NCBI RefSeq assembly: GCF_000243335.1
Contig: NZ_JH597773.1
Span: 196,365 to 260,364 of the forward strand
DNA: 64,000 bases
From: Leptonema illini DSM 21528
Lineage (GTDB): Bacteria > Spirochaetota > Leptospiria > Leptospirales > Leptonemataceae
Direction: 5' to 3'
Below, piece after piece: positions 1 to 64,000 of this stretch. The stretch's first letter is position 1; each line of letters begins with the position of its first letter. Both the position numbers and the translations under genes were made by a program. Below the pieces are notes generated by a model. That model was not told the origin of the DNA, made no database searches, and saw nothing but the letters and a program-made list of their open reading frames with translations.

Positions 1-18
1 AAGGGTAGATTTGGGTTT

Positions 19-237
19 ATGGATATCCGTACATCCCCCGAACTGGGATTGAGAAACGCCGAATCGTACAGGCCTTTAAAGCAGGGCCCGAACGTCGAGA
101 ATCCGGCATCGATCCCCGGCAGTGACATGGCAAACAGGCAGCGACAGCAAGAAGATCAGGCTGCTTCTGCTGTGCGGCCCGGCGATGCTCAGACCGTTTA
201 CAAAGTGCAGGGAGCTCATATCGATACGCAGGCCTGA
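19..237 (+). CDS. Small hypothetical protein (72 aa)
   Basis: I do not recognise this protein. It is polar, with no signal peptide or membrane segment. An AAGGG sequence lies near the window edge, upstream of the ATG. The main support is that an intrinsic terminator in the same orientation follows the stop by about 25 bases, so some plus-strand transcript ends here. The start could lie further upstream, outside the window. A shorter minus-strand frame (76-258) covers the same DNA but has no supporting signal. Confidence 0.4.
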   Translation: MDIRTSPELGLRNAESYRPLKQGPNVENPASIPGSDMANRQRQQEDQAASAVRPGDAQTVYKVQGAHIDTQA

Positions 238-261
238 TCCGTCGAACTCGCTGTACATGAC

Positions 262-290
262 AAAAGGCCGGTGTATTCCGGCCTTTTTCT
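262..290 (+). terminator. Intrinsic terminator
   Basis: A 9-bp perfect stem (AAAGGCCGG / CCGGCCTTT) with a 6-base loop is followed by a T run. It ends the transcript that covers the small gene just upstream. Confidence 0.85.
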
Positions 291-403
291 GTTGAAGGGC
301 ATTGCCCGTTGAGCCTTCTTACTGGAAACCTTTAGCAGCTTCGCGTCGCCGTCAGGGCTCTCGGGCTAACAAGCAAATCGGCTTGCTGGCATCCTTCTTT
401 GAA

Positions 404-769
404 TCACTCTTTATAGAAGAGTTCGATCCAGTTACCGCCAGGATCACGGATGATCATCGACTCGCCGCCTTCGATAACGACAGGGCCGACCACGATCTGA
501 ATCTTCTTCTCTTCAAGCTCAGAGATTGCATTGGTAAAATCATCGACGTCGACAATGAACGACAGCGAAAAGGCCGAGGGATTGTCCTGCTGGCAAACGT
601 AGCCATCGATATGATTGAGGCGCAGGCTGAAATGATCGAGCTGCAGGATGGCAAAGCGATCGGTCTCTTCAGCGACTTCAAAATCGAGAACATCGACGTA
701 GAATTCGATAGATTTCTTCAGATCCGAAGAACCGAGAGAGATATGATCCAGGGATTCAAGTACGATCAT
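404..769 (-). CDS. VOC/glyoxalase-family protein
   Basis: This 121-aa protein is one vicinal-oxygen-chelate module pair. It opens with the family pattern LDHISLGSSDLKKSIEFY and closes with RDPGGNWIELF, which carries the usual C-terminal metal-ligand glutamate. The first histidine (about residue 9) and the last glutamate (about residue 117) fit the metal-binding positions of glyoxalase and dioxygenase relatives. Length is normal for a single-domain VOC protein. The substrate cannot be told: glyoxalase, fosfomycin-resistance-like and extradiol-type members share this fold. It is convergent with the small gene and terminator on its left. Confidence 0.85.
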   Translation of the reverse strand: MIVLESLDHISLGSSDLKKSIEFYVDVLDFEVAEETDRFAILQLDHFSLRLNHIDGYVCQQDNPSAFSLSFIVDVDDFTNAISELEEKKIQIVVGPVVIEGGESMIIRDPGGNWIELFYKE

Positions 770-887
770 TGCTTACTTCCAGGGTTTTATGTCTGTCGTC
801 ATTTTCCGGGCAAACCGCAGATTATCAATTCATTTCCCGCTCCGGACGCTCCGTTAAGCTTTTTTCTTGCTTACCGATATTCAGGAC

Positions 888-2102
888 ATGCGAATCAGGC
901 TTCTCACTCTCGTTTTTTTTCTTCCCGCCGCAATTTTTCCACAGGAACAGCCTGTCAGCGTCGATCCGAATACGCCGGCAAAAAGCGCCTTTCAGATGCA
1001 GCTCGAAAAAGACGATGTGCTCATCGTTCGCAAAGAGCAGGAAATCCTCATCGGCCGTAGCGGCGCCGGACGAGACGAGCGCAACCGCATCGTGCTCAAG
1101 GCCGTAGAATCCGACGAAAACGGCGCCACAATGGAAGGCACCTTCCTGACCTATTTCAGAATGCCGGCCGGGCGCGGCGCCTTCCAGAAAGATCGGGATT
1201 ATCATAGCCGCTTTCGCATTCTCAAAAACGGGCAATACGACGTTCCCGATCGGTATATCATGCCCAACCTGCGCAGCCTGCCCTCCTTCCCCGCCCGCCC
1301 GCTGACCCCCGGTGAGGTCTGGGAGGAGCCCGGCATGGAAACGATCGATCTGCCCGGCCTGAAGATCAAGATTCCTCTGCAAGTGCGGTATAAATACGTC
1401 GGCCCCGAAACCGTAAAAGACTACTACGGTAAAGAAAGACGGGCGCATAAGATCGTCTTCGTCTATGAATTAAATCACAAGGTCGTTCCGGGCAACGGAC
1501 CTGTGTCCATTATTCAGGGCCGCTCCACCGATGAGATGTGGTTCTCAGAGGAGGATGGCATCCCCGTTTATGATGTGCAGACGATCATCTACCGCTTCAC
1601 CATGAAAGACCGAACGGAACGCGAATCGGCCTATCGCATCAAATCATGGTATGAGAAGATCCGTCGCATCACACCCGACGAAAAGAAAACGATGACGGCC
1701 GATATCAAGCAAGAAGTGGAAGATGCAAAGAATCTTACCGTTCGAGAAACGGACCAGGGAGTCGTGCTTGATCTGAATAACATCCTCTTTGATGTCGACT
1801 CCGATCAGCTGCGTCCCGAGGCGCTCGAAACGCTTGAGGCCGTTAAGAAGATCCTTGAAAAATACCCGAATCGAGAGATCCGCATTCAGGGGCATACGGA
1901 TAACACCGGCGGCAAGAAGTATAATATCGATCTATCGACGCGGCGTGCGAAGTCGGTGCTCAACCGCCTTGTCGAGCAGGGCCTGAACGGCGATCGTATG
2001 AGCTACAAGGGCTTCGGCGAAACGAAGCCGGTCGCTCCGAACGATACCGAAGAAGGGCGGGCACAGAACCGCCGCGTCGAGATACTTATCGTTACGGAAT
2101 AG
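888..2102 (+). CDS. OmpA-family peptidoglycan-binding outer-membrane protein
   Basis: A 404-aa exported protein. The ATG at 888 is preferred over a TTG at 867 because it puts a signal peptide (MRIRLLTLVFFLPAAIFPQ) at the very start. The middle (about 40-280) has no family I can name. The last about 110 residues are an OmpA C-terminal domain: the NILFDVDSDQL strand, then IRIQGHTDNTGG and the LSTRRAKSVLNRL helix with the meso-DAP-contacting Asp and Arg positions. It ends in a typical NRRVEILI strand. It probably anchors the outer membrane to peptidoglycan. A second OmpA-like lipoprotein is at 43.1 kb. Confidence 0.88.
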   Translation: MRIRLLTLVFFLPAAIFPQEQPVSVDPNTPAKSAFQMQLEKDDVLIVRKEQEILIGRSGAGRDERNRIVLKAVESDENGATMEGTFLTYFRMPAGRGAFQKDRDYHSRFRILKNGQYDVPDRYIMPNLRSLPSFPARPLTPGEVWEEPGMETIDLPGLKIKIPLQVRYKYVGPETVKDYYGKERRAHKIVFVYELNHKVVPGNGPVSIIQGRSTDEMWFSEEDGIPVYDVQTIIYRFTMKDRTERESAYRIKSWYEKIRRITPDEKKTMTADIKQEVEDAKNLTVRETDQGVVLDLNNILFDVDSDQLRPEALETLEAVKKILEKYPNREIRIQGHTDNTGGKKYNIDLSTRRAKSVLNRLVEQGLNGDRMSYKGFGETKPVAPNDTEEGRAQNRRVEILIVTE

Positions 2103-2143
2103 TCGCCCCGAGTTCTACGGCATTGAAATCAGTTGTTTTCTTC

Positions 2144-2171
2144 CGACTCCTTCCATCAGGGAAGGAGTCGA
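2144..2171. terminator. Inverted repeat between convergent genes (possible bidirectional terminator)
   Basis: An 11-bp perfect stem (CGACTCCTTCC / GGAAGGAGTCG) with a 4-base loop sits between the convergent OmpA-like and coiled-coil genes and overlaps the stop of the latter. No long T run follows on either strand, so its activity as a terminator is uncertain. Confidence 0.5.
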
Positions 2172-2812
2172 AGCAACAGACGATTGACGATGGGATACAG
2201 AGTGACCGCAAGAGCCAGGCCGGTTAAGATCCACTTCGTCTGAGAGGATATCTCTTTATGCACGCCGGCAAACTCTCTTTGCACATTGACGAAGCCTCTT
2301 AGCATTTCGCTCTGCAATTCAGCGAATCGGTTCTGTGTGTCAGCCCGCAACCCGGCAATACTGCCTTGCGTTTCAGCTCGCAACTCGGCAATACTGTTTT
2401 GCATTTCGGCTCGCAACTCAGCAGTACTGCTCTGCATTTCAGTCCGTAATTCAGCCATACCGGTCTGCATTTCGCTCCGTAGCTCGGCCCGCAATTCGGC
2501 GATACCGGTTCGCATCTCGCCTCGCAGCTCCGCAATCTCTGTTTTTGTTTCAGTGCGAAAATCGGCGACCTGCGTACGCAGATCAGAAAAATCCGATCTC
2601 AAATCAGCAAATTCCGTCCTGAGTTCAGCGAACTCAAGCCTCAGTCCGGAGACTTCCTGCGTTAATCTGCTTTCAAATCTCTCTACAGACATAGAGGTAA
2701 GACTCTCTTCCTGAAGAGAATGAAGATGGACGAGATAGTCAAACAATTTTATCGAAGCCGTTTCTCCGAGAACGGTGACGATTTCCTGTGGCAACTGAGG
2801 AAGTGTTTTCAA
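2156..2812 (-). CDS. Coiled-coil protein with 11-residue repeats and C-terminal membrane anchor
   Basis: A 218-aa protein starting at TTG. Residues about 45-185 are an unbroken coiled coil, which from about residue 96 to 170 becomes an almost perfect 11-residue (hendecad) repeat of the form AELRxEMQxSx. A hydrophobic segment at about 193-215 would anchor it in the membrane, leaving the coil in the cytoplasm. The layout resembles DUF1640/CCDC90-like coiled-coil membrane proteins, but I would not assign a function. The repeat is also visible at DNA level as 33-bp units, so copy number could vary between strains. Confidence 0.7.
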   Translation of the reverse strand: MKTLPQLPQEIVTVLGETASIKLFDYLVHLHSLQEESLTSMSVERFESRLTQEVSGLRLEFAELRTEFADLRSDFSDLRTQVADFRTETKTEIAELRGEMRTGIAELRAELRSEMQTGMAELRTEMQSSTAELRAEMQNSIAELRAETQGSIAGLRADTQNRFAELQSEMLRGFVNVQREFAGVHKEISSQTKWILTGLALAVTLYPIVNRLLLRLLP

Positions 2813-2931
2813 GCGGCCCCTCCGTAGCCTTTAAGGTGGCAGATGAGCCGATTTGATTCATATTTTTTCGCATTCTCGCAAGATTTTTCCCTCGGGGGAT
2901 CTGAGAGGACTCTGCGACAGCGTGCGGTCTC

Positions 2932-4224
2932 TCACGAATGCAGCTGAAGCCATTCGATGTCGCGGATCTTTTCGCGCACGAGTTCGAGGTACGTAGAGGC
3001 CGGAGGCGCCGACGCCGCGGCCTTCTCAAGTACAAGATGCCGGGCCCAGCGCCGCTCAGCCATCTGACAGATGTCGCGGATGTTGCGCCCCGATAATCCT
3101 TCGCCGAGTTCTGACAGGCCCTTCAGTTCGGCGTCGTTCAGATGATGCACATACTGCCTGAAAATCGCCTCGCGTTCTTTTGCATCGGGCATGGGGAAGC
3201 GAAGGATCGTATCAAAACGCGACAGCAGAGCCCGATCAAGATCCATGGCGCGATTGGTCGCCCCGATCGTGAGAATGCCGTTTTTACGCTCAAAGCCGTC
3301 AATCTTACGCAGCAGAACGGATAACACCCTGCGCGTCGCCTCGATCAGTCCCTCTTCGCGCGAACCGGCCAGCGAATCGATCTCGTCAAGAAAGAGGATG
3401 GCTCGTTCGAAGACCTCGCAGGCGTCGAAGATGGCGGCCATGTTCTGCGCCGATTCGCCGTAGTACTTCGACAGAATGTTCTCAACGGGAACATAGACAA
3501 GCGGCAGACCGGCCTCTTTCGCCAGGATACGCGCCATCGTCGTTTTACCGACGCCGGGCGGTCCCTCGAAGAGGATGGCGCGCGGCAGTCCTGCCGATGC
3601 TCCGCGCGAAAGACGGGAGACCTCGTGAAAGACCTCGGGATGCTGCAGCGGCATGAGGATGGTCTCCTGCACCTCCTGCTTCGTCTTTTCGTAGCCGCCG
3701 ATCGAATCCCATGTTTCGGTGAGCGCCGTGCGTTCTTCATCGCCGGGCAATCCATAAACGCTTGCACCGAGCTTCGAAAGCACGGCGGTAGGATTCACCT
3801 TCGCCACAGCCGGATGAAAGAGCTTGAAAAGGCCGACAATGGCCTGGATCTCTTCCTGGACGAGATTGCCGGGACGCGAGATCTCGACGCGCGGATAACC
3901 AATATCGATGAACTTGAATTTGATGCCCTGACTGAAATACTTCGTCTCATAGAGATTCGATCCCATCGACTGGAAGACGGCAAACGACGCCTCCATCGTG
4001 TGCACGCGAAGGTTCTCAATGCAGCTCTTGAGAAGCAGGAGGGCGTCGACGATATGCTCTCTATCCATGATCGGCGGAGCGAAGGTGACCTTCAGCTCGC
4101 CTTTCTCGAATACGATGCGCGGAATCTCAAGGCCTGCTCTGCCCGCCATAAAGCGTTCGATCTCGGCCTCGATCTGCTGTTTTGCCGTGATGAAGTCTAT
4201 TTCTCCGGGTCGCGCATCGGTCAT
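2932..4224 (-). CDS. AAA-family ATPase
   Basis: A 430-aa protein with an N-terminal domain of about 175 residues that I do not recognise, followed by one classical AAA module. The Walker A is GPPGVGKTT (about residue 219), pore loop 1 lies near KYYGES, the Walker B is ILFLDEID, sensor 1 is GATNRAMD, and arginine-finger residues lie in LDRALLSRFD. This is the Cdc48/spastin/SpoVK style rather than Clp. It probably remodels or unfolds protein partners. Its neighbours give no clear clue to the substrate. Confidence 0.85.
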   Translation of the reverse strand: MTDARPGEIDFITAKQQIEAEIERFMAGRAGLEIPRIVFEKGELKVTFAPPIMDREHIVDALLLLKSCIENLRVHTMEASFAVFQSMGSNLYETKYFSQGIKFKFIDIGYPRVEISRPGNLVQEEIQAIVGLFKLFHPAVAKVNPTAVLSKLGASVYGLPGDEERTALTETWDSIGGYEKTKQEVQETILMPLQHPEVFHEVSRLSRGASAGLPRAILFEGPPGVGKTTMARILAKEAGLPLVYVPVENILSKYYGESAQNMAAIFDACEVFERAILFLDEIDSLAGSREEGLIEATRRVLSVLLRKIDGFERKNGILTIGATNRAMDLDRALLSRFDTILRFPMPDAKEREAIFRQYVHHLNDAELKGLSELGEGLSGRNIRDICQMAERRWARHLVLEKAAASAPPASTYLELVREKIRDIEWLQLHS

Positions 4225-4298
4225 AACGGAAGAAGAGACACAGGCGACAGGATGTCAAATTGTATTTGACCGCAGATTTGCAGGCAGTCTTTCGAAGC

Positions 4299-4826
4299 AT
4301 GTCGGCGAAATGGAAAGCTCCTCTCAAAGAACCTCCGGCGGCGCGCTTTTATATCGCCGTCGCCTTTGACGAAGACGAGCATTACCACGACATGAAAAAG
4401 AAGCTCGCAGCGGAGTTCGGTAAGATCGATTTTGAGACGAATCCCGATCCGCTTCTTCCGGTACCGTCGCTTTACGGCGGTCATGACTATCGCAAATTTC
4501 GCGTTATCAGCTTCGAGCGGCCTATCGCCCGCGAAGAGCTTGTCGATTTACGCCGCCGCTGCCTGGCACTGGAAGTGCGACATCAGAAGAACGGTCGCCT
4601 GCTTGTAGAGCTCGATCCCGGCTACGTTCACATCTATGGTGCGGTACGCACAGCCCTTGAAGAGGATTTTCACCGCATCTATCTCTATGGCGGCATCTAC
4701 GGCGAAAGCCTCTATTATTTCGAAAAGATGTCGTATCGCCCGTGGCTGCACACTCCGGACTTTTTTCGAAGTCCTGAAATTCTCGTTGCCTTCAACGATC
4801 TGCGTCTCATCGTCAGTCAGGCATGA
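4299..4826 (+). CDS. DUF4416-family protein
   Basis: A 175-aa soluble protein. The ATG at 4299 is chosen over an upstream TTG at 4260 because the conserved family sequence starts soon after it (PPAARFYIAVAF). It shows DUF4416 hallmarks: an LDPGYV segment, the HRIYLYGGIYGES block and a WLHTPDFFRSPEI tail. The family is widespread but uncharacterised. Its stop overlaps the next start by 4 bases, so it is cotranslated with the lipoprotein that follows. Confidence 0.8.
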   Translation: MSAKWKAPLKEPPAARFYIAVAFDEDEHYHDMKKKLAAEFGKIDFETNPDPLLPVPSLYGGHDYRKFRVISFERPIAREELVDLRRRCLALEVRHQKNGRLLVELDPGYVHIYGAVRTALEEDFHRIYLYGGIYGESLYYFEKMSYRPWLHTPDFFRSPEILVAFNDLRLIVSQA

Positions 4827-5353
4827 ATCCCCGTCGCACCCTGATTGCTCTATCGGTCGTTCTATGCGCTCTGCTACTCGTTGCATGCTCTGAGGAGCCC
4901 GTGTATGCCTGCGATCTTTTCTCCAACGGAAAATGCACATTCAAGCCTGGAGACGTGTATGAGGTGCCCGCTCCGCAGAGGCCGGTCGTGACCTGGACGG
5001 ATTTTTCGCATCATCTCTACTTTCATTCTAAGATCACGCCCGGATTGCGCGTGCGCAAATCTGCCATTGACGAATTGAATGAAAAGAAAGCCGGAGTCTG
5101 TCATTATCGGCTGAGCGATCCACGCCGGCAGCTAATTGCCGTGGAGGGGGAGCTGGAGGGGTTTCGCGTCGACGACGACGGTATCTGGTGCTTCGACTAC
5201 TTCGGCACACAGCTGTTACATTTTGTTCGAACCAACGACATCGCCGACGAAAAGGTCGACATGGCCCTTTTTCCGCTGGAGCTTGAGATACACCTGAATT
5301 CAAAGGGACCGTCTGTGCGACGGCTGATCCGGCTGTCAGGCTGGCAGCCCTGA
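4823..5353 (+). CDS. Predicted lipoprotein
   Basis: A 176-aa protein with a hydrophobic leader and lipobox LLVAC (Cys at about 22), so it should be lipidated at the cell envelope. The mature part is soluble, with several cysteines early on (EPVYACDLFSNGKC) and no recognised domain. It overlaps the DUF4416 gene by 4 bases. Function is unknown. Confidence 0.75.
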   Translation: MNPRRTLIALSVVLCALLLVACSEEPVYACDLFSNGKCTFKPGDVYEVPAPQRPVVTWTDFSHHLYFHSKITPGLRVRKSAIDELNEKKAGVCHYRLSDPRRQLIAVEGELEGFRVDDDGIWCFDYFGTQLLHFVRTNDIADEKVDMALFPLELEIHLNSKGPSVRRLIRLSGWQP

Positions 5354-5430
5354 TCGCCGGCAACCGCATCCGCTCAGTAAAGCTGTAGATTACTTGCCGA
5401 ATGAGCATTCCCTGAAATCCTTGCATCTAT

Positions 5431-6024
5431 ATGATGCCGGACGACCTGATGGAAGTCAACATCGCCGACGTATCCATCACAAACGTTGGCTTTGCTCTCT
5501 TTTTCAAGCCTGTGGGCTCGACCTCGCCGAAGGTGGTGCCTATCTTTATCGGTCCGCTGGAGACCTATTCGATTTCCAGCGCCCTTGACGGAATTACTCC
5601 TCCGCGCCCGAATACGCATGACCTGATGATCAACATCTTCAAGCAGATGGAAGCCCGCCTGCTTCATGTCGTCATCAACGATATTATCGGGAATATTTTC
5701 TATGCGCGCATCGTCATCCAGCATGAGGATCGCATTCTTGAGATCGACGCACGTCCATCCGATTCCGTCGCTCTGGCCATCCGGTCAGGCTGCCCGATCT
5801 TCATGCACGAGAAGGTCTATCGCGACGCTGCCGTGATTATAGGCGAAGAAGGCGAGGCCGCAGAGACGGGCGAGAAACCGATCATAAGCGACGAGAATCA
5901 GGTAGAAGATCGCACCGACCTCGAACGCCTGCAGGAGCAGCTTCAGAGAGCTCTCGAAAACGAGAACTACGAAGACGCGGCTCGTATCCGTGATCGTATT
6001 CGCGATTTCAAGCAGGAGAATTGA
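5431..6024 (+). CDS. Bifunctional nuclease domain protein with UvrB/UvrC motif
   Basis: A 197-aa protein. Residues 5-135 match the bifunctional nuclease (BFN, DUF151) domain: VPIFIGPLETYSIS, the THDLMINIFKQM block and the IDARPSDSVALAIRSGCPI block. Residues about 160-195 form a UVR motif (LQRALENENYEDAARIRDRI), the helical hairpin used for protein contacts in UvrB, UvrC and McsA. BFN-UVR fusions are common in bacteria; some BFN proteins have nuclease activity in vitro, but the cell role is unclear. A second ATG lies one codon downstream. Confidence 0.87.
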   Translation: MMPDDLMEVNIADVSITNVGFALFFKPVGSTSPKVVPIFIGPLETYSISSALDGITPPRPNTHDLMINIFKQMEARLLHVVINDIIGNIFYARIVIQHEDRILEIDARPSDSVALAIRSGCPIFMHEKVYRDAAVIIGEEGEAAETGEKPIISDENQVEDRTDLERLQEQLQRALENENYEDAARIRDRIRDFKQEN

Positions 6025-6157
6025 TGCGACATTCGTGCAATAGCCCCATGTTAACGATACGGGGCAGATTCAAGAGCGCCTGGTGGGTGAGTCGATGAAT
6101 GCCTGCGACGGTCATTCTTTGAATACCTTTTACTGAATATGCCTTCGGAATATCGAT

Positions 6158-6469
6158 ATGGACAAGTTACCCGCACGTTTTGACGATCTGATTGCACAGA
6201 ATCAGCTGCCCGTTCTCGTCGATTTCTGGGCTGAGTGGTGCGGCCCCTGCCACATGCTTGCGCCTGTCGTAAAAGAGCTGGCACGTCAGTGGAAGGGACG
6301 GGTAACGGTGATCAAGATCAACACCGATGAAAAACCCGAACTGTCGCAGCGCTTCGGTATCAGTTCCATACCGACTCTCATTCTGTTCAAGAACGGGCGA
6401 GAGGTGCACCGTCTGAGCGGAGCTGCCCCGATAGAACGTCTTCGCACCGAATTTGAACCACATCTGTAA
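6158..6469 (+). CDS. trxA: Thioredoxin
   Basis: A 103-aa cytoplasmic thioredoxin with the full active site WCGPC, the KINTDE strand, the cis-proline loop SIPTL and the FKNGREV turn. Length is normal and no signal peptide is present, so it should act as the general dithiol reductant rather than an exported one. It lies 4 bases before the Sufu-domain gene and is probably cotranscribed with it. Whether it is the main thioredoxin of the cell cannot be judged from one window. Confidence 0.9.
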   Translation: MDKLPARFDDLIAQNQLPVLVDFWAEWCGPCHMLAPVVKELARQWKGRVTVIKINTDEKPELSQRFGISSIPTLILFKNGREVHRLSGAAPIERLRTEFEPHL

Positions 6470-6473
6470 TTTC

Positions 6474-7526
6474 ATGAGCCATATCCTGATCGAAGAAGAA
6501 AACCCGTATGGAAACGCCGGCGCCTTCGTCGAAGACGACGGACGCACCGTCTATCTCTACAGAGTTCCGGCCGAGGGGTCGGTTATCCAGCCCTCTGCCG
6601 TCTGGGTACGCAACCTCCTGCCCGCTCCGACCGAAGCGGATGATGCGCCGGTACGCGGCATGGCTCCGCTCATGAAGGCCGACAGCTGCAATCACGCCGG
6701 AGGCTCCCCCGCTCTGCAATCCGACGAGCTTGACCTGATCTGGTTTCCCGATGGAACGGGCGTCACGCTCTACGTAAACGGAGAGGTGGAGGCAGTCTTG
6801 CCTCCCTGGGCCGGACACGATTTCGTTCAGGGTTATGCGCGCGAGGCCCGCGGCTATGAGGCCTCGACCATTCCGCTTCCTCCGGGCGACTCGGGTTTCC
6901 ATACGAGGCTTGAAGAGAACAGAGAGTTCTGGAACCGACGCACGCGAAAGGGCGACTGGGAAGAGTACAGGGATCGCATGCTTGCCTACTACGAGTCGTT
7001 TCTCGGCAGGCATTCGCAGTATTTCGCCGTCGATCAGAAGATCCCTCTGCTCGGCATCGTGCAGTTTAACGACGTACCGCTCGATCTGAAACGACCGACC
7101 TCAACAGGCGACCAGAGCAGCACCGTTCTTGTCACTCTCGGTATGGGACGACAGCCGCAACCCGGCATCGAGATGTATCATGAGAACCCCGACGAGATAC
7201 TGCATAGCGAGATACTCACGTTTTTTCCCGGAGCGCCCGATTTCGCCGTTTCCCTGCTCGGTCGCATCGCCGCCTACCCCTGGAAGACCGGACGCTTCTT
7301 CGACCACGGCCACATCTACGAAAGCGGGCGCACGGAGTCCGTATGCGATTTCTTGATCAGCGCGCATGCGGCGGATGCCGGCTGGCCCGTGATTCCGACA
7401 GCTCCTCTGCACGATGATCGTTATCCGATACGCATGCTTTATGCCGTACCGGCAACGCAGGAAGACGTGCTTGTGGCCCGCGCCAGAGGCGTGGATTTCA
7501 GGCTACAGCGCATGTTCGATCGCTGA
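6474..7526 (+). CDS. Suppressor-of-fused (Sufu) domain protein
   Basis: A 350-aa soluble protein. The ATG at 6474 is preferred over the TTG at 6453, which lies inside trxA. The first about 165 residues are unrecognised and contain an acidic beta-rich region. The C-terminal about 185 residues match the Sufu domain: a SSTVLVTLGMGRQPQ strand, EMYHENPDEILHSEI, then FLISAHAADAGWPVI and the PIRMLYAVPATQEDVLVARARG ending. In bacteria this domain often occurs in immunity-like or uncharacterised proteins. No toxin gene is adjacent here. It is probably coexpressed with trxA. Confidence 0.75.
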   Translation: MSHILIEEENPYGNAGAFVEDDGRTVYLYRVPAEGSVIQPSAVWVRNLLPAPTEADDAPVRGMAPLMKADSCNHAGGSPALQSDELDLIWFPDGTGVTLYVNGEVEAVLPPWAGHDFVQGYAREARGYEASTIPLPPGDSGFHTRLEENREFWNRRTRKGDWEEYRDRMLAYYESFLGRHSQYFAVDQKIPLLGIVQFNDVPLDLKRPTSTGDQSSTVLVTLGMGRQPQPGIEMYHENPDEILHSEILTFFPGAPDFAVSLLGRIAAYPWKTGRFFDHGHIYESGRTESVCDFLISAHAADAGWPVIPTAPLHDDRYPIRMLYAVPATQEDVLVARARGVDFRLQRMFDR

Positions 7527-7555
7527 CAAAACTCTTGCCAGCCCGTAGCCAACCG

Positions 7556-8581
7556 ATGAGCTGGAGTCGAATGAGACGCTCCGGCTCAGAATGGCATGAC
7601 CTGCTGCATCAGATCGACAGGCCGGTACTCTTTCTGAGCGTGCTCCTGCTGGGCGGCACGCTGGGCTACAGAGCGATCGAAGGATGGACCTATCTCGATT
7701 CGCTCTATATGACGGTGATCACGCTGACCACCGTCGGCTTCGGCGAAACCCATCCGCTCTCTGAGGGCGGACGCATATTTACGATAATCCTGCTTATTGG
7801 CGGCGTAATCTTTTATGCCACAGCTCTGAACGCCCTTGCCCAGGGATTGCTGGATCATCGCTTCGCCGAAATGATGAATCAACTTGGGATCAACAGGAAG
7901 ATCGCGAGAATGAAAGACCATTACATTATATGCGGCGGCGGTCGCATGGCCTTTGCAATCGGGCTGGAGCTTGAGAAGGCCGGCATTCCGTTCATTTTTA
8001 TCGAGCAGAATCCGCACTCCATCGTTACCGAACACAAGGTTCGCTGGCCCATTCTTATTAAAGACGCCCTGCTTGAAGAATCGCTGCTTGAGGCCGGCAT
8101 TCAGAAGGCGAAAGGCCTGGCCGCCGTGCTGCCCACCGATGCCGACAACTTATTCGTCGTGCTCTCCGCACGCAGTCTCAACCCTTCGCTTTTTATTCAC
8201 ACGCGTATCGCCCTTGAATCCAGTCGCTCTAAAATGATACAGGCCGGAGCCAACAAGGTCGTTTCGCCGTATAACGCCGGCGGAGTGCAGATTGCGCGGG
8301 CCTTCTTGAATCCCGAAGTCGACGACTTTCTCTCCGTCGTTACCGACCGTGCGCACTATGACTTCGAAATGAAGATGCATACGGTATCGCCAGACGATCC
8401 CTTCTGCAATAAACCGCTTCGCCAGACGGAGTTCCGACAGGAAGGCTTCACCGTCATCGCCGTAAAATATCCGGATGGACAGATGGTCTTCGCGCCCGAC
8501 GCATCGTTTTCGCTTCGCGCCGGGTATCAGATCTTTCTCATGGGGCCCGGACGACAGATCGTTCGCGACGAAGTAGAGTAG
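7556..8581 (+). CDS. Potassium channel with RCK/TrkA domains
   Basis: A 341-aa channel subunit. The ATG at 7556 is preferred over an upstream TTG at 7535. Two membrane helices (about 20-42 and 75-98) flank a pore loop with the selectivity filter TVGFGE. Then comes an RCK/TrkA-N Rossmann domain (DHYIICGGGRMA, with FIFIEQN after strand 2) and a TrkA-C domain at the end. The order matches MthK/Kch-type two-helix channels gated by ligand at the RCK ring. It should form a K+ channel in the inner membrane. The ligand is not evident. Confidence 0.88.
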   Translation: MSWSRMRRSGSEWHDLLHQIDRPVLFLSVLLLGGTLGYRAIEGWTYLDSLYMTVITLTTVGFGETHPLSEGGRIFTIILLIGGVIFYATALNALAQGLLDHRFAEMMNQLGINRKIARMKDHYIICGGGRMAFAIGLELEKAGIPFIFIEQNPHSIVTEHKVRWPILIKDALLEESLLEAGIQKAKGLAAVLPTDADNLFVVLSARSLNPSLFIHTRIALESSRSKMIQAGANKVVSPYNAGGVQIARAFLNPEVDDFLSVVTDRAHYDFEMKMHTVSPDDPFCNKPLRQTEFRQEGFTVIAVKYPDGQMVFAPDASFSLRAGYQIFLMGPGRQIVRDEVE

Positions 8582-8685
8582 CGGGAGGATAATCTCGCGC
8601 GAAACCTGCGAGAAAAGAAGCAATAAACGAGAGATTCAAAAAAAGTCCTTGTTCTGTCGCAGCTTTTTCCTCTCTTATCTTTAAG

Positions 8686-10404
8686 ATGGCCGGAATTCGA
8701 AGACGTCTGCTTCGCCTGCTGATGCGGCTGTACCAGCGACGAAGGTTACTCAGCCTTGGCCTGCTTTTCACGGCCCTGTATATCGGCGGGTTTGTCGTCG
8801 CTTTTCATCGATTCGGCACGGCACTGATTCTGCTCTCTTTTCTTCCTAACGCCGTCCTGTCGCTCGGTGGAAAACGCTACGGCATTCTTGCCGGCACGTT
8901 GATCGGCGCGATCAACACCATTTTCATCGTCGTCTATCTGCCCGAAATCACCGGCGAGCTCTTCTACAGCAGCGTTCTCATCGATTTTCTCGTTCAGATT
9001 CTGATCGGTCTGGGCGTGGGTCATCTTCGCGATAGCCAGCGCACGATGGAGCGCATCGTCAGGCAGAGGCAGCATGCCATTAATAGAGTGCGGCACATGG
9101 CCCTGCATGATTCGCTGACAGGTTTAGCCAATCATCGACTTCTCTATGAAGAGCTGGATCTCGAAATACGGCATGCACAACGCGATAAAAAGCGGCTGGC
9201 CGTTCTCTTCATCGACATCGACGATTTCAAGCACGTGAACGCCTCACTGGGTTATCATGAAGGCGACGAATTACTCAAGCATACCGGCAAGGCCATTCTT
9301 GACTCTCTGCGTCTCAGCGACACGGTCGCCCGCTTCGGCGGCGACGAATTCATCGCCGTTCTGCCAGGGATCGGGTCAGCAGAGGATATCCTGCCTGTCA
9401 CGAATCGATTGCTCAAAGCCATTCAAACAGCATCTGCGACGGTTCGTCTTTCCATCAGCGGCGGCATCGCCGTATACCCCGAAGACGGGACAACGCCGGC
9501 CGATCTGGTCCGCAATGCCACCGATGCGATGTTTGTGGCCAAAGAAAACGGAAAAGGACTCTTTCGTTACTGGAAAGAAGTACAGCACGAAACGATCCGG
9601 CATCGTCTTGCCGTCGAAGCGGCTTTACAGAGCGCTCTGCTGCGCGATGAATTCCGACTGTTTTATCAGCCCATCCTGCATATTACGGACGGCCATATTA
9701 TCGGCGCCGAGGCGTTGCTACGATGGACAAGCCCCGAACTGGGCGAGATCTCGCCCGCAGTCTTTATTCCTGTCGCCGAGAAAAGCGGCGTTATACGCGA
9801 GATCGGCCTCTGGGTTCTGGATCGCGTGCTCTCTGATCTGAAGGCTCTGAACGTGAAAGGCCAGGCCCTTGAATTTATCGCCGTGAACGTTTCCACAGTG
9901 CAGCTCATCGACCCGCACTTTCCAGCGCAGGCTCTACAGAAAATCCGGAGCGCCGGCATTGATCCGTCCAGACTTGAGTTTGAAGTGACCGAAACGGGCA
10001 TAGCGCTTCAGGGCAATCCGGCGGGATTGCTTGCGCCGATCAAAAAGATCGGCGTGCGCATCGCTCTTGATGATTTCGGTACGGGTAACTCTTCGCTGCG
10101 TTATCTTTCAGATCTGCCTATTGACGTTTTGAAAATCGACGGATCGTTCGTTAAGAAGACGATGGTCGACTCCAAAGCCGCCGTGATCACGCATACGATC
10201 GTCTCGCTGGCGCTTTTATTGAATCTGAATATCGTCGCCGAATGCATCGAAAACGAAGAGGAACGACAGACCATGTATTTCATGGGTGTGGATCGAATGC
10301 AGGGATTTCTTTTCAGTCCTGCCGTAGCCTTCGAAGAATTCTCGGCCATGCTCAGCCGCAATCACTCGCTGCCTCCGATTGAAACGATAGATTCCCATCC
10401 GTAA
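8686..10404 (+). CDS. Membrane-bound GGDEF-EAL cyclic-di-GMP enzyme
   Basis: A 572-aa protein. About three or four membrane helices (residues 20-115) are followed by GGDEF and EAL domains. The GGDEF site is intact (FGGDEFIAV) and the RxxD inhibitory site lies five residues before it (RLSD). The EAL domain keeps EALLRW, the DDFGTG loop, a downstream KIDGSFV and the Q/F-rich ending. Both synthase and phosphodiesterase activities are therefore possible. No sensory domain beyond the membrane region is seen. The minus-strand terminator at 10412-10437 separates it from the next gene. Confidence 0.9.
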   Translation: MAGIRRRLLRLLMRLYQRRRLLSLGLLFTALYIGGFVVAFHRFGTALILLSFLPNAVLSLGGKRYGILAGTLIGAINTIFIVVYLPEITGELFYSSVLIDFLVQILIGLGVGHLRDSQRTMERIVRQRQHAINRVRHMALHDSLTGLANHRLLYEELDLEIRHAQRDKKRLAVLFIDIDDFKHVNASLGYHEGDELLKHTGKAILDSLRLSDTVARFGGDEFIAVLPGIGSAEDILPVTNRLLKAIQTASATVRLSISGGIAVYPEDGTTPADLVRNATDAMFVAKENGKGLFRYWKEVQHETIRHRLAVEAALQSALLRDEFRLFYQPILHITDGHIIGAEALLRWTSPELGEISPAVFIPVAEKSGVIREIGLWVLDRVLSDLKALNVKGQALEFIAVNVSTVQLIDPHFPAQALQKIRSAGIDPSRLEFEVTETGIALQGNPAGLLAPIKKIGVRIALDDFGTGNSSLRYLSDLPIDVLKIDGSFVKKTMVDSKAAVITHTIVSLALLLNLNIVAECIENEEERQTMYFMGVDRMQGFLFSPAVAFEEFSAMLSRNHSLPPIETIDSHP

Positions 10405-10411
10405 CCGAAAA

Positions 10412-10437
10412 AATGGCCGCCCCGCAGGGCGGCCGAC
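10412..10437 (-). terminator. Intrinsic terminator of the FadL-like gene
   Basis: Read on the minus strand, a GGCCGCCC/GGGCGGCC stem with a short loop is followed by ATTTTTT. It lies just after the stop of the FadL-like porin gene. Confidence 0.85.
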
Positions 10438-10454
10438 CCTTCACCTTCGGTATT

Positions 10455-11885
10455 TCATTCGCTCCGGTGTTTGATCCCGATCGAGAATATCGTCTGTTGC
10501 ATGGATACTTCGTAATTCATATAGGGGTTCTTGATGCCGTTCGCATCGAAAGAATAGAGGGCATGCAGAACGGTCCAATCCGACATCGTATCGCCTTTTA
10601 CCGTCGAGAGGAAGGCATGCTCGACGGCAAAGTCGACATCAAGGCGATCGAAGCGCAGTCCCAGGCCCAGAGACGCATGATGCGTCGTAATCGCCGGGAA
10701 AAGCGGATTCACGCCCGCCGAAGTCACAGGATTCGTTCCGTAGTTATACCCGATACGATAGGCGACCGTGTCGGGCCGGTATTCGACGCCGACGGCATAG
10801 ACGTTCTGGTCTCTCCATTTCATGTTGAAGGCGAGTCGATTCGTGACCAGGCCGCCCGGCATCGTCACATACGGAGCGGAAAGATCGAACTCAATCGTAT
10901 TCATGACGGAGGCCCAGTTGATTCGAGAATAGGTCAGGCCTACGATCAGTCCCTTTTTATTATCGTAGGCGACGCCGACGCCGTGTTTATCCGGATAACC
11001 CATATTCATCGAAACAGTGGGCTTCAAGAAATACCGCGGATCGCCTTCATTGACGCTCATCTTACCGTCGAAGCGCAGATTGGTGCGACCCGTATATGCG
11101 TAGGACGCTGCCCAGTTTTCGGTGATTTCGTAAACAAGGCCCACTTTGCCCGCCATACCATACGCCGTATCGCTTTCGTAGCGATAGCCGGCACCGGGCA
11201 TCGTCATGAAGCCTCCCGGATCTTTAAACGTCCACTCCCACTTCATCTGCGCGGCCCCGACATCGACGCCCACACCGACATGAAGGGCGTTCGTCAGCTG
11301 ATAGCTGAAGCCAAACGTCGTCTTCACGAAGGCCAGGTTCGAATACGTACGCTCACGAATCTGACGCAGATCACCGATCAATGGAAGGGTTAACGTCGGA
11401 TCGCCGGCAAGCCCCTGAAAGAGCTGATTCAGCGTGCCACCGTTCGGCGTCGTGCGCAGAATACCGTCAAATTCGGCACCCATACCGCCCTGAGCGTAGA
11501 AACTCACCCCCCACGCCATGCGATCATTGATCGGAGCGGCGTAACCGATATACGGTAACGGAAATAGCGACGGTTCGCTTCGCACCGAGTTGTTATAGCT
11601 GAGGTCGGCATTTCCCGGATAAAACTTATCTCTGTAGGTTAACTGAGGCGCCATCAGGCTGAGGCCGGCCTCAAAGATCGCATCGTCAAGTCGGGTTAAG
11701 TTCGAAGGGTTCGATTCAAGGTCCATCACCGACCCGCCGATGGCAAGCGTCGCACCGCCCATGCCCATATAGCGGGTACCATAGGATGTCATCAGCATTC
11801 CGTTTGTGGCCTGAAGGGAAGAGGCCAGCAGGAGAGTCGCCGTTACAAGAAGCGCCGCTCCCCCCTGTCTGTGAAGGGTAAACAT
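10455..11885 (-). CDS. FadL/TodX-family outer-membrane transport protein
   Basis: A 476-aa exported beta-barrel protein. The start at 11885 has a good ribosome-binding site (AAGGTGG) and is followed at once by a signal peptide ending near LQATNG; longer upstream starts lack this. The mature N-terminus NGMLMTSYGTRYMGMGGATLAIGGS is the FadL hatch-type start, and SNPSNLTRLDD is the conserved NPA-like region. The remainder alternates aromatic strands and ends in FSIGIKHRSE. It probably takes up long-chain fatty acids or other hydrophobic compounds. Leptospires live on fatty acids, so this role fits the proposed host. Confidence 0.88.
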   Translation of the reverse strand: MFTLHRQGGAALLVTATLLLASSLQATNGMLMTSYGTRYMGMGGATLAIGGSVMDLESNPSNLTRLDDAIFEAGLSLMAPQLTYRDKFYPGNADLSYNNSVRSEPSLFPLPYIGYAAPINDRMAWGVSFYAQGGMGAEFDGILRTTPNGGTLNQLFQGLAGDPTLTLPLIGDLRQIRERTYSNLAFVKTTFGFSYQLTNALHVGVGVDVGAAQMKWEWTFKDPGGFMTMPGAGYRYESDTAYGMAGKVGLVYEITENWAASYAYTGRTNLRFDGKMSVNEGDPRYFLKPTVSMNMGYPDKHGVGVAYDNKKGLIVGLTYSRINWASVMNTIEFDLSAPYVTMPGGLVTNRLAFNMKWRDQNVYAVGVEYRPDTVAYRIGYNYGTNPVTSAGVNPLFPAITTHHASLGLGLRFDRLDVDFAVEHAFLSTVKGDTMSDWTVLHALYSFDANGIKNPYMNYEVSMQQTIFSIGIKHRSE

Positions 11886-12111
11886 AATCGCCACCTTATG
11901 AGCGGCACCGGGCCCGACGGTCAGACGCCGCATCTGGCCTGAAAGGATCGATCTGTGGAACAGACCCGCGCCATCAGGCGATTCAGAGCAGCCCGGATGA
12001 TGGCGGCAGGATTCATCCTGCATGAAAAGAGTAGCATGCCACTTAAACGATACAAGCAAAATCGCAAAAAAAATCAGAATTGAGATAGGGTCGCAACACC
12101 CGCGCGCCCGG

Positions 12112-14379
12112 TCAGCTCGATTTGCGCGTTATCCGATCACGGATCTCGAACTGCGAGACAAGTTCCTGTAGCGATTCGGCGATCGTGCCCAGGTTGATGG
12201 CCGCCTTGCTTGTATGATGGGCGTCGCCGATCATCCGGTCGGAGCTTTCTGCAACACCCGAAACAAGCCCCGAGATGCTGCCGGCGCTGGATTCCTGCTC
12301 TTTGAGCACCTTTTCTATATTGGCCACGGCGCCGACGATAACCATGTTTGCATCGCGTATAAAGCTGAGCTCGCGATTCGCCTGTTCGGCCAGGCCGCTT
12401 CCGTTCACGGCGAGGTTTACGGTCGCGTCCATGCTTGAGGCGGCGTTCTTCGCACCCTTTTGCATACGTCCGACCATTTCATGAATCTGTACCGTCGCCT
12501 GGCTTGTGCGCGTCGCCAGCTTGGTCACCTCATCGGCGACGACGGCAAAACCGCGTCCATAGTCGCCCGCACGCGCGGCCTCGATAGCGGCGTTCAAGGC
12601 GAGCAGATTGGTGCGATCGGTGATCTCGCTCACAAGCGAAAGGATCTCGGCGACGCGAACGGCCTCCGCATCAAGCTGTCTGATGATTTCAGCCGAATCC
12701 GAAACGGCCGATGAGATGCGTCGCACCTCGTCAAGCAGCGTCTGAATCGTCGTCTCGCCGATTTCAAGACGGTTTACGGAGCTGTGCACGGTCTGTCTGG
12801 CCTTATCTGCTCGATCGCTGGCGTGTTCGATGGAAGATAACAGCTCTTCCACAGAGGCAGCCATCGTCGTCGTCGATTCCTGCTGCACAACCGATCGCTT
12901 CAGACTGCGTTCGGCGGACTCGTCGAGAGCAAGGGCCTCTTCTTTAAGACGAACGACAGTATCCTGCGTTTGATGAAGCAGCGATCGTATGCGACTGCGA
13001 AGCTCCGTATTCGCAGAGATCATCGAATGAAAATCAAAGTGCCCGCGTGATTGATCCTCTTCAAAGCCGTCGATACGCAGCTGGTTCATCTCAATACGCA
13101 GCTCGCCAAGAAGCTCCATCAGATTGTTGCGCATCATCTCAAGCGACGTCATTAAATCGGCGAACTCATCCTGGCCGCGAACCACTATGCCTTTCTCAAT
13201 ATCGCCGTCGGCGATGCGTCGGGCAACATCCATCGCCTCCCGTGTTACGCGAAAGAATTTGCTGCCTATGGAAAAGCCGATCGGCAGCATCACACATACA
13301 AGCAGGAGCAATACGGCGCTGAACGTTACAAGGACCGTGTTATAGCGTCCCTCAGCCGCCGCAAAATGCGCCTCAGCCGTCGATTCCTGAAATTGAGCCA
13401 GACGGTCGGCAGCCTGCATCAGATCGTCGGATTGTCGGCGACCTTCTTTTAGAAAAACGCCGAGCAAGTCAGAGGGATAACGATTCTCACGCGGACCTGC
13501 CATCGTCGCAAGGACCGTCTTTCGCCACACCGCCTCTTTCGCTCGATATTCCCTCGCAAGAGCAATTTCGTCGGCATCGTGCTGCATCGCATCGTAGGTT
13601 TTCCAGCGTGCGTCGATCTCTTTCAGAAAAGAATCGATGCGGTCCAGATGAAAAGACACCGGATGCGTATGCAGTTCTTTCGTCGCCGCATCGGGAGAAT
13701 GCTGGTAGGCAAGCAGCACTTCGTTATCAGTCTGATGCTGCAACGACACGATCTCGGTAATCATACCGGCCGTCTTCATCTGCGTTTCGTAGAGAGAATG
13801 CATCGCATCGCGAGAGGCCAGCAGGCCGATCCAGGCGTATCCGAAAACATAGCTGAAAAGAGCAGTGGATAACAGAATAAATGTGAGGAAGCGCTGGCGA
13901 AGCGTAATGCGCTCCAGCCGACGGCGAAGCGCCGCCCAGCCACCTTTACGTTGCAAATGGCCACCTTCGAGAGCGACAGCGGAGTCGGTTTTCAGGCGTT
14001 CATAGAGGCGTTCGGCATCGGCGATCTCTTCGGCCGTCGCCGCGAAGCGAACGGAATGATACCCCCCACCGCGGATGGCGTTCACGTTCGCCCTCACCCA
14101 GTAATGGTCGCCGTCTTTGCGGCGATTCTTAACGATGCCCGACCAGGGTCGCCCGGCCTGTAGACTGCTCCAGAGATCGCGAAAGACTTCGGGTGGAACG
14201 TCGGGATGTCTGACGATATTATGAGCCTGACCGACAAGCTCTTCGCGTTCAAATCCGGAAACGTCCACAAAAGCGTCGTTCGCATAAAGGATACGTCCTT
14301 TCGCGTCGGTGCGGCTAACCAGGATCACATTGCCGGGGATTTCAAACTGGTGATTCGTAACCGGAACATTGTTACGCAT
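12112..14379 (-). CDS. PAS-containing methyl-accepting chemotaxis protein
   Basis: A 755-aa chemoreceptor. The start at 14379 follows an AAGGGG ribosome-binding site. Order: an Aer-like PAS domain (about 10-120: [29 protein letters not shown]), a first membrane helix near 165, a four-helix-bundle-like periplasmic part, a second helix near 355, a HAMP-like segment, and the MCP signalling hairpin ([34 protein letters not shown]). An Aer-type PAS suggests redox or energy taxis, but the added periplasmic bundle is unlike E. coli Aer and may also sense a ligand. No che genes are nearby. Confidence 0.92.
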
Positions 14380-14455
14380 GAAGAGCCCCTTAAGAATAGC
14401 AGAGATACGACAGTGGGGTATTTCGAAGCGCTCTGTCAAACGGAATAAAGAAAAT

Positions 14456-14511
14456 AGAGGTCTCAGTTACCTGCCTGTTTGAGAAGGACTTACCATTCAA
14501 AGACCTCTGAT
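14456..14511. promoter_or_regulatory. Spaced inverted repeat in a divergent intergenic region
   Basis: AGAGGTCT and AGACCTCT form an 8-bp perfect inverted repeat with about 40 bases between the arms. It lies between the divergent chemoreceptor and phosphatase genes. It may be an operator or a chance pair; nothing else supports it. Confidence 0.25.
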
Positions 14512-14639
14512 AATCGTTTTAAGGATGTGGAATTTTCGTTCAGAAACAATCGCGCTGAAGCGACCGTAGCACTCCTGAAAAGGGCCGGTCCGCCACGAAA
14601 CTGACTTCCCTTTGAAACGACGCTTTTGAGAATGTCTGC

Positions 14640-17111
14640 ATGCGATTCGCGCGACCGTTGGTTCTGCTGCTTGCACTGATTACCCTTCCTCTTCGCGCCG
14701 AGTCTGTAACAGCGGATCGTCTTGCTACAGGATACGACCTCCACTCCGAACCCTACTGGCGCCTTGCCGATGGGCTCATCGATCCGCAGATGATAGAAAA
14801 AGAGCTCGCTGAGGGAAAAAAACCGTGCAGTGACGAGCGGTGGCACGTAGAAACGACGGGTCGATCCCTGCCGGGCGCCGTCGTCGGCCAGAGCGGCACC
14901 GTCACCTACTGCCGCGTATTCGACCTCGAAAAAGCCCCCGACCAGCCCATGGCCGTCAATTTAAGCGAGATCGACGACAGGGATCGCGCATTCATTAACG
15001 GCGTTCCCGTCGGCTCGACGGGAGATTTCCAGAACGCAGAGGCCCAAGCATACGATCGAACGAGGCTTTATCTGTTTAACGGCGATGTTCTGCGCCAGGG
15101 CACAAACGTCATCGTCGTTCATGTAAGCGGATTCTCGTTATCGGCGCGATGGGGCATGATCAACGAACGTACCCGTATCGGACCGGCCGAGCTTCTTCTC
15201 AAAGAGCACGACAGGCTCAATTTCACGCAGCTTTTCCTGTTAACCGTATACGCCACCGTCGGAGCTTACTTTCTCTTTCTGTTCGTGAACCGTCGGAGGG
15301 ACCGCGAGAATCTCTTCTTCGCTCTATTTGCACTGGCGCTTGTACTCTATCAGTTTCTACGCACACAGATCAAATACGATCTCTTTGACTCCTTCTTCAT
15401 ATTGAAGAGGATCGAGTATATCGCTCTTATGACGCTCGTTCCGCTCTTCTATCTTTTCTTTCGAGCCTATTTTACCGTGCAGAACAGCCGGGCAAAACTC
15501 ATACTGAACACAGGCGGAACCGTGGCCATCGGCATCGCAGCGGCGTGTATCATCACCTATCTTGTATCGCCTGATCCGCTTTTCTGGTCATCGGTAAATA
15601 AGACTTTCTATCTGCTTGGCGCCGCTCCTCTTGCCATGCTACAGATCGTCGCCCTGCTCGGTTATCATGCCTTTCAAAAGAACCGAGACGCCATTATTAT
15701 GATGACGGGCCTGATCGTTCTCATGGCAGCGATGGTCGTCGATTCACTCTCGACGTTCGGGTACATTAACGTCGCGCGCATCGGCACCTATGCCTTCTTT
15801 ATCTTTGTGGTCAATCTTGCCCTGATTCTCGCCAACCGCTTCGTGCGCCTGCACACGGAGGTTGAAGATCTCAACCAGAATCTCGAACGCAAGGTCGAAA
15901 CCCGCACCGAAGAGCTGCAGCTCACACTGAAAGAGGTGCAGACGCTGAAAGAGAAACAGGACGGAGATTATTTTCTCACGTCGCTATTGATCAGTCCACT
16001 GGCGCGCACCGACGTAAGGTCAGAACGGATTGACGTGCAGGTGCTCACAAGACAGAAAAAGGCCTTCACGTTTAACCGCCGACAGTCCGAGATCGGCGGC
16101 GACATCTCCATCGCCGAGCGTATTCATTTACAGAGTCATCCGTATATCGTTTATATCAATGCCGATGCCATGGGAAAATCCATCCAGGGAGCGGGCGGCG
16201 CTCTCGTCATCGGCACCGTTTTTCGCGCCCTGCTCGCTCGCACGCAGAACACCGACGAATTCCGCAATCTGCCGCCCGAACTCTGGCTGAAAGAGGCCTA
16301 TCGCGAAATCCAGGACGTTTTCTGTACATTCGACGGCAGCATGCTTCTCTCGGCTTCGATCGGCCTCATCGATGAGCGCGGCATCCTCTACAGCTTCAAC
16401 GCCGAGCATCCGCGCACGGTTCTCTATCGAAGGGCACAGGCCTCCTTCGTCGACGCTGATCCGATGTTCTTTAAATTCGGCATCGACATCGTGCGCGAAA
16501 GCTTCTCGGTGCTCGTTCAACCGCTCGAACCGGGCGACGTGCTCATCCTCGGCACGGACGGCCGGGACGATATCATGCTCACCGAGGGCATCAACACCGA
16601 TCAGGATCTGTTTCTGCGACATGTTGAAAAAGGTGATGGCAATCTCGCCGACATCATCCGTTCTATCAGGGATAGCGGTGAGTTAACCGACGACCTGTCG
16701 CTTCTGCGAATCGCTTTCGCCGGCAATACGAGCCGGCACGACGCGAAAACCGACAGCGCATACAACCGAAACAAGGCCCTGAAATTCATAGAAATCGCCG
16801 AATACGATAAGGCTATCTCGCTGCTTGAAGCGGCCGTCGACGAGAATCCCGTCGACACCGAATCGCTGTACTGGCTGTCGTATCTGCAGCGCAAGCTTGC
16901 AAAGCGCCGCAAAGATCTCGAAAAAGCCGTGCAGACGGGCGAACGCGTGCATATACGACGCCCCGACGACGTACGCAATCTCATCAATCTCATGGTCTGC
17001 TATCGCAGGCTCGGCTCGCCGGCGGCGACGATCATCGCCGAAAAGATCGTGGCCCTTGATCCGTCATCGACAAAGGCGCGGCGCCTGCTGCGCTTCGTGC
17101 ATGAGGAATGA
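14640..17111 (+). CDS. 7TM-SpoIIE phosphatase with TPR tail
   Basis: An 823-aa signalling protein. Order: signal peptide (1-20), a periplasmic beta-rich domain (about 50-185, 7TMR-DISM/jelly-roll style), about seven membrane helices (195-400), a coiled coil (405-445), a SpoIIE/PP2C-type Ser/Thr phosphatase domain (about 465-695), then TPR-like helices (about 700-823). The first metal motif reads DAMGKSIQGAGGA, a variant of the usual DxxGHG. A second site reads GTDGRDD. It probably dephosphorylates an anti-sigma-factor antagonist in response to an outside signal. No partner STAS or kinase gene is adjacent; two cNMP-binding genes follow. Confidence 0.85.
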   Translation: MRFARPLVLLLALITLPLRAESVTADRLATGYDLHSEPYWRLADGLIDPQMIEKELAEGKKPCSDERWHVETTGRSLPGAVVGQSGTVTYCRVFDLEKAPDQPMAVNLSEIDDRDRAFINGVPVGSTGDFQNAEAQAYDRTRLYLFNGDVLRQGTNVIVVHVSGFSLSARWGMINERTRIGPAELLLKEHDRLNFTQLFLLTVYATVGAYFLFLFVNRRRDRENLFFALFALALVLYQFLRTQIKYDLFDSFFILKRIEYIALMTLVPLFYLFFRAYFTVQNSRAKLILNTGGTVAIGIAAACIITYLVSPDPLFWSSVNKTFYLLGAAPLAMLQIVALLGYHAFQKNRDAIIMMTGLIVLMAAMVVDSLSTFGYINVARIGTYAFFIFVVNLALILANRFVRLHTEVEDLNQNLERKVETRTEELQLTLKEVQTLKEKQDGDYFLTSLLISPLARTDVRSERIDVQVLTRQKKAFTFNRRQSEIGGDISIAERIHLQSHPYIVYINADAMGKSIQGAGGALVIGTVFRALLARTQNTDEFRNLPPELWLKEAYREIQDVFCTFDGSMLLSASIGLIDERGILYSFNAEHPRTVLYRRAQASFVDADPMFFKFGIDIVRESFSVLVQPLEPGDVLILGTDGRDDIMLTEGINTDQDLFLRHVEKGDGNLADIIRSIRDSGELTDDLSLLRIAFAGNTSRHDAKTDSAYNRNKALKFIEIAEYDKAISLLEAAVDENPVDTESLYWLSYLQRKLAKRRKDLEKAVQTGERVHIRRPDDVRNLINLMVCYRRLGSPAATIIAEKIVALDPSSTKARRLLRFVHEE

Positions 17112-17291
17112 AGGCTATCACGACGCACGCTCGACTTGCCCGTCTCCAGATTTCGATGCATAATACCACTATACGCCGGTTCAGTAGAAAATCCCACTGA
17201 AGACCTATAATATCGCAATACCTCTTCCTTTACTGCGTACCGCCTCGCAAACTTCGATTGCCAGCGATGACGCCGTCCTTACAGTTGCAGC

Positions 17292-17720
17292 ATGTCTCCT
17301 AAGGTGATTGAGATCGTGCAGAGGATTACGGCGCGGGATATTCCCGGCGGCACGATCATTTTTAAAGAAGGCGCCGAGTCGACGGATGAGATGTACTTCG
17401 TTTTCAAGGGAGAGATCAGCATCTACAAGATTCGCGACGGACAGCCAAGGGAGATCAACCGCATCAAGCCGGGTAACTTCTTCGGAGAGATGGCCCTGAT
17501 TCAGTCTAAGCCGCGACTGGCGACGGCGAAAGTCGTCAGCGAGTCGGCGAAGCTCGCCATCATCGACAAACCCATGTTGCTCAAACTCGCCGGATCAAGC
17601 CCCGAATTCCTTTTTTATCTGCTGCGCCATGCCGTTTCGCGCCTGCTTATCGCCGAAGATAAACTACAGGCCGTGCGCGAAGAGCTGCGCAACGAGAAGC
17701 TGAAGAAAGGAATCGTATAA
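17292..17720 (+). CDS. Cyclic nucleotide-binding domain protein
   Basis: A 142-aa protein made almost entirely of one cNMP-binding beta-roll: IIFKEGAESTDEMYFVFKGEI, then NRIKPGNFFGEMALIQSKPRLATAKV, the phosphate-binding cassette with the conserved GE and an Arg nearby. A C-terminal helix follows, with no DNA-binding or enzyme domain. It may be a small regulatory subunit acting on a partner. It sits 4 bases before a paralogue of similar length, and both follow the SpoIIE phosphatase gene. Confidence 0.88.
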   Translation: MSPKVIEIVQRITARDIPGGTIIFKEGAESTDEMYFVFKGEISIYKIRDGQPREINRIKPGNFFGEMALIQSKPRLATAKVVSESAKLAIIDKPMLLKLAGSSPEFLFYLLRHAVSRLLIAEDKLQAVREELRNEKLKKGIV

Positions 17721-17724
17721 CCGC

Positions 17725-18138
17725 ATGTCGCTGAACGTATTCGAATATGTAAATAACCTGCCCGTCATGCTCTACAAAGAGAAAGACGTCGTCTTCGCCC
17801 AGGACGACGCCTCGGACGGAAAGATGTTCTTCGTCGCCGAAGGCGAGCTTGCCGTGCTTCGCCGCATCGAAGGCGATACGCATGAACTGAACCGTTTGCA
17901 TCCCGGAGATTTCTTCGGCGAGATGGCCATTTTAAACAAGATGCCTCGCTCGGCGACGATCGTCGTCACCTCGAAACATGCGAAGCTCGGCTATTTAGAC
18001 GAGCCTATGTTTCTCAAGATCGCCAGGGTGAATCCGATCTTTCACTATTCTCTTTTGAAACTGGTGATCCAGCGCATCGGACAGATTGAAGACGATATCG
18101 AAGAGTCTCTCGAGGAGTTGAAGAAGCTGCGCGGATAA
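17725..18138 (+). CDS. Cyclic nucleotide-binding domain protein (paralogue)
   Basis: A 137-aa stand-alone cNMP-binding domain, related to the gene just upstream: VVFAQDDASDGKMFFVAEGEL, then NRLHPGDFFGEMAILNKMPRSATIV. The phosphate-binding cassette (FFGEMAIL...RSA) is complete, so it could bind cAMP or cGMP. No output domain is present. The tandem pair looks like a local duplication that has diverged strongly. Confidence 0.88.
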   Translation: MSLNVFEYVNNLPVMLYKEKDVVFAQDDASDGKMFFVAEGELAVLRRIEGDTHELNRLHPGDFFGEMAILNKMPRSATIVVTSKHAKLGYLDEPMFLKIARVNPIFHYSLLKLVIQRIGQIEDDIEESLEELKKLRG

Positions 18139-18214
18139 GCGGTGATATGCATCCGACGTCAGTTGCTGAAAGCATTCCGCTTGAAAGGGTGAGCGCCCCC
18201 GACAATCTACACCC

Positions 18215-19309
18215 ATGAAACTCGAAGACCTCGGATACAGCGAACGGTTAGAAGAGCGTCGCCAGGCTTACGACCGTGAGCACGGCCTTATGCAAGATCG
18301 TTCGGCGACGGAACCCGGCCGGATTATCGCAGAACACAAAGAGCGCTATATCGTGGCGACGGGCGGCGGCGAGGTCGAAGCAGAGATAACCGGACACATG
18401 CGCTTCGCCGCTACCGGTCGCGCGGATTTTCCCGCCGTTGGAGACTGGGTTCTCGTCACCGTCTACGATACGGACTTTGCCATCATTCACAGCATCCTGC
18501 CCCGATCCTCAATTCTGCAGAGGCAGGCCGTCGGTCAGTTCGGTGAGATTCAGATCATCGCCACAAACGTGGATTTCGCCTTTCTCGTACAGGCCGTCGA
18601 TCGGGATTTTAACGTTAACCGTCTGGAGCGGTATCTCAGCATCTGTCATGCCTCAAAGGTGAATCCCATCATCGTCCTGACGAAGACCGATTTGATCGAT
18701 GCAGAGCGTCTCGCCGAGCTGAGATCTGCGATCGAAGGCCGCATCCATGACGTTCCGATACTGACCGTCAGCAACGTTACACACGAAGGCTGCGACGAGC
18801 TTCGCAAGCACATCGAATACGGTAAGACCTACTGTATGCTCGGATCATCGGGCGTCGGTAAGTCAAGCCTGATCAACACGCTGACCGGCGGAGCCATTCA
18901 GAAGACCGGCGACATCAGCGAAAGCACGCATAAAGGCCGCCACGTCACCACGCATAGAGAGCTGATCGTTCTGTCGACAGGAGGCATGCTCATTGATAAC
19001 CCCGGCATGCGCGAGGTGGGACTCGCCGATGCAACGGGCGGCGTCGAGGCGACCTTCGACCGCATCGCCGAGCTTTCCGTTCACTGCCGCTTCGCCGACT
19101 GCACACACACGGTCGAAGCCGGATGCGCCGTCATCGAGGCCGTGGAACAGGGGCAGATCGATCGTGCCTCGTACGAGAACTATCTGAAACTCGAAAGAGA
19201 GCGCTCGCATTTTCAGTCCACCGTTGCCGAGAAGCGCAAGAAGGATAAGGCCTTCGGGAAGATGCTGAAGAACTATCACAAGCAGAATCCGAAGCAGAGG
19301 GATTTGTAG
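18215..19309 (+). CDS. rsgA: Small ribosomal subunit biogenesis GTPase RsgA
   Basis: A 364-aa circularly permuted GTPase. An N-terminal OB-fold (about 40-110) precedes the GTPase motifs in permuted order: G4 (TKTD, about 150), G1 (GSSGVGKSSL, about 210) and G3 (DNPGMRE, about 262). The C-terminal zinc site is present (CRFADCTHTVEAGC), with a basic, helical tail. RsgA promotes late maturation of the 30S subunit. Length is normal and all motifs are intact. It is the last clear core gene before the accessory island. Confidence 0.95.
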   Translation: MKLEDLGYSERLEERRQAYDREHGLMQDRSATEPGRIIAEHKERYIVATGGGEVEAEITGHMRFAATGRADFPAVGDWVLVTVYDTDFAIIHSILPRSSILQRQAVGQFGEIQIIATNVDFAFLVQAVDRDFNVNRLERYLSICHASKVNPIIVLTKTDLIDAERLAELRSAIEGRIHDVPILTVSNVTHEGCDELRKHIEYGKTYCMLGSSGVGKSSLINTLTGGAIQKTGDISESTHKGRHVTTHRELIVLSTGGMLIDNPGMREVGLADATGGVEATFDRIAELSVHCRFADCTHTVEAGCAVIEAVEQGQIDRASYENYLKLERERSHFQSTVAEKRKKDKAFGKMLKNYHKQNPKQRDL

Positions 19310-19379
19310 GGCGGAGTATCGGCTTCAGGGTCGGGCAGCTTCCTTTCAGGCAGCGATCAGGAAAAGACTCTAACGAACG

Positions 19380-19457
19380 GACAGAAAACGATAAATTTCA
19401 GATATATATAAATTATAGATTGCAAAAATATAAACAATATGATATTCTGTAAGTATC
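19380..19457 (+). promoter_or_regulatory. AT-rich promoter-like region at left end of the island
   Basis: A strongly AT-rich stretch, unlike the DNA around it, lies directly upstream of the DUF4143 ATPase gene. TTGCAA and TATTCT are 17 bases apart and could be -35 and -10 boxes. A short inverted repeat (ATGATA/TATCAT) overlaps the start codon. This is a sequence reading only. Confidence 0.45.
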
Positions 19458-20900
19458 ATGAGGGATCTATTCGACTTAGAGGAGATTCTGCAAGTTCTCA
19501 ACGGATTCAACCCCTGGTGGACGCAGCCCGATGTCGCCGTGCCGGCCTTCAGGAGGCTGGCCTTTCATGCGACGCGTTCTTATCTGGAGAAGAACGATCT
19601 GCGCCGGGCCATCCTGCTTTCCGGACCGAGGCGTGTCGGCAAGACAACGGTGCTGCAACAACTGGCCCGACAGGCCATCGACGACGGAAGCGAGGCAAGG
19701 TCCGTCCTTTATCTCAGCCTTGATCATCCGGTCTTGAAGCTGCTCTCGCTGCGCAAGATCCTCGCCCTCTATCATGCCCACATCCATGCGGTGGGGCGTC
19801 CGGCTCTGCTTCTGCTTGACGAGGTTCAATATGCCGCCGACTGGCAGACGGAGGTGAAGCTTCTTGTCGACCATCAGCCCGACTACCGCATCGTCGCCAC
19901 CGGATCAGCCAGCGTCGTCCAGAAAGACCAGCTCGCCGAAAGCGGAACGGGGCGATGGTTAACGATCCCCGTTCCAACGCTGTCGTTCTACGAATTCATT
20001 CATATACGGAGTGAGGCCGTTCCTGCCATAGATGAAACGATTCTGCCAACCGATCTCTTTACGATGAGCGGAGCCGATCTGCTGCGGATCGCCTCGCAGC
20101 TGCGTCCGCTTCTTCCGCTGTTTGATCGCTATCTGTTAACCGGCGGATTTCCCGAAACGGCGCGACAGGAAGACATCTCATTCAGCCAGCGTCTTCTACG
20201 AGAAGACGTCGTGGAGCGTGTACTCAAGCGAGACATGACGTCGCTGTTCGGCGTGCGGAACGTGAACGACCTGGAGCGGCTCTTTCTGTATGTATGCCTG
20301 CACACGGGCAACATCCTCGCTCATAACACGCTTGCCCGCGACCTCGGAACGTCGGCGGCCACGGTGGCTAACTATCTTGAGCTGCTGCGATCCGCCAATC
20401 TGCTTTATTGCCTGCCGCCGGCCGGTCTGAGCGGAAAGAAGATTTTGCGAGCTCGCAACAAATACTATCTTGTCGACGCCGGATTGCGCAACGCCGTTCT
20501 TCTGCGCGGCGAGCAGACCCTGCTGCGCCCCGATGAGATGGGCATGATCGCCGAGACGACCGTCCTGCGCCACCTCTATGCCTATTATTACCGCGATACT
20601 CCGCAGATCGTCTACTGGCGCGATGCCCTGACCGAAAAAGAGGTCGATATCATTGTGAAGAGTCCGGCCTATCATCTGGCCTTCGAGGTGAAGTATCGCG
20701 AGAAGGCAAACATCGAAGCGAAAAGCGGCCTTGCCATATACAGTGCGGCAGAGAGGCTGGAAACGGCCTATCTGATTACGAAGCAAGAGACCGATTTCGG
20801 TGTAACGGAGCTACCCGGCCAGGCGACGCGATTCTTACGCGTGCCGGCTCATGTGCTGTGCTACCTGCTCGGGCAGGCAGAGCGAATGTTATGGGGGTAA
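19458..20900 (+). CDS. ATP-binding protein, AAA_14/DUF4143 family
   Basis: A 480-aa protein. The N-terminal half is a P-loop ATPase: Walker A GPRRVGKTT (about residue 58) and Walker B ALLLLDEVQY (about 118). The C-terminal half is the DUF4143 domain, with a winged-helix-like segment (LGTSAATVANYLELLRSANLLY) and a PD-(D/E)XK-like end (EVDIIVKSPAYHLAFEVKY, with E-V-D and E-V-K). This family is common in genomic islands, with unclear function. Its own AT-rich promoter region and its position directly after rsgA mark the left side of the accessory region. Confidence 0.85.
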   Translation: MRDLFDLEEILQVLNGFNPWWTQPDVAVPAFRRLAFHATRSYLEKNDLRRAILLSGPRRVGKTTVLQQLARQAIDDGSEARSVLYLSLDHPVLKLLSLRKILALYHAHIHAVGRPALLLLDEVQYAADWQTEVKLLVDHQPDYRIVATGSASVVQKDQLAESGTGRWLTIPVPTLSFYEFIHIRSEAVPAIDETILPTDLFTMSGADLLRIASQLRPLLPLFDRYLLTGGFPETARQEDISFSQRLLREDVVERVLKRDMTSLFGVRNVNDLERLFLYVCLHTGNILAHNTLARDLGTSAATVANYLELLRSANLLYCLPPAGLSGKKILRARNKYYLVDAGLRNAVLLRGEQTLLRPDEMGMIAETTVLRHLYAYYYRDTPQIVYWRDALTEKEVDIIVKSPAYHLAFEVKYREKANIEAKSGLAIYSAAERLETAYLITKQETDFGVTELPGQATRFLRVPAHVLCYLLGQAERMLWG

Positions 20901-20917
20901 GAGGGGGCGCGAGAACG

Positions 20918-20944
20918 TGTCGATAAAATGGAGAAATATCGACA
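20918..20944. promoter_or_regulatory. Inverted repeat TGTCGATA-N11-TATCGACA upstream of hsdR
   Basis: The 8-bp arms are perfect. The repeat lies about 160 bases upstream of the hsdR start and shares its half-site TGTCGAT with a second palindrome 15 bases further on. This pairing suggests an operator for a dimeric or tetrameric repressor. Confidence 0.55.
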
Positions 20945-20958
20945 TGAGAGGCTTGACC

Positions 20959-20975
20959 TGTCGATAGAATCGACA
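20959..20975. promoter_or_regulatory. Palindrome TGTCGAT-AGA-ATCGACA upstream of hsdR
   Basis: The 7-bp arms are perfect, around a 3-base centre. It is the second of two adjacent repeats made of the same half-site. A TTGACA hexamer follows about 40 bases downstream, so a bound regulator would sit just upstream of, or on, the hsdR promoter. Confidence 0.55.
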
Positions 20976-21103
20976 TAGCGTGGGAGGCCAACCTTCGCTA
21001 ACGTCAAGTTCCTTCTTGACATTCTGTATATTCTTATAGAAATACACACCATGAGAGTATGTCCCCGTCCGGGTGTATTCTGAGCACGAGGTAGAGCGAA
21101 GGA

Positions 21104-23920
21104 ATGCCACCGACACCAGAGGATCAGGCCCGCGAAACGATCGATGCATTGCTCATAGCGGCTGGCTGGCATGTATGCGATGTGAAGGATACGAACATCC
21201 ATGCGGCTCGCGGCGTGGCGATCCGGGAGTTTCCTCTACCCGGCCATGGCTTTGCCGACTATCTGCTCTATGTCGATGGAAAGGCAGCCGGCGTTATTGA
21301 AGCGAAGCGCGAAGGCGTAACGCTGACAGGCGTTGAGATCCAGGCGCAGAAGTATACGAAGGGATTGCCGGCCGGGCTTCCTCGTGTCAGTGATCCCCTG
21401 CCCTTTGCCTATCAGTCGACGGGAACAGAGACGCGCTTCACAAACGGCCTTGATCCGCAGCCGCGTTCTCGGGCTGTGTCGGCCTTTCATCGCGCCGAGC
21501 ATCTGGCGGAGCTGCTTGATGCGCCTGCAAGCTCTGAATCGATGGGCGAGCAGCGGCTGCCCTATGGACGACACGCCACGTTTCTTTCCCGACTGCAAGA
21601 GATGCCCGAGCTCAAGACCGAAGGCCTCTGGCCGGCGCAGATCAAGGCCATCCAGAATCTCGAAACGTCGCTGAAAGAGAATCGTCCCCGTGCTCTGATT
21701 CAGATGGCAACGGGCTCAGGAAAAACCTTCACGTCGATCTCGTTTATCTACAGACTTATTAAATTCGCCGGAGCGCGGCGTGTGCTTTTTCTCGTCGACC
21801 GCGGCAATCTGGGTGATCAGACGCTCAAGGAATTCCAGCAGTACGATTCGCCGTATAACAACTTCAAGTTCACCGAAGAGTATATCGTTCAGAAACTGCA
21901 ATCGAATGTGATCGACCAGACGGCCCGGGTCTGCATCTGCACCATCCAGCGCATGTACTCGATCTTGAAGGGAAAGGATCTGCCCGACGATATGGACGAT
22001 CAATCGCTCGAGGGACTCGGTTCTCTGTTCAAACAGGCCGAGCCCATCGAGTATAATCCGAATATACCGATCGAGGCGTTTGATATCATCGTTACCGACG
22101 AATGCCATCGTTCGATCTATAACCTCTGGGCGCAGGTGCTCGAATACTTCGACGCTTACCTGATCGGGCTGACGGCAACGCCGAGCAAGCAGACCTTCGG
22201 CTTCTTCAATCAGAATCTTGTCATGGAGTATAACCATGAGATGGCCGTCGCCGACGGCGTGAACGTGAACTATGACGTCTATCGCATCCGCACGGCTATC
22301 AGCGAGGCCGGCTCTAAAGTGGAGGCCGGCTACTCGGTACAGATCCTTGAGCGTGAGACGCGCAACAAGCGCTGGCAGGAGCTGGACGAGGACTTCAGCT
22401 ATGATCCGAATCAGCTGGATCGCAGCGTCACCACGCCCGACCAGATCCGCACGATCATCCGCACCTTTCGTGAGAAGCTGTTTACAGAGATTTATCCGGG
22501 ACGCACGTGGGTGCCGAAGACGCTGATCTTCGCGAAGGACGACAACCATGCAGAGAACATCGTCGAAATCGTTCGAGAGGAGTTTGGCGATAAGGGCAGC
22601 AACGAATTCTGCAAGAAGATTACCTATCGCACTTCGGGAGAAAAGCCGAAGGATCTGATCAACGAGTTTCGCACAAGCCCCATGCCGCGCATCGCCGTTA
22701 CGGTTGATATGATCGCGACGGGCACCGATATCAAGGCCGTTGAGATCGTCATGTTCATGCGCGCCGTGAAGTCGCGCTCCTTCTTCGAGCAGATGAAGGG
22801 CCGCGGCGTGCGCGTGATCAAATCTGACGACTTGCTGAGTATAACGCCCGATGCCGGCGCGAAAGACCACTTCGTTATCGTCGATGCCGTCGGCGTCTGC
22901 GAACGGGATATGACCGACTCCCGCCCCATGGAACAGAAGCCGACGGTAAGCTTGGAACGGCTCATGCAGGCCGTCGTCTTTGGCAATACGGACGGCGACG
23001 TGCTTACCTCCCTTGCCGGCCGTCTTGCTCGCATGGAACATCGCCTGAGCGCCGACGATGATGAGCGCATTCGCGAAGTTACCGGCGGTCTTGGCGTGAA
23101 AGACATCAGCCATAACATCATCGCCGCCCTTGATCCCGATCGTCATATAGCACAGGCACGGGCCGATCTGCATATGGAGACGGGGCCTGTGCCAGACGAG
23201 GCCATTACAGCAGCCCGTCAGAGGATGATTCAGGAAGCCATCGGGCCGCTTCATAATCCGAAGACGCGCGAAACGCTCGATGCTATCAAAAAGAAGAACG
23301 AAATCATCATCGATACGGTGAGCAAGGATCAGGTGCTTGAGTCGTCGTTCTCGGCGACGTCTGTTGATCGTGCTCGGGCAACGGTGCAGTCGTTCGAGCT
23401 TTTTATTAAAGAGCACAAGGACGAGATTACGGCCCTGCAGATCCTATTCAGTCGGCCCTACCGCCACCGGCTAACCTTTGCTGCCGTCAAAGAACTGGCC
23501 GAGGCCATCGAGCGTCCTCCGTATCTATGGAATGAATCGCAGCTCTGGAATGCCTATGCTGCGCTTGAGTCGTCAAAGGTAAAAGGAGCAAGCGGACGGC
23601 GTATCTTAACCGACCTTGTCTCGCTGGTACGTTTTGCCATGCATGAAGATGCAGAGCTCATTCCCTTTCCCGATCGCGTGCATGCAAACTTCGAGGCATG
23701 GATGACCCAACAGCAAAGGGGCGGACGCAGCTTCACCGACGAGCAGCGTCAATGGCTGACGATGATCCGCGATCATATTGCAGCGAATCTGAGCATTGAT
23801 GCCGACGACTTCGAGTATGCTCCGTTCTCGCAGCATGGAGGCCTTGGCCGACTGCATCAGCTGTTCGGCGACGGGCTCGATCAGATTCTTACAGAGCTGA
23901 GTGAGATCCTTGCGGCGTGA
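21104..23920 (+). CDS. hsdR: Type I restriction enzyme R subunit
   Basis: A 938-aa motor and nuclease subunit. The N-terminal nuclease-like region (about 20-85) has LPGHGFADYLLYVDGKAAGVIEAKR, a PD-(D/E)XK pattern (D, then E-A-K). The helicase core has Walker A ATGSGKT (about 206), DEAH-type motif II as TDECH, motif III LTATP, and motif VI near EQMKGRGVR. The C-terminal region resembles EcoEI-type R subunits. All motifs look intact. The enzyme would need HsdM and HsdS to cut; the only long hsdM here is frameshifted, so restriction is doubtful. Two palindromes lie upstream. Confidence 0.92.
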   Translation: MPPTPEDQARETIDALLIAAGWHVCDVKDTNIHAARGVAIREFPLPGHGFADYLLYVDGKAAGVIEAKREGVTLTGVEIQAQKYTKGLPAGLPRVSDPLPFAYQSTGTETRFTNGLDPQPRSRAVSAFHRAEHLAELLDAPASSESMGEQRLPYGRHATFLSRLQEMPELKTEGLWPAQIKAIQNLETSLKENRPRALIQMATGSGKTFTSISFIYRLIKFAGARRVLFLVDRGNLGDQTLKEFQQYDSPYNNFKFTEEYIVQKLQSNVIDQTARVCICTIQRMYSILKGKDLPDDMDDQSLEGLGSLFKQAEPIEYNPNIPIEAFDIIVTDECHRSIYNLWAQVLEYFDAYLIGLTATPSKQTFGFFNQNLVMEYNHEMAVADGVNVNYDVYRIRTAISEAGSKVEAGYSVQILERETRNKRWQELDEDFSYDPNQLDRSVTTPDQIRTIIRTFREKLFTEIYPGRTWVPKTLIFAKDDNHAENIVEIVREEFGDKGSNEFCKKITYRTSGEKPKDLINEFRTSPMPRIAVTVDMIATGTDIKAVEIVMFMRAVKSRSFFEQMKGRGVRVIKSDDLLSITPDAGAKDHFVIVDAVGVCERDMTDSRPMEQKPTVSLERLMQAVVFGNTDGDVLTSLAGRLARMEHRLSADDDERIREVTGGLGVKDISHNIIAALDPDRHIAQARADLHMETGPVPDEAITAARQRMIQEAIGPLHNPKTRETLDAIKKKNEIIIDTVSKDQVLESSFSATSVDRARATVQSFELFIKEHKDEITALQILFSRPYRHRLTFAAVKELAEAIERPPYLWNESQLWNAYAALESSKVKGASGRRILTDLVSLVRFAMHEDAELIPFPDRVHANFEAWMTQQQRGGRSFTDEQRQWLTMIRDHIAANLSIDADDFEYAPFSQHGGLGRLHQLFGDGLDQILTELSEILAA

Positions 23921-24021
23921 GGGGCCATATTCACAAAATGCCGGGCCCCACCTATACCCCTAATAAGTAAAAGCGCTAAAAAGTACTTTACTTTGCACCT
24001 ATTCCAGTACTTAATTGAGTC

Positions 24022-24291
24022 ATGAACAGCGTCCCCGCACAGGAAATCAAGCGCCGCGGCATCGCTGCCGTTGACGAGGCCCTTGCCCGGGGGCCGGTAC
24101 ATATCATTCGCAACAACCGTCCCGAGTACGTTGTGCTGACGGCAGAAGGCTATGAGGAATTGCTCGAAGCCCAGGAAGAGGCTGCTCTGGGGCGCATCAA
24201 GGCATCGCTCGAAGATGCAAAGGCCGGCCGCCTCAGCAGGCATGACAGCGTCGAGGCGCTCCTGAACCATCTGGAATCCAGCGACGAATGA
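24022..24291 (+). CDS. Phd/YefM-family antitoxin
   Basis: An 89-aa protein with the Phd/YefM N-terminal DNA-binding fold (VPAQEIKRRGIAAVDEAL, then PVHIIRNNRPEYVVLTAEGYEEL) and a charged C-terminal helix that would wrap the toxin. Its stop overlaps the toxin start by 4 bases (ATGA), the normal order for this module. It should repress its own promoter and neutralise the RelE-like partner. Confidence 0.85.
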   Translation: MNSVPAQEIKRRGIAAVDEALARGPVHIIRNNRPEYVVLTAEGYEELLEAQEEAALGRIKASLEDAKAGRLSRHDSVEALLNHLESSDE

Positions 24292-24566
24292 GCTGGACGC
24301 TAACGACGACGGCCACCTTCGACCGCCGCGCCCGCAAGTTCCTCGCCAGACATCCGGACTTGAAGCCACGTCTGGCTGAGACGCTGGAAAAACTGCGCGT
24401 CGATCCGTTTGCACCCGGCCTGCGACTGCATGCGCTTACGGGCAAGCTTCAGGGCCTACAGGCCGTCAGCCTTATTTACAGCTATCGCATTACACTTACG
24501 CTTCAGATCACAGAGCGCGAGATCTTGCTGCTCGACATCGGCAGCCATGACGAGGTGTATAGGTGA
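24288..24566 (+). CDS. RelE/YafQ-like toxin
   Basis: A 92-aa protein of the RelE/ParE superfamily: TTTATFDRRARKFLARHPDLK, then PGLRLHALTGKLQGLQAVSL and the ending SYRITLTLQITEREILLLDIGSHDEVYR. The HALTGKL and GSHDEVY patterns are typical of the YafQ/RelE group of ribosome-dependent mRNA endonucleases. It is paired with the Phd/YefM antitoxin upstream. The module sits between hsdR and hsdS, splitting the restriction operon. Confidence 0.85.
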   Translation: MSWTLTTTATFDRRARKFLARHPDLKPRLAETLEKLRVDPFAPGLRLHALTGKLQGLQAVSLIYSYRITLTLQITEREILLLDIGSHDEVYR

Positions 24567-24734
24567 AGAGCTTGGTATTATACTCAAACGCAGTAGAGAG
24601 ATACTTGCAGGCTAACGGGCGAGCGGAGGAATTGGCGTGAACATGAGAGAAGGGGAACTATTAGGAAATGCCGAACAGTTTGCAGGAGAGGGAACTTGTA
24701 AGAGCTACTTACATGTTCGCTTCGAGGCGATGAA

Positions 24735-26216
24735 ATGAGGAAAGGGAAAGAAAGAACACCTATTGAAGAGCTCGATACTGAGCGTAACTTGAATAGGATA
24801 CACCTTCACGCATTGCCAGATAGTTGGGAGTGGCGGACTGTTGAAGATGCTGGGATCAATCAAAAAAATGCTATAGTTGATGGACCATTTGGGTCAAACC
24901 TGAAAGTAAGCGATTATGTTGAAGGAGGCCCCGTTCCCGTCTTAACAACTAAGAACCTTGAAGGCAACTACGATGATGTTCGATATATTTCCAATGACAA
25001 GTTTGAGGAGTTGAAACGTAGCGCAGTCCACTCCGGCGACATTCTCATGGCAAAAATTGGCTCCTGTGGAAAAACAGGAATCTATCCTCCTGAAAAGCCG
25101 CCAGCAATAATTCCCGCCAATCTATTGAAGATTACGCTGAATGAAAGATACGAGCGAAAGTATGTTTTCTACTATTTAAACTCCGAGTTCTTTCAAAGAG
25201 CATTACGTACTATTATCAAGGCAACAGCGCAACCGGCCTTTTCGGTAACAAACTTCCGCACGTTACCCTTACCTTATACTGAAGTAAGAATGCAGAAGCG
25301 CATCATTGCCGAGATCGAGAAGCAGTTCTCGCGTCTCGACGAGGCCGTTACGAATCTGAAGCGAGTGAAGGCTAACCTGAAACGTTACCGAGCTTCGGTG
25401 CTCAAGGCTGCCGTCGAAGGTCGCCTTGTAGAGACGGAGGCTGAGATTGCGCGAAGGGAAGGACGCGAATACGAGACTGGTAAACAGTTGCTGGAAAGGA
25501 TTCTGGAGACACGTCGCCGTGAATGGAAGGGTAAGGGGCAATATAAGGAGCCTGCTGCGCCCGATGTTAGCGAGCTGCCTGAAATGCCGGAAGGATGGGC
25601 GTGGGGGAGTTTGAATGGTATTGCTTCACTCAAAGGTGGCATAACGGTCGACAGCAAACGAAATAAAATCAATGCTCGCTTAGTCCCCTATCTGCGCGTT
25701 GCCAATGTCCAACGTGGCTATCTGGATTTGAGCGAAATAAAACACATACCAGTAAAAGAGTCTGATATTGCGGACCTTCGGTTAGAGTATGGCGATATCC
25801 TTTTCAACGAAGGGGGAGACCGCGATAAGCTGGGTCGGGGTTGGATCTGGGAATCTCAACTCGTCGATTGCATCCACCAGAATCATGTTTTCCGTGCGCG
25901 CCTTTATTCTTCCGATATGCCGCCCTCATTCGTATCCTGGTGGGGAAACACCTTTGGTAAAGAGTACTTTTCGCGAGAAGGAAAACAATCAACGAACTTG
26001 GCTTCCATTAATTTGACAAAGCTGAGTGCATTGCCAGTCCCCATCCCGCCGCTTGCCGAACAGCGGCGCATCGTTGCTGAGGTGGACCGTCGGCTCTCGC
26101 TGGTACGCGAGACGGAGGCTCAGGTGGAGGCGAATCTTAAGCGGGCAGAACAGCTGCGGCAGGCGGTGTTGCAGAAGGCCTTTTCGGGCGAGCTGGTAAG
26201 GGATGAGGCGGGGTGA
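24735..26216 (+). CDS. hsdS: Type I restriction enzyme specificity subunit
   Basis: A 493-aa protein with two target-recognition domains, each followed by a conserved coiled-coil spacer: the first spacer at about 180-235 (KRIIAEIEKQFSRLDEAV) and the second at about 435-490 (EQRRIVAEVDRRLSLV). Between them lies a shared linker with an ELPEMPEGWAW entry to the second domain. This is the full two-domain length. The first domain is AT-richer than its surroundings, as often seen when domains are exchanged. The last 106 bases are repeated downstream after hicB. Confidence 0.92.
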   Translation: MRKGKERTPIEELDTERNLNRIHLHALPDSWEWRTVEDAGINQKNAIVDGPFGSNLKVSDYVEGGPVPVLTTKNLEGNYDDVRYISNDKFEELKRSAVHSGDILMAKIGSCGKTGIYPPEKPPAIIPANLLKITLNERYERKYVFYYLNSEFFQRALRTIIKATAQPAFSVTNFRTLPLPYTEVRMQKRIIAEIEKQFSRLDEAVTNLKRVKANLKRYRASVLKAAVEGRLVETEAEIARREGREYETGKQLLERILETRRREWKGKGQYKEPAAPDVSELPEMPEGWAWGSLNGIASLKGGITVDSKRNKINARLVPYLRVANVQRGYLDLSEIKHIPVKESDIADLRLEYGDILFNEGGDRDKLGRGWIWESQLVDCIHQNHVFRARLYSSDMPPSFVSWWGNTFGKEYFSREGKQSTNLASINLTKLSALPVPIPPLAEQRRIVAEVDRRLSLVRETEAQVEANLKRAEQLRQAVLQKAFSGELVRDEAG

Positions 26217-26267
26217 TGGGAGCTGGCCCTGCCGCAATACATCCTTTCCCGGCAAAAGGGCTTGCCC

Positions 26268-26289
26268 ATGATACCACAGTATGATACCA
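26268..26289. promoter_or_regulatory. Direct repeats ATGATACCA upstream of hicA
   Basis: Two identical 9-bp copies, 13 bases apart, end 7 bases before the GTG start of hicA. HicB proteins with a ribbon-helix-helix domain bind repeated sites in their own promoter, so these may be the autoregulatory operator. This is inference. Confidence 0.4.
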
Positions 26290-26296
26290 TAGCTCT

Positions 26297-26551
26297 GTGA
26301 ACGCGAGAAACCGAAAGACGCTTGAGGATATCTTCAAACGTCCCGTTCCCGCCAGTATTGAATGGGCCGCCATCGAATCCTTGCTCCGGGCTCTGGGCGC
26401 TGAGATTTCGGAGGGAACCGGTTCACGCGTCCGCATTAAGCTCAATGGAGTTCGCGCCGTCTTTCATCGTCCGCACCCGCAGAAGGAGACGGACAGGGGA
26501 GCGGTGACCTCAATGCAGCGCTTTCTTGAGAACGCAGGAATAAAACCATGA
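26297..26551 (+). CDS. hicA: HicA-family toxin
   Basis: An 84-aa protein starting at GTG. It has the double-stranded RNA-binding-like HicA fold: WAAIESLLRALGAEISEGTGSRVRIKLNGVRAVFHRPHP, with the catalytic histidine in FHRPHP, and AGIKP at the end. HicA cleaves mRNA. The toxin gene comes first and overlaps hicB by 4 bases, as is usual for hicAB. The pair lies between the two copies of the hsdS 3' end. Confidence 0.9.
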   Translation: MNARNRKTLEDIFKRPVPASIEWAAIESLLRALGAEISEGTGSRVRIKLNGVRAVFHRPHPQKETDRGAVTSMQRFLENAGIKP

Positions 26552-26877
26552 TGGAATACAAGGGATATATCGGAACTGTTGAATTTGACGCCGATGCACG
26601 GATTTTCCACGGAGACGTGATCAATACACGTGACGTCATAACTTTTCAAGGGAAGACGGTCGATGAGATCGAACACGCCTTCAGGGAGTCCATCGATGAC
26701 TATCTGGAATGGTGTGCGGTAGAAGGAGTCGACCCGGAGAAGCCGTATTCTGGTAAGTTCAACCTTCGCCTGTCGCCGGACCTGCACAAAGAAGCCGCCG
26801 TTACGGCAAAACGCCTGAAGATGTCGTTAAACAGCTTCGTTGAAAAGGCACTGAGAGACGAGCTAAAGGCCCTTTAG
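26548..26877 (+). CDS. hicB: HicB-family antitoxin
   Basis: A 109-aa protein. The N-terminal part is the degenerate RNase H-like HicB fold (YKGYIGTVEFDADARIFHGDVIN, then FQGKTVDEIEHAFRESIDDYLEWC). The C-terminal part is a ribbon-helix-helix DNA-binding segment (GKFNLRLSPDLHKEAAVTAKRLKMSLNSFVEKAL). It should neutralise HicA and repress the pair. Its stop codon abuts the hsdS-derived repeat. Confidence 0.92.
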   Translation: MMEYKGYIGTVEFDADARIFHGDVINTRDVITFQGKTVDEIEHAFRESIDDYLEWCAVEGVDPEKPYSGKFNLRLSPDLHKEAAVTAKRLKMSLNSFVEKALRDELKAL

Positions 26878-26982
26878 ACCGAGGCATCGATGGAGGCGAG
26901 TCTCAAGCGGGCAGAACGGTTGCGGCAGGCGGTGTTGCAGACGGCCTTCTCGGGCGAGCTGGTAAGGGATGAGGCGGGGTGA
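26877..26982 (+). pseudogene. Remnant of an hsdS 3' end
   Basis: These 106 bases align without gaps to the last 106 bases of the intact hsdS (26111-26216), with 11 mismatches by my count, about 90% identity. The reading frame of the second spacer helix and the final residues ELVRDEAG plus the stop codon are kept. It starts right at the stop of hicB. It is either the tail of a second hsdS gene that was mostly deleted, or a duplication that accompanied insertion of hicAB. Confidence 0.85.
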
Positions 26983-27006
26983 GCGGGAGCGGCCGGTGAA
27001 CTCGAT

Positions 27007-27058
27007 CTTTAACTAAGGATCGCCGTTAGTTAAAGGAAGGGGGGTTCCTTAACTAAGG
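27007..27058. promoter_or_regulatory. Operator-like cluster of TTAACTAA sites
   Basis: CTTTAACTAA and TTAGTTAAAG form a perfect 10-bp inverted repeat (27007-27035). A third site, CCTTAACTAAGG, lies at 27047-27058 in the same orientation as the first. All lie in the 140 bases before the PIN-GNAT gene. Three related half-sites with this spacing suggest a dedicated repressor; no regulator gene is next to it except possibly the ASCH protein. Confidence 0.55.
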
Positions 27059-27118
27059 CGGGGCGCTGAATTTCGTAAGATTCTGGCAGACGAGGATTTC
27101 TGAGCTTAACAAGAACTG

Positions 27119-28591
27119 ATGCGATTCCTTCTGGATACAAATATACTCATCCCACTTGAGGATTCGAAGCGACCTCTTGAACCCAGTCTTGCCAATTTTG
27201 TAAGACTGGCGACGAGCTATGGTCATCAACTCGTTTATCACCCGGCTTCAAAAGACGATATCAATCAAGATAAAGATCTTGAAAGGCGCAAGCAGACGCT
27301 CGATCGACTTCAGCAATACACTCCGCTTGAAAAGCTGCCGCCTTGCCCCTGGAACGTCGGCAGCACAAACAGAAACGATGTTGCTGATAACGAAATCCTC
27401 TATGCCCTGGAGATAAACGCCATTCACGGCCTTGTTACCGAAGATCAGGGCATTCATTCTAAAGCGAAATCGAAAGGGCTCGCACAGCACGTCTATACAA
27501 TTCAGACAGCTGAAGACCTGCTACGCAGGCTGCACGAACGAGAATCCGTTCATCTGCCCAATATCAATGACACTCCTCTCTACAGTCTTACCCCACTCTT
27601 AGATTCACCTTTCTTTGACAGCCTGAGGGAAGGATATCCGGAGTTCGATACCTGGTTTCGAAGCAAAGCCCAGGAGGGTCGAGAAGCCTGGGTTAACTGG
27701 GAACAGGATGGCATCATTGGCGGAATCTGCATATACACATTGCAGTCAGATGAGAGAATCACAGAAGACCGAACATTGACAGGTCAAGCACTGAAAATCT
27801 CTACTTTCAAGGTGGCTGACAGTAATCGTGGGAAAAAGATCGGCGAGCTATTCTTAAAGGCTGCGTTTCGGTATGCCAGCCAGAACCGCATAGAGAGTAT
27901 CTTTATTCATGGAGATATCAGCCGTCATCATTTCTTATTTGAGATGCTCGAAGACTTTGGCTTTTACAGGGTTGGATATCACCCCGGCAGTGGCGAGCGA
28001 GACGCCGTCTATCTCAAAGAACATCCGATCGAACCGCCAGTAACTGCCGATCTGACTGATTTTGAATACTCCCGGCGCTACTTCCCGCATTTTCGCAGTG
28101 ACGAGCATATCTTGAAGTTCGTTGTGCCCATTCAACCTGATTTCCATCGAATTCTCTTTCCCGACTATGAATCACCGGTCGATCGCCAGCCGAGTCTCTT
28201 TGCTTCTCAAAATAGTGCTGGCAATGCCATCAAGCTGGCCTACCTTTGTCATGCTCAGACAAAAGACATGCCACCCGGATCGGTCGTACTTTTTTACAGA
28301 TCTGGTGATGAAAGGGCAATTACCAGTCTCGGCATCGTAGAAAGCTATGAAACATCGATCGATGCCGACGAAATTGCCGCAAAAGTCAAACGTCGAACAG
28401 TCTATACAATGCAAGAAATCAAAAGAATCGCCGAGAAACCCACAAGAGTTATGTTGTTTCGGTTGATAAAACATTTCAAGGATCCACGACAACAGCAGTG
28501 GCTGATTGACTCAAAAATCTTAAGAGGGCCGCCTCAGAGTATTACACTCATTGATCACGAGAAATTCACGAGAATCAACGCCCATGAATAG
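27119..28591 (+). CDS. PIN - GNAT - PUA/EVE-like fusion protein
   Basis: A 490-aa three-part protein. Residues 1-130 are a PIN nuclease: LLDTN (Asp6), NDVADNE (Asp90/Glu92) and LVTEDQGI (Glu108/Asp109) supply the acidic metal site. Residues about 160-290 are a GNAT acetyltransferase: the acetyl-CoA loop is near DSNRGKKIGE, followed by a FEMLEDFGFYRVGY strand. Residues about 365-480 resemble an EVE/ASCH (PUA-fold) domain (PPGSVVLFYRSGDERAITSLGIVE). The next gene, an ASCH protein, overlaps it by 8 bases. The domain mix suggests RNA cutting, acetyl transfer and modified-base recognition in one protein. It may be a toxin or defence effector; this is inferred. Confidence 0.75.
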   Translation: MRFLLDTNILIPLEDSKRPLEPSLANFVRLATSYGHQLVYHPASKDDINQDKDLERRKQTLDRLQQYTPLEKLPPCPWNVGSTNRNDVADNEILYALEINAIHGLVTEDQGIHSKAKSKGLAQHVYTIQTAEDLLRRLHERESVHLPNINDTPLYSLTPLLDSPFFDSLREGYPEFDTWFRSKAQEGREAWVNWEQDGIIGGICIYTLQSDERITEDRTLTGQALKISTFKVADSNRGKKIGELFLKAAFRYASQNRIESIFIHGDISRHHFLFEMLEDFGFYRVGYHPGSGERDAVYLKEHPIEPPVTADLTDFEYSRRYFPHFRSDEHILKFVVPIQPDFHRILFPDYESPVDRQPSLFASQNSAGNAIKLAYLCHAQTKDMPPGSVVLFYRSGDERAITSLGIVESYETSIDADEIAAKVKRRTVYTMQEIKRIAEKPTRVMLFRLIKHFKDPRQQQWLIDSKILRGPPQSITLIDHEKFTRINAHE

Positions 28592-29087
28592 CAAAGCAGT
28601 CCTCATCTCCATTCATCCAGAGCATGTAGCGAAGATTCTTTCGGGTGAGAAACGACTTGAGTTTCGCCGTCAGTGGGCCGCTCAGCCCATTGACGTTCTT
28701 GTCATCTATGCCACGTCGCCGGTTCAGAAAATCATTGCTATCACTCGTATTCAGAATGTCTTTCGCGGCAGCAAAACTCACCTATGGGCGCTGGCCCAGG
28801 AAAAAGGCGGGGGTATTAGCAGAAAGCAGCTCTTTGATTATATGGATGGCAAAGACGAAGGCGTTGCTATCGAGCTCTCCCGACTTCTAAAATTGAAGGA
28901 CGGCGTTCATCTCAGCAGTGTCTTCGGCGAAAACTTCAAACCTCCACAATCGTTTCGATATCTGACGCCGAGTGAACTGGAAAGACTCATACGGTTAACG
29001 GAGGCAGACAAAAGCGAAGCACCTCCACTTTCCCGATCCGATACCAAGCAAGAAAGGCAATATGCACTGTTTCCTGCTGCTCAGTGA
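28584..29087 (+). CDS. ASCH-domain protein
   Basis: A 167-aa protein; the ATG at 28584 is preferred because the domain starts at once. It shows the ASCH pattern: AVLISIHPEHVAKILSGEKRLEFRR (with the GxKxxExR signature), then VLVIYATSPVQKIIAITRIQ, and a later IELSRL region. ASCH domains have a PUA-like fold and bind RNA or modified nucleotides. The gene overlaps the PIN-GNAT gene by 8 bases, so the two are cotranslated and probably work together. It could be the antitoxin or specificity partner. Confidence 0.82.
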   Translation: MNSKAVLISIHPEHVAKILSGEKRLEFRRQWAAQPIDVLVIYATSPVQKIIAITRIQNVFRGSKTHLWALAQEKGGGISRKQLFDYMDGKDEGVAIELSRLLKLKDGVHLSSVFGENFKPPQSFRYLTPSELERLIRLTEADKSEAPPLSRSDTKQERQYALFPAAQ

Positions 29088-29280
29088 ATTGGCTGTCGGA
29101 CCACTCCCATGACCACGGTACAAACAATCGCCCATCCCCCGTGTCGGCTCATCAGCCTCCAGAATTCGCCGGCAAATTCGCCATCAGATGAACAAATATG
29201 CGCCATGTTCGATCGATTAATCGGTCCCCGACCAAAAGATACTCTTGCCGGCGCAACCGGCCGCAACGTGGAAAAAGAAA

Positions 29281-29319
29281 GGGTAATACCCTTAAATAAG
29301 GGTAATAAAGAGGGTAATA
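29281..29319. promoter_or_regulatory. Palindrome and GGGTAATA repeats at the hsdM start
   Basis: A perfect palindrome TACCCTTA-AA-TAAGGGTA (29287-29304) is embedded in three direct copies of GGGTAATA (29281, 29300, 29312). The last copy overlaps the ribosome-binding site AGAGGG of hsdM. A protein bound here would block translation start or transcription of hsdM. Confidence 0.6.
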
Positions 29320-29323
29320 ACGC

Positions 29324-30831
29324 ATGACTCCTGCAAATATCGTACAGAAACTCTGGAACTACTGCAACGTGCTGCGTGATGACGGCATGTCGTACGGCGA
29401 TTATGTGGAGCAGTTGACCTATCTGCTCTTCCTCAAGATGGCGGACGAGCGCACGAAGGCGCCGTACAAGCAAAAAAGCCCGGTGCCCGACGAATACAGC
29501 TGGCCCAGCCTGATCAAGAAAGACGGCGACGACCTCTTCGATCATTACCGCCACACGCTTGAAAAGCTCGGTAACGAGAAAGGCCTGCTCGGACTGATCT
29601 TCAACAAGTCGCAGAATAAGTTTCAGGATCCGGCGAAGCTGCGTCGGCTTGTCGTCGATCTCATCGATAAAGAGCAATGGGTGTCGATGAGCGCCGACGT
29701 CAAAGGCGATGCCTACGAAGGCCTGCTTGAGAAGAACGCACAGGATACGAAATCGGGCGCCGGTCAGTATTTCACGCCCCGTCCGCTGATCCAGGCCATC
29801 GTCGATGTGATGGCTCCGAAGCCCTCAGCGATCCGGCCTGTGGCACAGGCGGATTTCTGTTAGCCGCTCATGATTACGTCGTGCGTAACAATCCGAACAT
29901 GACGAAGGCCGAGAAGACGAAACTCAAAGAAGAAACGTTTAAGGGATGGGAGCTCGTTCAGGCGACGGCTCGTCTCTGCGCCATGAACATGCTTCTTCAT
30001 GGCATCGGCAGCCTGTCTGCCTCCGATGCAAAGAACGACTCTTCTCGTTCGCTTCCTATCATCGTTTCGGATTCGCTCGGCGCCGATCCGGGAGATCGCT
30101 TCGATATCGTGTTAACCAATCCACCCTTTGGCAAGAAAAGCAGCACGACGATCGTCGGCGAAGAAGGCAAGGTCAGCAAGGAACGCGACACGGTAGAGCG
30201 CGGAGATTTCTGGACGACGACGTCGAACAAGCAACTGAACTTCGTGCAGCATGTAAAAACCTTATTGAAGCAAAACGGACGAGCAGCCGTCGTCGTTCCG
30301 GATAACGTTCTTTTCGAGGGCGGCGCCGGTGAAACCATCCGACGTAAACTTCTGCAAGAGTGCGACGTGCATACGCTGCTGCGGCTGCCTACGGGGCTCT
30401 TTTATGCACAGGGCGTGAAAGCGAACGTGCTCTTTTTCGACAAGAAGCCGGCCAGCGAAACGCCATGGACGAAGAAGCTCTGGATCTACGACCTGCGCAC
30501 AAACATGCACTTCACGCTGAAGACCGATCCTCTGAAGCGTGAAGATCTCGACGAGTTTGTGAAGTGTTATAACGCTGCGAACCGTCACAGCCGCAAGGCC
30601 ACGTTTAGCGAGAAGAACCCTGACGGTCGCTGGCGAGCTTATGCTTACGACGAGCTGGTGGCCCGCGATAAGGCCAGCCTTGATATCTTCTGGCTGAAAG
30701 ATGAGTCGCTTTCAGAATCTGACAACCTGCCCTCGCCCGACATCATCGCTCTTGAAATCGTCGAAGATCTGGAAGCGGCTCTGGCGCAGTTTCGCGAGAT
30801 CGCGGGCGATTTGAACGGGAATGGGGGGTGA
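29324..30831 (+). pseudogene. hsdM: Type I modification methylase, frameshifted
   Basis: The first reading frame (29324-29863) encodes the helical N-terminal domain and the start of the methylase (AGQYFTPRPLIQAIVDVMAPKP). It then leaves the family frame at about 29825, and stops. The second frame resumes from 29830 with DPACGTGGFLLAAHDYV, carrying SAM-binding motif I, then NPPFGKK (motif IV), and runs to 30831. Only five bases separate the KP and DPACG codons where relatives have about five codons, so about 10 bases seem to have been lost. The joined product would be about 500 aa. Unless this is a sequencing error, the methylase is inactive. Confidence 0.88.
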
Positions 30832-30866
30832 GATGGGATGCTCGTTTAACCTATGAGGTCTGAAGA

Positions 30867-30959
30867 ATGGACAGCAACGCTATTACAGCCGTCGCAACGG
30901 TGTTTCTTGTTATTGTAGGGGTTCAGCAAATACGCATACTGCATCTTCAGCACAGGCAG

Positions 30960-30989
<30 letters not shown>
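30867..30989 (+). pseudogene. 5' fragment of a membrane-protein gene cut by the IS256-type element
   Basis: An ATG with a GAGG sequence upstream starts a frame with a hydrophobic segment (AITAVATVFLVIVGVQQI). After 31 codons it runs into the left end of the insertion element, and stops nine codons later inside it. The gene lay directly after hsdM. The remainder is not found beyond the element; the far side carries hsdM sequence instead. I cannot name the family. Confidence 0.6.
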
Positions 30990-32987
<1,998 letters not shown>

Positions 32988-33000
32988 GGGCGCTGGCTCT

Positions 33001-33777
33001 TCATTCCCCCCGCGGAAACCAGGTCCACCCCTCTCTCACCAGCGCATCAGCATCAAGCGCCGCTTCGCCTTTAGCTTCCTCCGGATCGTAACACTTGCCG
33101 GCAAGAAACAGCATGCCCGTGAAAACGCAGATCGCGGCGTCGCGAGCATCGTCAGTCATGGGATCGGTCGGCATATTAATCGTTATACTATTGCCAATGA
33201 GCGTTTGCACCCGCTCCCCCAGTAGCTCCAGCTTCAGCTCCCCTTTTCCATTATCGTTCATCAAAGCGAGGCGAGTCGCCGCCGGGTAAACCTCGATAGC
33301 CGAGAGTTTCGTCGTTAGCTCCTCCCTCCGTAATATCAGTTTGATCTCGTCAACGTTATCGAGTTTATTCAGTTGGCCGAGTATCCAGAGCGCCTGGTGA
33401 GCCGTAGCTGCAATCAGGCTGGCGCCTACACGCAGTGGATTCTTTTTAAGAGTATCTCTGGCAAAAAGATCCGTTTTCCGATAGAAAAAGTGATCACGAT
33501 CGATGTCATCGCTGAAAGGGGCGCCGGCCTTATGCCCGTGTAGAGCATCTGACATCGTCCTGGGCCATCCCATCGGCGCATCAAGGCAGAGTAGGACGTT
33601 GCTGCTTGCCTGCTTTATCCAATCCGTGACCTTTTCTACCACTTTACCTTCGTCTGCTTGTGGTTCGGCAATTTCGACATTCCACTGCGTTCCATTCTGC
33701 GCTGCACAGGCAAGCCCGACTTTTTTTGGGTGTGTCGAGCAATCGATTCCGATGATGGTATTTACTGATTCCTGCAT
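33001..33777 (-). CDS. DUF429-family protein
   Basis: About 258 aa. It has the DUF429 layout: an opening IIGIDCSTHPKKVGLAC strand, a VLLCLDAPMGWP motif, KTDLFARDTL, a basic region before SAIEVYPAATRLAL, and MTDDARDAAICVFTG with the final Asp residues. The fold is RNase H-like by family, and the spaced Asp residues would fit a metal site. An ATG at 33777 is used; a GTG at 33792 is possible. The gene is convergent with the hsdM fragment. DUF429 genes are often island-borne; function is unproven. Confidence 0.8.
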   Translation of the reverse strand: MQESVNTIIGIDCSTHPKKVGLACAAQNGTQWNVEIAEPQADEGKVVEKVTDWIKQASSNVLLCLDAPMGWPRTMSDALHGHKAGAPFSDDIDRDHFFYRKTDLFARDTLKKNPLRVGASLIAATAHQALWILGQLNKLDNVDEIKLILRREELTTKLSAIEVYPAATRLALMNDNGKGELKLELLGERVQTLIGNSITINMPTDPMTDDARDAAICVFTGMLFLAGKCYDPEEAKGEAALDADALVREGWTWFPRGE

Positions 33778-33895
33778 CCCCTCTCCGCACACCCTACCAC
33801 ATCATCCGGACACGCATGCGAGCAACATACCTCCACTTCTAACAGATAAATCGGATTTGACAGCTGCATCCTCCTCACGCAACATCTGTTTAGCC

Positions 33896-34525
33896 ATGAA
33901 ACGCATCTTCGCCCTTCTTTTGCTTTTCGCCCTCCCCCTCTTCGCGCTCTTCGCCGACGAGATCACCTATGGCATTCTCATGCCCGATCCGCCGGGTCCG
34001 GCGATTATACACGGCCTGCCGCCGGGCTATAAGTATGGCACGAATCAGGAAGAGCGAGTGATGGTGATCGTGCGCGAAGACGAGGATTATTATACGGCTA
34101 CCGTGCGCTGGAAGATCCAGGCCTTTGCCGATCGAAAAGGCAACAGCGCCGTCGAGCAGCTTGCCCTGCATACAGAGCAATGCAAGGCCGAGCCCGATGC
34201 CTGCCGCATCGTCGAAACAAAATCCTGTAAAATCAAGCGCGCCGAAAAGCATGTAACCGATTGCCGGCTCATCGCTCAGGTATTCAAAGACGAAGAGGCA
34301 AGCTACTACGTGCAGCGTATCTTTGTGGACTATCAGGGCTCCGTCGGCCTGCCCGTTTCGTATCAGAGCACGCTCATGACCCGGGACGCCGACCTCTTTA
34401 AGAGCCACAGAGCACTTCATCTTCAGATGACCGAAGACACCTTCGAGCCGCGCTATGTGATGCGTATTCAAGACTCGAGCAATAGGACATACGACGAGAA
34501 GCAAGAAAGCGAACCTGCGAAGTAA
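33896..34525 (+). CDS. Secreted hypothetical protein
   Basis: A 209-aa protein with a clear signal peptide (MKRIFALLLLFALPLFALFADE). The ATG at 33896 is chosen because the longer frame (from 33503) runs over the promoter end of the DUF429 gene. The mature part is beta-rich and polar, with four cysteines in about 25 residues (QCKAEPDACRIVETKSCKI...TDCRL) that could form disulphides. No domain is recognised. It lies inside the island but looks like a cell-envelope protein; the relation to its neighbours is unclear. Confidence 0.75.
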   Translation: MKRIFALLLLFALPLFALFADEITYGILMPDPPGPAIIHGLPPGYKYGTNQEERVMVIVREDEDYYTATVRWKIQAFADRKGNSAVEQLALHTEQCKAEPDACRIVETKSCKIKRAEKHVTDCRLIAQVFKDEEASYYVQRIFVDYQGSVGLPVSYQSTLMTRDADLFKSHRALHLQMTEDTFEPRYVMRIQDSSNRTYDEKQESEPAK

Positions 34526-34536
34526 GCGGAGTGGCG

Positions 34537-35103
34537 TTAGAGTAACAGCCGGCCTGCCTGCACTTCCTTTTCAATGGAACGGTAGGCAAGCCCAACAATA
34601 TCGTTCGAGAACCGCTTCCCTTCACGGCGCAGGAAACTGACATCTTTTTCGTATCTTTTTCTGTCGGGAAAGCGCAGAGCGGCGAGAATTCTCAGAGTGC
34701 CGTTCGTTGACAGACTCTGTGATCGGGCAATCCTTCGAGCATATTTCTCATCGAGTCCACAGACGACGGTATCCGGACCGTAAAGCTCTCTTTCCAGCTT
34801 TCCGCATTGTGCCAGCATCTCCGTTTCACCCTCGTGCATCTTTTGGTCGGCTGCCAGGATAGCCATCAGATCCGAATCATACGTCTGACATGGTTTCATC
34901 CACGGGAATTCTTCGAAGGCTCGCCATAAAAAAGAAAAGCGTTTATCTGCATCGGAATTTCTTTCACTGAGAAACTCTTTACGGACGCCGATTGGAATCA
35001 GAACCTCGACATACAATAAACTCAGGTACCGAACAAGTTCGAGCCGGTACAACGAATCAAGAATCGAATTATCAACGACGAGTCTTTTGGGGTTCGTCTT
35101 CAT
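34537..35103 (-). CDS. PIN-like nuclease, paired with TIR-membrane protein
   Basis: A 188-aa protein with a PIN/DUF3368-like pattern: RLVVDNSILDSLYRL (Asp11), IPIGVRKEFL (a Glu in the second position), HEGETEMLAQC (Glu) and CGLDEKYARRIARSQSLSTNGTLRIL, a classic ending of this PIN group with the last Asp and the G-T-L turn. It should be a metal-dependent ribonuclease. It starts inside the 3' end of the TIR gene (32-base overlap), so translation of the two is linked. Either could be the effector. Confidence 0.75.
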   Translation of the reverse strand: MKTNPKRLVVDNSILDSLYRLELVRYLSLLYVEVLIPIGVRKEFLSERNSDADKRFSFLWRAFEEFPWMKPCQTYDSDLMAILAADQKMHEGETEMLAQCGKLERELYGPDTVVCGLDEKYARRIARSQSLSTNGTLRILAALRFPDRKRYEKDVSFLRREGKRFSNDIVGLAYRSIEKEVQAGRLLL

Positions 35104-35596
35104 TCAGCGCCCAGAGCATGAACAGGCCTAAGCCGATACCGATTACAGCAGAGAGAGCCGGATTCGGACTCGATGCATTTTCAGGCAAGCGAGCATTCTG
35201 AACGATACCTCCACGATCAAAGGCCTTTTGAAGAATGGCAGCCGGAGTATCCTTGTAAGGGTCAAAAAGGACATCGACCAGTTGTCCTTCGGAGGCGCTG
35301 ATCTTAATTCGCTTACCCGTAGTGGAATCATGAAAGATCACTACACGCTTATTGTTATGAAGAGCAAATCGCACCTCTTCCATGACCGTTTTAGACAGGC
35401 CGCTCGTTGCAAAGAGAACAAAGGCATGCGAGTCCAGGATTCGCTCTTCGGTCTCTTTTTTAAGAGAGGTCCCTCCCAGTCGATCCGGTAAATAGACCGT
35501 AGCACCATACAGGCTTGCAATCGTTTGCAGTCGAAGCGCTGTAGACTGCTCCATCTCAACGCCCGGATTATAGGAAACAAAGATCTTCGGGTGCAT
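35072..35596 (-). CDS. TIR-like domain protein with C-terminal membrane anchor
   Basis: A 174-aa protein. Residues 1-92 have the TIR layout: KIFVSYNPG (box 1, strand A), TVYLPDRLGG (strand B), SHAFVLFATSGLSKTVMEEVRFAL (strand C and helix, with Glu73/Glu74 where the NADase glutamate sits) and NKRVVIFHD. After a linker comes one membrane helix (about 147-164) with a short basic tail. A strong ribosome-binding site (GGGAGGA) precedes the start. TIR proteins in bacteria often cleave or signal through NAD+. The coupling to a PIN gene suggests a two-gene defence or toxin module. Confidence 0.72.
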   Translation of the reverse strand: MHPKIFVSYNPGVEMEQSTALRLQTIASLYGATVYLPDRLGGTSLKKETEERILDSHAFVLFATSGLSKTVMEEVRFALHNNKRVVIFHDSTTGKRIKISASEGQLVDVLFDPYKDTPAAILQKAFDRGGIVQNARLPENASSPNPALSAVIGIGLGLFMLWALNEDEPQKTRR

Positions 35597-35765
35597 GAGA
35601 GATCCTCCCTGAACTTCACTTCATACTATCATGTTAGATACAATTGCAAACTTAATTTTCTATTTTCACCTACTCCGGTGAAGCAGGCTCCCGCAGCCTA
35701 CAAACATCAGTCACAGCATCTCAGGCTCTTCTGAACGAGATCGAATGACGCTTCTATCGCAGTCA

Positions 35766-35796
35766 ACCCCTTCCTTATCAGAGAAGTGCTCTAACC
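35766..35796 (-). other. Degenerate tRNA-Ile fragment
   Basis: These 31 bases are identical to the D-loop/anticodon-arm part of the intact tRNA-Ile gene (35911-35941), including the GAT anticodon. The sequence on both sides is altered: the T arm and acceptor stem no longer pair properly. It looks like a partial duplication left by integration or recombination at the tRNA locus. Confidence 0.75.
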
Positions 35797-35884
35797 AATT
35801 GCGCCGCAGATTCTTATAGATGCTTTGATTGTTTCGGGATTCTTCGAAGTGGACGCCCTCTGTTGCGAAGGCTTTCGAAGAATG

Positions 35885-35958
35885 TGGGCCAGGGAAGACT
35901 CGAACTTCCGACCCCTTCCTTATCAGAGAAGTGCTCTAACCGACTGAGCTACTGGCCC
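35885..35958 (-). tRNA. tRNA-Ile(GAT)
   Basis: Read on the minus strand, GGGCCAG pairs with CTGGCCC as acceptor stem, followed by A as discriminator base. The D arm reads AGCTCAGTCGGTTAGAGCA. The anticodon loop CTGATAA gives GAT. The T arm holds GTTCGAGTC with a paired GGAAG/CTTCC stem. CCA is not encoded. It lies at the right edge of the accessory region, a common integration site for islands. Confidence 0.93.
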
Positions 35959-36052
35959 GAACGAGAACCAAACTGCGAGGGCGAAGCTCTCCGTCAATGC
36001 CGTTTTTGCTCCGTTGCCCTATCGCCGCTGCGTTTTTTTTAGCTTAGAGCAA

Positions 36053-36199
36053 GCTTCAAAACCCATCCATGGGTTTTGAAGCGAAACGGCAAATGATAGC
36101 GAAGCTACCATTTGCCTCACGCCTTAACTCAATTTTCTGACGAAAATTTCGCGGCGCAAAGTCATCCTGACTTTGAAGAGCCGGTTCCAGAACCGGCTC
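36053..36199. repeat. Array of five consecutive hairpins
   Basis: Five different inverted repeats follow each other with little between them: 36053-36082 (14-bp perfect arms, 2-base loop), 36088-36116 (13-bp arms, one mismatch), 36131-36148 (7 bp), 36157-36175 (8 bp) and 36178-36199 (9 bp, overlapping the nfeD stop). They lie downstream of the nfeD/ftsZ transcript and also downstream of nothing on the plus strand. They may stabilise the 3' end of that mRNA or act in termination. Confidence 0.75.
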
Positions 36200-36635
36200 A
36201 AATCGGCTCTACGTAAACCGTCAGGTTTTCGCGGCGCACCACCCTGATCTGCACGCCTTCGGCGATGGTCTCGCCCGTATGCGAGAGTGCCTTCCACGTC
36301 GTTCCCTGCACACGCACACGGCCCGATTCGTTTTTCCCGTCGACGACGCCGAGCGTGACGCCCGTTTCATCGACCATGTCGTCGGCCGTTTCTTCTTTCT
36401 TTTCGAGAGCAGGAAAGATCTTCGCGGTCTGTCGACGCAGGGCGAGCACGAATACAAGCGACGAAACGACCCAGACGAGCAGCTGCGATGTAAGCGATGT
36501 GGTGATGCCGAGAAAGGTTAGCCCGGCGACGACGATCGCTCCCAGTCCAAAAAAAATGATGATGAGCCCTGGAATGAAAACCTCCAGGACCATCATCACA
36601 AGGCCGGTCAGAAGCCAGTAAAGCGCCGAAATCAC
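36198..36635 (-). CDS. NfeD-family membrane protein
   Basis: A 145-aa protein with three membrane helices (about 5-70) and a C-terminal OB-fold: ETGVTLGVVDGKNESGRVRVQGTTWKALS, then GVQIRVVRRENLTVYVEPI. This is the short NfeD (without the ClpP-like protease part). NfeD proteins often work with flotillin/stomatin-like proteins in membrane organisation. No such partner is in the window. It follows ftsZ by 2 bases and is probably cotranscribed with it. Confidence 0.87.
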   Translation of the reverse strand: MISALYWLLTGLVMMVLEVFIPGLIIIFFGLGAIVVAGLTFLGITTSLTSQLLVWVVSSLVFVLALRRQTAKIFPALEKKEETADDMVDETGVTLGVVDGKNESGRVRVQGTTWKALSHTGETIAEGVQIRVVRRENLTVYVEPI

Positions 36636-36637
36636 GT

Positions 36638-38098
36638 TTAACGACTCCGACGGCGCAGGTAGGCAGGAGTCTCAAGGTCATCATAGTCCGGTTCGATATA
36701 CGTTCGACCCGGACGCAACGGTATAACGGGGGTTTCGCGTTCCTCGTATGCGGCACGTTCGTAGGCGGGACGATCATAAGACGGCTTTTCGTATGCCGAT
36801 CGCTCAGACGATGCTCTTTCATACGCCGGACGTTCATACGTCGCCGTGCGCTCGGTGCGATCCGAGCGTTCGTAAACGGGGGCCCTTTCGCGCAGCGGAC
36901 GTTCATAGGCCGGTGTGCGCTCTTCCTGATACGCCACACGGGACGGATAACTTTCGCGTGCCGGACGTTCTTCGGTTTCGGATTCCTCTTCAACAAAATC
37001 CATGCGGATGCGTTCGGTACGCGGCACGATACGGGCGGCGGGCTCTTCGGTTCTTCCGGGCAGAGGAAGCGCAAATCCGGGATCGGCCGATCGCGGAATA
37101 AAGGGCGATTCTGCCTGACGGGGCGCTTCGCGCTTCGGCGCCTTCTTCTGAAAGCCTGTGGCAATGACGGTGACGCGGATGCGTTCTTTCAGTTTCGGAT
37201 CGATGGTCAGTCCGATGATGATGTTCGCGTTCTGATCGACGGTTTCGGTGACGAGCTCCGAGACGTCCTTCCAGTCGACGATGCTCATGTCTTCGCCGCC
37301 GCAGACGTTAATCAGGACGCCGGTGGCGCCTTCTATGCTCAGCTCGTCGAGAAGCACGTTATTGATGGCCTGGTTAACGGCATCCATGACGCGGTTCTCG
37401 CCGTATCCTTCGCCCGCTCCCATGAGCGCCTCGCCCGACTGATTCATGACCGATTTCACGTCGGCGAAGTCGACGTTGACGAGTCCGGCGGTGTTGATGA
37501 GATCCGATATACCGCGAACGGCGTTTAACAGGATGTCGTCGATTAAACGGAAGGCGACGTTAACAGGCGTGGCCTTGTCGATGATGCGAAAGATATGATC
37601 GTTCTTGATCGTGATGAGCGTGTCTACATGCTGTCGGATCGCTTCGAGGCCCATGCGGGCGTTGCGATTGCGCGAAGCTCCTTCGACGACGAAGGGCATG
37701 GTGACGACGCCCACAGTGAGAATGCCCATGCCTTTTGCGACCTCGGCGACGATCGGAGCGGCTCCGGTGCCCGTTCCGCCTCCCATTCCGGCCGTGATGA
37801 AGACCATGTCGGCGCCGTTCAACGCCTGCGAGATGCGGTCTCTGTCTTCGCGAGCGGCCTTGAGGCCGATGTCGGGATTGCCGCCGGCGCCCATGCCGCG
37901 AGTCGTCTTCTGTCCGATGACGATCTTCGTTTCAGCCTGTGAAAGGCGGATCACCTGCTCATCCGTATTGATAACTATAAATTCTACGCCTGTCAGCCCC
38001 GCATCGATCATCCGGTTAACGGCATTCATGCCGCCGCCTCCCACTCCGACGACCTTGATCGACGTGGGCGATGTGCGCTCTTCTTCAAACTGTATCAT
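36638..38098 (-). CDS. ftsZ: Cell division protein FtsZ
   Basis: A 486-aa tubulin-like GTPase. The start at 38098 follows AGGAG and places the conserved core ([17 protein letters not shown]) near the N-terminus. The GTP-binding signature [12 protein letters not shown] and the T7 loop ([10 protein letters not shown]) are intact. After about residue 330 comes a long linker that is unusually rich in Tyr, Arg, Glu and Pro, with repeated YERP/YEKP/YDRP units. The conserved tail ([11 protein letters not shown]) that binds FtsA follows. It polymerises into the Z ring. The IS903-type element lies upstream, between ftsA and ftsZ. Confidence 0.97.
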
Positions 38099-38293
38099 TC
38101 TGTCGCTCCTGTTTCTGACGGGGGTCTCTATATATTTATTTTTCTGGAAGCCACCGGCCTCTATCCCGTTCATTCCCCGATGCGGAGCCCGTTGCAGTCT
38201 TTCTAATCCTTCGATTTATGGGTACAACAATTTTTCCCCTATCGGCCTTTTTTTTTGAAAAAAATCCTTCCGCGACATAAACAGGCGTTTGGT

Positions 38294-38302
38294 AGAATGC
38301 GA
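38294..38302. repeat. Target-site duplication, left copy
   Basis: GAATGCGAA directly abuts the left end of the IS903-type element and is repeated exactly at 39436-39444. Nine bases is the expected duplication for this IS group. Confidence 0.9.
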
Positions 38303-39435
38303 AGGCTTTGTTGTACTGAAAATGCTTGTACCCTGCAATGAGTCGTATAAACTGAACGCATGGCCCGGAAAAAAGCTGAAACACAGACCGAAGCAAAAGA
38401 GAAAACACGTTATCGTGTAAAGAACTGGCGGGAATATAACCAGGCCCTCGTGAACCGGGGAAGCCTGACCGTATGGATCTCAGATGATATCAGCACGACC
38501 TGGGCAGCGGAATACCGTCATAGAGGACGCGGCCATCAGCCTGTTTATTCGGACCAGGCAATTGAGTTCATGCTGACTCTCCGGGGCCTGTTCAAATTCC
38601 CTCTTCGCCAGACCACCGGTTTTGTAAGGTCGCTATTCACGATGCTAAAGCTGGATCTGCAAGTGCCCGATTATTCACAGGTTTGCAGAAGACAGGCGGG
38701 GATCAAGATGAAGCCGATCAATGCCTCAAAGGCTATGAAAAAAGGCGTGGATCTGGTTATGGATTCGACGGGGCTGAAAGTCTATGGCGACGGTGAATGG
38801 ATGACCAGAAAGCATGGTCCCTCAAAACGTCGTACGTGGCGAAAACTGCATATCGGAATCGACGTTAATTCCGGCGAGATAGTTTATGCCGAGTTAACAA
38901 GCAATAATGAGGATAGCGGCGACAGCAAAGAAGCGGTAAAGGCGATGCGAGATTTGATTTCGTCAGGCGTGAAAATAAAGTCGTTCAGGGGCGACGGAGC
39001 CTATGATACTCATGCTGTTTACAATACCGCCCGCATCAACGGAATCAATGTGATCGTTCCACCCCGCGAACATGCAGTGACGCTCGATGAAAAGTATTCA
39101 AATGCGGAAAGGTTCAAGATATCCTGGCAGAGGGATGATACTATCAGGGCTGTGAGAGAGAAGACCCGAGCAGCATGGAAGAAGGAAAGCGACTATCATA
39201 AGCGATCACTCGTAGAAATGACTTTCTTTCGTTACAAAACAGTATTCGGAGAAAGGATGGCCGCTCGTAATTTCCCAAACCAGCAAGCCGAAGTTCTCTT
39301 GAGAAGCCGGTTGTTGAACAAGCTCAATCAGCTCGGCAAGCCCGTTTCTGTTCCGATAAAAACCTGAAGACTCAATGTTAAAACGACTGAGCATGGAAGT
39401 TCGCACTCTACTGACCGTTTCAATACAACAAAGCC
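38303..39435 (+). mobile_element. IS5-family, IS903-type insertion sequence
   Basis: A 1133-bp element. Its terminal inverted repeats, GGCTTTGTTGTACTGAAA on the left and GGCTTTGTTGTATTGAAA read inward from the right, differ at one base and match the GGCTTTGTTG ends known for IS903. A perfect 9-bp target duplication flanks it. It holds one full-length transposase gene, opposite in direction to the division genes. The intact ends and duplication suggest a recent insertion. Confidence 0.95.
38360..39367 (+). CDS. IS5-family (IS903 group) transposase
   Basis: A 335-aa DDE transposase. It starts with basic KKAETQTEAKEKTRYRVKNWREYNQALVNRGSLTVWI, typical of IS903. The catalytic motifs are in order: LVMDSTGLKVYG (first Asp), SFRGDGAYDT (second Asp) and the SLVEMTFFRYKTVFGERM block (Glu, with the Y-(2)-R-(3)-E-(6)-K type pattern partly kept). 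The frame is intact and the gene fills the element, so it is probably functional. Confidence 0.93.
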   Translation: MARKKAETQTEAKEKTRYRVKNWREYNQALVNRGSLTVWISDDISTTWAAEYRHRGRGHQPVYSDQAIEFMLTLRGLFKFPLRQTTGFVRSLFTMLKLDLQVPDYSQVCRRQAGIKMKPINASKAMKKGVDLVMDSTGLKVYGDGEWMTRKHGPSKRRTWRKLHIGIDVNSGEIVYAELTSNNEDSGDSKEAVKAMRDLISSGVKIKSFRGDGAYDTHAVYNTARINGINVIVPPREHAVTLDEKYSNAERFKISWQRDDTIRAVREKTRAAWKKESDYHKRSLVEMTFFRYKTVFGERMAARNFPNQQAEVLLRSRLLNKLNQLGKPVSVPIKT

Positions 39436-39444
39436 GAATGCGAA
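39436..39444. repeat. Target-site duplication, right copy
   Basis: GAATGCGAA, identical to the copy at 38294-38302, directly after the right terminal repeat of the IS903-type element. Confidence 0.9.
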
Positions 39445-39456
39445 AATAAAAATATT

Positions 39457-39536
39457 ATGTCGCGCCCGGGATAGTGGCCGACAGAAACTCCCGTCCATGT
39501 CGCGCCCGGAGTACTGGCCGACAGATACTCCCTCTC
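39457..39536. repeat. Two tandem 40-bp repeats downstream of ftsA
   Basis: Each unit starts ATGTCGCGCCCGG and contains TGGCCGACAGA.ACTCC; the two copies differ at a few bases. Within each unit, TGTCGCGCC and GGCCGACA form an imperfect inverted pair. The array ends next to the ftsA stop. Spaced multiple end-repeats starting TGT are a feature of some IS families (for example IS21-type ends), so this may be a remnant of an IS end; other explanations are open. Confidence 0.65.
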
Positions 39537-39545
39537 TCGCTCCGC

Positions 39546-40769
39546 TCAGAAGTTATCGGCCAGCCAGGTCTTCAGACGTCCGAAAATACTTTCGCCGCGC
39601 GGACCGGCGCTGACGCCATGCGAGCTGCCCCCGCCCTGCTTCATCGAGAACATGAGCATGCCGACGCCCGTTGAGAATTCCGGACCGGCGACGCGCTCGT
39701 ATAACCCGCCCGTTTCGCGCGGCCAGGCGACGGTGACGGGAAGGCCGAAGATGTCACGGGCCAGCTCGGCGACGCCGGCAAGGCGTGATCCGCCGCCGGT
39801 GAGCACGATGCCGCCACCCAGCATGTTCTTTTTCACGGCGCGGCCGATCTGCTGATCGACAAGCTCGAAGATCTCGGCCATGCGCGGCTCGATAATGGCA
39901 GCAAGGTCGCGCTGAAGCGCCCATGCCGGCGGACGTCCGTAAACCGAGGGGATCTCGACCTTCTCGGTGGGGTCCACGTCTCGCTCACGGGCCTGGCCAT
40001 GACTGCGTTTCAGCTGTTCGGCGGCCTCCGCTGAGATGCGAAGACCGAGCGAGAGGTCGTTTGTTACGTGTGCTCCGCCAAGAGGCACAACGGCCGTATG
40101 ATAGAGGCCGCCTTCGACGAAGACGGCGATGTCGCAGACGCCTCCGCCTATGTCGACAACGGCGACGCCCATCTCTTTCTCGCCGGGCTTGAGCACGGCC
40201 TCGGCCGAGGCGATGCCCGATAGGATAACATGCTCGGCATGCACGCCTGCTCCGCTGATGACGCGCTGCAATCCGGTCAGATGGGTGCGTGGAGCGGTAA
40301 CGAGATGCACATCCACCTCAAGGCGCACGCCCGACATACCGACGGGATCGGGGATGCTCTCCTGATCGTCGACGGTGAATTCACGGGCAAGGACGTGCAG
40401 AAGCTCATGGTCCGAGGGAATGCGACGGTTACGCGCATTCTCGACGACGCGAAAGACGTCGGCTTCGGTGACGATGCGATCTCTGTTCGTGACGGCGACG
40501 ACGCCGGTGGAGTTTTCTCCCTGTATGGAGCGGCCCGAGATGTTGACGATGGCCGACTGCACGTTCAGGCCGCTCATCTGCTCGGCCTCGGCGACGGCGC
40601 GGTTCAGGGCGCGGATCGTATGCTCGCTGTTCAGGATAGAGCCGGCGCGCACGCCATCGGAGGGGATGACGCCGACGCCGACGATATCAAGGTGCTGGCC
40701 GTCATGCTGGCCGATTAAAACCCTGGTGAAGCTGGAACCTATATCAATAGAACAGATCGTATCTCTCAT
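39546..40769 (-). CDS. ftsA: Cell division protein FtsA
   Basis: A 407-aa actin-like ATPase. Phosphate 1 motif: ICSIDIGSSFTRVLIG. The SHS2 (1C) domain follows with VNISGRSIQGENSTGVVAV. Phosphate 2 motif: VAVVDIGGGVCDIAVF. The adenosine motif is IVLTGGGSRLAGVAELA. The C-terminus ends in FGRLKTWLADNF, an amphipathic helix that would tether the protein to the membrane. It links FtsZ to the membrane. Its stop lies about 100 bases from the IS903-type insertion that separates it from ftsZ. Confidence 0.96.
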   Translation of the reverse strand: MRDTICSIDIGSSFTRVLIGQHDGQHLDIVGVGVIPSDGVRAGSILNSEHTIRALNRAVAEAEQMSGLNVQSAIVNISGRSIQGENSTGVVAVTNRDRIVTEADVFRVVENARNRRIPSDHELLHVLAREFTVDDQESIPDPVGMSGVRLEVDVHLVTAPRTHLTGLQRVISGAGVHAEHVILSGIASAEAVLKPGEKEMGVAVVDIGGGVCDIAVFVEGGLYHTAVVPLGGAHVTNDLSLGLRISAEAAEQLKRSHGQARERDVDPTEKVEIPSVYGRPPAWALQRDLAAIIEPRMAEIFELVDQQIGRAVKKNMLGGGIVLTGGGSRLAGVAELARDIFGLPVTVAWPRETGGLYERVAGPEFSTGVGMLMFSMKQGGGSSHGVSAGPRGESIFGRLKTWLADNF

Positions 40770-40797
40770 ATGTAAGAACTCTCGGGCCGCCTCTTTA

Positions 40798-41373
40798 TTA
40801 TCGGGCCTGAATCAATAATGCATCTTCATCTTTCAGGTCTACAAAGCCCCGATTCCATCCTTTTGCCTCAGCTGCCTGAAGCAGAGGCAGAAGCGTATGC
40901 GGCCAGGTGCGTACCCCGGCCTCAAGCTCGATGCGCAGACGGCCTTCGCTGGCGAAGAAAACGGCGTCTCCGTTCCGGCGCAGCTCGATCTCAGAAAGGC
41001 GGTCGGGCAACTGCGGATGCAGGGCGACGGCCTCCTTCCATCGGTTCAGGAAAGGCCGGAACTCCGGACGGTCCAGCAATTCTCCTTCGCCGTAGCGAAG
41101 AAGCGGACCGGGACGGCACTGCACATCCTTATAGGGAACAAGCGTCAGGCTCTGATCAAGCACCATCCAGCCGTCCGTTGTCGCGACGATGCCCAGACAG
41201 GCTCCTCGCTGCGTGAAAGTGCCCGTAAACGAGCTCAGCACGATGATGAGCCCTCCCGTAAAGGCAAGCAGGCCGCCGATAAGCAGAAAGATCTTCGCAG
41301 GCGGATTTGCTTTGCCTTCCTCTGTGGGCTCGGATTGCACGGCTCTTCTTGTCTCCTTTGAACTGTATGACAA
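40798..41373 (-). CDS. ftsQ: Probable FtsQ/DivIB-like division protein
   Basis: A 191-aa bitopic protein: a short cytoplasmic N-terminus, one membrane helix (about 27-48) and an extracytoplasmic part. Sequence similarity to FtsQ is weak. The call rests on its position between murC and ftsA, topology, and the TDGWMVLDQSLTLVPYKDV strand, like the beta domain after POTRA. It is shorter than E. coli FtsQ and I cannot see a clear POTRA domain. It would recruit late division proteins. Confidence 0.6.
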   Translation of the reverse strand: MSYSSKETRRAVQSEPTEEGKANPPAKIFLLIGGLLAFTGGLIIVLSSFTGTFTQRGACLGIVATTDGWMVLDQSLTLVPYKDVQCRPGPLLRYGEGELLDRPEFRPFLNRWKEAVALHPQLPDRLSEIELRRNGDAVFFASEGRLRIELEAGVRTWPHTLLPLLQAAEAKGWNRGFVDLKDEDALLIQAR

Positions 41374-41391
41374 GATAAAAAAGAAAGGCCT

Positions 41392-42843
41392 TCAAAAAAC
41401 CGACTTCGGGCTTCCGCGACGGGCGACGTATTCTCGCCCCATCGACGATACGGAGCCCGCTCCAAGAAAGAGCACGGCGGCCGGATTCTGCTCGAAGACC
41501 ATATCAAAGCGCACCGGGTCGATGATCTCGGCCTGCATGCGATCGGCGATGCTTCGCGAAGACACGCCTTCGATGGGCGTCTCGCCCGCCGAATAAAGCG
41601 GCAGCAGATAGACGTGCTCGGCGGCTGCCAGCACGTCTGCGAACTCGGCGGCAAGCTCCTGCGTGCGCGTATAACGATGCGGCTGAAAAACGACGCTGAG
41701 CGGACGGGCTCCGCGGCGCTGCAGGGCGTCGATGACGGCGCGAATCTCAGTCGGATGATGGCCGTAGTCGTCGTACACGGGAATGCCGCGTACCGTGCCG
41801 ATGCGCTCAAGACGCCGCTCCACTCCGGGAAAGGCGTTCAATATCTCGATCAGTTCAAGCAGCGTCTTCGGGTTCTCGGGATCGAAGCGTCGCTGCAATG
41901 CCGGCTCTTTTGCAATGGCCGCATGGATCAGGGCGATGACGCCGAGGCCGTTCATGGCGAAGTGGCGTCCAGGCAGCGACAGATGAATGACGGCGTTTTC
42001 AAGTTCCCGCGCGTACTGCGCCTTGCCGTCAAGAAGCAGACTTACGACAAGCGCATCGTCGTCGAGAAACCGCCCGGCATAATAACGTCCCGTAAAGAAG
42101 AGATCCGTATTGTGGAGTTCTGTTACCTCTGCCTCAGGCGGGCCGAAGGCAGCCATTGGTCTCAGGCCTTTGCAGATGCTTACAAGATGCGCATCGCCGG
42201 CGAAGATCACCGTATCTGAGGCGGCGGCAAAGTCGCGAAAGGCCTCGCTCAGTCTGTCGAAGCTTCCGTAATGATTGAGATGATCGCGGTCGACGTTGAG
42301 GATCAGCCGGTAGCCATCCTCGGTTTTCAGGAACGATGCGTCGGATTCGTCGGTCTCGTAGACGGCGACGTTAGCCGAACCGTTGCGACATCCCTCTTCG
42401 AGATAAAGCGGATGTCCGCCGGCGATGATGGTCGGATCAAGACCCGCCTGAAGCAGGATCCATCCGGCCATGGAGGTGCTGCTTGTTTTGCCGTGTGTGC
42501 CGGCAAGGGCGAAGCGCACCGGCGACGGACGCACAAGCATGTTTAACAGATCCATACGATGCAGAATACGTATGCCTGCCTTCTCGGCGGATAGGCGTTC
42601 GGGATGCTCGGGTCGAATCGCCGAACTGTATACATAATAGTCGGCCGTGGCGGCCTTTTCGGGCTCGGGTTGTGTACCGCCGATTACGCCGAGCTTTGTT
42701 AAAGAAGACGATTGCTGTTCCCAGTTATGATCGGTGCCGACGACACGGTAGCCCTGCTGTGCGGCGATGGTGGCCAGCGGTTTCATGCCCGATCCGCAGA
42801 TTCCGCTGAGAAAGATCGTCTTCGTCTGCATCTGTGAGGTCAC
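41392..42843 (-). CDS. murC: UDP-N-acetylmuramate--L-alanine ligase
   Basis: A 483-aa Mur ligase that adds L-Ala to UDP-MurNAc in peptidoglycan synthesis. It has the N-terminal UDP-binding Rossmann part (IFLSGICGSGMKPLA), the ATP P-loop ALAGTHGKTSST, ETDESDASFL, NVDRDHLNHYG, and the C-terminal domain with YDDYGHHPTEIRAVI and FQPHRYTRT. All are intact. A GTG (42843) and an ATG four codons in (42831) are both possible; neither has a strong ribosome-binding site. The SGICGSGMKP opening resembles Mpl (murein tripeptide ligase), so that alternative should be kept in mind. Confidence 0.85.
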   Translation of the reverse strand: MTSQMQTKTIFLSGICGSGMKPLATIAAQQGYRVVGTDHNWEQQSSSLTKLGVIGGTQPEPEKAATADYYVYSSAIRPEHPERLSAEKAGIRILHRMDLLNMLVRPSPVRFALAGTHGKTSSTSMAGWILLQAGLDPTIIAGGHPLYLEEGCRNGSANVAVYETDESDASFLKTEDGYRLILNVDRDHLNHYGSFDRLSEAFRDFAAASDTVIFAGDAHLVSICKGLRPMAAFGPPEAEVTELHNTDLFFTGRYYAGRFLDDDALVVSLLLDGKAQYARELENAVIHLSLPGRHFAMNGLGVIALIHAAIAKEPALQRRFDPENPKTLLELIEILNAFPGVERRLERIGTVRGIPVYDDYGHHPTEIRAVIDALQRRGARPLSVVFQPHRYTRTQELAAEFADVLAAAEHVYLLPLYSAGETPIEGVSSRSIADRMQAEIIDPVRFDMVFEQNPAAVLFLGAGSVSSMGREYVARRGSPKSVF

Positions 42844-43083
42844 GATTCGGCGGCAACGTCCTCTGTAAAGCGAGAGAGGTGCGAACTCTTACAGGCCCCG
42901 ATAACTGGAAAAAAGGATTGCTTGCCGTCCCTCTCTTGAATAACATACGGGCACGTAAAAAAATCGATCCTCCGACGGCAGATGCCGTCAGAATGCAGGA
43001 TCGGTTTCAGGCGTGCGGATGATGCCATCCGACTCATCTGTAAAGAAGAATCTTCAGATGACCTCTCAATAGAAGGAGATTGA

Positions 43084-43797
43084 ATGATGAAACGTACAAT
43101 TACGGGAGCGACCCTCCTGATCTTCAGCGCAGGCGCGTTTTCAAGCTGCGACACAATGCAGAAATACAAGAAAACGATCATCGCCACAGGCGTGGGTTGC
43201 GCCATCGGCCTCGGTGCCGGCGCCATCTATGACGAAGCACAGCGCAAGAAAGACTCGAAGGATCGTCGTAACGACGTATTCGCCATCTTCAAAAAGAAGA
43301 AATCGCAGAACCAGGGTAAGATCGTCGGTCTCGGCGTCGGCTGTCTGGCCGGTCTTGGCGTCGGTCTCTATCTCGACCTGATGTATGACGATATGTCGAA
43401 TCAGTTCGGCGGCCGCGGCATCCAGCTTGAAAAAGTAAAGGATGAAAACGGCGAAACCGAAGAGCTGCTTGTGAAGATGGACGGCGACATCAACTTCGCA
43501 GTCAATCAGGCGACTCTTGCAGGCACGGCGAAAAGCAACGTAGCCAATCTGAAAGAGGCTCTCGCCGGCTATCCTGAAACAGGCGTTCGTATCTGGGGCC
43601 ATACAGATAAGTCGGGTCAGCGCGCCTACAACGAAGCGCTGAGCCTCAACCGTGCGCGCACCGTGCAGGGCGAGCTTGCGCTTCCCTCGAATCGCGTGAT
43701 CGAAACGAAGGGATACGCATGGGACAAGCCTCTTGACGGAACGGGAGCCAGCCCGACGAACCGTCGCGTTGAGGTGCGTATCGTTCCGGCCAACTGA
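43084..43797 (+). CDS. OmpA-family lipoprotein
   Basis: A 237-aa protein with a strong AGAAGGAG ribosome-binding site. The leader ends in a spirochaete-type lipobox (AFSSC, Cys at about 22). Two glycine-rich hydrophobic stretches follow (TIIATGVGCAIGLGAGAIY and KIVGLGVGCLAGLGVGLYL), like glycine-zipper segments. The C-terminal about 110 residues are an OmpA domain (INFAVNQATL, VRIWGHTDKSGQ, LSLNRARTVQGEL, NRRVEVRI) that would bind peptidoglycan. It is a single-gene unit closed by a strong terminator. Confidence 0.9.
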   Translation: MMKRTITGATLLIFSAGAFSSCDTMQKYKKTIIATGVGCAIGLGAGAIYDEAQRKKDSKDRRNDVFAIFKKKKSQNQGKIVGLGVGCLAGLGVGLYLDLMYDDMSNQFGGRGIQLEKVKDENGETEELLVKMDGDINFAVNQATLAGTAKSNVANLKEALAGYPETGVRIWGHTDKSGQRAYNEALSLNRARTVQGELALPSNRVIETKGYAWDKPLDGTGASPTNRRVEVRIVPAN

Positions 43798-43871
43798 TCG
43801 ACGATCTTGATATCCGTTCTCAAACACGTCGCCGCGTAAGCGATGCACGGATGAGAGCGGTCAGCACAACG

Positions 43872-43906
43872 GAAAAGGGGCTATATGGCCCCTTTTCTTT
43901 TTTTAG
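43872..43906 (+). terminator. Intrinsic terminator
   Basis: AAAAGGGGC and GCCCCTTTT pair around a short loop, followed by CTTTTTTTT. It ends the OmpA-lipoprotein transcript. From here to 44080 I see no feature. Confidence 0.9.
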
Positions 43907-44080
43907 GCCAGCACAGATGCGCGAAAGTATGGAATGAGTGGAAATTTGTCTGGAAATTCTCTTGCGCCGGCGAACCGCACTCGGTGCTCTTCGGTCCTCT
44001 TTCGAGTGTGACAGAAATTCTCAAACGGAAGTCGAAGAAAATACTGGATCACGTAGCCCGTATCTGCGTCTTATAGCTCG

Positions 44081-46363
44081 ATGCGTACATGGTTCTCTGG
44101 CATTCTTCTATTCCTCACTGCGGTATCAGGCTCCGCTCTTTTCGCGGCTCCGGAATTACGTCGCTTCACCGTTACGGCTCGAGTGCAATGCCTTGATACG
44201 CCTGAAGAACTGCGCCGCGGAATCGAGGCGTTGATTCACGACGATCTCTATGCGCTGAGCGCCGTTGATGTCGTTGAAGGCCGGGATCTTGAAGAGCTAC
44301 AGCGCTCGCTTTACACAGGCAGCATCGAAGAAACGTTGAAGGCCGGCGGCGTGGATTATCTGATCGATGTGCGTTGCCGTCCCGGAAAGTCGGGCCTTGT
44401 ATTTCAAGCATCGCTCAAGCAACTACAGACCGGCGCTTCTGTCTCGATGGAAGAGCAGACGCTGCCGCAACGACAGGCCGGACAGATTCCCTTCATCGTT
44501 ATACGCGGGCTCTTTCTTCGCGCCTCAGAGAAGGGCCTGATCCCCTCCTCCGTCGTCGCCGCATCAGAACAGAGCCGGCTGTCGTCGGCCGTACGTCCGC
44601 AATTCGATACGCTTCTTGCGTATGGCCGGGCCCGTCAGTTCGAGCATGTCGATCCGGTGCGCTCCACATCTTATCTGCGAGAGGCGATGGTCATCGATCC
44701 CGACTTTCATCAGGCCTATGCTCGACTTTTCTTTTCTTATTACGCGAATCATACGATCAGCAGGCCGGCCGAGATGGATCTGCAGAGCCAGCGTCGCGTA
44801 CGCACGGACGGCCTTGCCGGCATCTGGCTGGCGCGGGCCTTTTATGATCTGGGCGTGCGCGCACATACGATGGGCAATATTCCTAACGCCGCCGCCTATC
44901 AGCGCATCACGAATGGCCTGCTTTCAGGCGCCGGACGCAGCCGCTCCCTGCTTGCCGCCCTAAACCTGCATCGCACAGGACAGATACAGCTTCTAATGAT
45001 ACAGCCCTATCAAGCCCACTACTCGTTTCAGACGGCGAGAGAGATGCTTGAATCGGGCGAGCAGCAGAATACCTTCTTTTATGCGGCTAACCTTCTTCCG
45101 TTAAGCGCCGCCTATGCGGCCGACGGCAAGCCCGATCTCGGGCTGCGCCTTCTCGAACGAGCACAGCGATCGGATCGCCCCACCCTTTTCACCGCTCTTG
45201 TTCAGGCGAATACGGCCTTGATTCATGCAAAGGCCGGCGATACCGCCTCGGCGCTTGAGAAATTCCGGAATGCGCGCAAGATCCTCGACGACGAAGGGTT
45301 CGCATCTTCGACGCTTTATATGAGCATCCTGGTTCAAGAGGCGAATCTGCTTCGCTCTACGGGCGAGACGCGGACGGCCGAATCGATCTACTCTGAAATA
45401 TTGCTGCGCTCCCGCATTCTCGGTATGGACGCCTCGCGGGCGCAGGCCGACGCCTTCTCGGGGTTAGGCATGACGCGCATGGCCCGCGGAGAATCGCAGA
45501 CGGCCCGACATTATCTACAGAATGCCAGCTTCATGCAGCTGCGACTGGGGCCGAGGCCTGCCTTCGATAGCTTCACGACATCGCAGCTTCCCGAACGCAC
45601 GCCGGCCGGTTTCACGACCGAAGAGCGCAATCGCGTCGCCTCGTACACGGGAGCGTTCCAGTACAGCCGCCATGCGCGACACGTGCAGGCCCGTACGTAT
45701 GCCGGACGACTCGACGACACAAACGTCATCCTGCGAGATCTTTTTGATCGCACGATGACGGGCGATACCGCTCTCAATCACCTTCGACAGGAGTGGCTGA
45801 ACGGCAGGTCTCAGGATGAGGTGCATTTCATCGATATCGGTCCCGCCATCGCAAACAGGCAATCGCCGGGTGTGACGGCCGTTTCTCTTGCGCGAGACTT
45901 TCCCGAAATGAAAGTCATCGCCCTTGATCTTCCCGAGCAGGTGCAGATCTTTGAACGCGATGTAAGTCCGGTTCTGCGGCGGCGTGTTCTTGACTTTCCG
46001 AACTTTCATATACTTGCCGGTAACGGCGTGCATCCGCTCCGCAAGCAGATCCTCGGAAGCAACTGGGTCGAGCGATCGAAGAAGCGCCGCACCCTCGCTA
46101 CGGGCGACGCCATAGCTATACGAGCGGCGAACTCTATAGATATCTACGAAACCTGGCCCGTCATCGAACGACATCTGATCGACATCGGCGCCGACTTCGA
46201 GGCGAATCCCGTTCTTTATCTGTTTAACCGATCGATTCTTTTCAAGCCGGCCGGTTCGAGGCAGTTCCGCATCGCCGGTATGATCTCACGAGCGGGCTTC
46301 GACCACATGTATGAGACGTTTAACAGAGCGGGCGAGCCAGCTTATACGTTGATGCCTCGGTGA
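44081..46363 (+). CDS. Exported TPR protein with methyltransferase-like C-terminus
   Basis: A 760-aa protein with a signal peptide (MRTWFSGILLFLTAVSGSALFAA). The first about 150 residues look like a TolB-N/FlgO-like domain (RCRPGKSGLVFQASLKQLQTGASV). Residues about 190-500 are helical TPR-like repeats. The last about 190 residues resemble a Rossmann SAM-methyltransferase (VHFIDIGPAIANRQSPGVTAVSLARDFPEMKVIALDLPEQ). A methyltransferase-like domain behind a signal peptide is unexpected, because SAM is cytoplasmic. Its 3' end overlaps the convergent membrane gene by 22 bases. Function unknown. Confidence 0.7.
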   Translation: MRTWFSGILLFLTAVSGSALFAAPELRRFTVTARVQCLDTPEELRRGIEALIHDDLYALSAVDVVEGRDLEELQRSLYTGSIEETLKAGGVDYLIDVRCRPGKSGLVFQASLKQLQTGASVSMEEQTLPQRQAGQIPFIVIRGLFLRASEKGLIPSSVVAASEQSRLSSAVRPQFDTLLAYGRARQFEHVDPVRSTSYLREAMVIDPDFHQAYARLFFSYYANHTISRPAEMDLQSQRRVRTDGLAGIWLARAFYDLGVRAHTMGNIPNAAAYQRITNGLLSGAGRSRSLLAALNLHRTGQIQLLMIQPYQAHYSFQTAREMLESGEQQNTFFYAANLLPLSAAYAADGKPDLGLRLLERAQRSDRPTLFTALVQANTALIHAKAGDTASALEKFRNARKILDDEGFASSTLYMSILVQEANLLRSTGETRTAESIYSEILLRSRILGMDASRAQADAFSGLGMTRMARGESQTARHYLQNASFMQLRLGPRPAFDSFTTSQLPERTPAGFTTEERNRVASYTGAFQYSRHARHVQARTYAGRLDDTNVILRDLFDRTMTGDTALNHLRQEWLNGRSQDEVHFIDIGPAIANRQSPGVTAVSLARDFPEMKVIALDLPEQVQIFERDVSPVLRRRVLDFPNFHILAGNGVHPLRKQILGSNWVERSKKRRTLATGDAIAIRAANSIDIYETWPVIERHLIDIGADFEANPVLYLFNRSILFKPAGSRQFRIAGMISRAGFDHMYETFNRAGEPAYTLMPR

Positions 46364-46788
46364 TGCATTACGTGGCGAACAAAGAGAAACAGCAAATAAC
46401 CATAAACACTGCAACAAACGATCGCCCCGGTCAATTCCGCAATAGCCTTGCTTTCCTCGGGAAAGAAGGCCTTGAGCGCCGGCATAAGCAACTTGAATCC
46501 AGCGGAGTACAGGCCAACGTAAAATCCGCTCAGCAGTAAGAGTGGAATCACTGGAATAAGAGACCGCCATCCATGCAAAAACAGGAGAATCAAGGCAAGA
46601 ACACATGCTGTAGCGAAGGCAAATAGCACAAGAGCAAAGAACCACATCATGGCGAAACCGGCCATTGGATTCAACGATAGATCCATCTCGCCGTCAGCGG
46701 GACTCATGATAATCGAAAGCATTCGTAGATGGAAATCCATCACAGGAAGCATTCCTATTCCGATTGTGAGGTAGATGGCAGTCTTCAT
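46342..46788 (-). CDS. Hypothetical membrane protein
   Basis: A 148-aa protein with about four hydrophobic segments (1-20, 45-70, 78-105 and 115-140), so an integral inner-membrane protein. No family is recognised. It overlaps the convergent TPR gene by 22 bases and follows the thioesterase gene on the same strand. Confidence 0.65.
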   Translation of the reverse strand: MKTAIYLTIGIGMLPVMDFHLRMLSIIMSPADGEMDLSLNPMAGFAMMWFFALVLFAFATACVLALILLFLHGWRSLIPVIPLLLLSGFYVGLYSAGFKLLMPALKAFFPEESKAIAELTGAIVCCSVYGYLLFLFVRHVMHHRGINV

Positions 46789-46810
46789 TCCGTTCTTTCA
46801 TTGAGGATTT

Positions 46811-47233
46811 TCATTCAAAAATCCTCAAAAAGGCTTCGGGAATAGCTACCGGCTCACGGGACTCATAGTCAAAAAAGACGATGCCAGTCTTCGCGCGCAC
46901 GACCTCGCGGTCATCATCGACTCGGGATACTCTGTAAACAAGATCGCATCCTTTTGTCGAAAAATCACGGGCCGTTATCTCATAGCGCAGCATATCGCCG
47001 TGAAAGGCCTCGGCTAAATACATGATGCCGATGTCGGCCATGATAATTCCTTTGCCCTCTATGTTGAGCTCATGCCAGCCGTATTCCTTGAAGAAAAGGG
47101 CCCGTGCCTCATGCAGTAGAGTGACGATGGCGTCATGCGCAAGGTGATTTCCAAAATTGATGTCGCCGATGCGAACAGGGAATTCCGTTTCGAAATGCCA
47201 GCGTTCGGGTAACTCGATACGAATGCGTGCCAT
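46811..47233 (-). CDS. Hotdog-fold acyl-CoA thioesterase
   Basis: A 140-aa protein of the 4-hydroxybenzoyl-CoA thioesterase/YbgC group: FPVRIGDINFGNHLAHDAIVTLLHEARALFF contains the catalytic Asp in the DxxxxGHxxN-type loop (here GDINFGNHLAH), and EAFHGDMLRYEITARDF follows. It should hydrolyse acyl-CoA thioesters; the acyl chain is unknown. It starts 2 bases after the stop of the SGNH-hydrolase gene. Confidence 0.85.
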   Translation of the reverse strand: MARIRIELPERWHFETEFPVRIGDINFGNHLAHDAIVTLLHEARALFFKEYGWHELNIEGKGIIMADIGIMYLAEAFHGDMLRYEITARDFSTKGCDLVYRVSRVDDDREVVRAKTGIVFFDYESREPVAIPEAFLRIFE

Positions 47234-47235
47234 AC

Positions 47236-48597
47236 TTATCTTCCTGTTTTCCGGGCGCAGCCCGCTTCTGGATTTTTTTCAAGATACTTCTTTAAGCCCA
47301 TCCAAAGGGCGTAGTGGATGCGACGGCCCAGATAGGCGCCGCCTTCCTGACGCAGATGCACGAGATCCCACTGCGCCCAGCCCTTCTTATAGTACTGAGC
47401 GATGACGGCCTCGCCGCCCATGGCGCTCTGCAGATCCCAGTAAGCGGTTTTGTTGGCGATGGCGATGTCGCGCTTCTCTTTCTGCACCTGCTTCATACGC
47501 CAGTGCGTTTTCGTATCGGTAACATGATCGATGAATCCCGGCGGACTCATAAGCAGAATGGATCGGCCGGGTAACGCCTCCCGGTGACGCTCGATCAGAT
47601 CCTTCATCCACATCGGATGCCCACCCGGATTCCACATATTCGATCCTGTTAACCACATCACCAGATCGTAGTTACGACGACGCAGCGTTTCAACGACGAC
47701 GGCCCGGTCCTGCTTCACCTGCATGAAGCAGTTCAGAGCGCCGACGCCCAGCGAGTCGACGACAAAGCCCGGACGTGCGCGCTCAAGGGTCACTCCGAAC
47801 AGGCGCACCGGCTTCGGTCCCGACACAAATTCAATACGATGAGCGGCGTCGGGTAACGTAAAGCGAAATACGGCGGGCTCGGGAACCGGCGCATACGAAT
47901 CGATGGTATGGATCAGCTCTCTGTCTGCGCGAATCTCAAACGTGCCGTAGCCGGGCTCCTTCATATAATAAAGGTCGAAGACCTGCGCCGTCAGCCCGAC
48001 CGGAGACCCCTCGGGAGCCGTCGCCACATAGGTAACGGCGCCGGGCCGAATGCTGTGCGCCGAGATCCCGGCAAAGCCGTACCGTATATCGGGTGCCCGA
48101 TTGGTCGATACGGTGTAAGAGATCCAGCCTGAATCGACGTCGTGCTGTACGTCCATATGCTTGTACCACGACCAGGGGCGACCGAGGGCCACATAACCAT
48201 GACCGGCATCGCCATAGCCCAGCTGTAACGATCGTCGCAGCTCGCCTGAGATAAAGTCCATCGTCATATTGGAATCGCCGTAGAAGGCGATCCGTATCGG
48301 CTCTTTGCGACGTCCTCGCAGCAGGGCGGCAGCCTCTTCGTAGAAGTGCGTCATATCGTTAGCCTTATCTTCGATCTCGGGGATCGGAGTATCCCACTCC
48401 GCTTCGATGAGTTCGGGCATCTTAACGTCGAGAACGGAGCATCCCTGAAAGGCCGTCGCCGAAGCGCAGGAGGCCGAGAGCAGCACGGCCGGTACGCTGC
48501 ATGCGAGGATCAGGGTGAGACGGCGAAGGGAAGCGGACGATAGAAAGGACGATAGAGCAAGCACGACGCAGAATTTGCCGGCTTGCTCAGAAGGCAA
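47236..48597 (-). CDS. Exported SGNH/GDSL-type hydrolase
   Basis: A 453-aa protein with a long leader and a likely lipobox (LLSASC at about 43). The SGNH blocks are visible: IAFYGDSNMTMDF (the Ser nucleophile), the SLGVGALNCF glycine block, LVMWLTGSNMWN (Asn) and WDLVHLRQEGG (the Asp-x2-His pair near the end). It resembles peptidoglycan or polysaccharide O-acetyl esterases of the periplasm. The TTG start at 48597 has no clear ribosome-binding site, so the true start may be further in. It is in an operon with the TPR gene upstream (6 bases) and the thioesterase downstream. Confidence 0.8.
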   Translation of the reverse strand: MPSEQAGKFCVVLALSSFLSSASLRRLTLILACSVPAVLLSASCASATAFQGCSVLDVKMPELIEAEWDTPIPEIEDKANDMTHFYEEAAALLRGRRKEPIRIAFYGDSNMTMDFISGELRRSLQLGYGDAGHGYVALGRPWSWYKHMDVQHDVDSGWISYTVSTNRAPDIRYGFAGISAHSIRPGAVTYVATAPEGSPVGLTAQVFDLYYMKEPGYGTFEIRADRELIHTIDSYAPVPEPAVFRFTLPDAAHRIEFVSGPKPVRLFGVTLERARPGFVVDSLGVGALNCFMQVKQDRAVVVETLRRRNYDLVMWLTGSNMWNPGGHPMWMKDLIERHREALPGRSILLMSPPGFIDHVTDTKTHWRMKQVQKEKRDIAIANKTAYWDLQSAMGGEAVIAQYYKKGWAQWDLVHLRQEGGAYLGRRIHYALWMGLKKYLEKNPEAGCARKTGR

Positions 48598-48603
48598 TGA
48601 GAA

Positions 48604-49422
48604 TCAGATAAAGACGACATCGGAGCGCAGTTTCTTGAAACGATAGCGCTCCCACTCGTTCAGCGAGCGATGCTCGGCGATGCGTTTCAAGTGAGGCATC
48701 TTTACAAGGGCAAGCAGGCCAAGCGGCTCGGTCAGCGCATAGCAGTGAAGCTCTTCCATATTCGAAAGAGCGGCCAGAGGCGTGAGGTCGCGGATCTGCG
48801 TTCCGCTGATATCGACAAAGCGGATCTGTGATTGTTGCTCCGACGGCAGACTATCGACGACCGCTTGAAGGCAGAGGCTTTGCGGATCGCTGACATGCAG
48901 AATCTCTGCCGTCGAATCAACGGCCGATCGGTTCTTCCTGTACTGTTCGCATGACAGATCGAACCAGGTCAGAATCCGCGCAGCTGCCTCCCCTTCAGGC
49001 GTAGCGTATCCGCGAAAGGGACGCAGGTCGTCGAGCAGGCGACGACGAAGATCCATATCTGTAACGCAGTAGATTTGATGAAAGAGAGTCTCGGCCTTCT
49101 GCAACCTGCCCTCGCGCAGATACGCCAGACCGAGCAACGAAAGCAAGAGCGGATCTTCGCGGAGTGAGCGCGGCTGCTCTTCTTCAAGACGAGCGATCAC
49201 TCGTTCGGGCGAACGCATTCTGTTCCAGTAGATTTCGCGACAGAGCAGCGTCAGGGCCGCTCGGTTTCCCATTCGGATGCCCTGCTGGCAGGCGGCCTCG
49301 GCAGAGGTCAGGTCTTGTTGATTCAGGAAGAAACGCGCCAGCTCAATCCAGGAATTCGTCCTGTTTTTTTCGACAGACGTTGATCCGTTCGGAATCTCGC
49401 GTATCGCATCCACCGTGAGCAT
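48604..49422 (-). CDS. TPR/leucine-rich-repeat-like protein
   Basis: A 272-aa soluble protein. The first half is made of TPR-like helix pairs (ELARFFLNQQDLTSAEAACQQGIRMG, then LLGLAYLREGRLQKAETLFHQI). The second half has a short leucine-rich segment (IRFVDISGTQIRDLTPLAALSNMEELHCYAL). The ATG at 49422 follows GAAGAGACC and is preferred to 49443. It probably mediates protein contacts; no enzymatic motif is seen. The next gene is only 6 bases away. Confidence 0.7.
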   Translation of the reverse strand: MLTVDAIREIPNGSTSVEKNRTNSWIELARFFLNQQDLTSAEAACQQGIRMGNRAALTLLCREIYWNRMRSPERVIARLEEEQPRSLREDPLLLSLLGLAYLREGRLQKAETLFHQIYCVTDMDLRRRLLDDLRPFRGYATPEGEAAARILTWFDLSCEQYRKNRSAVDSTAEILHVSDPQSLCLQAVVDSLPSEQQSQIRFVDISGTQIRDLTPLAALSNMEELHCYALTEPLGLLALVKMPHLKRIAEHRSLNEWERYRFKKLRSDVVFI

Positions 49423-49503
49423 AGGTCTCTTCGAGATAAACACTGCGGCGGCTTTTTTTTCCGTTTTTTCTTTACATATCTGTCATAAAAAGAAGATGGA
49501 AGG

Positions 49504-51081
49504 GTGAAGCAGAACATACGAATCCCTCTCCTCTCTCTCTTTTTCATACTGCTCTTTCAGTTTTCGGGTCCTACGCTCTTCGCTCAAGAAAGCTATACCG
49601 TGAAGACGGTACCGAACCCGAAAACCGCCGATAATACCTGGGTCAGCGATCCGGCGAACAAGCTCAGCGGTGAGGATCGTCAGCGCATCAACGCTCTCAT
49701 CAACAGCGTCGAAGACGGCACGACGGCAGAAATCGCCGTCGTGATTCTGCCGTCGATCGGCGAGCAGGTTCCAAAAGAGTTTGCCGTCGAGCTTTTCAAC
49801 ACATGGGGGATCGGCAAAAAAGGAAAGGATAACGGCCTTCTGCTGCTTATCGTGCTCGATCAACGTCGCTGGGAGTTTGAAACGGGCTATGGTCTTGAAG
49901 GCGATCTGCCCGATGCTACACTGAAACGCATCGGCGAAAACAAGCTTGTACCTGGCCTTCGCGCAAACCGCATGGGGGATGGCATTTATGACGCTCTCGT
50001 AGCCGTTGCCGACAAGCTCGGCGCCGCGCAGCTAACGGGTGAAGATACGCCGACGCAGCATACGACGCCCGGCGGAGTCGGCGGCGACGTCTCGGATGGA
50101 GGCTCGGCCGATTCCTATGAGGACTCTTACGCAGAGTCCGATGTTGATAACAGTCCATTTTACAGGACGTACGAATACAGACACAACATTATGGGACTGG
50201 ATACAGGCGAGCAGATGATGATGACCGTGCTCGCGGGCTTTTACGCCGTCCTGGTCGGAGTGGTCACCGTCCTGGTCTTTCGCTCGGCGCGCAAGAAGGA
50301 CGCTAAAGCATCGGGATGGAAGTACGCTCGCTACGCTGCCTACTGGCTCATTCCTGGCATTCTCTTCCTGTCGTTTGTTTACTTTGAAAAGCCCGACTGG
50401 CTCGCTTATGTTTATTATCCGATCGGAGCGCTCTGGGCAGGCATTCAGCGCATATTCAAGAACCGCAACCTGCTTGCAGGCGGTGGCGAACCATACGAGA
50501 TTTACAAGCGCTTTCGGGCCGACCACGGCGGACTTTTTTATACGAGCATCGTTCTCTTTCCGTTTCCGATGGCTCTGCTGGCCCTCTTCTTCGGCTATAA
50601 GCTGAAGGCGCTTCGCAACGAACCACGGCCCTGCCCGCATTGTTCCTCTGAGCTGACGCGTCTCGACGAAAAAGGCGACGACCTTTTTCTTGATGAAGGT
50701 CAGCGTAAAGAGGAACAACTCGGTTCGGTCGACTATGACGTTTGGCATTGCTCGAAATGTGATCATGTAAAGGTATTTCCCTACGATGCCTTCTTAACGA
50801 GCTACAACGCCTGTCCATCCTGTTCGTATAAGACGTATCATACCGTAGGGGATCGCACTCTCGTCTCGCCAACCTGTTCCAGTTCCGGTAAAGGAGAGCG
50901 GGACTATAAATGCGAACACTGCGGTCACAGCCGCACCGAGAGTTATACGATTCCAAAACGAGATTGCAGCAAATCATCGTCTTCATCGGGTGGTAGCTCC
51001 TACCGTTCATCGGGTGGCGGCGGCGGAGGCAGCTTCGGCGGTGGTCGCTCGGGCGGCGGTGGAGCGGGTGGCGGTTGGTAA
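49504..51081 (+). CDS. TPM-domain membrane protein
   Basis: A 525-aa protein with a signal peptide (to about 27), then a TPM domain (about 45-175: WVSDPANKLSGEDRQRINALINSVEDGTTAEIAVVILPS, GKDNGLLLLIVLDQRRWEFETGYGLEGDLPDATLKRI). Membrane helices follow near 230, 270 and 355. Two or three zinc-ribbon-like CxxC pairs (CPHCSSEL, CSKC, CPSC, CEHC) come next, then a long Gly/Ser tail ending GGGGAGGGW, typical of this family. TPM proteins take part in envelope or photosystem-type quality control; the exact role here is unknown. Confidence 0.87.
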   Translation: MKQNIRIPLLSLFFILLFQFSGPTLFAQESYTVKTVPNPKTADNTWVSDPANKLSGEDRQRINALINSVEDGTTAEIAVVILPSIGEQVPKEFAVELFNTWGIGKKGKDNGLLLLIVLDQRRWEFETGYGLEGDLPDATLKRIGENKLVPGLRANRMGDGIYDALVAVADKLGAAQLTGEDTPTQHTTPGGVGGDVSDGGSADSYEDSYAESDVDNSPFYRTYEYRHNIMGLDTGEQMMMTVLAGFYAVLVGVVTVLVFRSARKKDAKASGWKYARYAAYWLIPGILFLSFVYFEKPDWLAYVYYPIGALWAGIQRIFKNRNLLAGGGEPYEIYKRFRADHGGLFYTSIVLFPFPMALLALFFGYKLKALRNEPRPCPHCSSELTRLDEKGDDLFLDEGQRKEEQLGSVDYDVWHCSKCDHVKVFPYDAFLTSYNACPSCSYKTYHTVGDRTLVSPTCSSSGKGERDYKCEHCGHSRTESYTIPKRDCSKSSSSSGGSSYRSSGGGGGGSFGGGRSGGGGAGGGW

Positions 51082-51116
51082 GGCCGCAATGTAGCAGGAA
51101 GCCACGAGAGAGTAGC

Positions 51117-51950
51117 ATGAAAACGATTCAAGGAAAGCGAATCCTTATCACCGGAGCGGCGATGGGAATGGGAAGGCTTTACGCGCAGTTAGCCGCCCGC
51201 GAAGGAGCCGCTGCGATTGCCCTGTGGGATGTAAACGAGACGGAGCTCAAGAAAACTACCGAAGAATTGCAAAAGTTAGTTCCGGCCGAATGTCGCCTGC
51301 TCCCGGCCATTGTCGACGTTTCGAGCGCTGCGCGAATCGACGAGGCAGCCGGCGACGTGAAACGCACGATCAGCTCCGTCGACATCATCATCAATAACGC
51401 CGGCATCGTCTGCGGAAAATACTTCTGGGAACACGACGCACGCAAAGACATCGAACGCACAATGGACATCAATACGATGGCTCCGATGCTCATCACAAAG
51501 GCCTTCTTATCAGAGATGATCGCCTCGCGCGACGAATGCCGCATCGTTAACATCGCCTCGGCCGCCGGGCTGCTTTCCAATCCGCGCATGAGCGTCTATG
51601 CCGCCTCGAAATGGGCTCTGATCGGCTGGTCGGATTCGCTGCGACTTGAACTGCAACAGGCCGGCTACCGCCATGTTCGGGTAACGACCGTTTGCCCGAG
51701 CTACATCAGCACGGGTATGTTCGACGGAGTGAAGGCGCCTTTTCTCACACCTATACTCAAACCCGAGACGGTCGTCCGTCGCACATGGGCGGCCATGAAA
51801 AAAGGCAGGCCACAGCTGCTCATGCCGTTTATGGTGAAGATGTCGGTCGTTCTGAAAGGCCTGCTTCCGCTGCCTCTCTGGGACTGGTTTGCCGGGCGTC
51901 TTTTCGGAGTGTACTCATCGATGGCGCATTTTCACGGTCACGATCAATGA
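51117..51950 (+). CDS. Short-chain dehydrogenase/reductase
   Basis: A 277-aa classical SDR. The cofactor motif is TGAAMGMG, with ALWDVN after strand 2 (an Asp there favours NAD(H)). NNAG is present, the catalytic Ser lies in NIASAAG, and the YAASK motif gives Tyr and Lys. The C-terminal part is hydrophobic and could touch the membrane. The substrate is unknown, though lipid or retinol-type substrates are common for members with such a tail. The start at 51117 is preferred to 51075. Confidence 0.9.
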   Translation: MKTIQGKRILITGAAMGMGRLYAQLAAREGAAAIALWDVNETELKKTTEELQKLVPAECRLLPAIVDVSSAARIDEAAGDVKRTISSVDIIINNAGIVCGKYFWEHDARKDIERTMDINTMAPMLITKAFLSEMIASRDECRIVNIASAAGLLSNPRMSVYAASKWALIGWSDSLRLELQQAGYRHVRVTTVCPSYISTGMFDGVKAPFLTPILKPETVVRRTWAAMKKGRPQLLMPFMVKMSVVLKGLLPLPLWDWFAGRLFGVYSSMAHFHGHDQ

Positions 51951-51960
51951 CGGCCTTCTG

Positions 51961-52587
51961 TTAACGCTTCCACTCGCGCTGGATCTGATCGGTCGATACG
52001 GTAGGCGGCACTCGCTTCAGGTTGTTCTCGTAAGAGTCGGCCGCTTCCTGTTCCTGGATCATCGGCGCCATCTGCAAATAGATCTGCTCTGCAAGCGGAA
52101 ATCCGCCGTGTTTCGAGAAGCTTTTCGCTCTCTCGTCATACAGCATATCTTCAAAGATCTCCTGCGTTTTCCCGCCATGAAGCATATCGTTTTCGGGTTT
52201 GAGCGTGCTGCGCATACCCTTCAGCATCATGTTGATAAACAGAGATTGGAATTCGACGGCGGTATCATAGAGACGCTTGCGCTCCCCTGTTAAAGTCGAC
52301 GGATCGGGCATCTTCTCAAGCTTGAATGCCGAGGACGGCATCCGCCCTTCGTCGATGCCCGGAAAGAACTTGCGCACCTCATCGGTAAAGAGCGGTTTGG
52401 CGCCCGGCGAAACTCTCTCGGTATCGCTCGATTTTTCCTGGGGCGACTTCTCGGGCGACAGCCTTTCGCGGGGCGATTCTTTCAGATCGGGCTTTGATGT
52501 CGATCGCTGCAGGCGTCGCGACATCTCGTCCAGACGATGCTCTGAATAACTTTTTACGGGCATCTGAATTCTATCGATTTCGCTCAC
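51961..52587 (-). CDS. flgJ: Flagellar rod-binding protein, FlgJ N-terminal type
   Basis: A 208-aa protein. An N-terminal half rich in Ser, Pro, Glu and Lys is followed by the rod-binding domain (KRLYDTAVEFQSLFINMMLKGMRSTLKPENDMLHGGKTQEIFEDMLYDERAKSFSKHGGFPLAEQIYLQM). The peptidoglycan-hydrolase domain of enteric FlgJ is missing, as in other spirochaetes. It should act as the rod cap or scaffold in the periplasm. It overlaps flgI by 4 bases. Confidence 0.87.
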   Translation of the reverse strand: MSEIDRIQMPVKSYSEHRLDEMSRRLQRSTSKPDLKESPRERLSPEKSPQEKSSDTERVSPGAKPLFTDEVRKFFPGIDEGRMPSSAFKLEKMPDPSTLTGERKRLYDTAVEFQSLFINMMLKGMRSTLKPENDMLHGGKTQEIFEDMLYDERAKSFSKHGGFPLAEQIYLQMAPMIQEQEAADSYENNLKRVPPTVSTDQIQREWKR

Positions 52588-53738
52588 AGGATTACGACCT
52601 CCGCATGAAGGGCTCCGCTATCGCGAAGCGCTTCCAGTATCGAGATAATATCACGCACGCCGGCGCCGAGTTTATTGAGAGCGCCGACAAGCTCAGCCAC
52701 CGACGAGGCCTCAATCTGCTGCACCGTTTCGTCTTTCTGCTGTCCGCCTGGAGAGCGCACATAGATGCCCTGATAGGCCTCCTGACGCTGCAAGCGGAAC
52801 CGACCGTTACCCGAAGGCGGACGGCTGACGGCGACCGGGTCGATACGCACGTCTCCTCCGAAAACGATCGTTCCCGTTCTCTGATTGATAACGACGCGCG
52901 CCTTGTAGGACGGTTGCACGCGCAGATTCTCGATGCGCGAAAGCAATCCGATGGGTTCGACGTTTTCAGGCAGCGTTACAAGGACGGAGCCGCCTTCGAT
53001 CTTCGCCTCCATTCCTTTCAACGTCTCTTCCTGCGTCAGCGGCAGAATGGCCTGATGCACGCGACTGAGCGTCGTAAAGTCAAAATCACGCAGCTGCACG
53101 CGAAGACGACGGTCGGCCAGCGTCGTTTCGCGCAGATCTTTCTCGATGAGAGCGCCGCCGGGAACGACGGCAACGTTTTTCGGCGAATCGTTCGAACGCC
53201 CTTCTCTGGCCGCCGATAGCAACGGACCCTGCGCAACGGCATAGAGTTCGCCGTTACCTGCCTGTAAAGGGGTTTGTACAAGCACTCCGCCATCAAGAGA
53301 CTTTGCATCGCCGATCGACGATACGACGACCGTGATGCGATCGCCTTTTTTCGCGAAAGGCGGAATCTCTGCCGTTACAAGGACGGCAGCGACGTTTTTC
53401 AGTTCGAGGTTAGACGAGGCATCCTGTCCGAGGTTGGCAAGCAGGTTCTGCATCGAACGCAGGGCGAGTTTCGATCGCTGATCGCCCGTTCCCTGAAGGC
53501 CGATGACGATGCCATATCCGAGCAGCTGATTCGAACGCACGCCGTCGATGCGTGCCAGATCCTTGATACGAATGCCTTTCTCTTCAGAGGGGGCCTCGGC
53601 CGTCTTATCGTCGACGGCCCGCCTTCCCGTCGGATTCGGTTGCACGGGTCCTGTTTGCGCCGAAAGCGACAGAGCGCTGAGTAGAAGCAGGCTTAAGACG
53701 GTTGAGCATTTGAATAAGTAGCGGATCGAGTATCTCAT
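52584..53738 (-). CDS. flgI: Flagellar P-ring protein FlgI
   Basis: A 384-aa exported protein with a signal peptide (to about 27). The FlgI pattern is clear: IRIKDLARIDGVRSNQLLGYGIVIGLQGTGD, LKNVAAVLVTAEIPPFAKKGDRITVVVSSIGDAKSLDGG, and VVINQRTGTIVFGGDVRI. Length is normal. Overlaps of 4 bases at both ends tie it to flgH and flgJ. In spirochaetes the filament is periplasmic, so the ring role may differ from that in enteric bacteria. Confidence 0.95.
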   Translation of the reverse strand: MRYSIRYLFKCSTVLSLLLLSALSLSAQTGPVQPNPTGRRAVDDKTAEAPSEEKGIRIKDLARIDGVRSNQLLGYGIVIGLQGTGDQRSKLALRSMQNLLANLGQDASSNLELKNVAAVLVTAEIPPFAKKGDRITVVVSSIGDAKSLDGGVLVQTPLQAGNGELYAVAQGPLLSAAREGRSNDSPKNVAVVPGGALIEKDLRETTLADRRLRVQLRDFDFTTLSRVHQAILPLTQEETLKGMEAKIEGGSVLVTLPENVEPIGLLSRIENLRVQPSYKARVVINQRTGTIVFGGDVRIDPVAVSRPPSGNGRFRLQRQEAYQGIYVRSPGGQQKDETVQQIEASSVAELVGALNKLGAGVRDIISILEALRDSGALHAEVVIL

Positions 53739-54433
53739 GGCTGCACCGTTCCCGTTTCGCCTAACAGACGATTGAGATAATCAAGAAGAAGACGCTGCTT
53801 CTCGGCGTCGGTCATGTCGGCCTTGATAACGGGTGGATCGCCGGGATTTACTCCGGGCTCCTGCTTCAGCGGCAGATTTTCGCGCTGCTCGTTCGGCCGG
53901 CCGACGATAACGACCTGCAAATCGGCGACGTTACGACTGAGCACGGTGCGATCGCGACCGATATCGCGCAGCGAAACGAAGCCTGTCGACTGCATCTGCT
54001 GTTCGAGGCGGCCCTGTTCATAGCCGAGGCGCCGTGTGCCCTGAAACTGGACGACACCGTTCTCGATGGCCGTTACGCGAACGCCGATATGCATGCGCAA
54101 CCTGACGCGAGAACGGATTTTCGAACGGTTCTTATCGACGTACGAACGATCGTCATCGGCTCCGGGAAGAAACGAGAATACCTGACGATCGGGAGCGAGC
54201 TTGACGGTGCGATGATCGTCGCGGTCGGCTTCATAATCGTATTCGATGATGACGGGCTCATCGACGACAAGCTTGATGACGTCGCCGATGCGAATCTCTT
54301 CGACCTGCACGTAGGGATTGGCGCCGTTGTACAGATCCTCAGCGAAGAGCGAACGGGCGACGACGCCGATCAGCCCGAAGCCGAGCGTAATCAGGAAAAA
54401 CCGAGCCACGGGAGAGAAAAATGCATCGCTCAT
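53735..54433 (-). CDS. flgH: Flagellar basal-body protein FlgH (L-ring type)
   Basis: A 232-aa protein with an N-terminal hydrophobic leader (RFFLITLGFGLIGVVARSLFAED) and no lipobox. The body includes VEEIRIGDVIKLVVDEP and a C-terminal DLQVVIVGRP segment, in line with divergent FlgH. The call leans on the position directly before flgI with a 4-base overlap. Enteric FlgH is a lipoprotein, so the missing Cys is a difference. The ATG at 54433 is used; a TTG at 54460 is also open. Confidence 0.75.
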   Translation of the reverse strand: MSDAFFSPVARFFLITLGFGLIGVVARSLFAEDLYNGANPYVQVEEIRIGDVIKLVVDEPVIIEYDYEADRDDHRTVKLAPDRQVFSFLPGADDDRSYVDKNRSKIRSRVRLRMHIGVRVTAIENGVVQFQGTRRLGYEQGRLEQQMQSTGFVSLRDIGRDRTVLSRNVADLQVVIVGRPNEQRENLPLKQEPGVNPGDPPVIKADMTDAEKQRLLLDYLNRLLGETGTVQP

Positions 54434-54550
54434 CCCTTTTATTGTCGGACTTTTTTGCAAAAGCGAAAGTAACTACTCAGGCTCTGACATTTTTTCCGGC
54501 TCGCAGAAAAAATTTTCGTTAATTTGCGCGGCTTTGGACCTTCAGCTTTC

Positions 54551-54997
54551 ATGAACGAACAGACTCTGACTGATGGAGAGCCATATTACCGCTCCCGCTC
54601 CACCTTGCTGGTGCCGGAATCTTACTTTAAGCGATTCTTCTGGCGAAGTCCTTACATCAAAATAGGCCACTGGGCCGTGGCATCGTATCTGGGGATACTC
54701 ATGGATGATCCGCTGCTACATTACAAGATCAGCTTTCTTGAGAGGAGCTACAAGTGGAAAAAGCAGTATCAGGAGGAAGGCCAGCGGCTCGTGCGCGTGA
54801 ATTTTTATCCGGATGATCGGGACTGGGGGCGTCTGTCTGCGATTTCCAATGCCACCGGTTTCTCCCGGTGCTATATTTTCGTCTACCTGTTGCTGATCGC
54901 TCTGGGGGTGATATCCCTCGACAATGGAGGAACTCAACCATCACGGGTGAAGGGGCACTGGAATCCAGTACAAGCCATCTCAAAAATGTCTGAGTAG
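54551..54997 (+). CDS. DUF1564-like protein, 3' end altered by an IS element
   Basis: A 148-aa protein resembling the Leptospira DUF1564 paralogue family: [13 protein letters not shown] near the start and [38 protein letters not shown] near the end. The first segment and the GFSRC block are typical. Its last about nine codons lie within the end of the decayed IS5-family element (from about 54971), so the native C-terminus is replaced. It is on the opposite strand to the flagellar genes and lies between flgH and flgG. Function unknown. Confidence 0.7.
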
Positions 54998-55841
54998 GAT
55001 AACGATACAGCCTAACCTGACAAATGAAAGATAATTTTCCCAATATCTTTCGAATCGATTGAGTATTCTACGAAAGTTCTGGAGCCAGGCAAAGAGTCTT
55101 TCGACCTTCCATCTGCGTTTGTATCGACGCAATTCCCGTCCATCCTGTGTACTCTCCTTTTTCCGGCCCCGTCTATGTGGGGCTATCATCTTGATTCTTC
55201 TCTTTCGAAGTTGTTTATCCAATTTATCGGAATCATAAGCTCGATCACCGATAATCCTTCGAGGAGCTTTTTCTTGTGAACTTATGATCAATAGTCTTCT
55301 CTACGAGAGTGACTTCATGTGGCGAAGCGCTTTCAATCCAGCAGGCGATAGGAAGACCGGAAGCGTCTGCCATTGCCATGATCTTGGTCCCTTTGCCACG
55401 CTTTGTTTTCCCGATTTTGAGCCCCCTTTTTTAGCCGAAACGAAAGTTCCGTCTATAAAGCTTTCTTCAATGTCAATTCCACCACGTTCTTCAAGGTCTC
55501 TCGCCAGAGCCAGGAGAATCTTTTCAATTGTGCCGTTACGAGTCCACTCCTGAAAGCGACGATGACAACTCTGATAGGAAGGATACCTATCCGGTAGATC
55601 CTGCCAGCGGGCTCCAGTTTTCAAAATCCACAAGATTCCATTTAGAATACTTCGCGGATCAATTCTCTCCCGCCCCCTCCCGTCTTCTCGTGGCTTTGGT
55701 TCTTTGATAAGAGGCTTTATGATCTTCCATTGGGCATCTGTGATATCCATGATAGAGCTCCTATAGGAGCTATCGTTGTACGAACCCCTCGGCAGTACAA
55801 GCAAAAAGTACTTGTCAGTAGTTTATATTTGAGATGGCTTC
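54971..55841 (-). mobile_element. IS5-family (IS427-like) insertion sequence, decayed
   Basis: The element is about 870 bp. Its ends share AAGCCATCTCAAA (left, 54972 onward) and the same sequence read inward from the right (ending 55840). TA dinucleotides flank both sides, fitting the short TA target of this group, but this is weak evidence. The transposase reads as two separate frames with an off-frame middle part. It lies between flgH and flgG. Confidence 0.75.
54980..55804 (-). pseudogene. IS5/IS427-type transposase, broken frame
   Basis: The first part (55301-55804) encodes [26 protein letters not shown] and [15 protein letters not shown], the N-terminal half with the first catalytic Asp. 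The last part (54980-55291) encodes [18 protein letters not shown] (second Asp) and [16 protein letters not shown] (Glu). The family sequence between them ([17 protein letters not shown]...) is present but in the -1 frame, and the outer two parts share one frame. So a -1 shift near the AAAAAAGGGGG run and a later +1 shift are both needed. This group can use programmed frameshifting once, but not usually twice, so decay is more likely. Confidence 0.8.
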
Positions 55842-55916
55842 TAGTAATCTGCTACATTTCCGTTGACGCAATCACCAGAAAACTCAAAAGAACCTTACAG
55901 ACATAGCCCAATCGCC

Positions 55917-56714
55917 TTATCGCTTCATCGAGATGGCCGTACCGAGCATCGAATCCGACGTCGTAATGGACTTCGAATTTGATTCGTAGGCGCGCTGGGC
56001 GACGATCATGCTGACCATCTCTTCGACGATTTTCACGTTAGACATCTCGAGAAATCCCTGGAGCAGTCCGCCGAATCCTTCGCGGCCCGGAGTGCCCTGG
56101 ATCTCGGGGCCGGAGGCCATCGTCTCTTTGAAAAGGTTATTACCGATGGCCTGCAATCCGGCGGGGTTAACGAAGCGAAAGAGATCGATCTGGCCGATCT
56201 TTGTCGGGCGGATCTCGTCACCGACGCGAACCGTAACCTCGCCCTCTTCGCTTACCTGAAGCGTGTTATTGATCGCTCCCGGCGGCAGCGTAATCGGAGG
56301 CTCGAGCAGATAGCCGTTTGATGTGACGACCTGCTGACGCGCATCGATCTTGAACGAGCCGTCTCTTGTATAGGAGAAAGTTCCATCGGGCATCAGAATC
56401 TTGAAGAATCCGACCTCGGATGTAACGGCCAGGTCGAATTTATTGCCCGTAGCCTGAAGTGAGCCCATCTCGAAAAGCTTCTGCGTGGCGGCGACTCGCG
56501 TGCCCGCTCCGAAATAGACGCCGGTGGGGATTTCAGAGACGGCCGTTGCCGGAGTGCCCGCCAGAACCTGCTGCTGATAGACAAGGTCCTGAAAGTCGGC
56601 GCGGTTCTTTTTGAATCCGGTCGTGTTCACGTTCGATAGATTGTTCGCAATCGTATCCATCTGAAATTGCTGGGCGACCATACCCGTAGCGGCTGTCCAG
56701 AGCGAGCGTAGCAT
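55917..56714 (-). CDS. flgG: Flagellar distal rod protein FlgG
   Basis: A 265-aa axial protein. The N-terminal motif MLRSLWTAATGMVAQQFQMDTIANNLSNVNTTGFKKNRADFQDLVYQ and the C-terminal SNVKIVEEMVSMIVAQRAYESNSKSITTSD helix are the two conserved ends of rod/hook proteins that pack into the axial core. LPPGA and the GTPGREG loop are typical FlgG. Length is normal. It is cut off from flgH by the IS element and the DUF1564 gene, and no flgF lies upstream. Confidence 0.96.
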   Translation of the reverse strand: MLRSLWTAATGMVAQQFQMDTIANNLSNVNTTGFKKNRADFQDLVYQQQVLAGTPATAVSEIPTGVYFGAGTRVAATQKLFEMGSLQATGNKFDLAVTSEVGFFKILMPDGTFSYTRDGSFKIDARQQVVTSNGYLLEPPITLPPGAINNTLQVSEEGEVTVRVGDEIRPTKIGQIDLFRFVNPAGLQAIGNNLFKETMASGPEIQGTPGREGFGGLLQGFLEMSNVKIVEEMVSMIVAQRAYESNSKSITTSDSMLGTAISMKR

Positions 56715-56799
56715 ATATATCTCCTATCGACGGAATATTACAGATCTAAAGACACTATTTTCGGTGAAAGGCGTTGCCGAACCCTATCTGCATGCTCTC

Positions 56800-58050
56800 T
56801 CACGCCTCTTTGCGGATGACGAGACAGCGGTTCGTATTCGTTCCCTTCTCGTTGTTTTTCACATCCCAGCAGTTGGCCAGCTTCGTGAATTCCTGCGTGT
56901 GCAGAAAAAGCTCTTCTACGCGAAGCGTTCCTGTACGCAGACGCAGAGGAAAAAGCGAGGCCAGCAGCTCTTCGAGATAGAGTATGCGGCTGCCGTACTC
57001 CACCTCTCCTACTTCGATGACGGCGCGACCGCCGACTCGCAGCACACGTCCCATTTCAAGAATGGCGTCTTTCATAAAGGCCAGCCACTCTTCGGGGTCC
57101 GAGAAGACGGCCATGGATAACGAACGTACCTCTTCTTCGACGCCGATAAACCATGCGCGCATCCAGTTGTCTTTCGCGTAATCGACCTTGTCGAGGAAGG
57201 GCGGCGAGGTTACGATCAGATCGACGCTATTCGCTCTCACGCCCTTCAGCGTACGGGCGTCTCCGCGAAGATAACGATTGGAGCGACTCGCTGTATGAAA
57301 GGCGTCCGGAATCGGACGCGATAGATCCCGTCTCGCTTTTTTCAAGATGCGTTCGGCGACGTTACGATAGCCGGGCATCACGCCACGCTTCTCGTTATTG
57401 CGCCTCTGCGCCTCGGGTGGTATCGATATCTGCGGAAAGGAATAGGCCGAAAAGAAACCGTCGGAATGACCGTGCAGTCGCGTCAATGCCGTTAGCATGA
57501 TGTAGTTCAGTTCGTCATCGTGCCGCTCATCCATCCAGATGTTGCGAAGGCCGATGAGCTCGCGAAAGGTCGTTTCGTGAAAGAAAGGCGAGAAGCGGTC
57601 CTTCTCTTCAGGCGTCCACGGTCGGCCGAGACGAGCAAGATCAAGGCATTCGAGTCGAGCCGCGATACGCTCGATCGGCGGAATGCTCTTTCGCGAAGAA
57701 GAGATGAAGACCGAGACGGGACTGATGTCGTTATGCACGGCCGCATGTCCGTTCAGATTCGCCTGAAGCGCCGTCGTGCCGCGTCCGCCAAACGGATCAA
57801 GCACGACCGACCTTCCGGTTAAATATCGCTGCATGAAAAAATCGGGCAGCTCGGGCTTGAACGACGCCCTGTAACTGACGCTGTAATGCACCGGATGCAT
57901 CTGACGCTGACGGGCCGTCCAGAATTCACCACGATGCACGGGATATTCTGGATACCGGCGGACGGGCTGCGGACGCAGTAGCTGCGCGTGCGCGGCAAGG
58001 TCGATAACGGGAGATGGATCGAGGGTTTTCTTTCTCTGTGCTGCGATCAT
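56800..58050 (-). CDS. DNA methyltransferase (N4-cytosine/N6-adenine type)
   Basis: A 416-aa enzyme. The SAM-binding motif is VVLDPFGGRGTTALQANLNGHAAVHNDISP (about 85-115) and the catalytic motif is DLIVTSPPFLDKVDYAKDN (about 285). The order I then IV with about 170 residues between suggests an alpha-like arrangement. The TSPPF form is common in N4-cytosine and some N6-adenine enzymes. No restriction partner or recognition subunit is adjacent, so it is probably an orphan methylase with a regulatory role. The target site cannot be read from the sequence. Confidence 0.85.
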   Translation of the reverse strand: MIAAQRKKTLDPSPVIDLAAHAQLLRPQPVRRYPEYPVHRGEFWTARQRQMHPVHYSVSYRASFKPELPDFFMQRYLTGRSVVLDPFGGRGTTALQANLNGHAAVHNDISPVSVFISSSRKSIPPIERIAARLECLDLARLGRPWTPEEKDRFSPFFHETTFRELIGLRNIWMDERHDDELNYIMLTALTRLHGHSDGFFSAYSFPQISIPPEAQRRNNEKRGVMPGYRNVAERILKKARRDLSRPIPDAFHTASRSNRYLRGDARTLKGVRANSVDLIVTSPPFLDKVDYAKDNWMRAWFIGVEEEVRSLSMAVFSDPEEWLAFMKDAILEMGRVLRVGGRAVIEVGEVEYGSRILYLEELLASLFPLRLRTGTLRVEELFLHTQEFTKLANCWDVKNNEKGTNTNRCLVIRKEA

Positions 58051-58145
58051 ATTCGGGGTTCCGAATTAATGATCGGTACAACGGGCCGGGCTCCGGGCAA
58101 TTTTCCTGGTCGCCGCGGCGGGCAGGAATATTTTTCTGGAACTGT

Positions 58146-58370
58146 ATGACCGAACGTATCGTATCTGTAGAGAAAGACGATTGCACGTCGTGCAACGCCT
58201 GCGCCTCCAACCTGCCCCGTTATTTTCAGATGGATGAGGACGACCTCTCTGAATCTCACAACAACGGTCAAAATCTGAACAGAGCAATCATTCCCGAAGA
58301 GGACTGGGATGCCGTTCAGAACGAGATCGACGAGTGCCCGGGCGAGTGCATTCACTGGACGAAGAAATAG
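58146..58370 (+). CDS. Ferredoxin-like iron-sulphur protein
   Basis: A 74-aa protein with CTSCNAC (CxxCxxC) near the N-terminus and a final CPGECI. This is the pattern of a single-cluster 4Fe-4S (or 3Fe-4S) ferredoxin of the Fer4_15/P450-partner type, not a two-cluster one. It should carry electrons to a partner enzyme that is not obvious nearby. The ATG at 58146 gives a normal length; longer frames upstream overlap the divergent methylase start. Confidence 0.82.
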   Translation: MTERIVSVEKDDCTSCNACASNLPRYFQMDEDDLSESHNNGQNLNRAIIPEEDWDAVQNEIDECPGECIHWTKK

Positions 58371-58422
58371 CGGCGCCGGCATGCGTCGGTTGACAGCACA
58401 TGGCCGGCCGCCAGTCTGCGCC

Positions 58423-58926
58423 ATGTTTCATCGCACTACAGTATTACTCGCTTCCCTGGCCGTTCTTTTTTCGTGCAGCCGCCCCTGGCAGACGACCAAA
58501 CTTGAATGCGGCGCCTCCGTCGATTTTCCAGGCGAGCCCCGCATAGAGGCGAAACAGCAATCGCTTCTTTTCACCGTGCACTCCGCCACCTACGACATAG
58601 CCGACGAGAAAGAAACGTTATCCATGCGCTGCATCGTGCTGCCCGAGATCGCGACGGCTTCGATGCTTCAGAACTCGATTCGCGATTCGTTCGCAAGCAT
58701 CGGTAAGCTTACGGAATCTAAAGCGACATTTCGCGATCTTGAAGCGCGTCAGTTCGACGTCGTCATGAAGGATGGAACGGGACGTATCACAACCTTTGAA
58801 AAAGACGGCATCGTCTATTTCCTTTTTGTTGGAGCGGCCGAACACGAAGACATGGAGCGCCATGAGTTCCGGAAGTTTATCGAATCGTTTCGCTTTCCCG
58901 AAAATCAATCAGCGTCCCGTCCGTAA
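58423..58926 (+). CDS. Predicted lipoprotein
   Basis: A 167-aa protein with a leader ending in lipobox LFSCS (Cys at about 18). The mature part is soluble, with no recognised domain. The 3' end overlaps the convergent MBL-hydrolase gene by 50 bases. Function unknown; envelope location expected. Confidence 0.72.
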   Translation: MFHRTTVLLASLAVLFSCSRPWQTTKLECGASVDFPGEPRIEAKQQSLLFTVHSATYDIADEKETLSMRCIVLPEIATASMLQNSIRDSFASIGKLTESKATFRDLEARQFDVVMKDGTGRITTFEKDGIVYFLFVGAAEHEDMERHEFRKFIESFRFPENQSASRP

Positions 58927-59647
58927 CCGGACGGCCGAAGCCCGGATGCTTCGCCTCAAATTCAAGGACCATCGCTGCAAGCTCGTCATAGATATGGCTG
59001 AAAAAAAGCCTTCGCGCTTTCAGCGACGATCTTTTTGCGATGACCTCGTCAAGGGCCAGATGCGACGTCCCGCCCTCCGGCTGCCTCTCAAGGCTGAGCT
59101 CGATCAGGCCGACGTCGACGCCGTCGTATAACCTTTCCAGATTGTCGCACCATCGCGTATCGCCGCTGAAGGCAAACGTCCGCCCATCCGATCCTGTGAT
59201 ACGATAGCCAAGGCTCTCGGGCTTATGAGAGACGGGAATGGATTCGATCGTGAAGCCGCCCGTTTTCTGTCGCTGATTCTCGCGCATCTCGATATAGCGC
59301 ACCTCGAATGAGAGCTCGATCCCTGCATACATGGCGTCAAAAAGCCGCTGCACGGCGTCGCGAAGGCCCGGCGGCCCGAGCATCTCAAAGGGTTGCCTGC
59401 GCCGCGAAATATATTCATAATGAATGAGAAGAAACGGAATGCCCCCGATATGATCGCCGTGAAAGTGTGTGACGAGCAGCCGATCCAGCGAGTCTACATC
59501 GACGGCGAGCCGATGCATCTGCATGAGCGAGGTGGCGCCGCAATCAAGAAGCATCCTATCGGCCCTGCTCTCGAGCAAAAAGCAAGCCTGCGCGCGACCG
59601 CTTGAAGAGAAGGCGTTGCCCGAACCGATGACAAGAACGGAGTCCAT
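58877..59647 (-). CDS. MBL-fold hydrolase, ribonuclease Z-like
   Basis: A 256-aa metallo-beta-lactamase-fold enzyme. The metal site THFHGDHIGG (HxHxDH) is intact, with an earlier LLDCGATS strand, a later IPVSHKPESLGYRI (His), a GDTRWCDNL (Asp) and a final FSHIYDE (His). The layout is closer to RNase Z/phosphodiesterases than to lactamases, but it lacks a clear tRNA-binding exosite arm, so a phosphodiesterase of another kind is equally possible. Confidence 0.82.
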   Translation of the reverse strand: MDSVLVIGSGNAFSSSGRAQACFLLESRADRMLLDCGATSLMQMHRLAVDVDSLDRLLVTHFHGDHIGGIPFLLIHYEYISRRRQPFEMLGPPGLRDAVQRLFDAMYAGIELSFEVRYIEMRENQRQKTGGFTIESIPVSHKPESLGYRITGSDGRTFAFSGDTRWCDNLERLYDGVDVGLIELSLERQPEGGTSHLALDEVIAKRSSLKARRLFFSHIYDELAAMVLEFEAKHPGFGRPVTDGTLIDFRESETIR

Positions 59648-59788
59648 AGATCTAAGAAAATCTCACCGCTGAATCGGGCAATGCCTTCGCGTCCGCTTTT
59701 GAAAGACAGAGTCGGTCGGCCCCGGCAAGATAATCCCTGAAAAAAACGCTGGATTGCCAGAAACGCGACGTCAGCGTGCTCCTGAATT

Positions 59789-60817
59789 ATGAATATCGAG
59801 ACAGAAATCAAGTTTCCGATTCAGCTCTGCAAGAAAAACGGCGACCTCAACCTCGACTCTATCGGCTGGTCCAGACAACCCATGCACCGCTGCAACCTTT
59901 CGCGCAAATGGCTGCGCAAGAAACGCTGGAACTACTGGGCCGTTTATGACGATGAATTCCTTGCATCGTTCACCATCTCAGACATCGACTATGCAGGCGT
60001 CATCTTCTGCTACTTCTGGGATCGCAAATCAAATACCTTTGACGAGGCCACTCTGATCACTCCGTTCGGCAGCGGATGCCGCATGGGACAGATGGTCGAC
60101 AACGATGCCGTCTTTGAAAGCAAAAGCGGCAAGTCAGGACGCCTGCACTTCTCGCGCACCGAAGAAGGGTATCATCTTGAAGTGTTCTTTAACCGAAAGA
60201 ACTCCGCTCCGATCCAGGCCTCGATTGACGTCGTCGTGCCCATGAACTGGGAAAGCCTGAACGTCGTTATCCCCTTCTCGCGCAGCCGCTTTCAGTTCAC
60301 CGAAAAGCTTTTCGGCGTCACGGCCCGCGGCACCGTCCAGGCCGGCGACGTCCGCCATACCTTTCGCGAGAATCAATCCTTCGCGGTGCTCGACTTCGGT
60401 CGCGGCGCCTGGCCTTACAGCAGTAAATGGAACTGGGCAAACATGTCGGCTCGCGTCGGTAAAAAGAAAGAGATCGTAGGCGTCAATCTCGGCGCCGGAT
60501 GGACCGACGGCACGGGTTATACAGAGAACGGCATCCTCGTCGACGGGCGGCTCTATAAGATTCCGACCGATATGGTCTTCGAATTCGACATCAAGAATCC
60601 GATGAGGCCCTGGAAGATCTTCTCAAAAGACAGCAAGGCCATCGAATTGACGCTTACTCCCGAATACCATCGCCATGCGGTCAGCAACCTCGGCATCATC
60701 GCCTCGGGCGTGCATCAGATGCTGGGTCGCTTTGACGGCATCATAAGAGTCGGTCGCAACGAATACGCAATCGAAGGCGCAAGCGGATGGGCCGAAGACC
60801 ACGTCGCACGCTGGTAG
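59789..60817 (+). CDS. DUF2804-family protein
   Basis: A 342-aa protein matching DUF2804: WNYWAVYDDEFLASFTISDIDYAGVIFCYFWD, NFRENQSFAVLDFGRGAWPYSSKWNWA-like segment, and GAGWTDGTGYTENGILVDGRLYKI. No signal peptide. The family is uncharacterised and probably beta-sandwich in fold. It may be linked to lipid or lipocalin-like chemistry, but this is not shown here. It is followed 6 bases later by the monooxygenase-like gene, so they are probably cotranscribed. Confidence 0.82.
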   Translation: MNIETEIKFPIQLCKKNGDLNLDSIGWSRQPMHRCNLSRKWLRKKRWNYWAVYDDEFLASFTISDIDYAGVIFCYFWDRKSNTFDEATLITPFGSGCRMGQMVDNDAVFESKSGKSGRLHFSRTEEGYHLEVFFNRKNSAPIQASIDVVVPMNWESLNVVIPFSRSRFQFTEKLFGVTARGTVQAGDVRHTFRENQSFAVLDFGRGAWPYSSKWNWANMSARVGKKKEIVGVNLGAGWTDGTGYTENGILVDGRLYKIPTDMVFEFDIKNPMRPWKIFSKDSKAIELTLTPEYHRHAVSNLGIIASGVHQMLGRFDGIIRVGRNEYAIEGASGWAEDHVARW

Positions 60818-60823
60818 AAGCAT

Positions 60824-61153
60824 ATGGCCATCGCTCGCACTCCTGAACCGCCCTACTACGCCGTAGTCTTTACTTCTATCCGTCGCCGGCCCGAGCCCGG
60901 CGACGGATACGAGCAGATGGCCGAACGTATGCTGGAACTGGCAAAAGATCAGCCCGGCTTCCTGGGCGTCGAAAGCGCCCGAAATGAGATCGGCATCACG
61001 GTTTCGTACTGGAGAAGTCTCGAAGATATCGCTCGCTGGAAAGAGCACGCCGAACACCGCGAGGCACAGCGTATGGGCTACGAGCGCTGGTACAGTGCCT
61101 ATCATACGCGCATCTGTCTCGTAGAGAGGGATTATACATCTGAGAGCCGATGA
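60824..61153 (+). CDS. Antibiotic-biosynthesis-monooxygenase (ABM) domain protein
   Basis: A 109-aa protein of the dimeric alpha-beta barrel group: YYAVVFTSIRR, then MAERMLELAKDQPGFLGVESARNEIGITVSYWRSLEDIARWKEHAEHREAQRMG. The PGFLGVES and SYWxSLEDIxxWK patterns are typical. Members include quinol monooxygenases and haem-degrading enzymes; the substrate is unknown. The stop overlaps the cobyric acid synthase start by 4 bases. Confidence 0.83.
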   Translation: MAIARTPEPPYYAVVFTSIRRRPEPGDGYEQMAERMLELAKDQPGFLGVESARNEIGITVSYWRSLEDIARWKEHAEHREAQRMGYERWYSAYHTRICLVERDYTSESR

Positions 61154-62718
61154 AGCATAGACCGATCATGTTTGTCGGCACGGGCTCCGATGTCGGCAAG
61201 AGCATTCTGACGACGGCCTTCTGTCGCATTCTCAAACAGGACGGGTTCTCGCCCGCTCCGTTCAAGGCGCAGAACATGTCGCTGAACAGTTATCCGACGG
61301 CGGACGGACGCGAGATCGGACGAGCCCAGGCCGTGCAGGCCGAGGCGTCAGGAATCCCCTGCTCTTCTGACATGAATCCCGTTTTATTGAAGCCGTCGGG
61401 CGATACGACCGCGCAGGTGATACTGCACGGCCGTCCGATCGGCAATCGCTCGGCGAAAGAGTATTTCAACGGCCAGGACCGGGCATGGCTTTTCGACGAG
61501 GCGATGTCGGCCTTTGATCGACTGGCCTCCAGCTATGATCCGATCGTTATCGAAGGGGCGGGCAGCATCAGCGAGCTCAATCTGCGCGACCGCGATATCG
61601 TGAATATGAGCGTCGCCTTACGCACGGAGGCGTCGGTATTCTTGATCGCCGATATCGATCGCGGCGGTGTCTTCGGCAGCATCTATGGAACGCTTGAGTT
61701 GTTGCCGCCTGAGGAACGCAGGTTGATACGCGGCATCTTTATCAACAGATTTCGCGGCGATATGGATCTCTTTGCGGACGGCCGTCGTATTCTCGAACGC
61801 ATTACCGGCCTGCCTGTGCTGGGCGTGATCCCGTATCTTCGCGAGATCGGTATCGACCAGGAGGATTCGTTAACCATTGAAAAAACGGCGCAAGACCGGA
61901 CGGGCGCCCTGCGTATCGCCGTTCTTCTATTACCGCATATGTCGAACTTCACCGATTTCAACGTGCTGGAGCGCCATCCCGATATTCATCTTTACTATGC
62001 GGCAAAGCCCGACGATCTCGATGCAGCCGATATACTGATTCTGCCAGGCTCGAAGAACACGATTGCCGACCTGCTCTATCTTCGCCGAAGCGGCATGGCG
62101 TCCGCTCTGCTCGGGCGTCATGCCGAGGGGGCGTCGGTGTACGGCATCTGCGGCGGCTATCAGATGATGGGCCTGAGCGTGCATGACCCGCTTCATGTAG
62201 AAGGAGATATAAGCTCGATCCCCGGGCTCGCGCTGCTTCCGGTAACGACGGAGCTCACGACCGAGAAGAGAACCGAACAGGTGCAGTTTCGCTTTCGCGA
62301 AGGCGACGCTCTCTGCAAGGGCTACGAGATACACATGGGAGTCAGTGTTACGGAGCGTCCTTCGGCCTTATGCAGAATAGGCTATCCCGGGCAGGAAGGC
62401 CGGGATGACGGCTACTTTATATCGAGCAGGCTCTGGGGCACGTATATTCACGGTATCTTTGATAACGAGCCCGTCATAGACTGGCTGCTAAAAGAGCACT
62501 CGGCAAAACGCAGCGCTCCGGCAGACGATCCTGCTGCGTATCGCGAGAAGCAGTACGATCGCCTGGCCGATCACGTGCGCAAAAACACCGATATGGAGTT
62601 GTTTTACGGAAACGTAGATTTCGTCGGTAAGCCACCGGAACTTGGGGTCGGACCTCGAGGCGGCGACTTTCGCACAGGTTCTTCCAGCGGTAATGTCGAC
62701 GGAAGCACGATCGATTGA
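61150..62718 (+). CDS. cobQ: Cobyric acid synthase
   Basis: A 522-aa glutamine-dependent amidase that amidates side chains b, d, e and g of adenosylcobyrinic a,c-diamide in B12 synthesis. The N-terminal ATPase domain begins with VGTGSDVGKSILTTAFCRIL and KAQNMSLNSYPT. The C-terminal type I glutaminase domain has GICGGYQMMG (Cys nucleophile) and GTYIHGIFDN (His). All parts are intact. No other cob/cbi gene lies in the window. It overlaps the ABM gene by 4 bases and the antisense gene on its right by 115 bases. Confidence 0.95.
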   Translation: MKHRPIMFVGTGSDVGKSILTTAFCRILKQDGFSPAPFKAQNMSLNSYPTADGREIGRAQAVQAEASGIPCSSDMNPVLLKPSGDTTAQVILHGRPIGNRSAKEYFNGQDRAWLFDEAMSAFDRLASSYDPIVIEGAGSISELNLRDRDIVNMSVALRTEASVFLIADIDRGGVFGSIYGTLELLPPEERRLIRGIFINRFRGDMDLFADGRRILERITGLPVLGVIPYLREIGIDQEDSLTIEKTAQDRTGALRIAVLLLPHMSNFTDFNVLERHPDIHLYYAAKPDDLDAADILILPGSKNTIADLLYLRRSGMASALLGRHAEGASVYGICGGYQMMGLSVHDPLHVEGDISSIPGLALLPVTTELTTEKRTEQVQFRFREGDALCKGYEIHMGVSVTERPSALCRIGYPGQEGRDDGYFISSRLWGTYIHGIFDNEPVIDWLLKEHSAKRSAPADDPAAYREKQYDRLADHVRKNTDMELFYGNVDFVGKPPELGVGPRGGDFRTGSSSGNVDGSTID

Positions 62719-63071
62719 GCGATTTCTGCGCGGTTAACAACGGCCGACCTTCCGTCCGGCATGAGGATTCGCATCTCTGCACCCTGTTCTTTTACATTCG
62801 CAAGAAAGAAGATTCGCCCATCCTTCATCCTGATGGATTGATACATCGTATAGAATCCCGCATCTGAAGCCTCTGCGTAGTCATGCACGAACTGCGCGGT
62901 AACTTTTTGTACGGCTTCTTTCTCTCGCTGCGGATCAGAAATCGTTTTCATCATCGCTATGCATCCAGGATCGATGCCGTAGTAGTCGAAATGATAGGAA
63001 CGAATCAATCCCTTTCCATCAGTGAGCCTTATATAATACGTGACCGTCATCTCCTGTTCCGGCACCTTCAT
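62604..63071 (-). CDS. Hypothetical protein in a lipoprotein operon
   Basis: A 155-aa protein with a beta-rich region (EMTVTYYIRLTDGKGLIRSYHFDYYGIDP) and a proline-rich C-terminus (SPPRGPTPSSGG). No signal peptide is visible in this frame. Its 3' end lies antisense to the last 115 bases of cobQ. It overlaps the small lipoprotein gene upstream by 4 bases (ATGA), which supports it as real. Function unknown. Confidence 0.62.
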   Translation of the reverse strand: MKVPEQEMTVTYYIRLTDGKGLIRSYHFDYYGIDPGCIAMMKTISDPQREKEAVQKVTAQFVHDYAEASDAGFYTMYQSIRMKDGRIFFLANVKEQGAEMRILMPDGRSAVVNRAEIAQSIVLPSTLPLEEPVRKSPPRGPTPSSGGLPTKSTFP

Positions 63072-63310
63072 CGGTAGGATAAAAAGCGAAAGGCCAGAGA
63101 AAAACCGGCATCACGCATCGATCTGACGATTTCGACATCGACCTTATTAAAAGACGCGCTGCCCGACCTGGTAATCCTGTATGTCAGGTTCTCCGTTCTC
63201 CTTGAGGGTGCGGGAAGCTCTTCAAAAGCAGGATGGTAAAAGGTGGTATTACAGCTGACCTGAAAGACGAGAGCCTGGATAATGACGAGAGCCAGTACGG
63301 CGCGATTCAT
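63068..63310 (-). CDS. Small lipoprotein
   Basis: An 80-aa protein with a leader ending in lipobox FQVSC (Cys at about 20). The mature part is about 60 residues, basic at the end, with no known domain. It overlaps the genes on both sides by 4 bases, so the three are cotranslated. Confidence 0.7.
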   Translation of the reverse strand: MNRAVLALVIIQALVFQVSCNTTFYHPAFEELPAPSRRTENLTYRITRSGSASFNKVDVEIVRSMRDAGFSLAFRFLSYR

Positions 63311-63873
63311 TTTTGAGCCCCCTGCACGTTAGAATTCGATAAAAAAACCAACCCGTTAAACTCCGGATAGCGATACATCAGACGCAGGCCGGCCTTTTCC
63401 ATATCAAAATAGATGTCAGCCATATGAATATAGTTGTAGTAATAACCTGGCGAGTAGTCAGTACTGGCACTTGCGATAAAAGAGCCTACATAGGTCACGC
63501 GGCCTGCCTGCACACGAATCGGTTGATTCAATTGGGGCATTCTACGTCTCAGCTCTAAAGAGAATGGAATCTCCTTTGGAGCCCCCCCTGCGCTCAAAAC
63601 GATCCCTTCGAGGCGATACTCGCCGGGTTCGACGGCCACGGGATAGACCGCCGCAGGCTCGTTTACAAATTTAAAAACGCAGCCTTCTGAGGAAAAACAC
63701 TCTCCTCCGGTGACTTTCAAGCCCGCATACATCCGGTTGCCCGAAAAACCCTGAACAATGAATTCCCCGAATATATATCCCATCTCAGGATCAACGTCAC
63801 GATTGCGTTCGTATGGAGGCATGAAATTCATGCATCCCGTCAATAAAAAGATCATCGCAGCGCATCTGTACAT
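63307..63873 (-). CDS. Predicted lipoprotein
   Basis: A 188-aa protein with lipobox LLTGC (Cys at about 14). The mature part is beta-rich, with two cysteines (GGECFSSEGC) and a segment EPGEYRLEGIVLSAGG of the type seen in small sandwich-like envelope lipoproteins. It is the first gene of a three-gene operon. The ribosome-binding site is weak. Confidence 0.72.
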   Translation of the reverse strand: MYRCAAMIFLLTGCMNFMPPYERNRDVDPEMGYIFGEFIVQGFSGNRMYAGLKVTGGECFSSEGCVFKFVNEPAAVYPVAVEPGEYRLEGIVLSAGGAPKEIPFSLELRRRMPQLNQPIRVQAGRVTYVGSFIASASTDYSPGYYYNYIHMADIYFDMEKAGLRLMYRYPEFNGLVFLSNSNVQGAQK

Positions 63874-64000
63874 AAGATGACGGAACAGGACTCATACATG
63901 AAGTCAAGATATTTCCATAAGTCACGGCCCCAAAAAGCGTCTGAGTTTTCAATAACGAGTCGACGCCGCTTTGAACCAATGTTCTAACGACTTGCTGTCG

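Follow-up and report, generated by a model that had tools for sequence, protein, structure and literature searches.

Can a type I restriction-modification (R-M) operon still methylate or cut DNA when its modification gene, hsdM, is divided between two reading frames, and what becomes of the other genes that the operon carries? This question is raised by a locus of Leptonema illini in the window, the whole stretch of 64,000 nt that was analysed, which is part of a 4,522,760-base genome in three contigs. The genes of the operon are ordered hsdR-relBE-hsdS-hicAB-(PIN-GNAT-EVE)-ASCH-hsdM, all on the forward strand.

The lesion in hsdM

The 5' part of the interrupted gene, here called copy A (29324..29863; 179 codons), matches HsdM_N plus N6_Mtase positions 2-47 in a profile search, and its translation terminates prematurely at a TAG at 29861-29863. 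N6_Mtase from position 48 onward is encoded in the other frame, open over 29731-30831, which supplies the 3' part of copy A from SAM-binding motif I (DPACGTGG) to the C-terminus. The frame changes at 29825-29830, immediately before motif I, with HsdM_N and N6_Mtase 1-47 on one side and the rest of the domain on the other. This confirms the frameshift at motif I that had been claimed in an earlier note on this DNA.

The size of the lesion is given by comparison with relatives of the copy A HsdM. The window has 35 nt between a lysine codon that ends at 29824 and a leucine codon at 29860, and the equivalent spacing is 45 nt in 82 of 83 relatives; the remaining relative, L093, has a spacing of 47 nt with its N match out of register. 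The difference from the 82 means that exactly 10 nt are missing directly 5' of motif I, in line with the earlier estimate of about 10. No full-length open frame of copy A with motif I and NPPF together was found, and in neither predicted product is motif I continuous with the remainder of the enzyme.

Copy A otherwise resembles known subunits. EcoKI M (PDB 2AR0/2Y7C) and StySJI M (2OKC) share HsdM_N, N6_Mtase, motif I, and NPPF with the window hsdM, and the C-terminal ORF of copy A aligns to 2OKC at E 1e-76 and to EcoKI M at E 2e-55. Unlike these two proteins, the window hsdM is frameshifted before motif I, and unlike the EcoKI and StySJI systems, the window operon is arranged R-S-M and has cargo between the last two of these genes.

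A second hsdM copy at an IS256-family element

Two hsdM genes, rather than one, appear to have been lost at this locus; the earlier note missed both the second copy and the insertion sequence (IS) beside it. Copy B (32339..32987, forward strand) is identified by similarity to copy A as a 5'-truncated remnant of 216 codons, and its positions 32339-32638 are 90% identical to 30183-30482 of copy A. Over the 216 codons, there are 60 differences between the copies, of which 52 fall at third positions, with dN 0.013-0.014, dS 0.39-0.48, and dN/dS of ~0.03. Because these differences are almost all synonymous, both copies were functional until recently and thus stayed under functional constraint through almost the whole time since they separated. 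Five replacement changes can be polarised to copy B and none to copy A (one-sided p ~0.03), a result that rests on these five changes and on outgroups only ~77% identical in DNA. With no replacement changes assigned to it, copy A weakly suggests an absence of decay beyond the lesion, which agrees with a recent loss.

The 5' half of copy A matches solely itself genome-wide, which makes the lesion site single-copy, and the missing 5' part of copy B was not found in the genome. Copy B was rejected as a repair donor for copy A, because the remnant does not overlap the lesion.

Copy B starts exactly at the right edge of an element (30960..32338) with terminal inverted repeats and a transposase (30962-32248, reverse strand) that matches Transposase_mut in a profile search. 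The element has 27 matching places in the genome, and 12 of its 15 full-length copies are flanked by a target duplication of 8-9 bp, which the copy at 30960-32338 lacks. The mutator transposase, the inverted ends, and the target duplication in most copies place it in the IS256 family. The left end of the element cuts the start of a small gene (30867..30959, forward strand), which is left with 31 codons before the IS end and has no match at the relatives' loci. A reciprocal partner of this IS junction was not found among the other IS flanks examined. Given that copy B starts at the IS edge and that no target duplication is present, the simplest account is that the sequence between the small gene and copy B was lost by adjacent deletion or by IS-IS recombination. 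This IS-mediated step is deduced from the junction, and at the IS copies of this assembly recombination and mis-joining look alike.

Unusual junctions are found at other copies of the element. On contig C1, an IS at 1184710-1186289 (L033) and IS pieces at both contig ends (L045, L129) have crossed target duplications, GGCCGATTC and CTTCTCTTT, a pattern suggesting either that two IS copies recombined or that the assembly was mis-joined there. Contig C3 (184,087 bases) begins and ends in one IS (L131, L132), with the duplication CCTATCGT common to the two ends, and may therefore be circular, for example a plasmid.

Error, switching, and recoding

A gene that is intact in the real strain could appear broken through sequencing or assembly error, as the earlier note had allowed. 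The genome is an improved draft, some of its IS junctions appear to be mis-joins or products of recombination, and a homologous partial copy lies near the lesion. However, copy B does not extend to the affected site, so collapse of the two copies cannot create the gap, and the lesion consists of 10 nt in single-copy DNA with no homopolymer. A gap of this length outside a homopolymer is not known as a typical error of Illumina or 454. Coverage also argues against error: the assembly of the type strain 3055T, apparently the genome analysed here, combines 1,277x Illumina with 35x 454 reads (~1,312x), and its stated error rate is below 1 in 100,000 (PMC3746420). A sequencing or assembly error is therefore improbable as the cause. 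The earlier note had also suggested phase variation, in which the gap would be one setting of a reversible on/off switch. Phase variation is known among type I systems, and the reading frames flanking the gap are undamaged. However, there is no simple repeat at the site, neither the lesion nor a related length state occurs in any of the 83 relatives, and no invertible or recombining donor covers the site, the sole homologous donor in the genome being the copy B remnant. A switch of this kind is thus very improbable.

It is also conceivable that the two frames of copy A together yield a functional enzyme, either through frameshifting or as a pair of separate subunits. Both frames are well conserved, and they overlap over 29731-29863, where a -1 shift would fuse them. 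Several features speak strongly against such a split or recoded HsdM and make it scarcely credible. No -1 slippery heptamer is present in the overlap, and the first ATG, GTG, or TTG of the C-terminal frame is GTG 29881, 3' of motif I, which led to rejection of both programmed frameshifting and reinitiation. Moreover, a fused product would still be without about three residues next to motif I, and the split arrangement is shared by no relative. A fixed, recent null mutation in copy A fits the sequence best. With the lesion plain in the DNA, we infer loss of HsdM activity, and the window system is very probably dead by ordinary gene decay.

Fate of the enzyme and its cargo

The remaining subunit genes are open, and the claim that both are intact holds for each. 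In hsdR (21104..23920; 940 codons), profile searches find ResIII, SWI2_SNF2, EcoEI_R_C, and HSDR_N, and thus nuclease and SF2 motor domains, and close relatives match residues 5-940, essentially end to end, at 60-77%. The specificity gene hsdS (24735..26216) has Methylase_S in two stretches, corresponding to two target-recognition domains, and matches PADLOC Specificity_I. Neither the M2S methylase nor the R2M2S nuclease can be assembled by HsdS and HsdR when HsdM is missing; both activities would therefore disappear at once, and the chromosome would not be attacked. The proposal that loss of HsdM silences both activities is well supported by the sequence and by the known architecture, in which the type I enzyme is 2R+2M+S and the methylase is 2M+S (PMC3874165).

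The window system is one of five type I loci in the genome, and the four others have hsdR, hsdS, and hsdM. Replacement of the window HsdM by one of theirs is unlikely, because these proteins are only ~28-32% identical to it and belong to different families. At one other type I locus (L160), an IS copy 99.9% identical lies at the hsdS 3' end (7316-8693; 8667-9761) and hsdS matches one specificity domain only; on these grounds, that system may be damaged as well.

The cargo frames are open, and the embedded genes may still work. Between hsdR and hsdS lies a YefM/Phd-type antitoxin gene (24022..24291; PhdYeFM_antitox) with a putative RelE/YoeB-like toxin partner (24288..24566) that is assigned by its position beside the antitoxin and has no PADLOC match; the pair is in the same place in relatives L051 and L082. 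A putative HicA/HicB-like pair (26285..26877) is named from the translations of its open frames rather than from a profile, and a HicA-like match (45%) lies downstream of hsdM in relative L080. The PIN-GNAT-(EVE) protein (27119..28591; Acetyltransf_1), with a putative EVE part, matches the PADLOC candidate PDC-M11A (E=3.5e-136), and the adjoining gene for its ASCH-type partner (28584..29087) matches the candidate PDC-M11B (E=3.7e-44), which identifies the two as a PDC-M11 pair. The PIN-GNAT/ASCH pair is also found between hsdS and hsdM in a Thermoplasmata (archaeal) locus, L108. Three GGGTAATA repeats at 29281-29319, just 5' of the hsdM start, may serve as a site for a regulator; they were not seen upstream of ten relatives.

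Relatives keep the R-S-M order with variable defence cargo between hsdS and hsdM. This interval exceeds 300 bp in 41 of 48 loci (median 2,072 bp), and the cargo includes AbiE, Fic, DarT and macro domains, HepT, PIN, HerA, AAA, and GmrSD proteins. Changing defence or toxin-antitoxin cargo is found in most R-S-M family loci (L049-L128), in both bacteria and archaea. In seven relatives (L051, L061, L074, L075, L077, L089, L094), additional short copies of the 5' end of hsdM are found upstream of the intact gene, either ahead of the cargo or within it, a pattern expected from insertion with target duplication. Neither plasmids (best match 77% coverage at 66%) nor viral contigs (38-60%, with one partial match at 85%) provided a closer homologue.

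Several published systems are comparable. EcoprrI, with embedded PrrC (PMC3874165), likewise has toxin-type cargo inside a type I operon, whereas the window cargo is RelBE, HicAB, and PIN-GNAT/ASCH, and its restraint by the R-M enzyme is without support. DarTG2 is embedded with RptR in a type I R-M island of EPEC (PMC12255303), another case of an hsd operon that houses defence or toxin-antitoxin genes, but that island acts against phages and has its cargo between hsdS and hsdR. Bell et al. 2020 described PIN-GNAT-EVE/ASCH modules beside type I R-M genes (PMC7641849); the window has the same module next to hsd genes, but inside an operon with a broken hsdM. Embedding of cargo in type I operons, including this PIN-GNAT pair, is thus already published and is not new.

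Very likely, the locus represents a type I R-M operon that was inactivated recently, with copy A frameshifted, copy B truncated via the IS, and the cargo open. In the proposed sequence of events, a 10-nt deletion in copy A shifted the frame before motif I, leaving the 179-codon fragment and no SAM-binding HsdM. A second functional hsdM, either an old duplicate or the gene of a separate but closely related system, would once have stood downstream, and IS-mediated deletion or recombination between IS copies would have removed its 5' part. Both losses would be recent relative to the divergence of the two copies.

The locus adds a further example to the known cases of R-M decay and otherwise shows ordinary decay of a defence gene; the window system should be listed as inactive. 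It is possible, though doubtful, that loss of hsdM turned the operon into a carrier for PIN-GNAT/ASCH, RelBE, and HicAB cargo that is intact and working without the R-M complex; if true, this would argue against PrrC-like restraint of the cargo by the R-M enzyme. With the enzyme very probably gone and the cargo frames open, the locus would offer a natural test of whether such cargo depends on the R-M enzyme.
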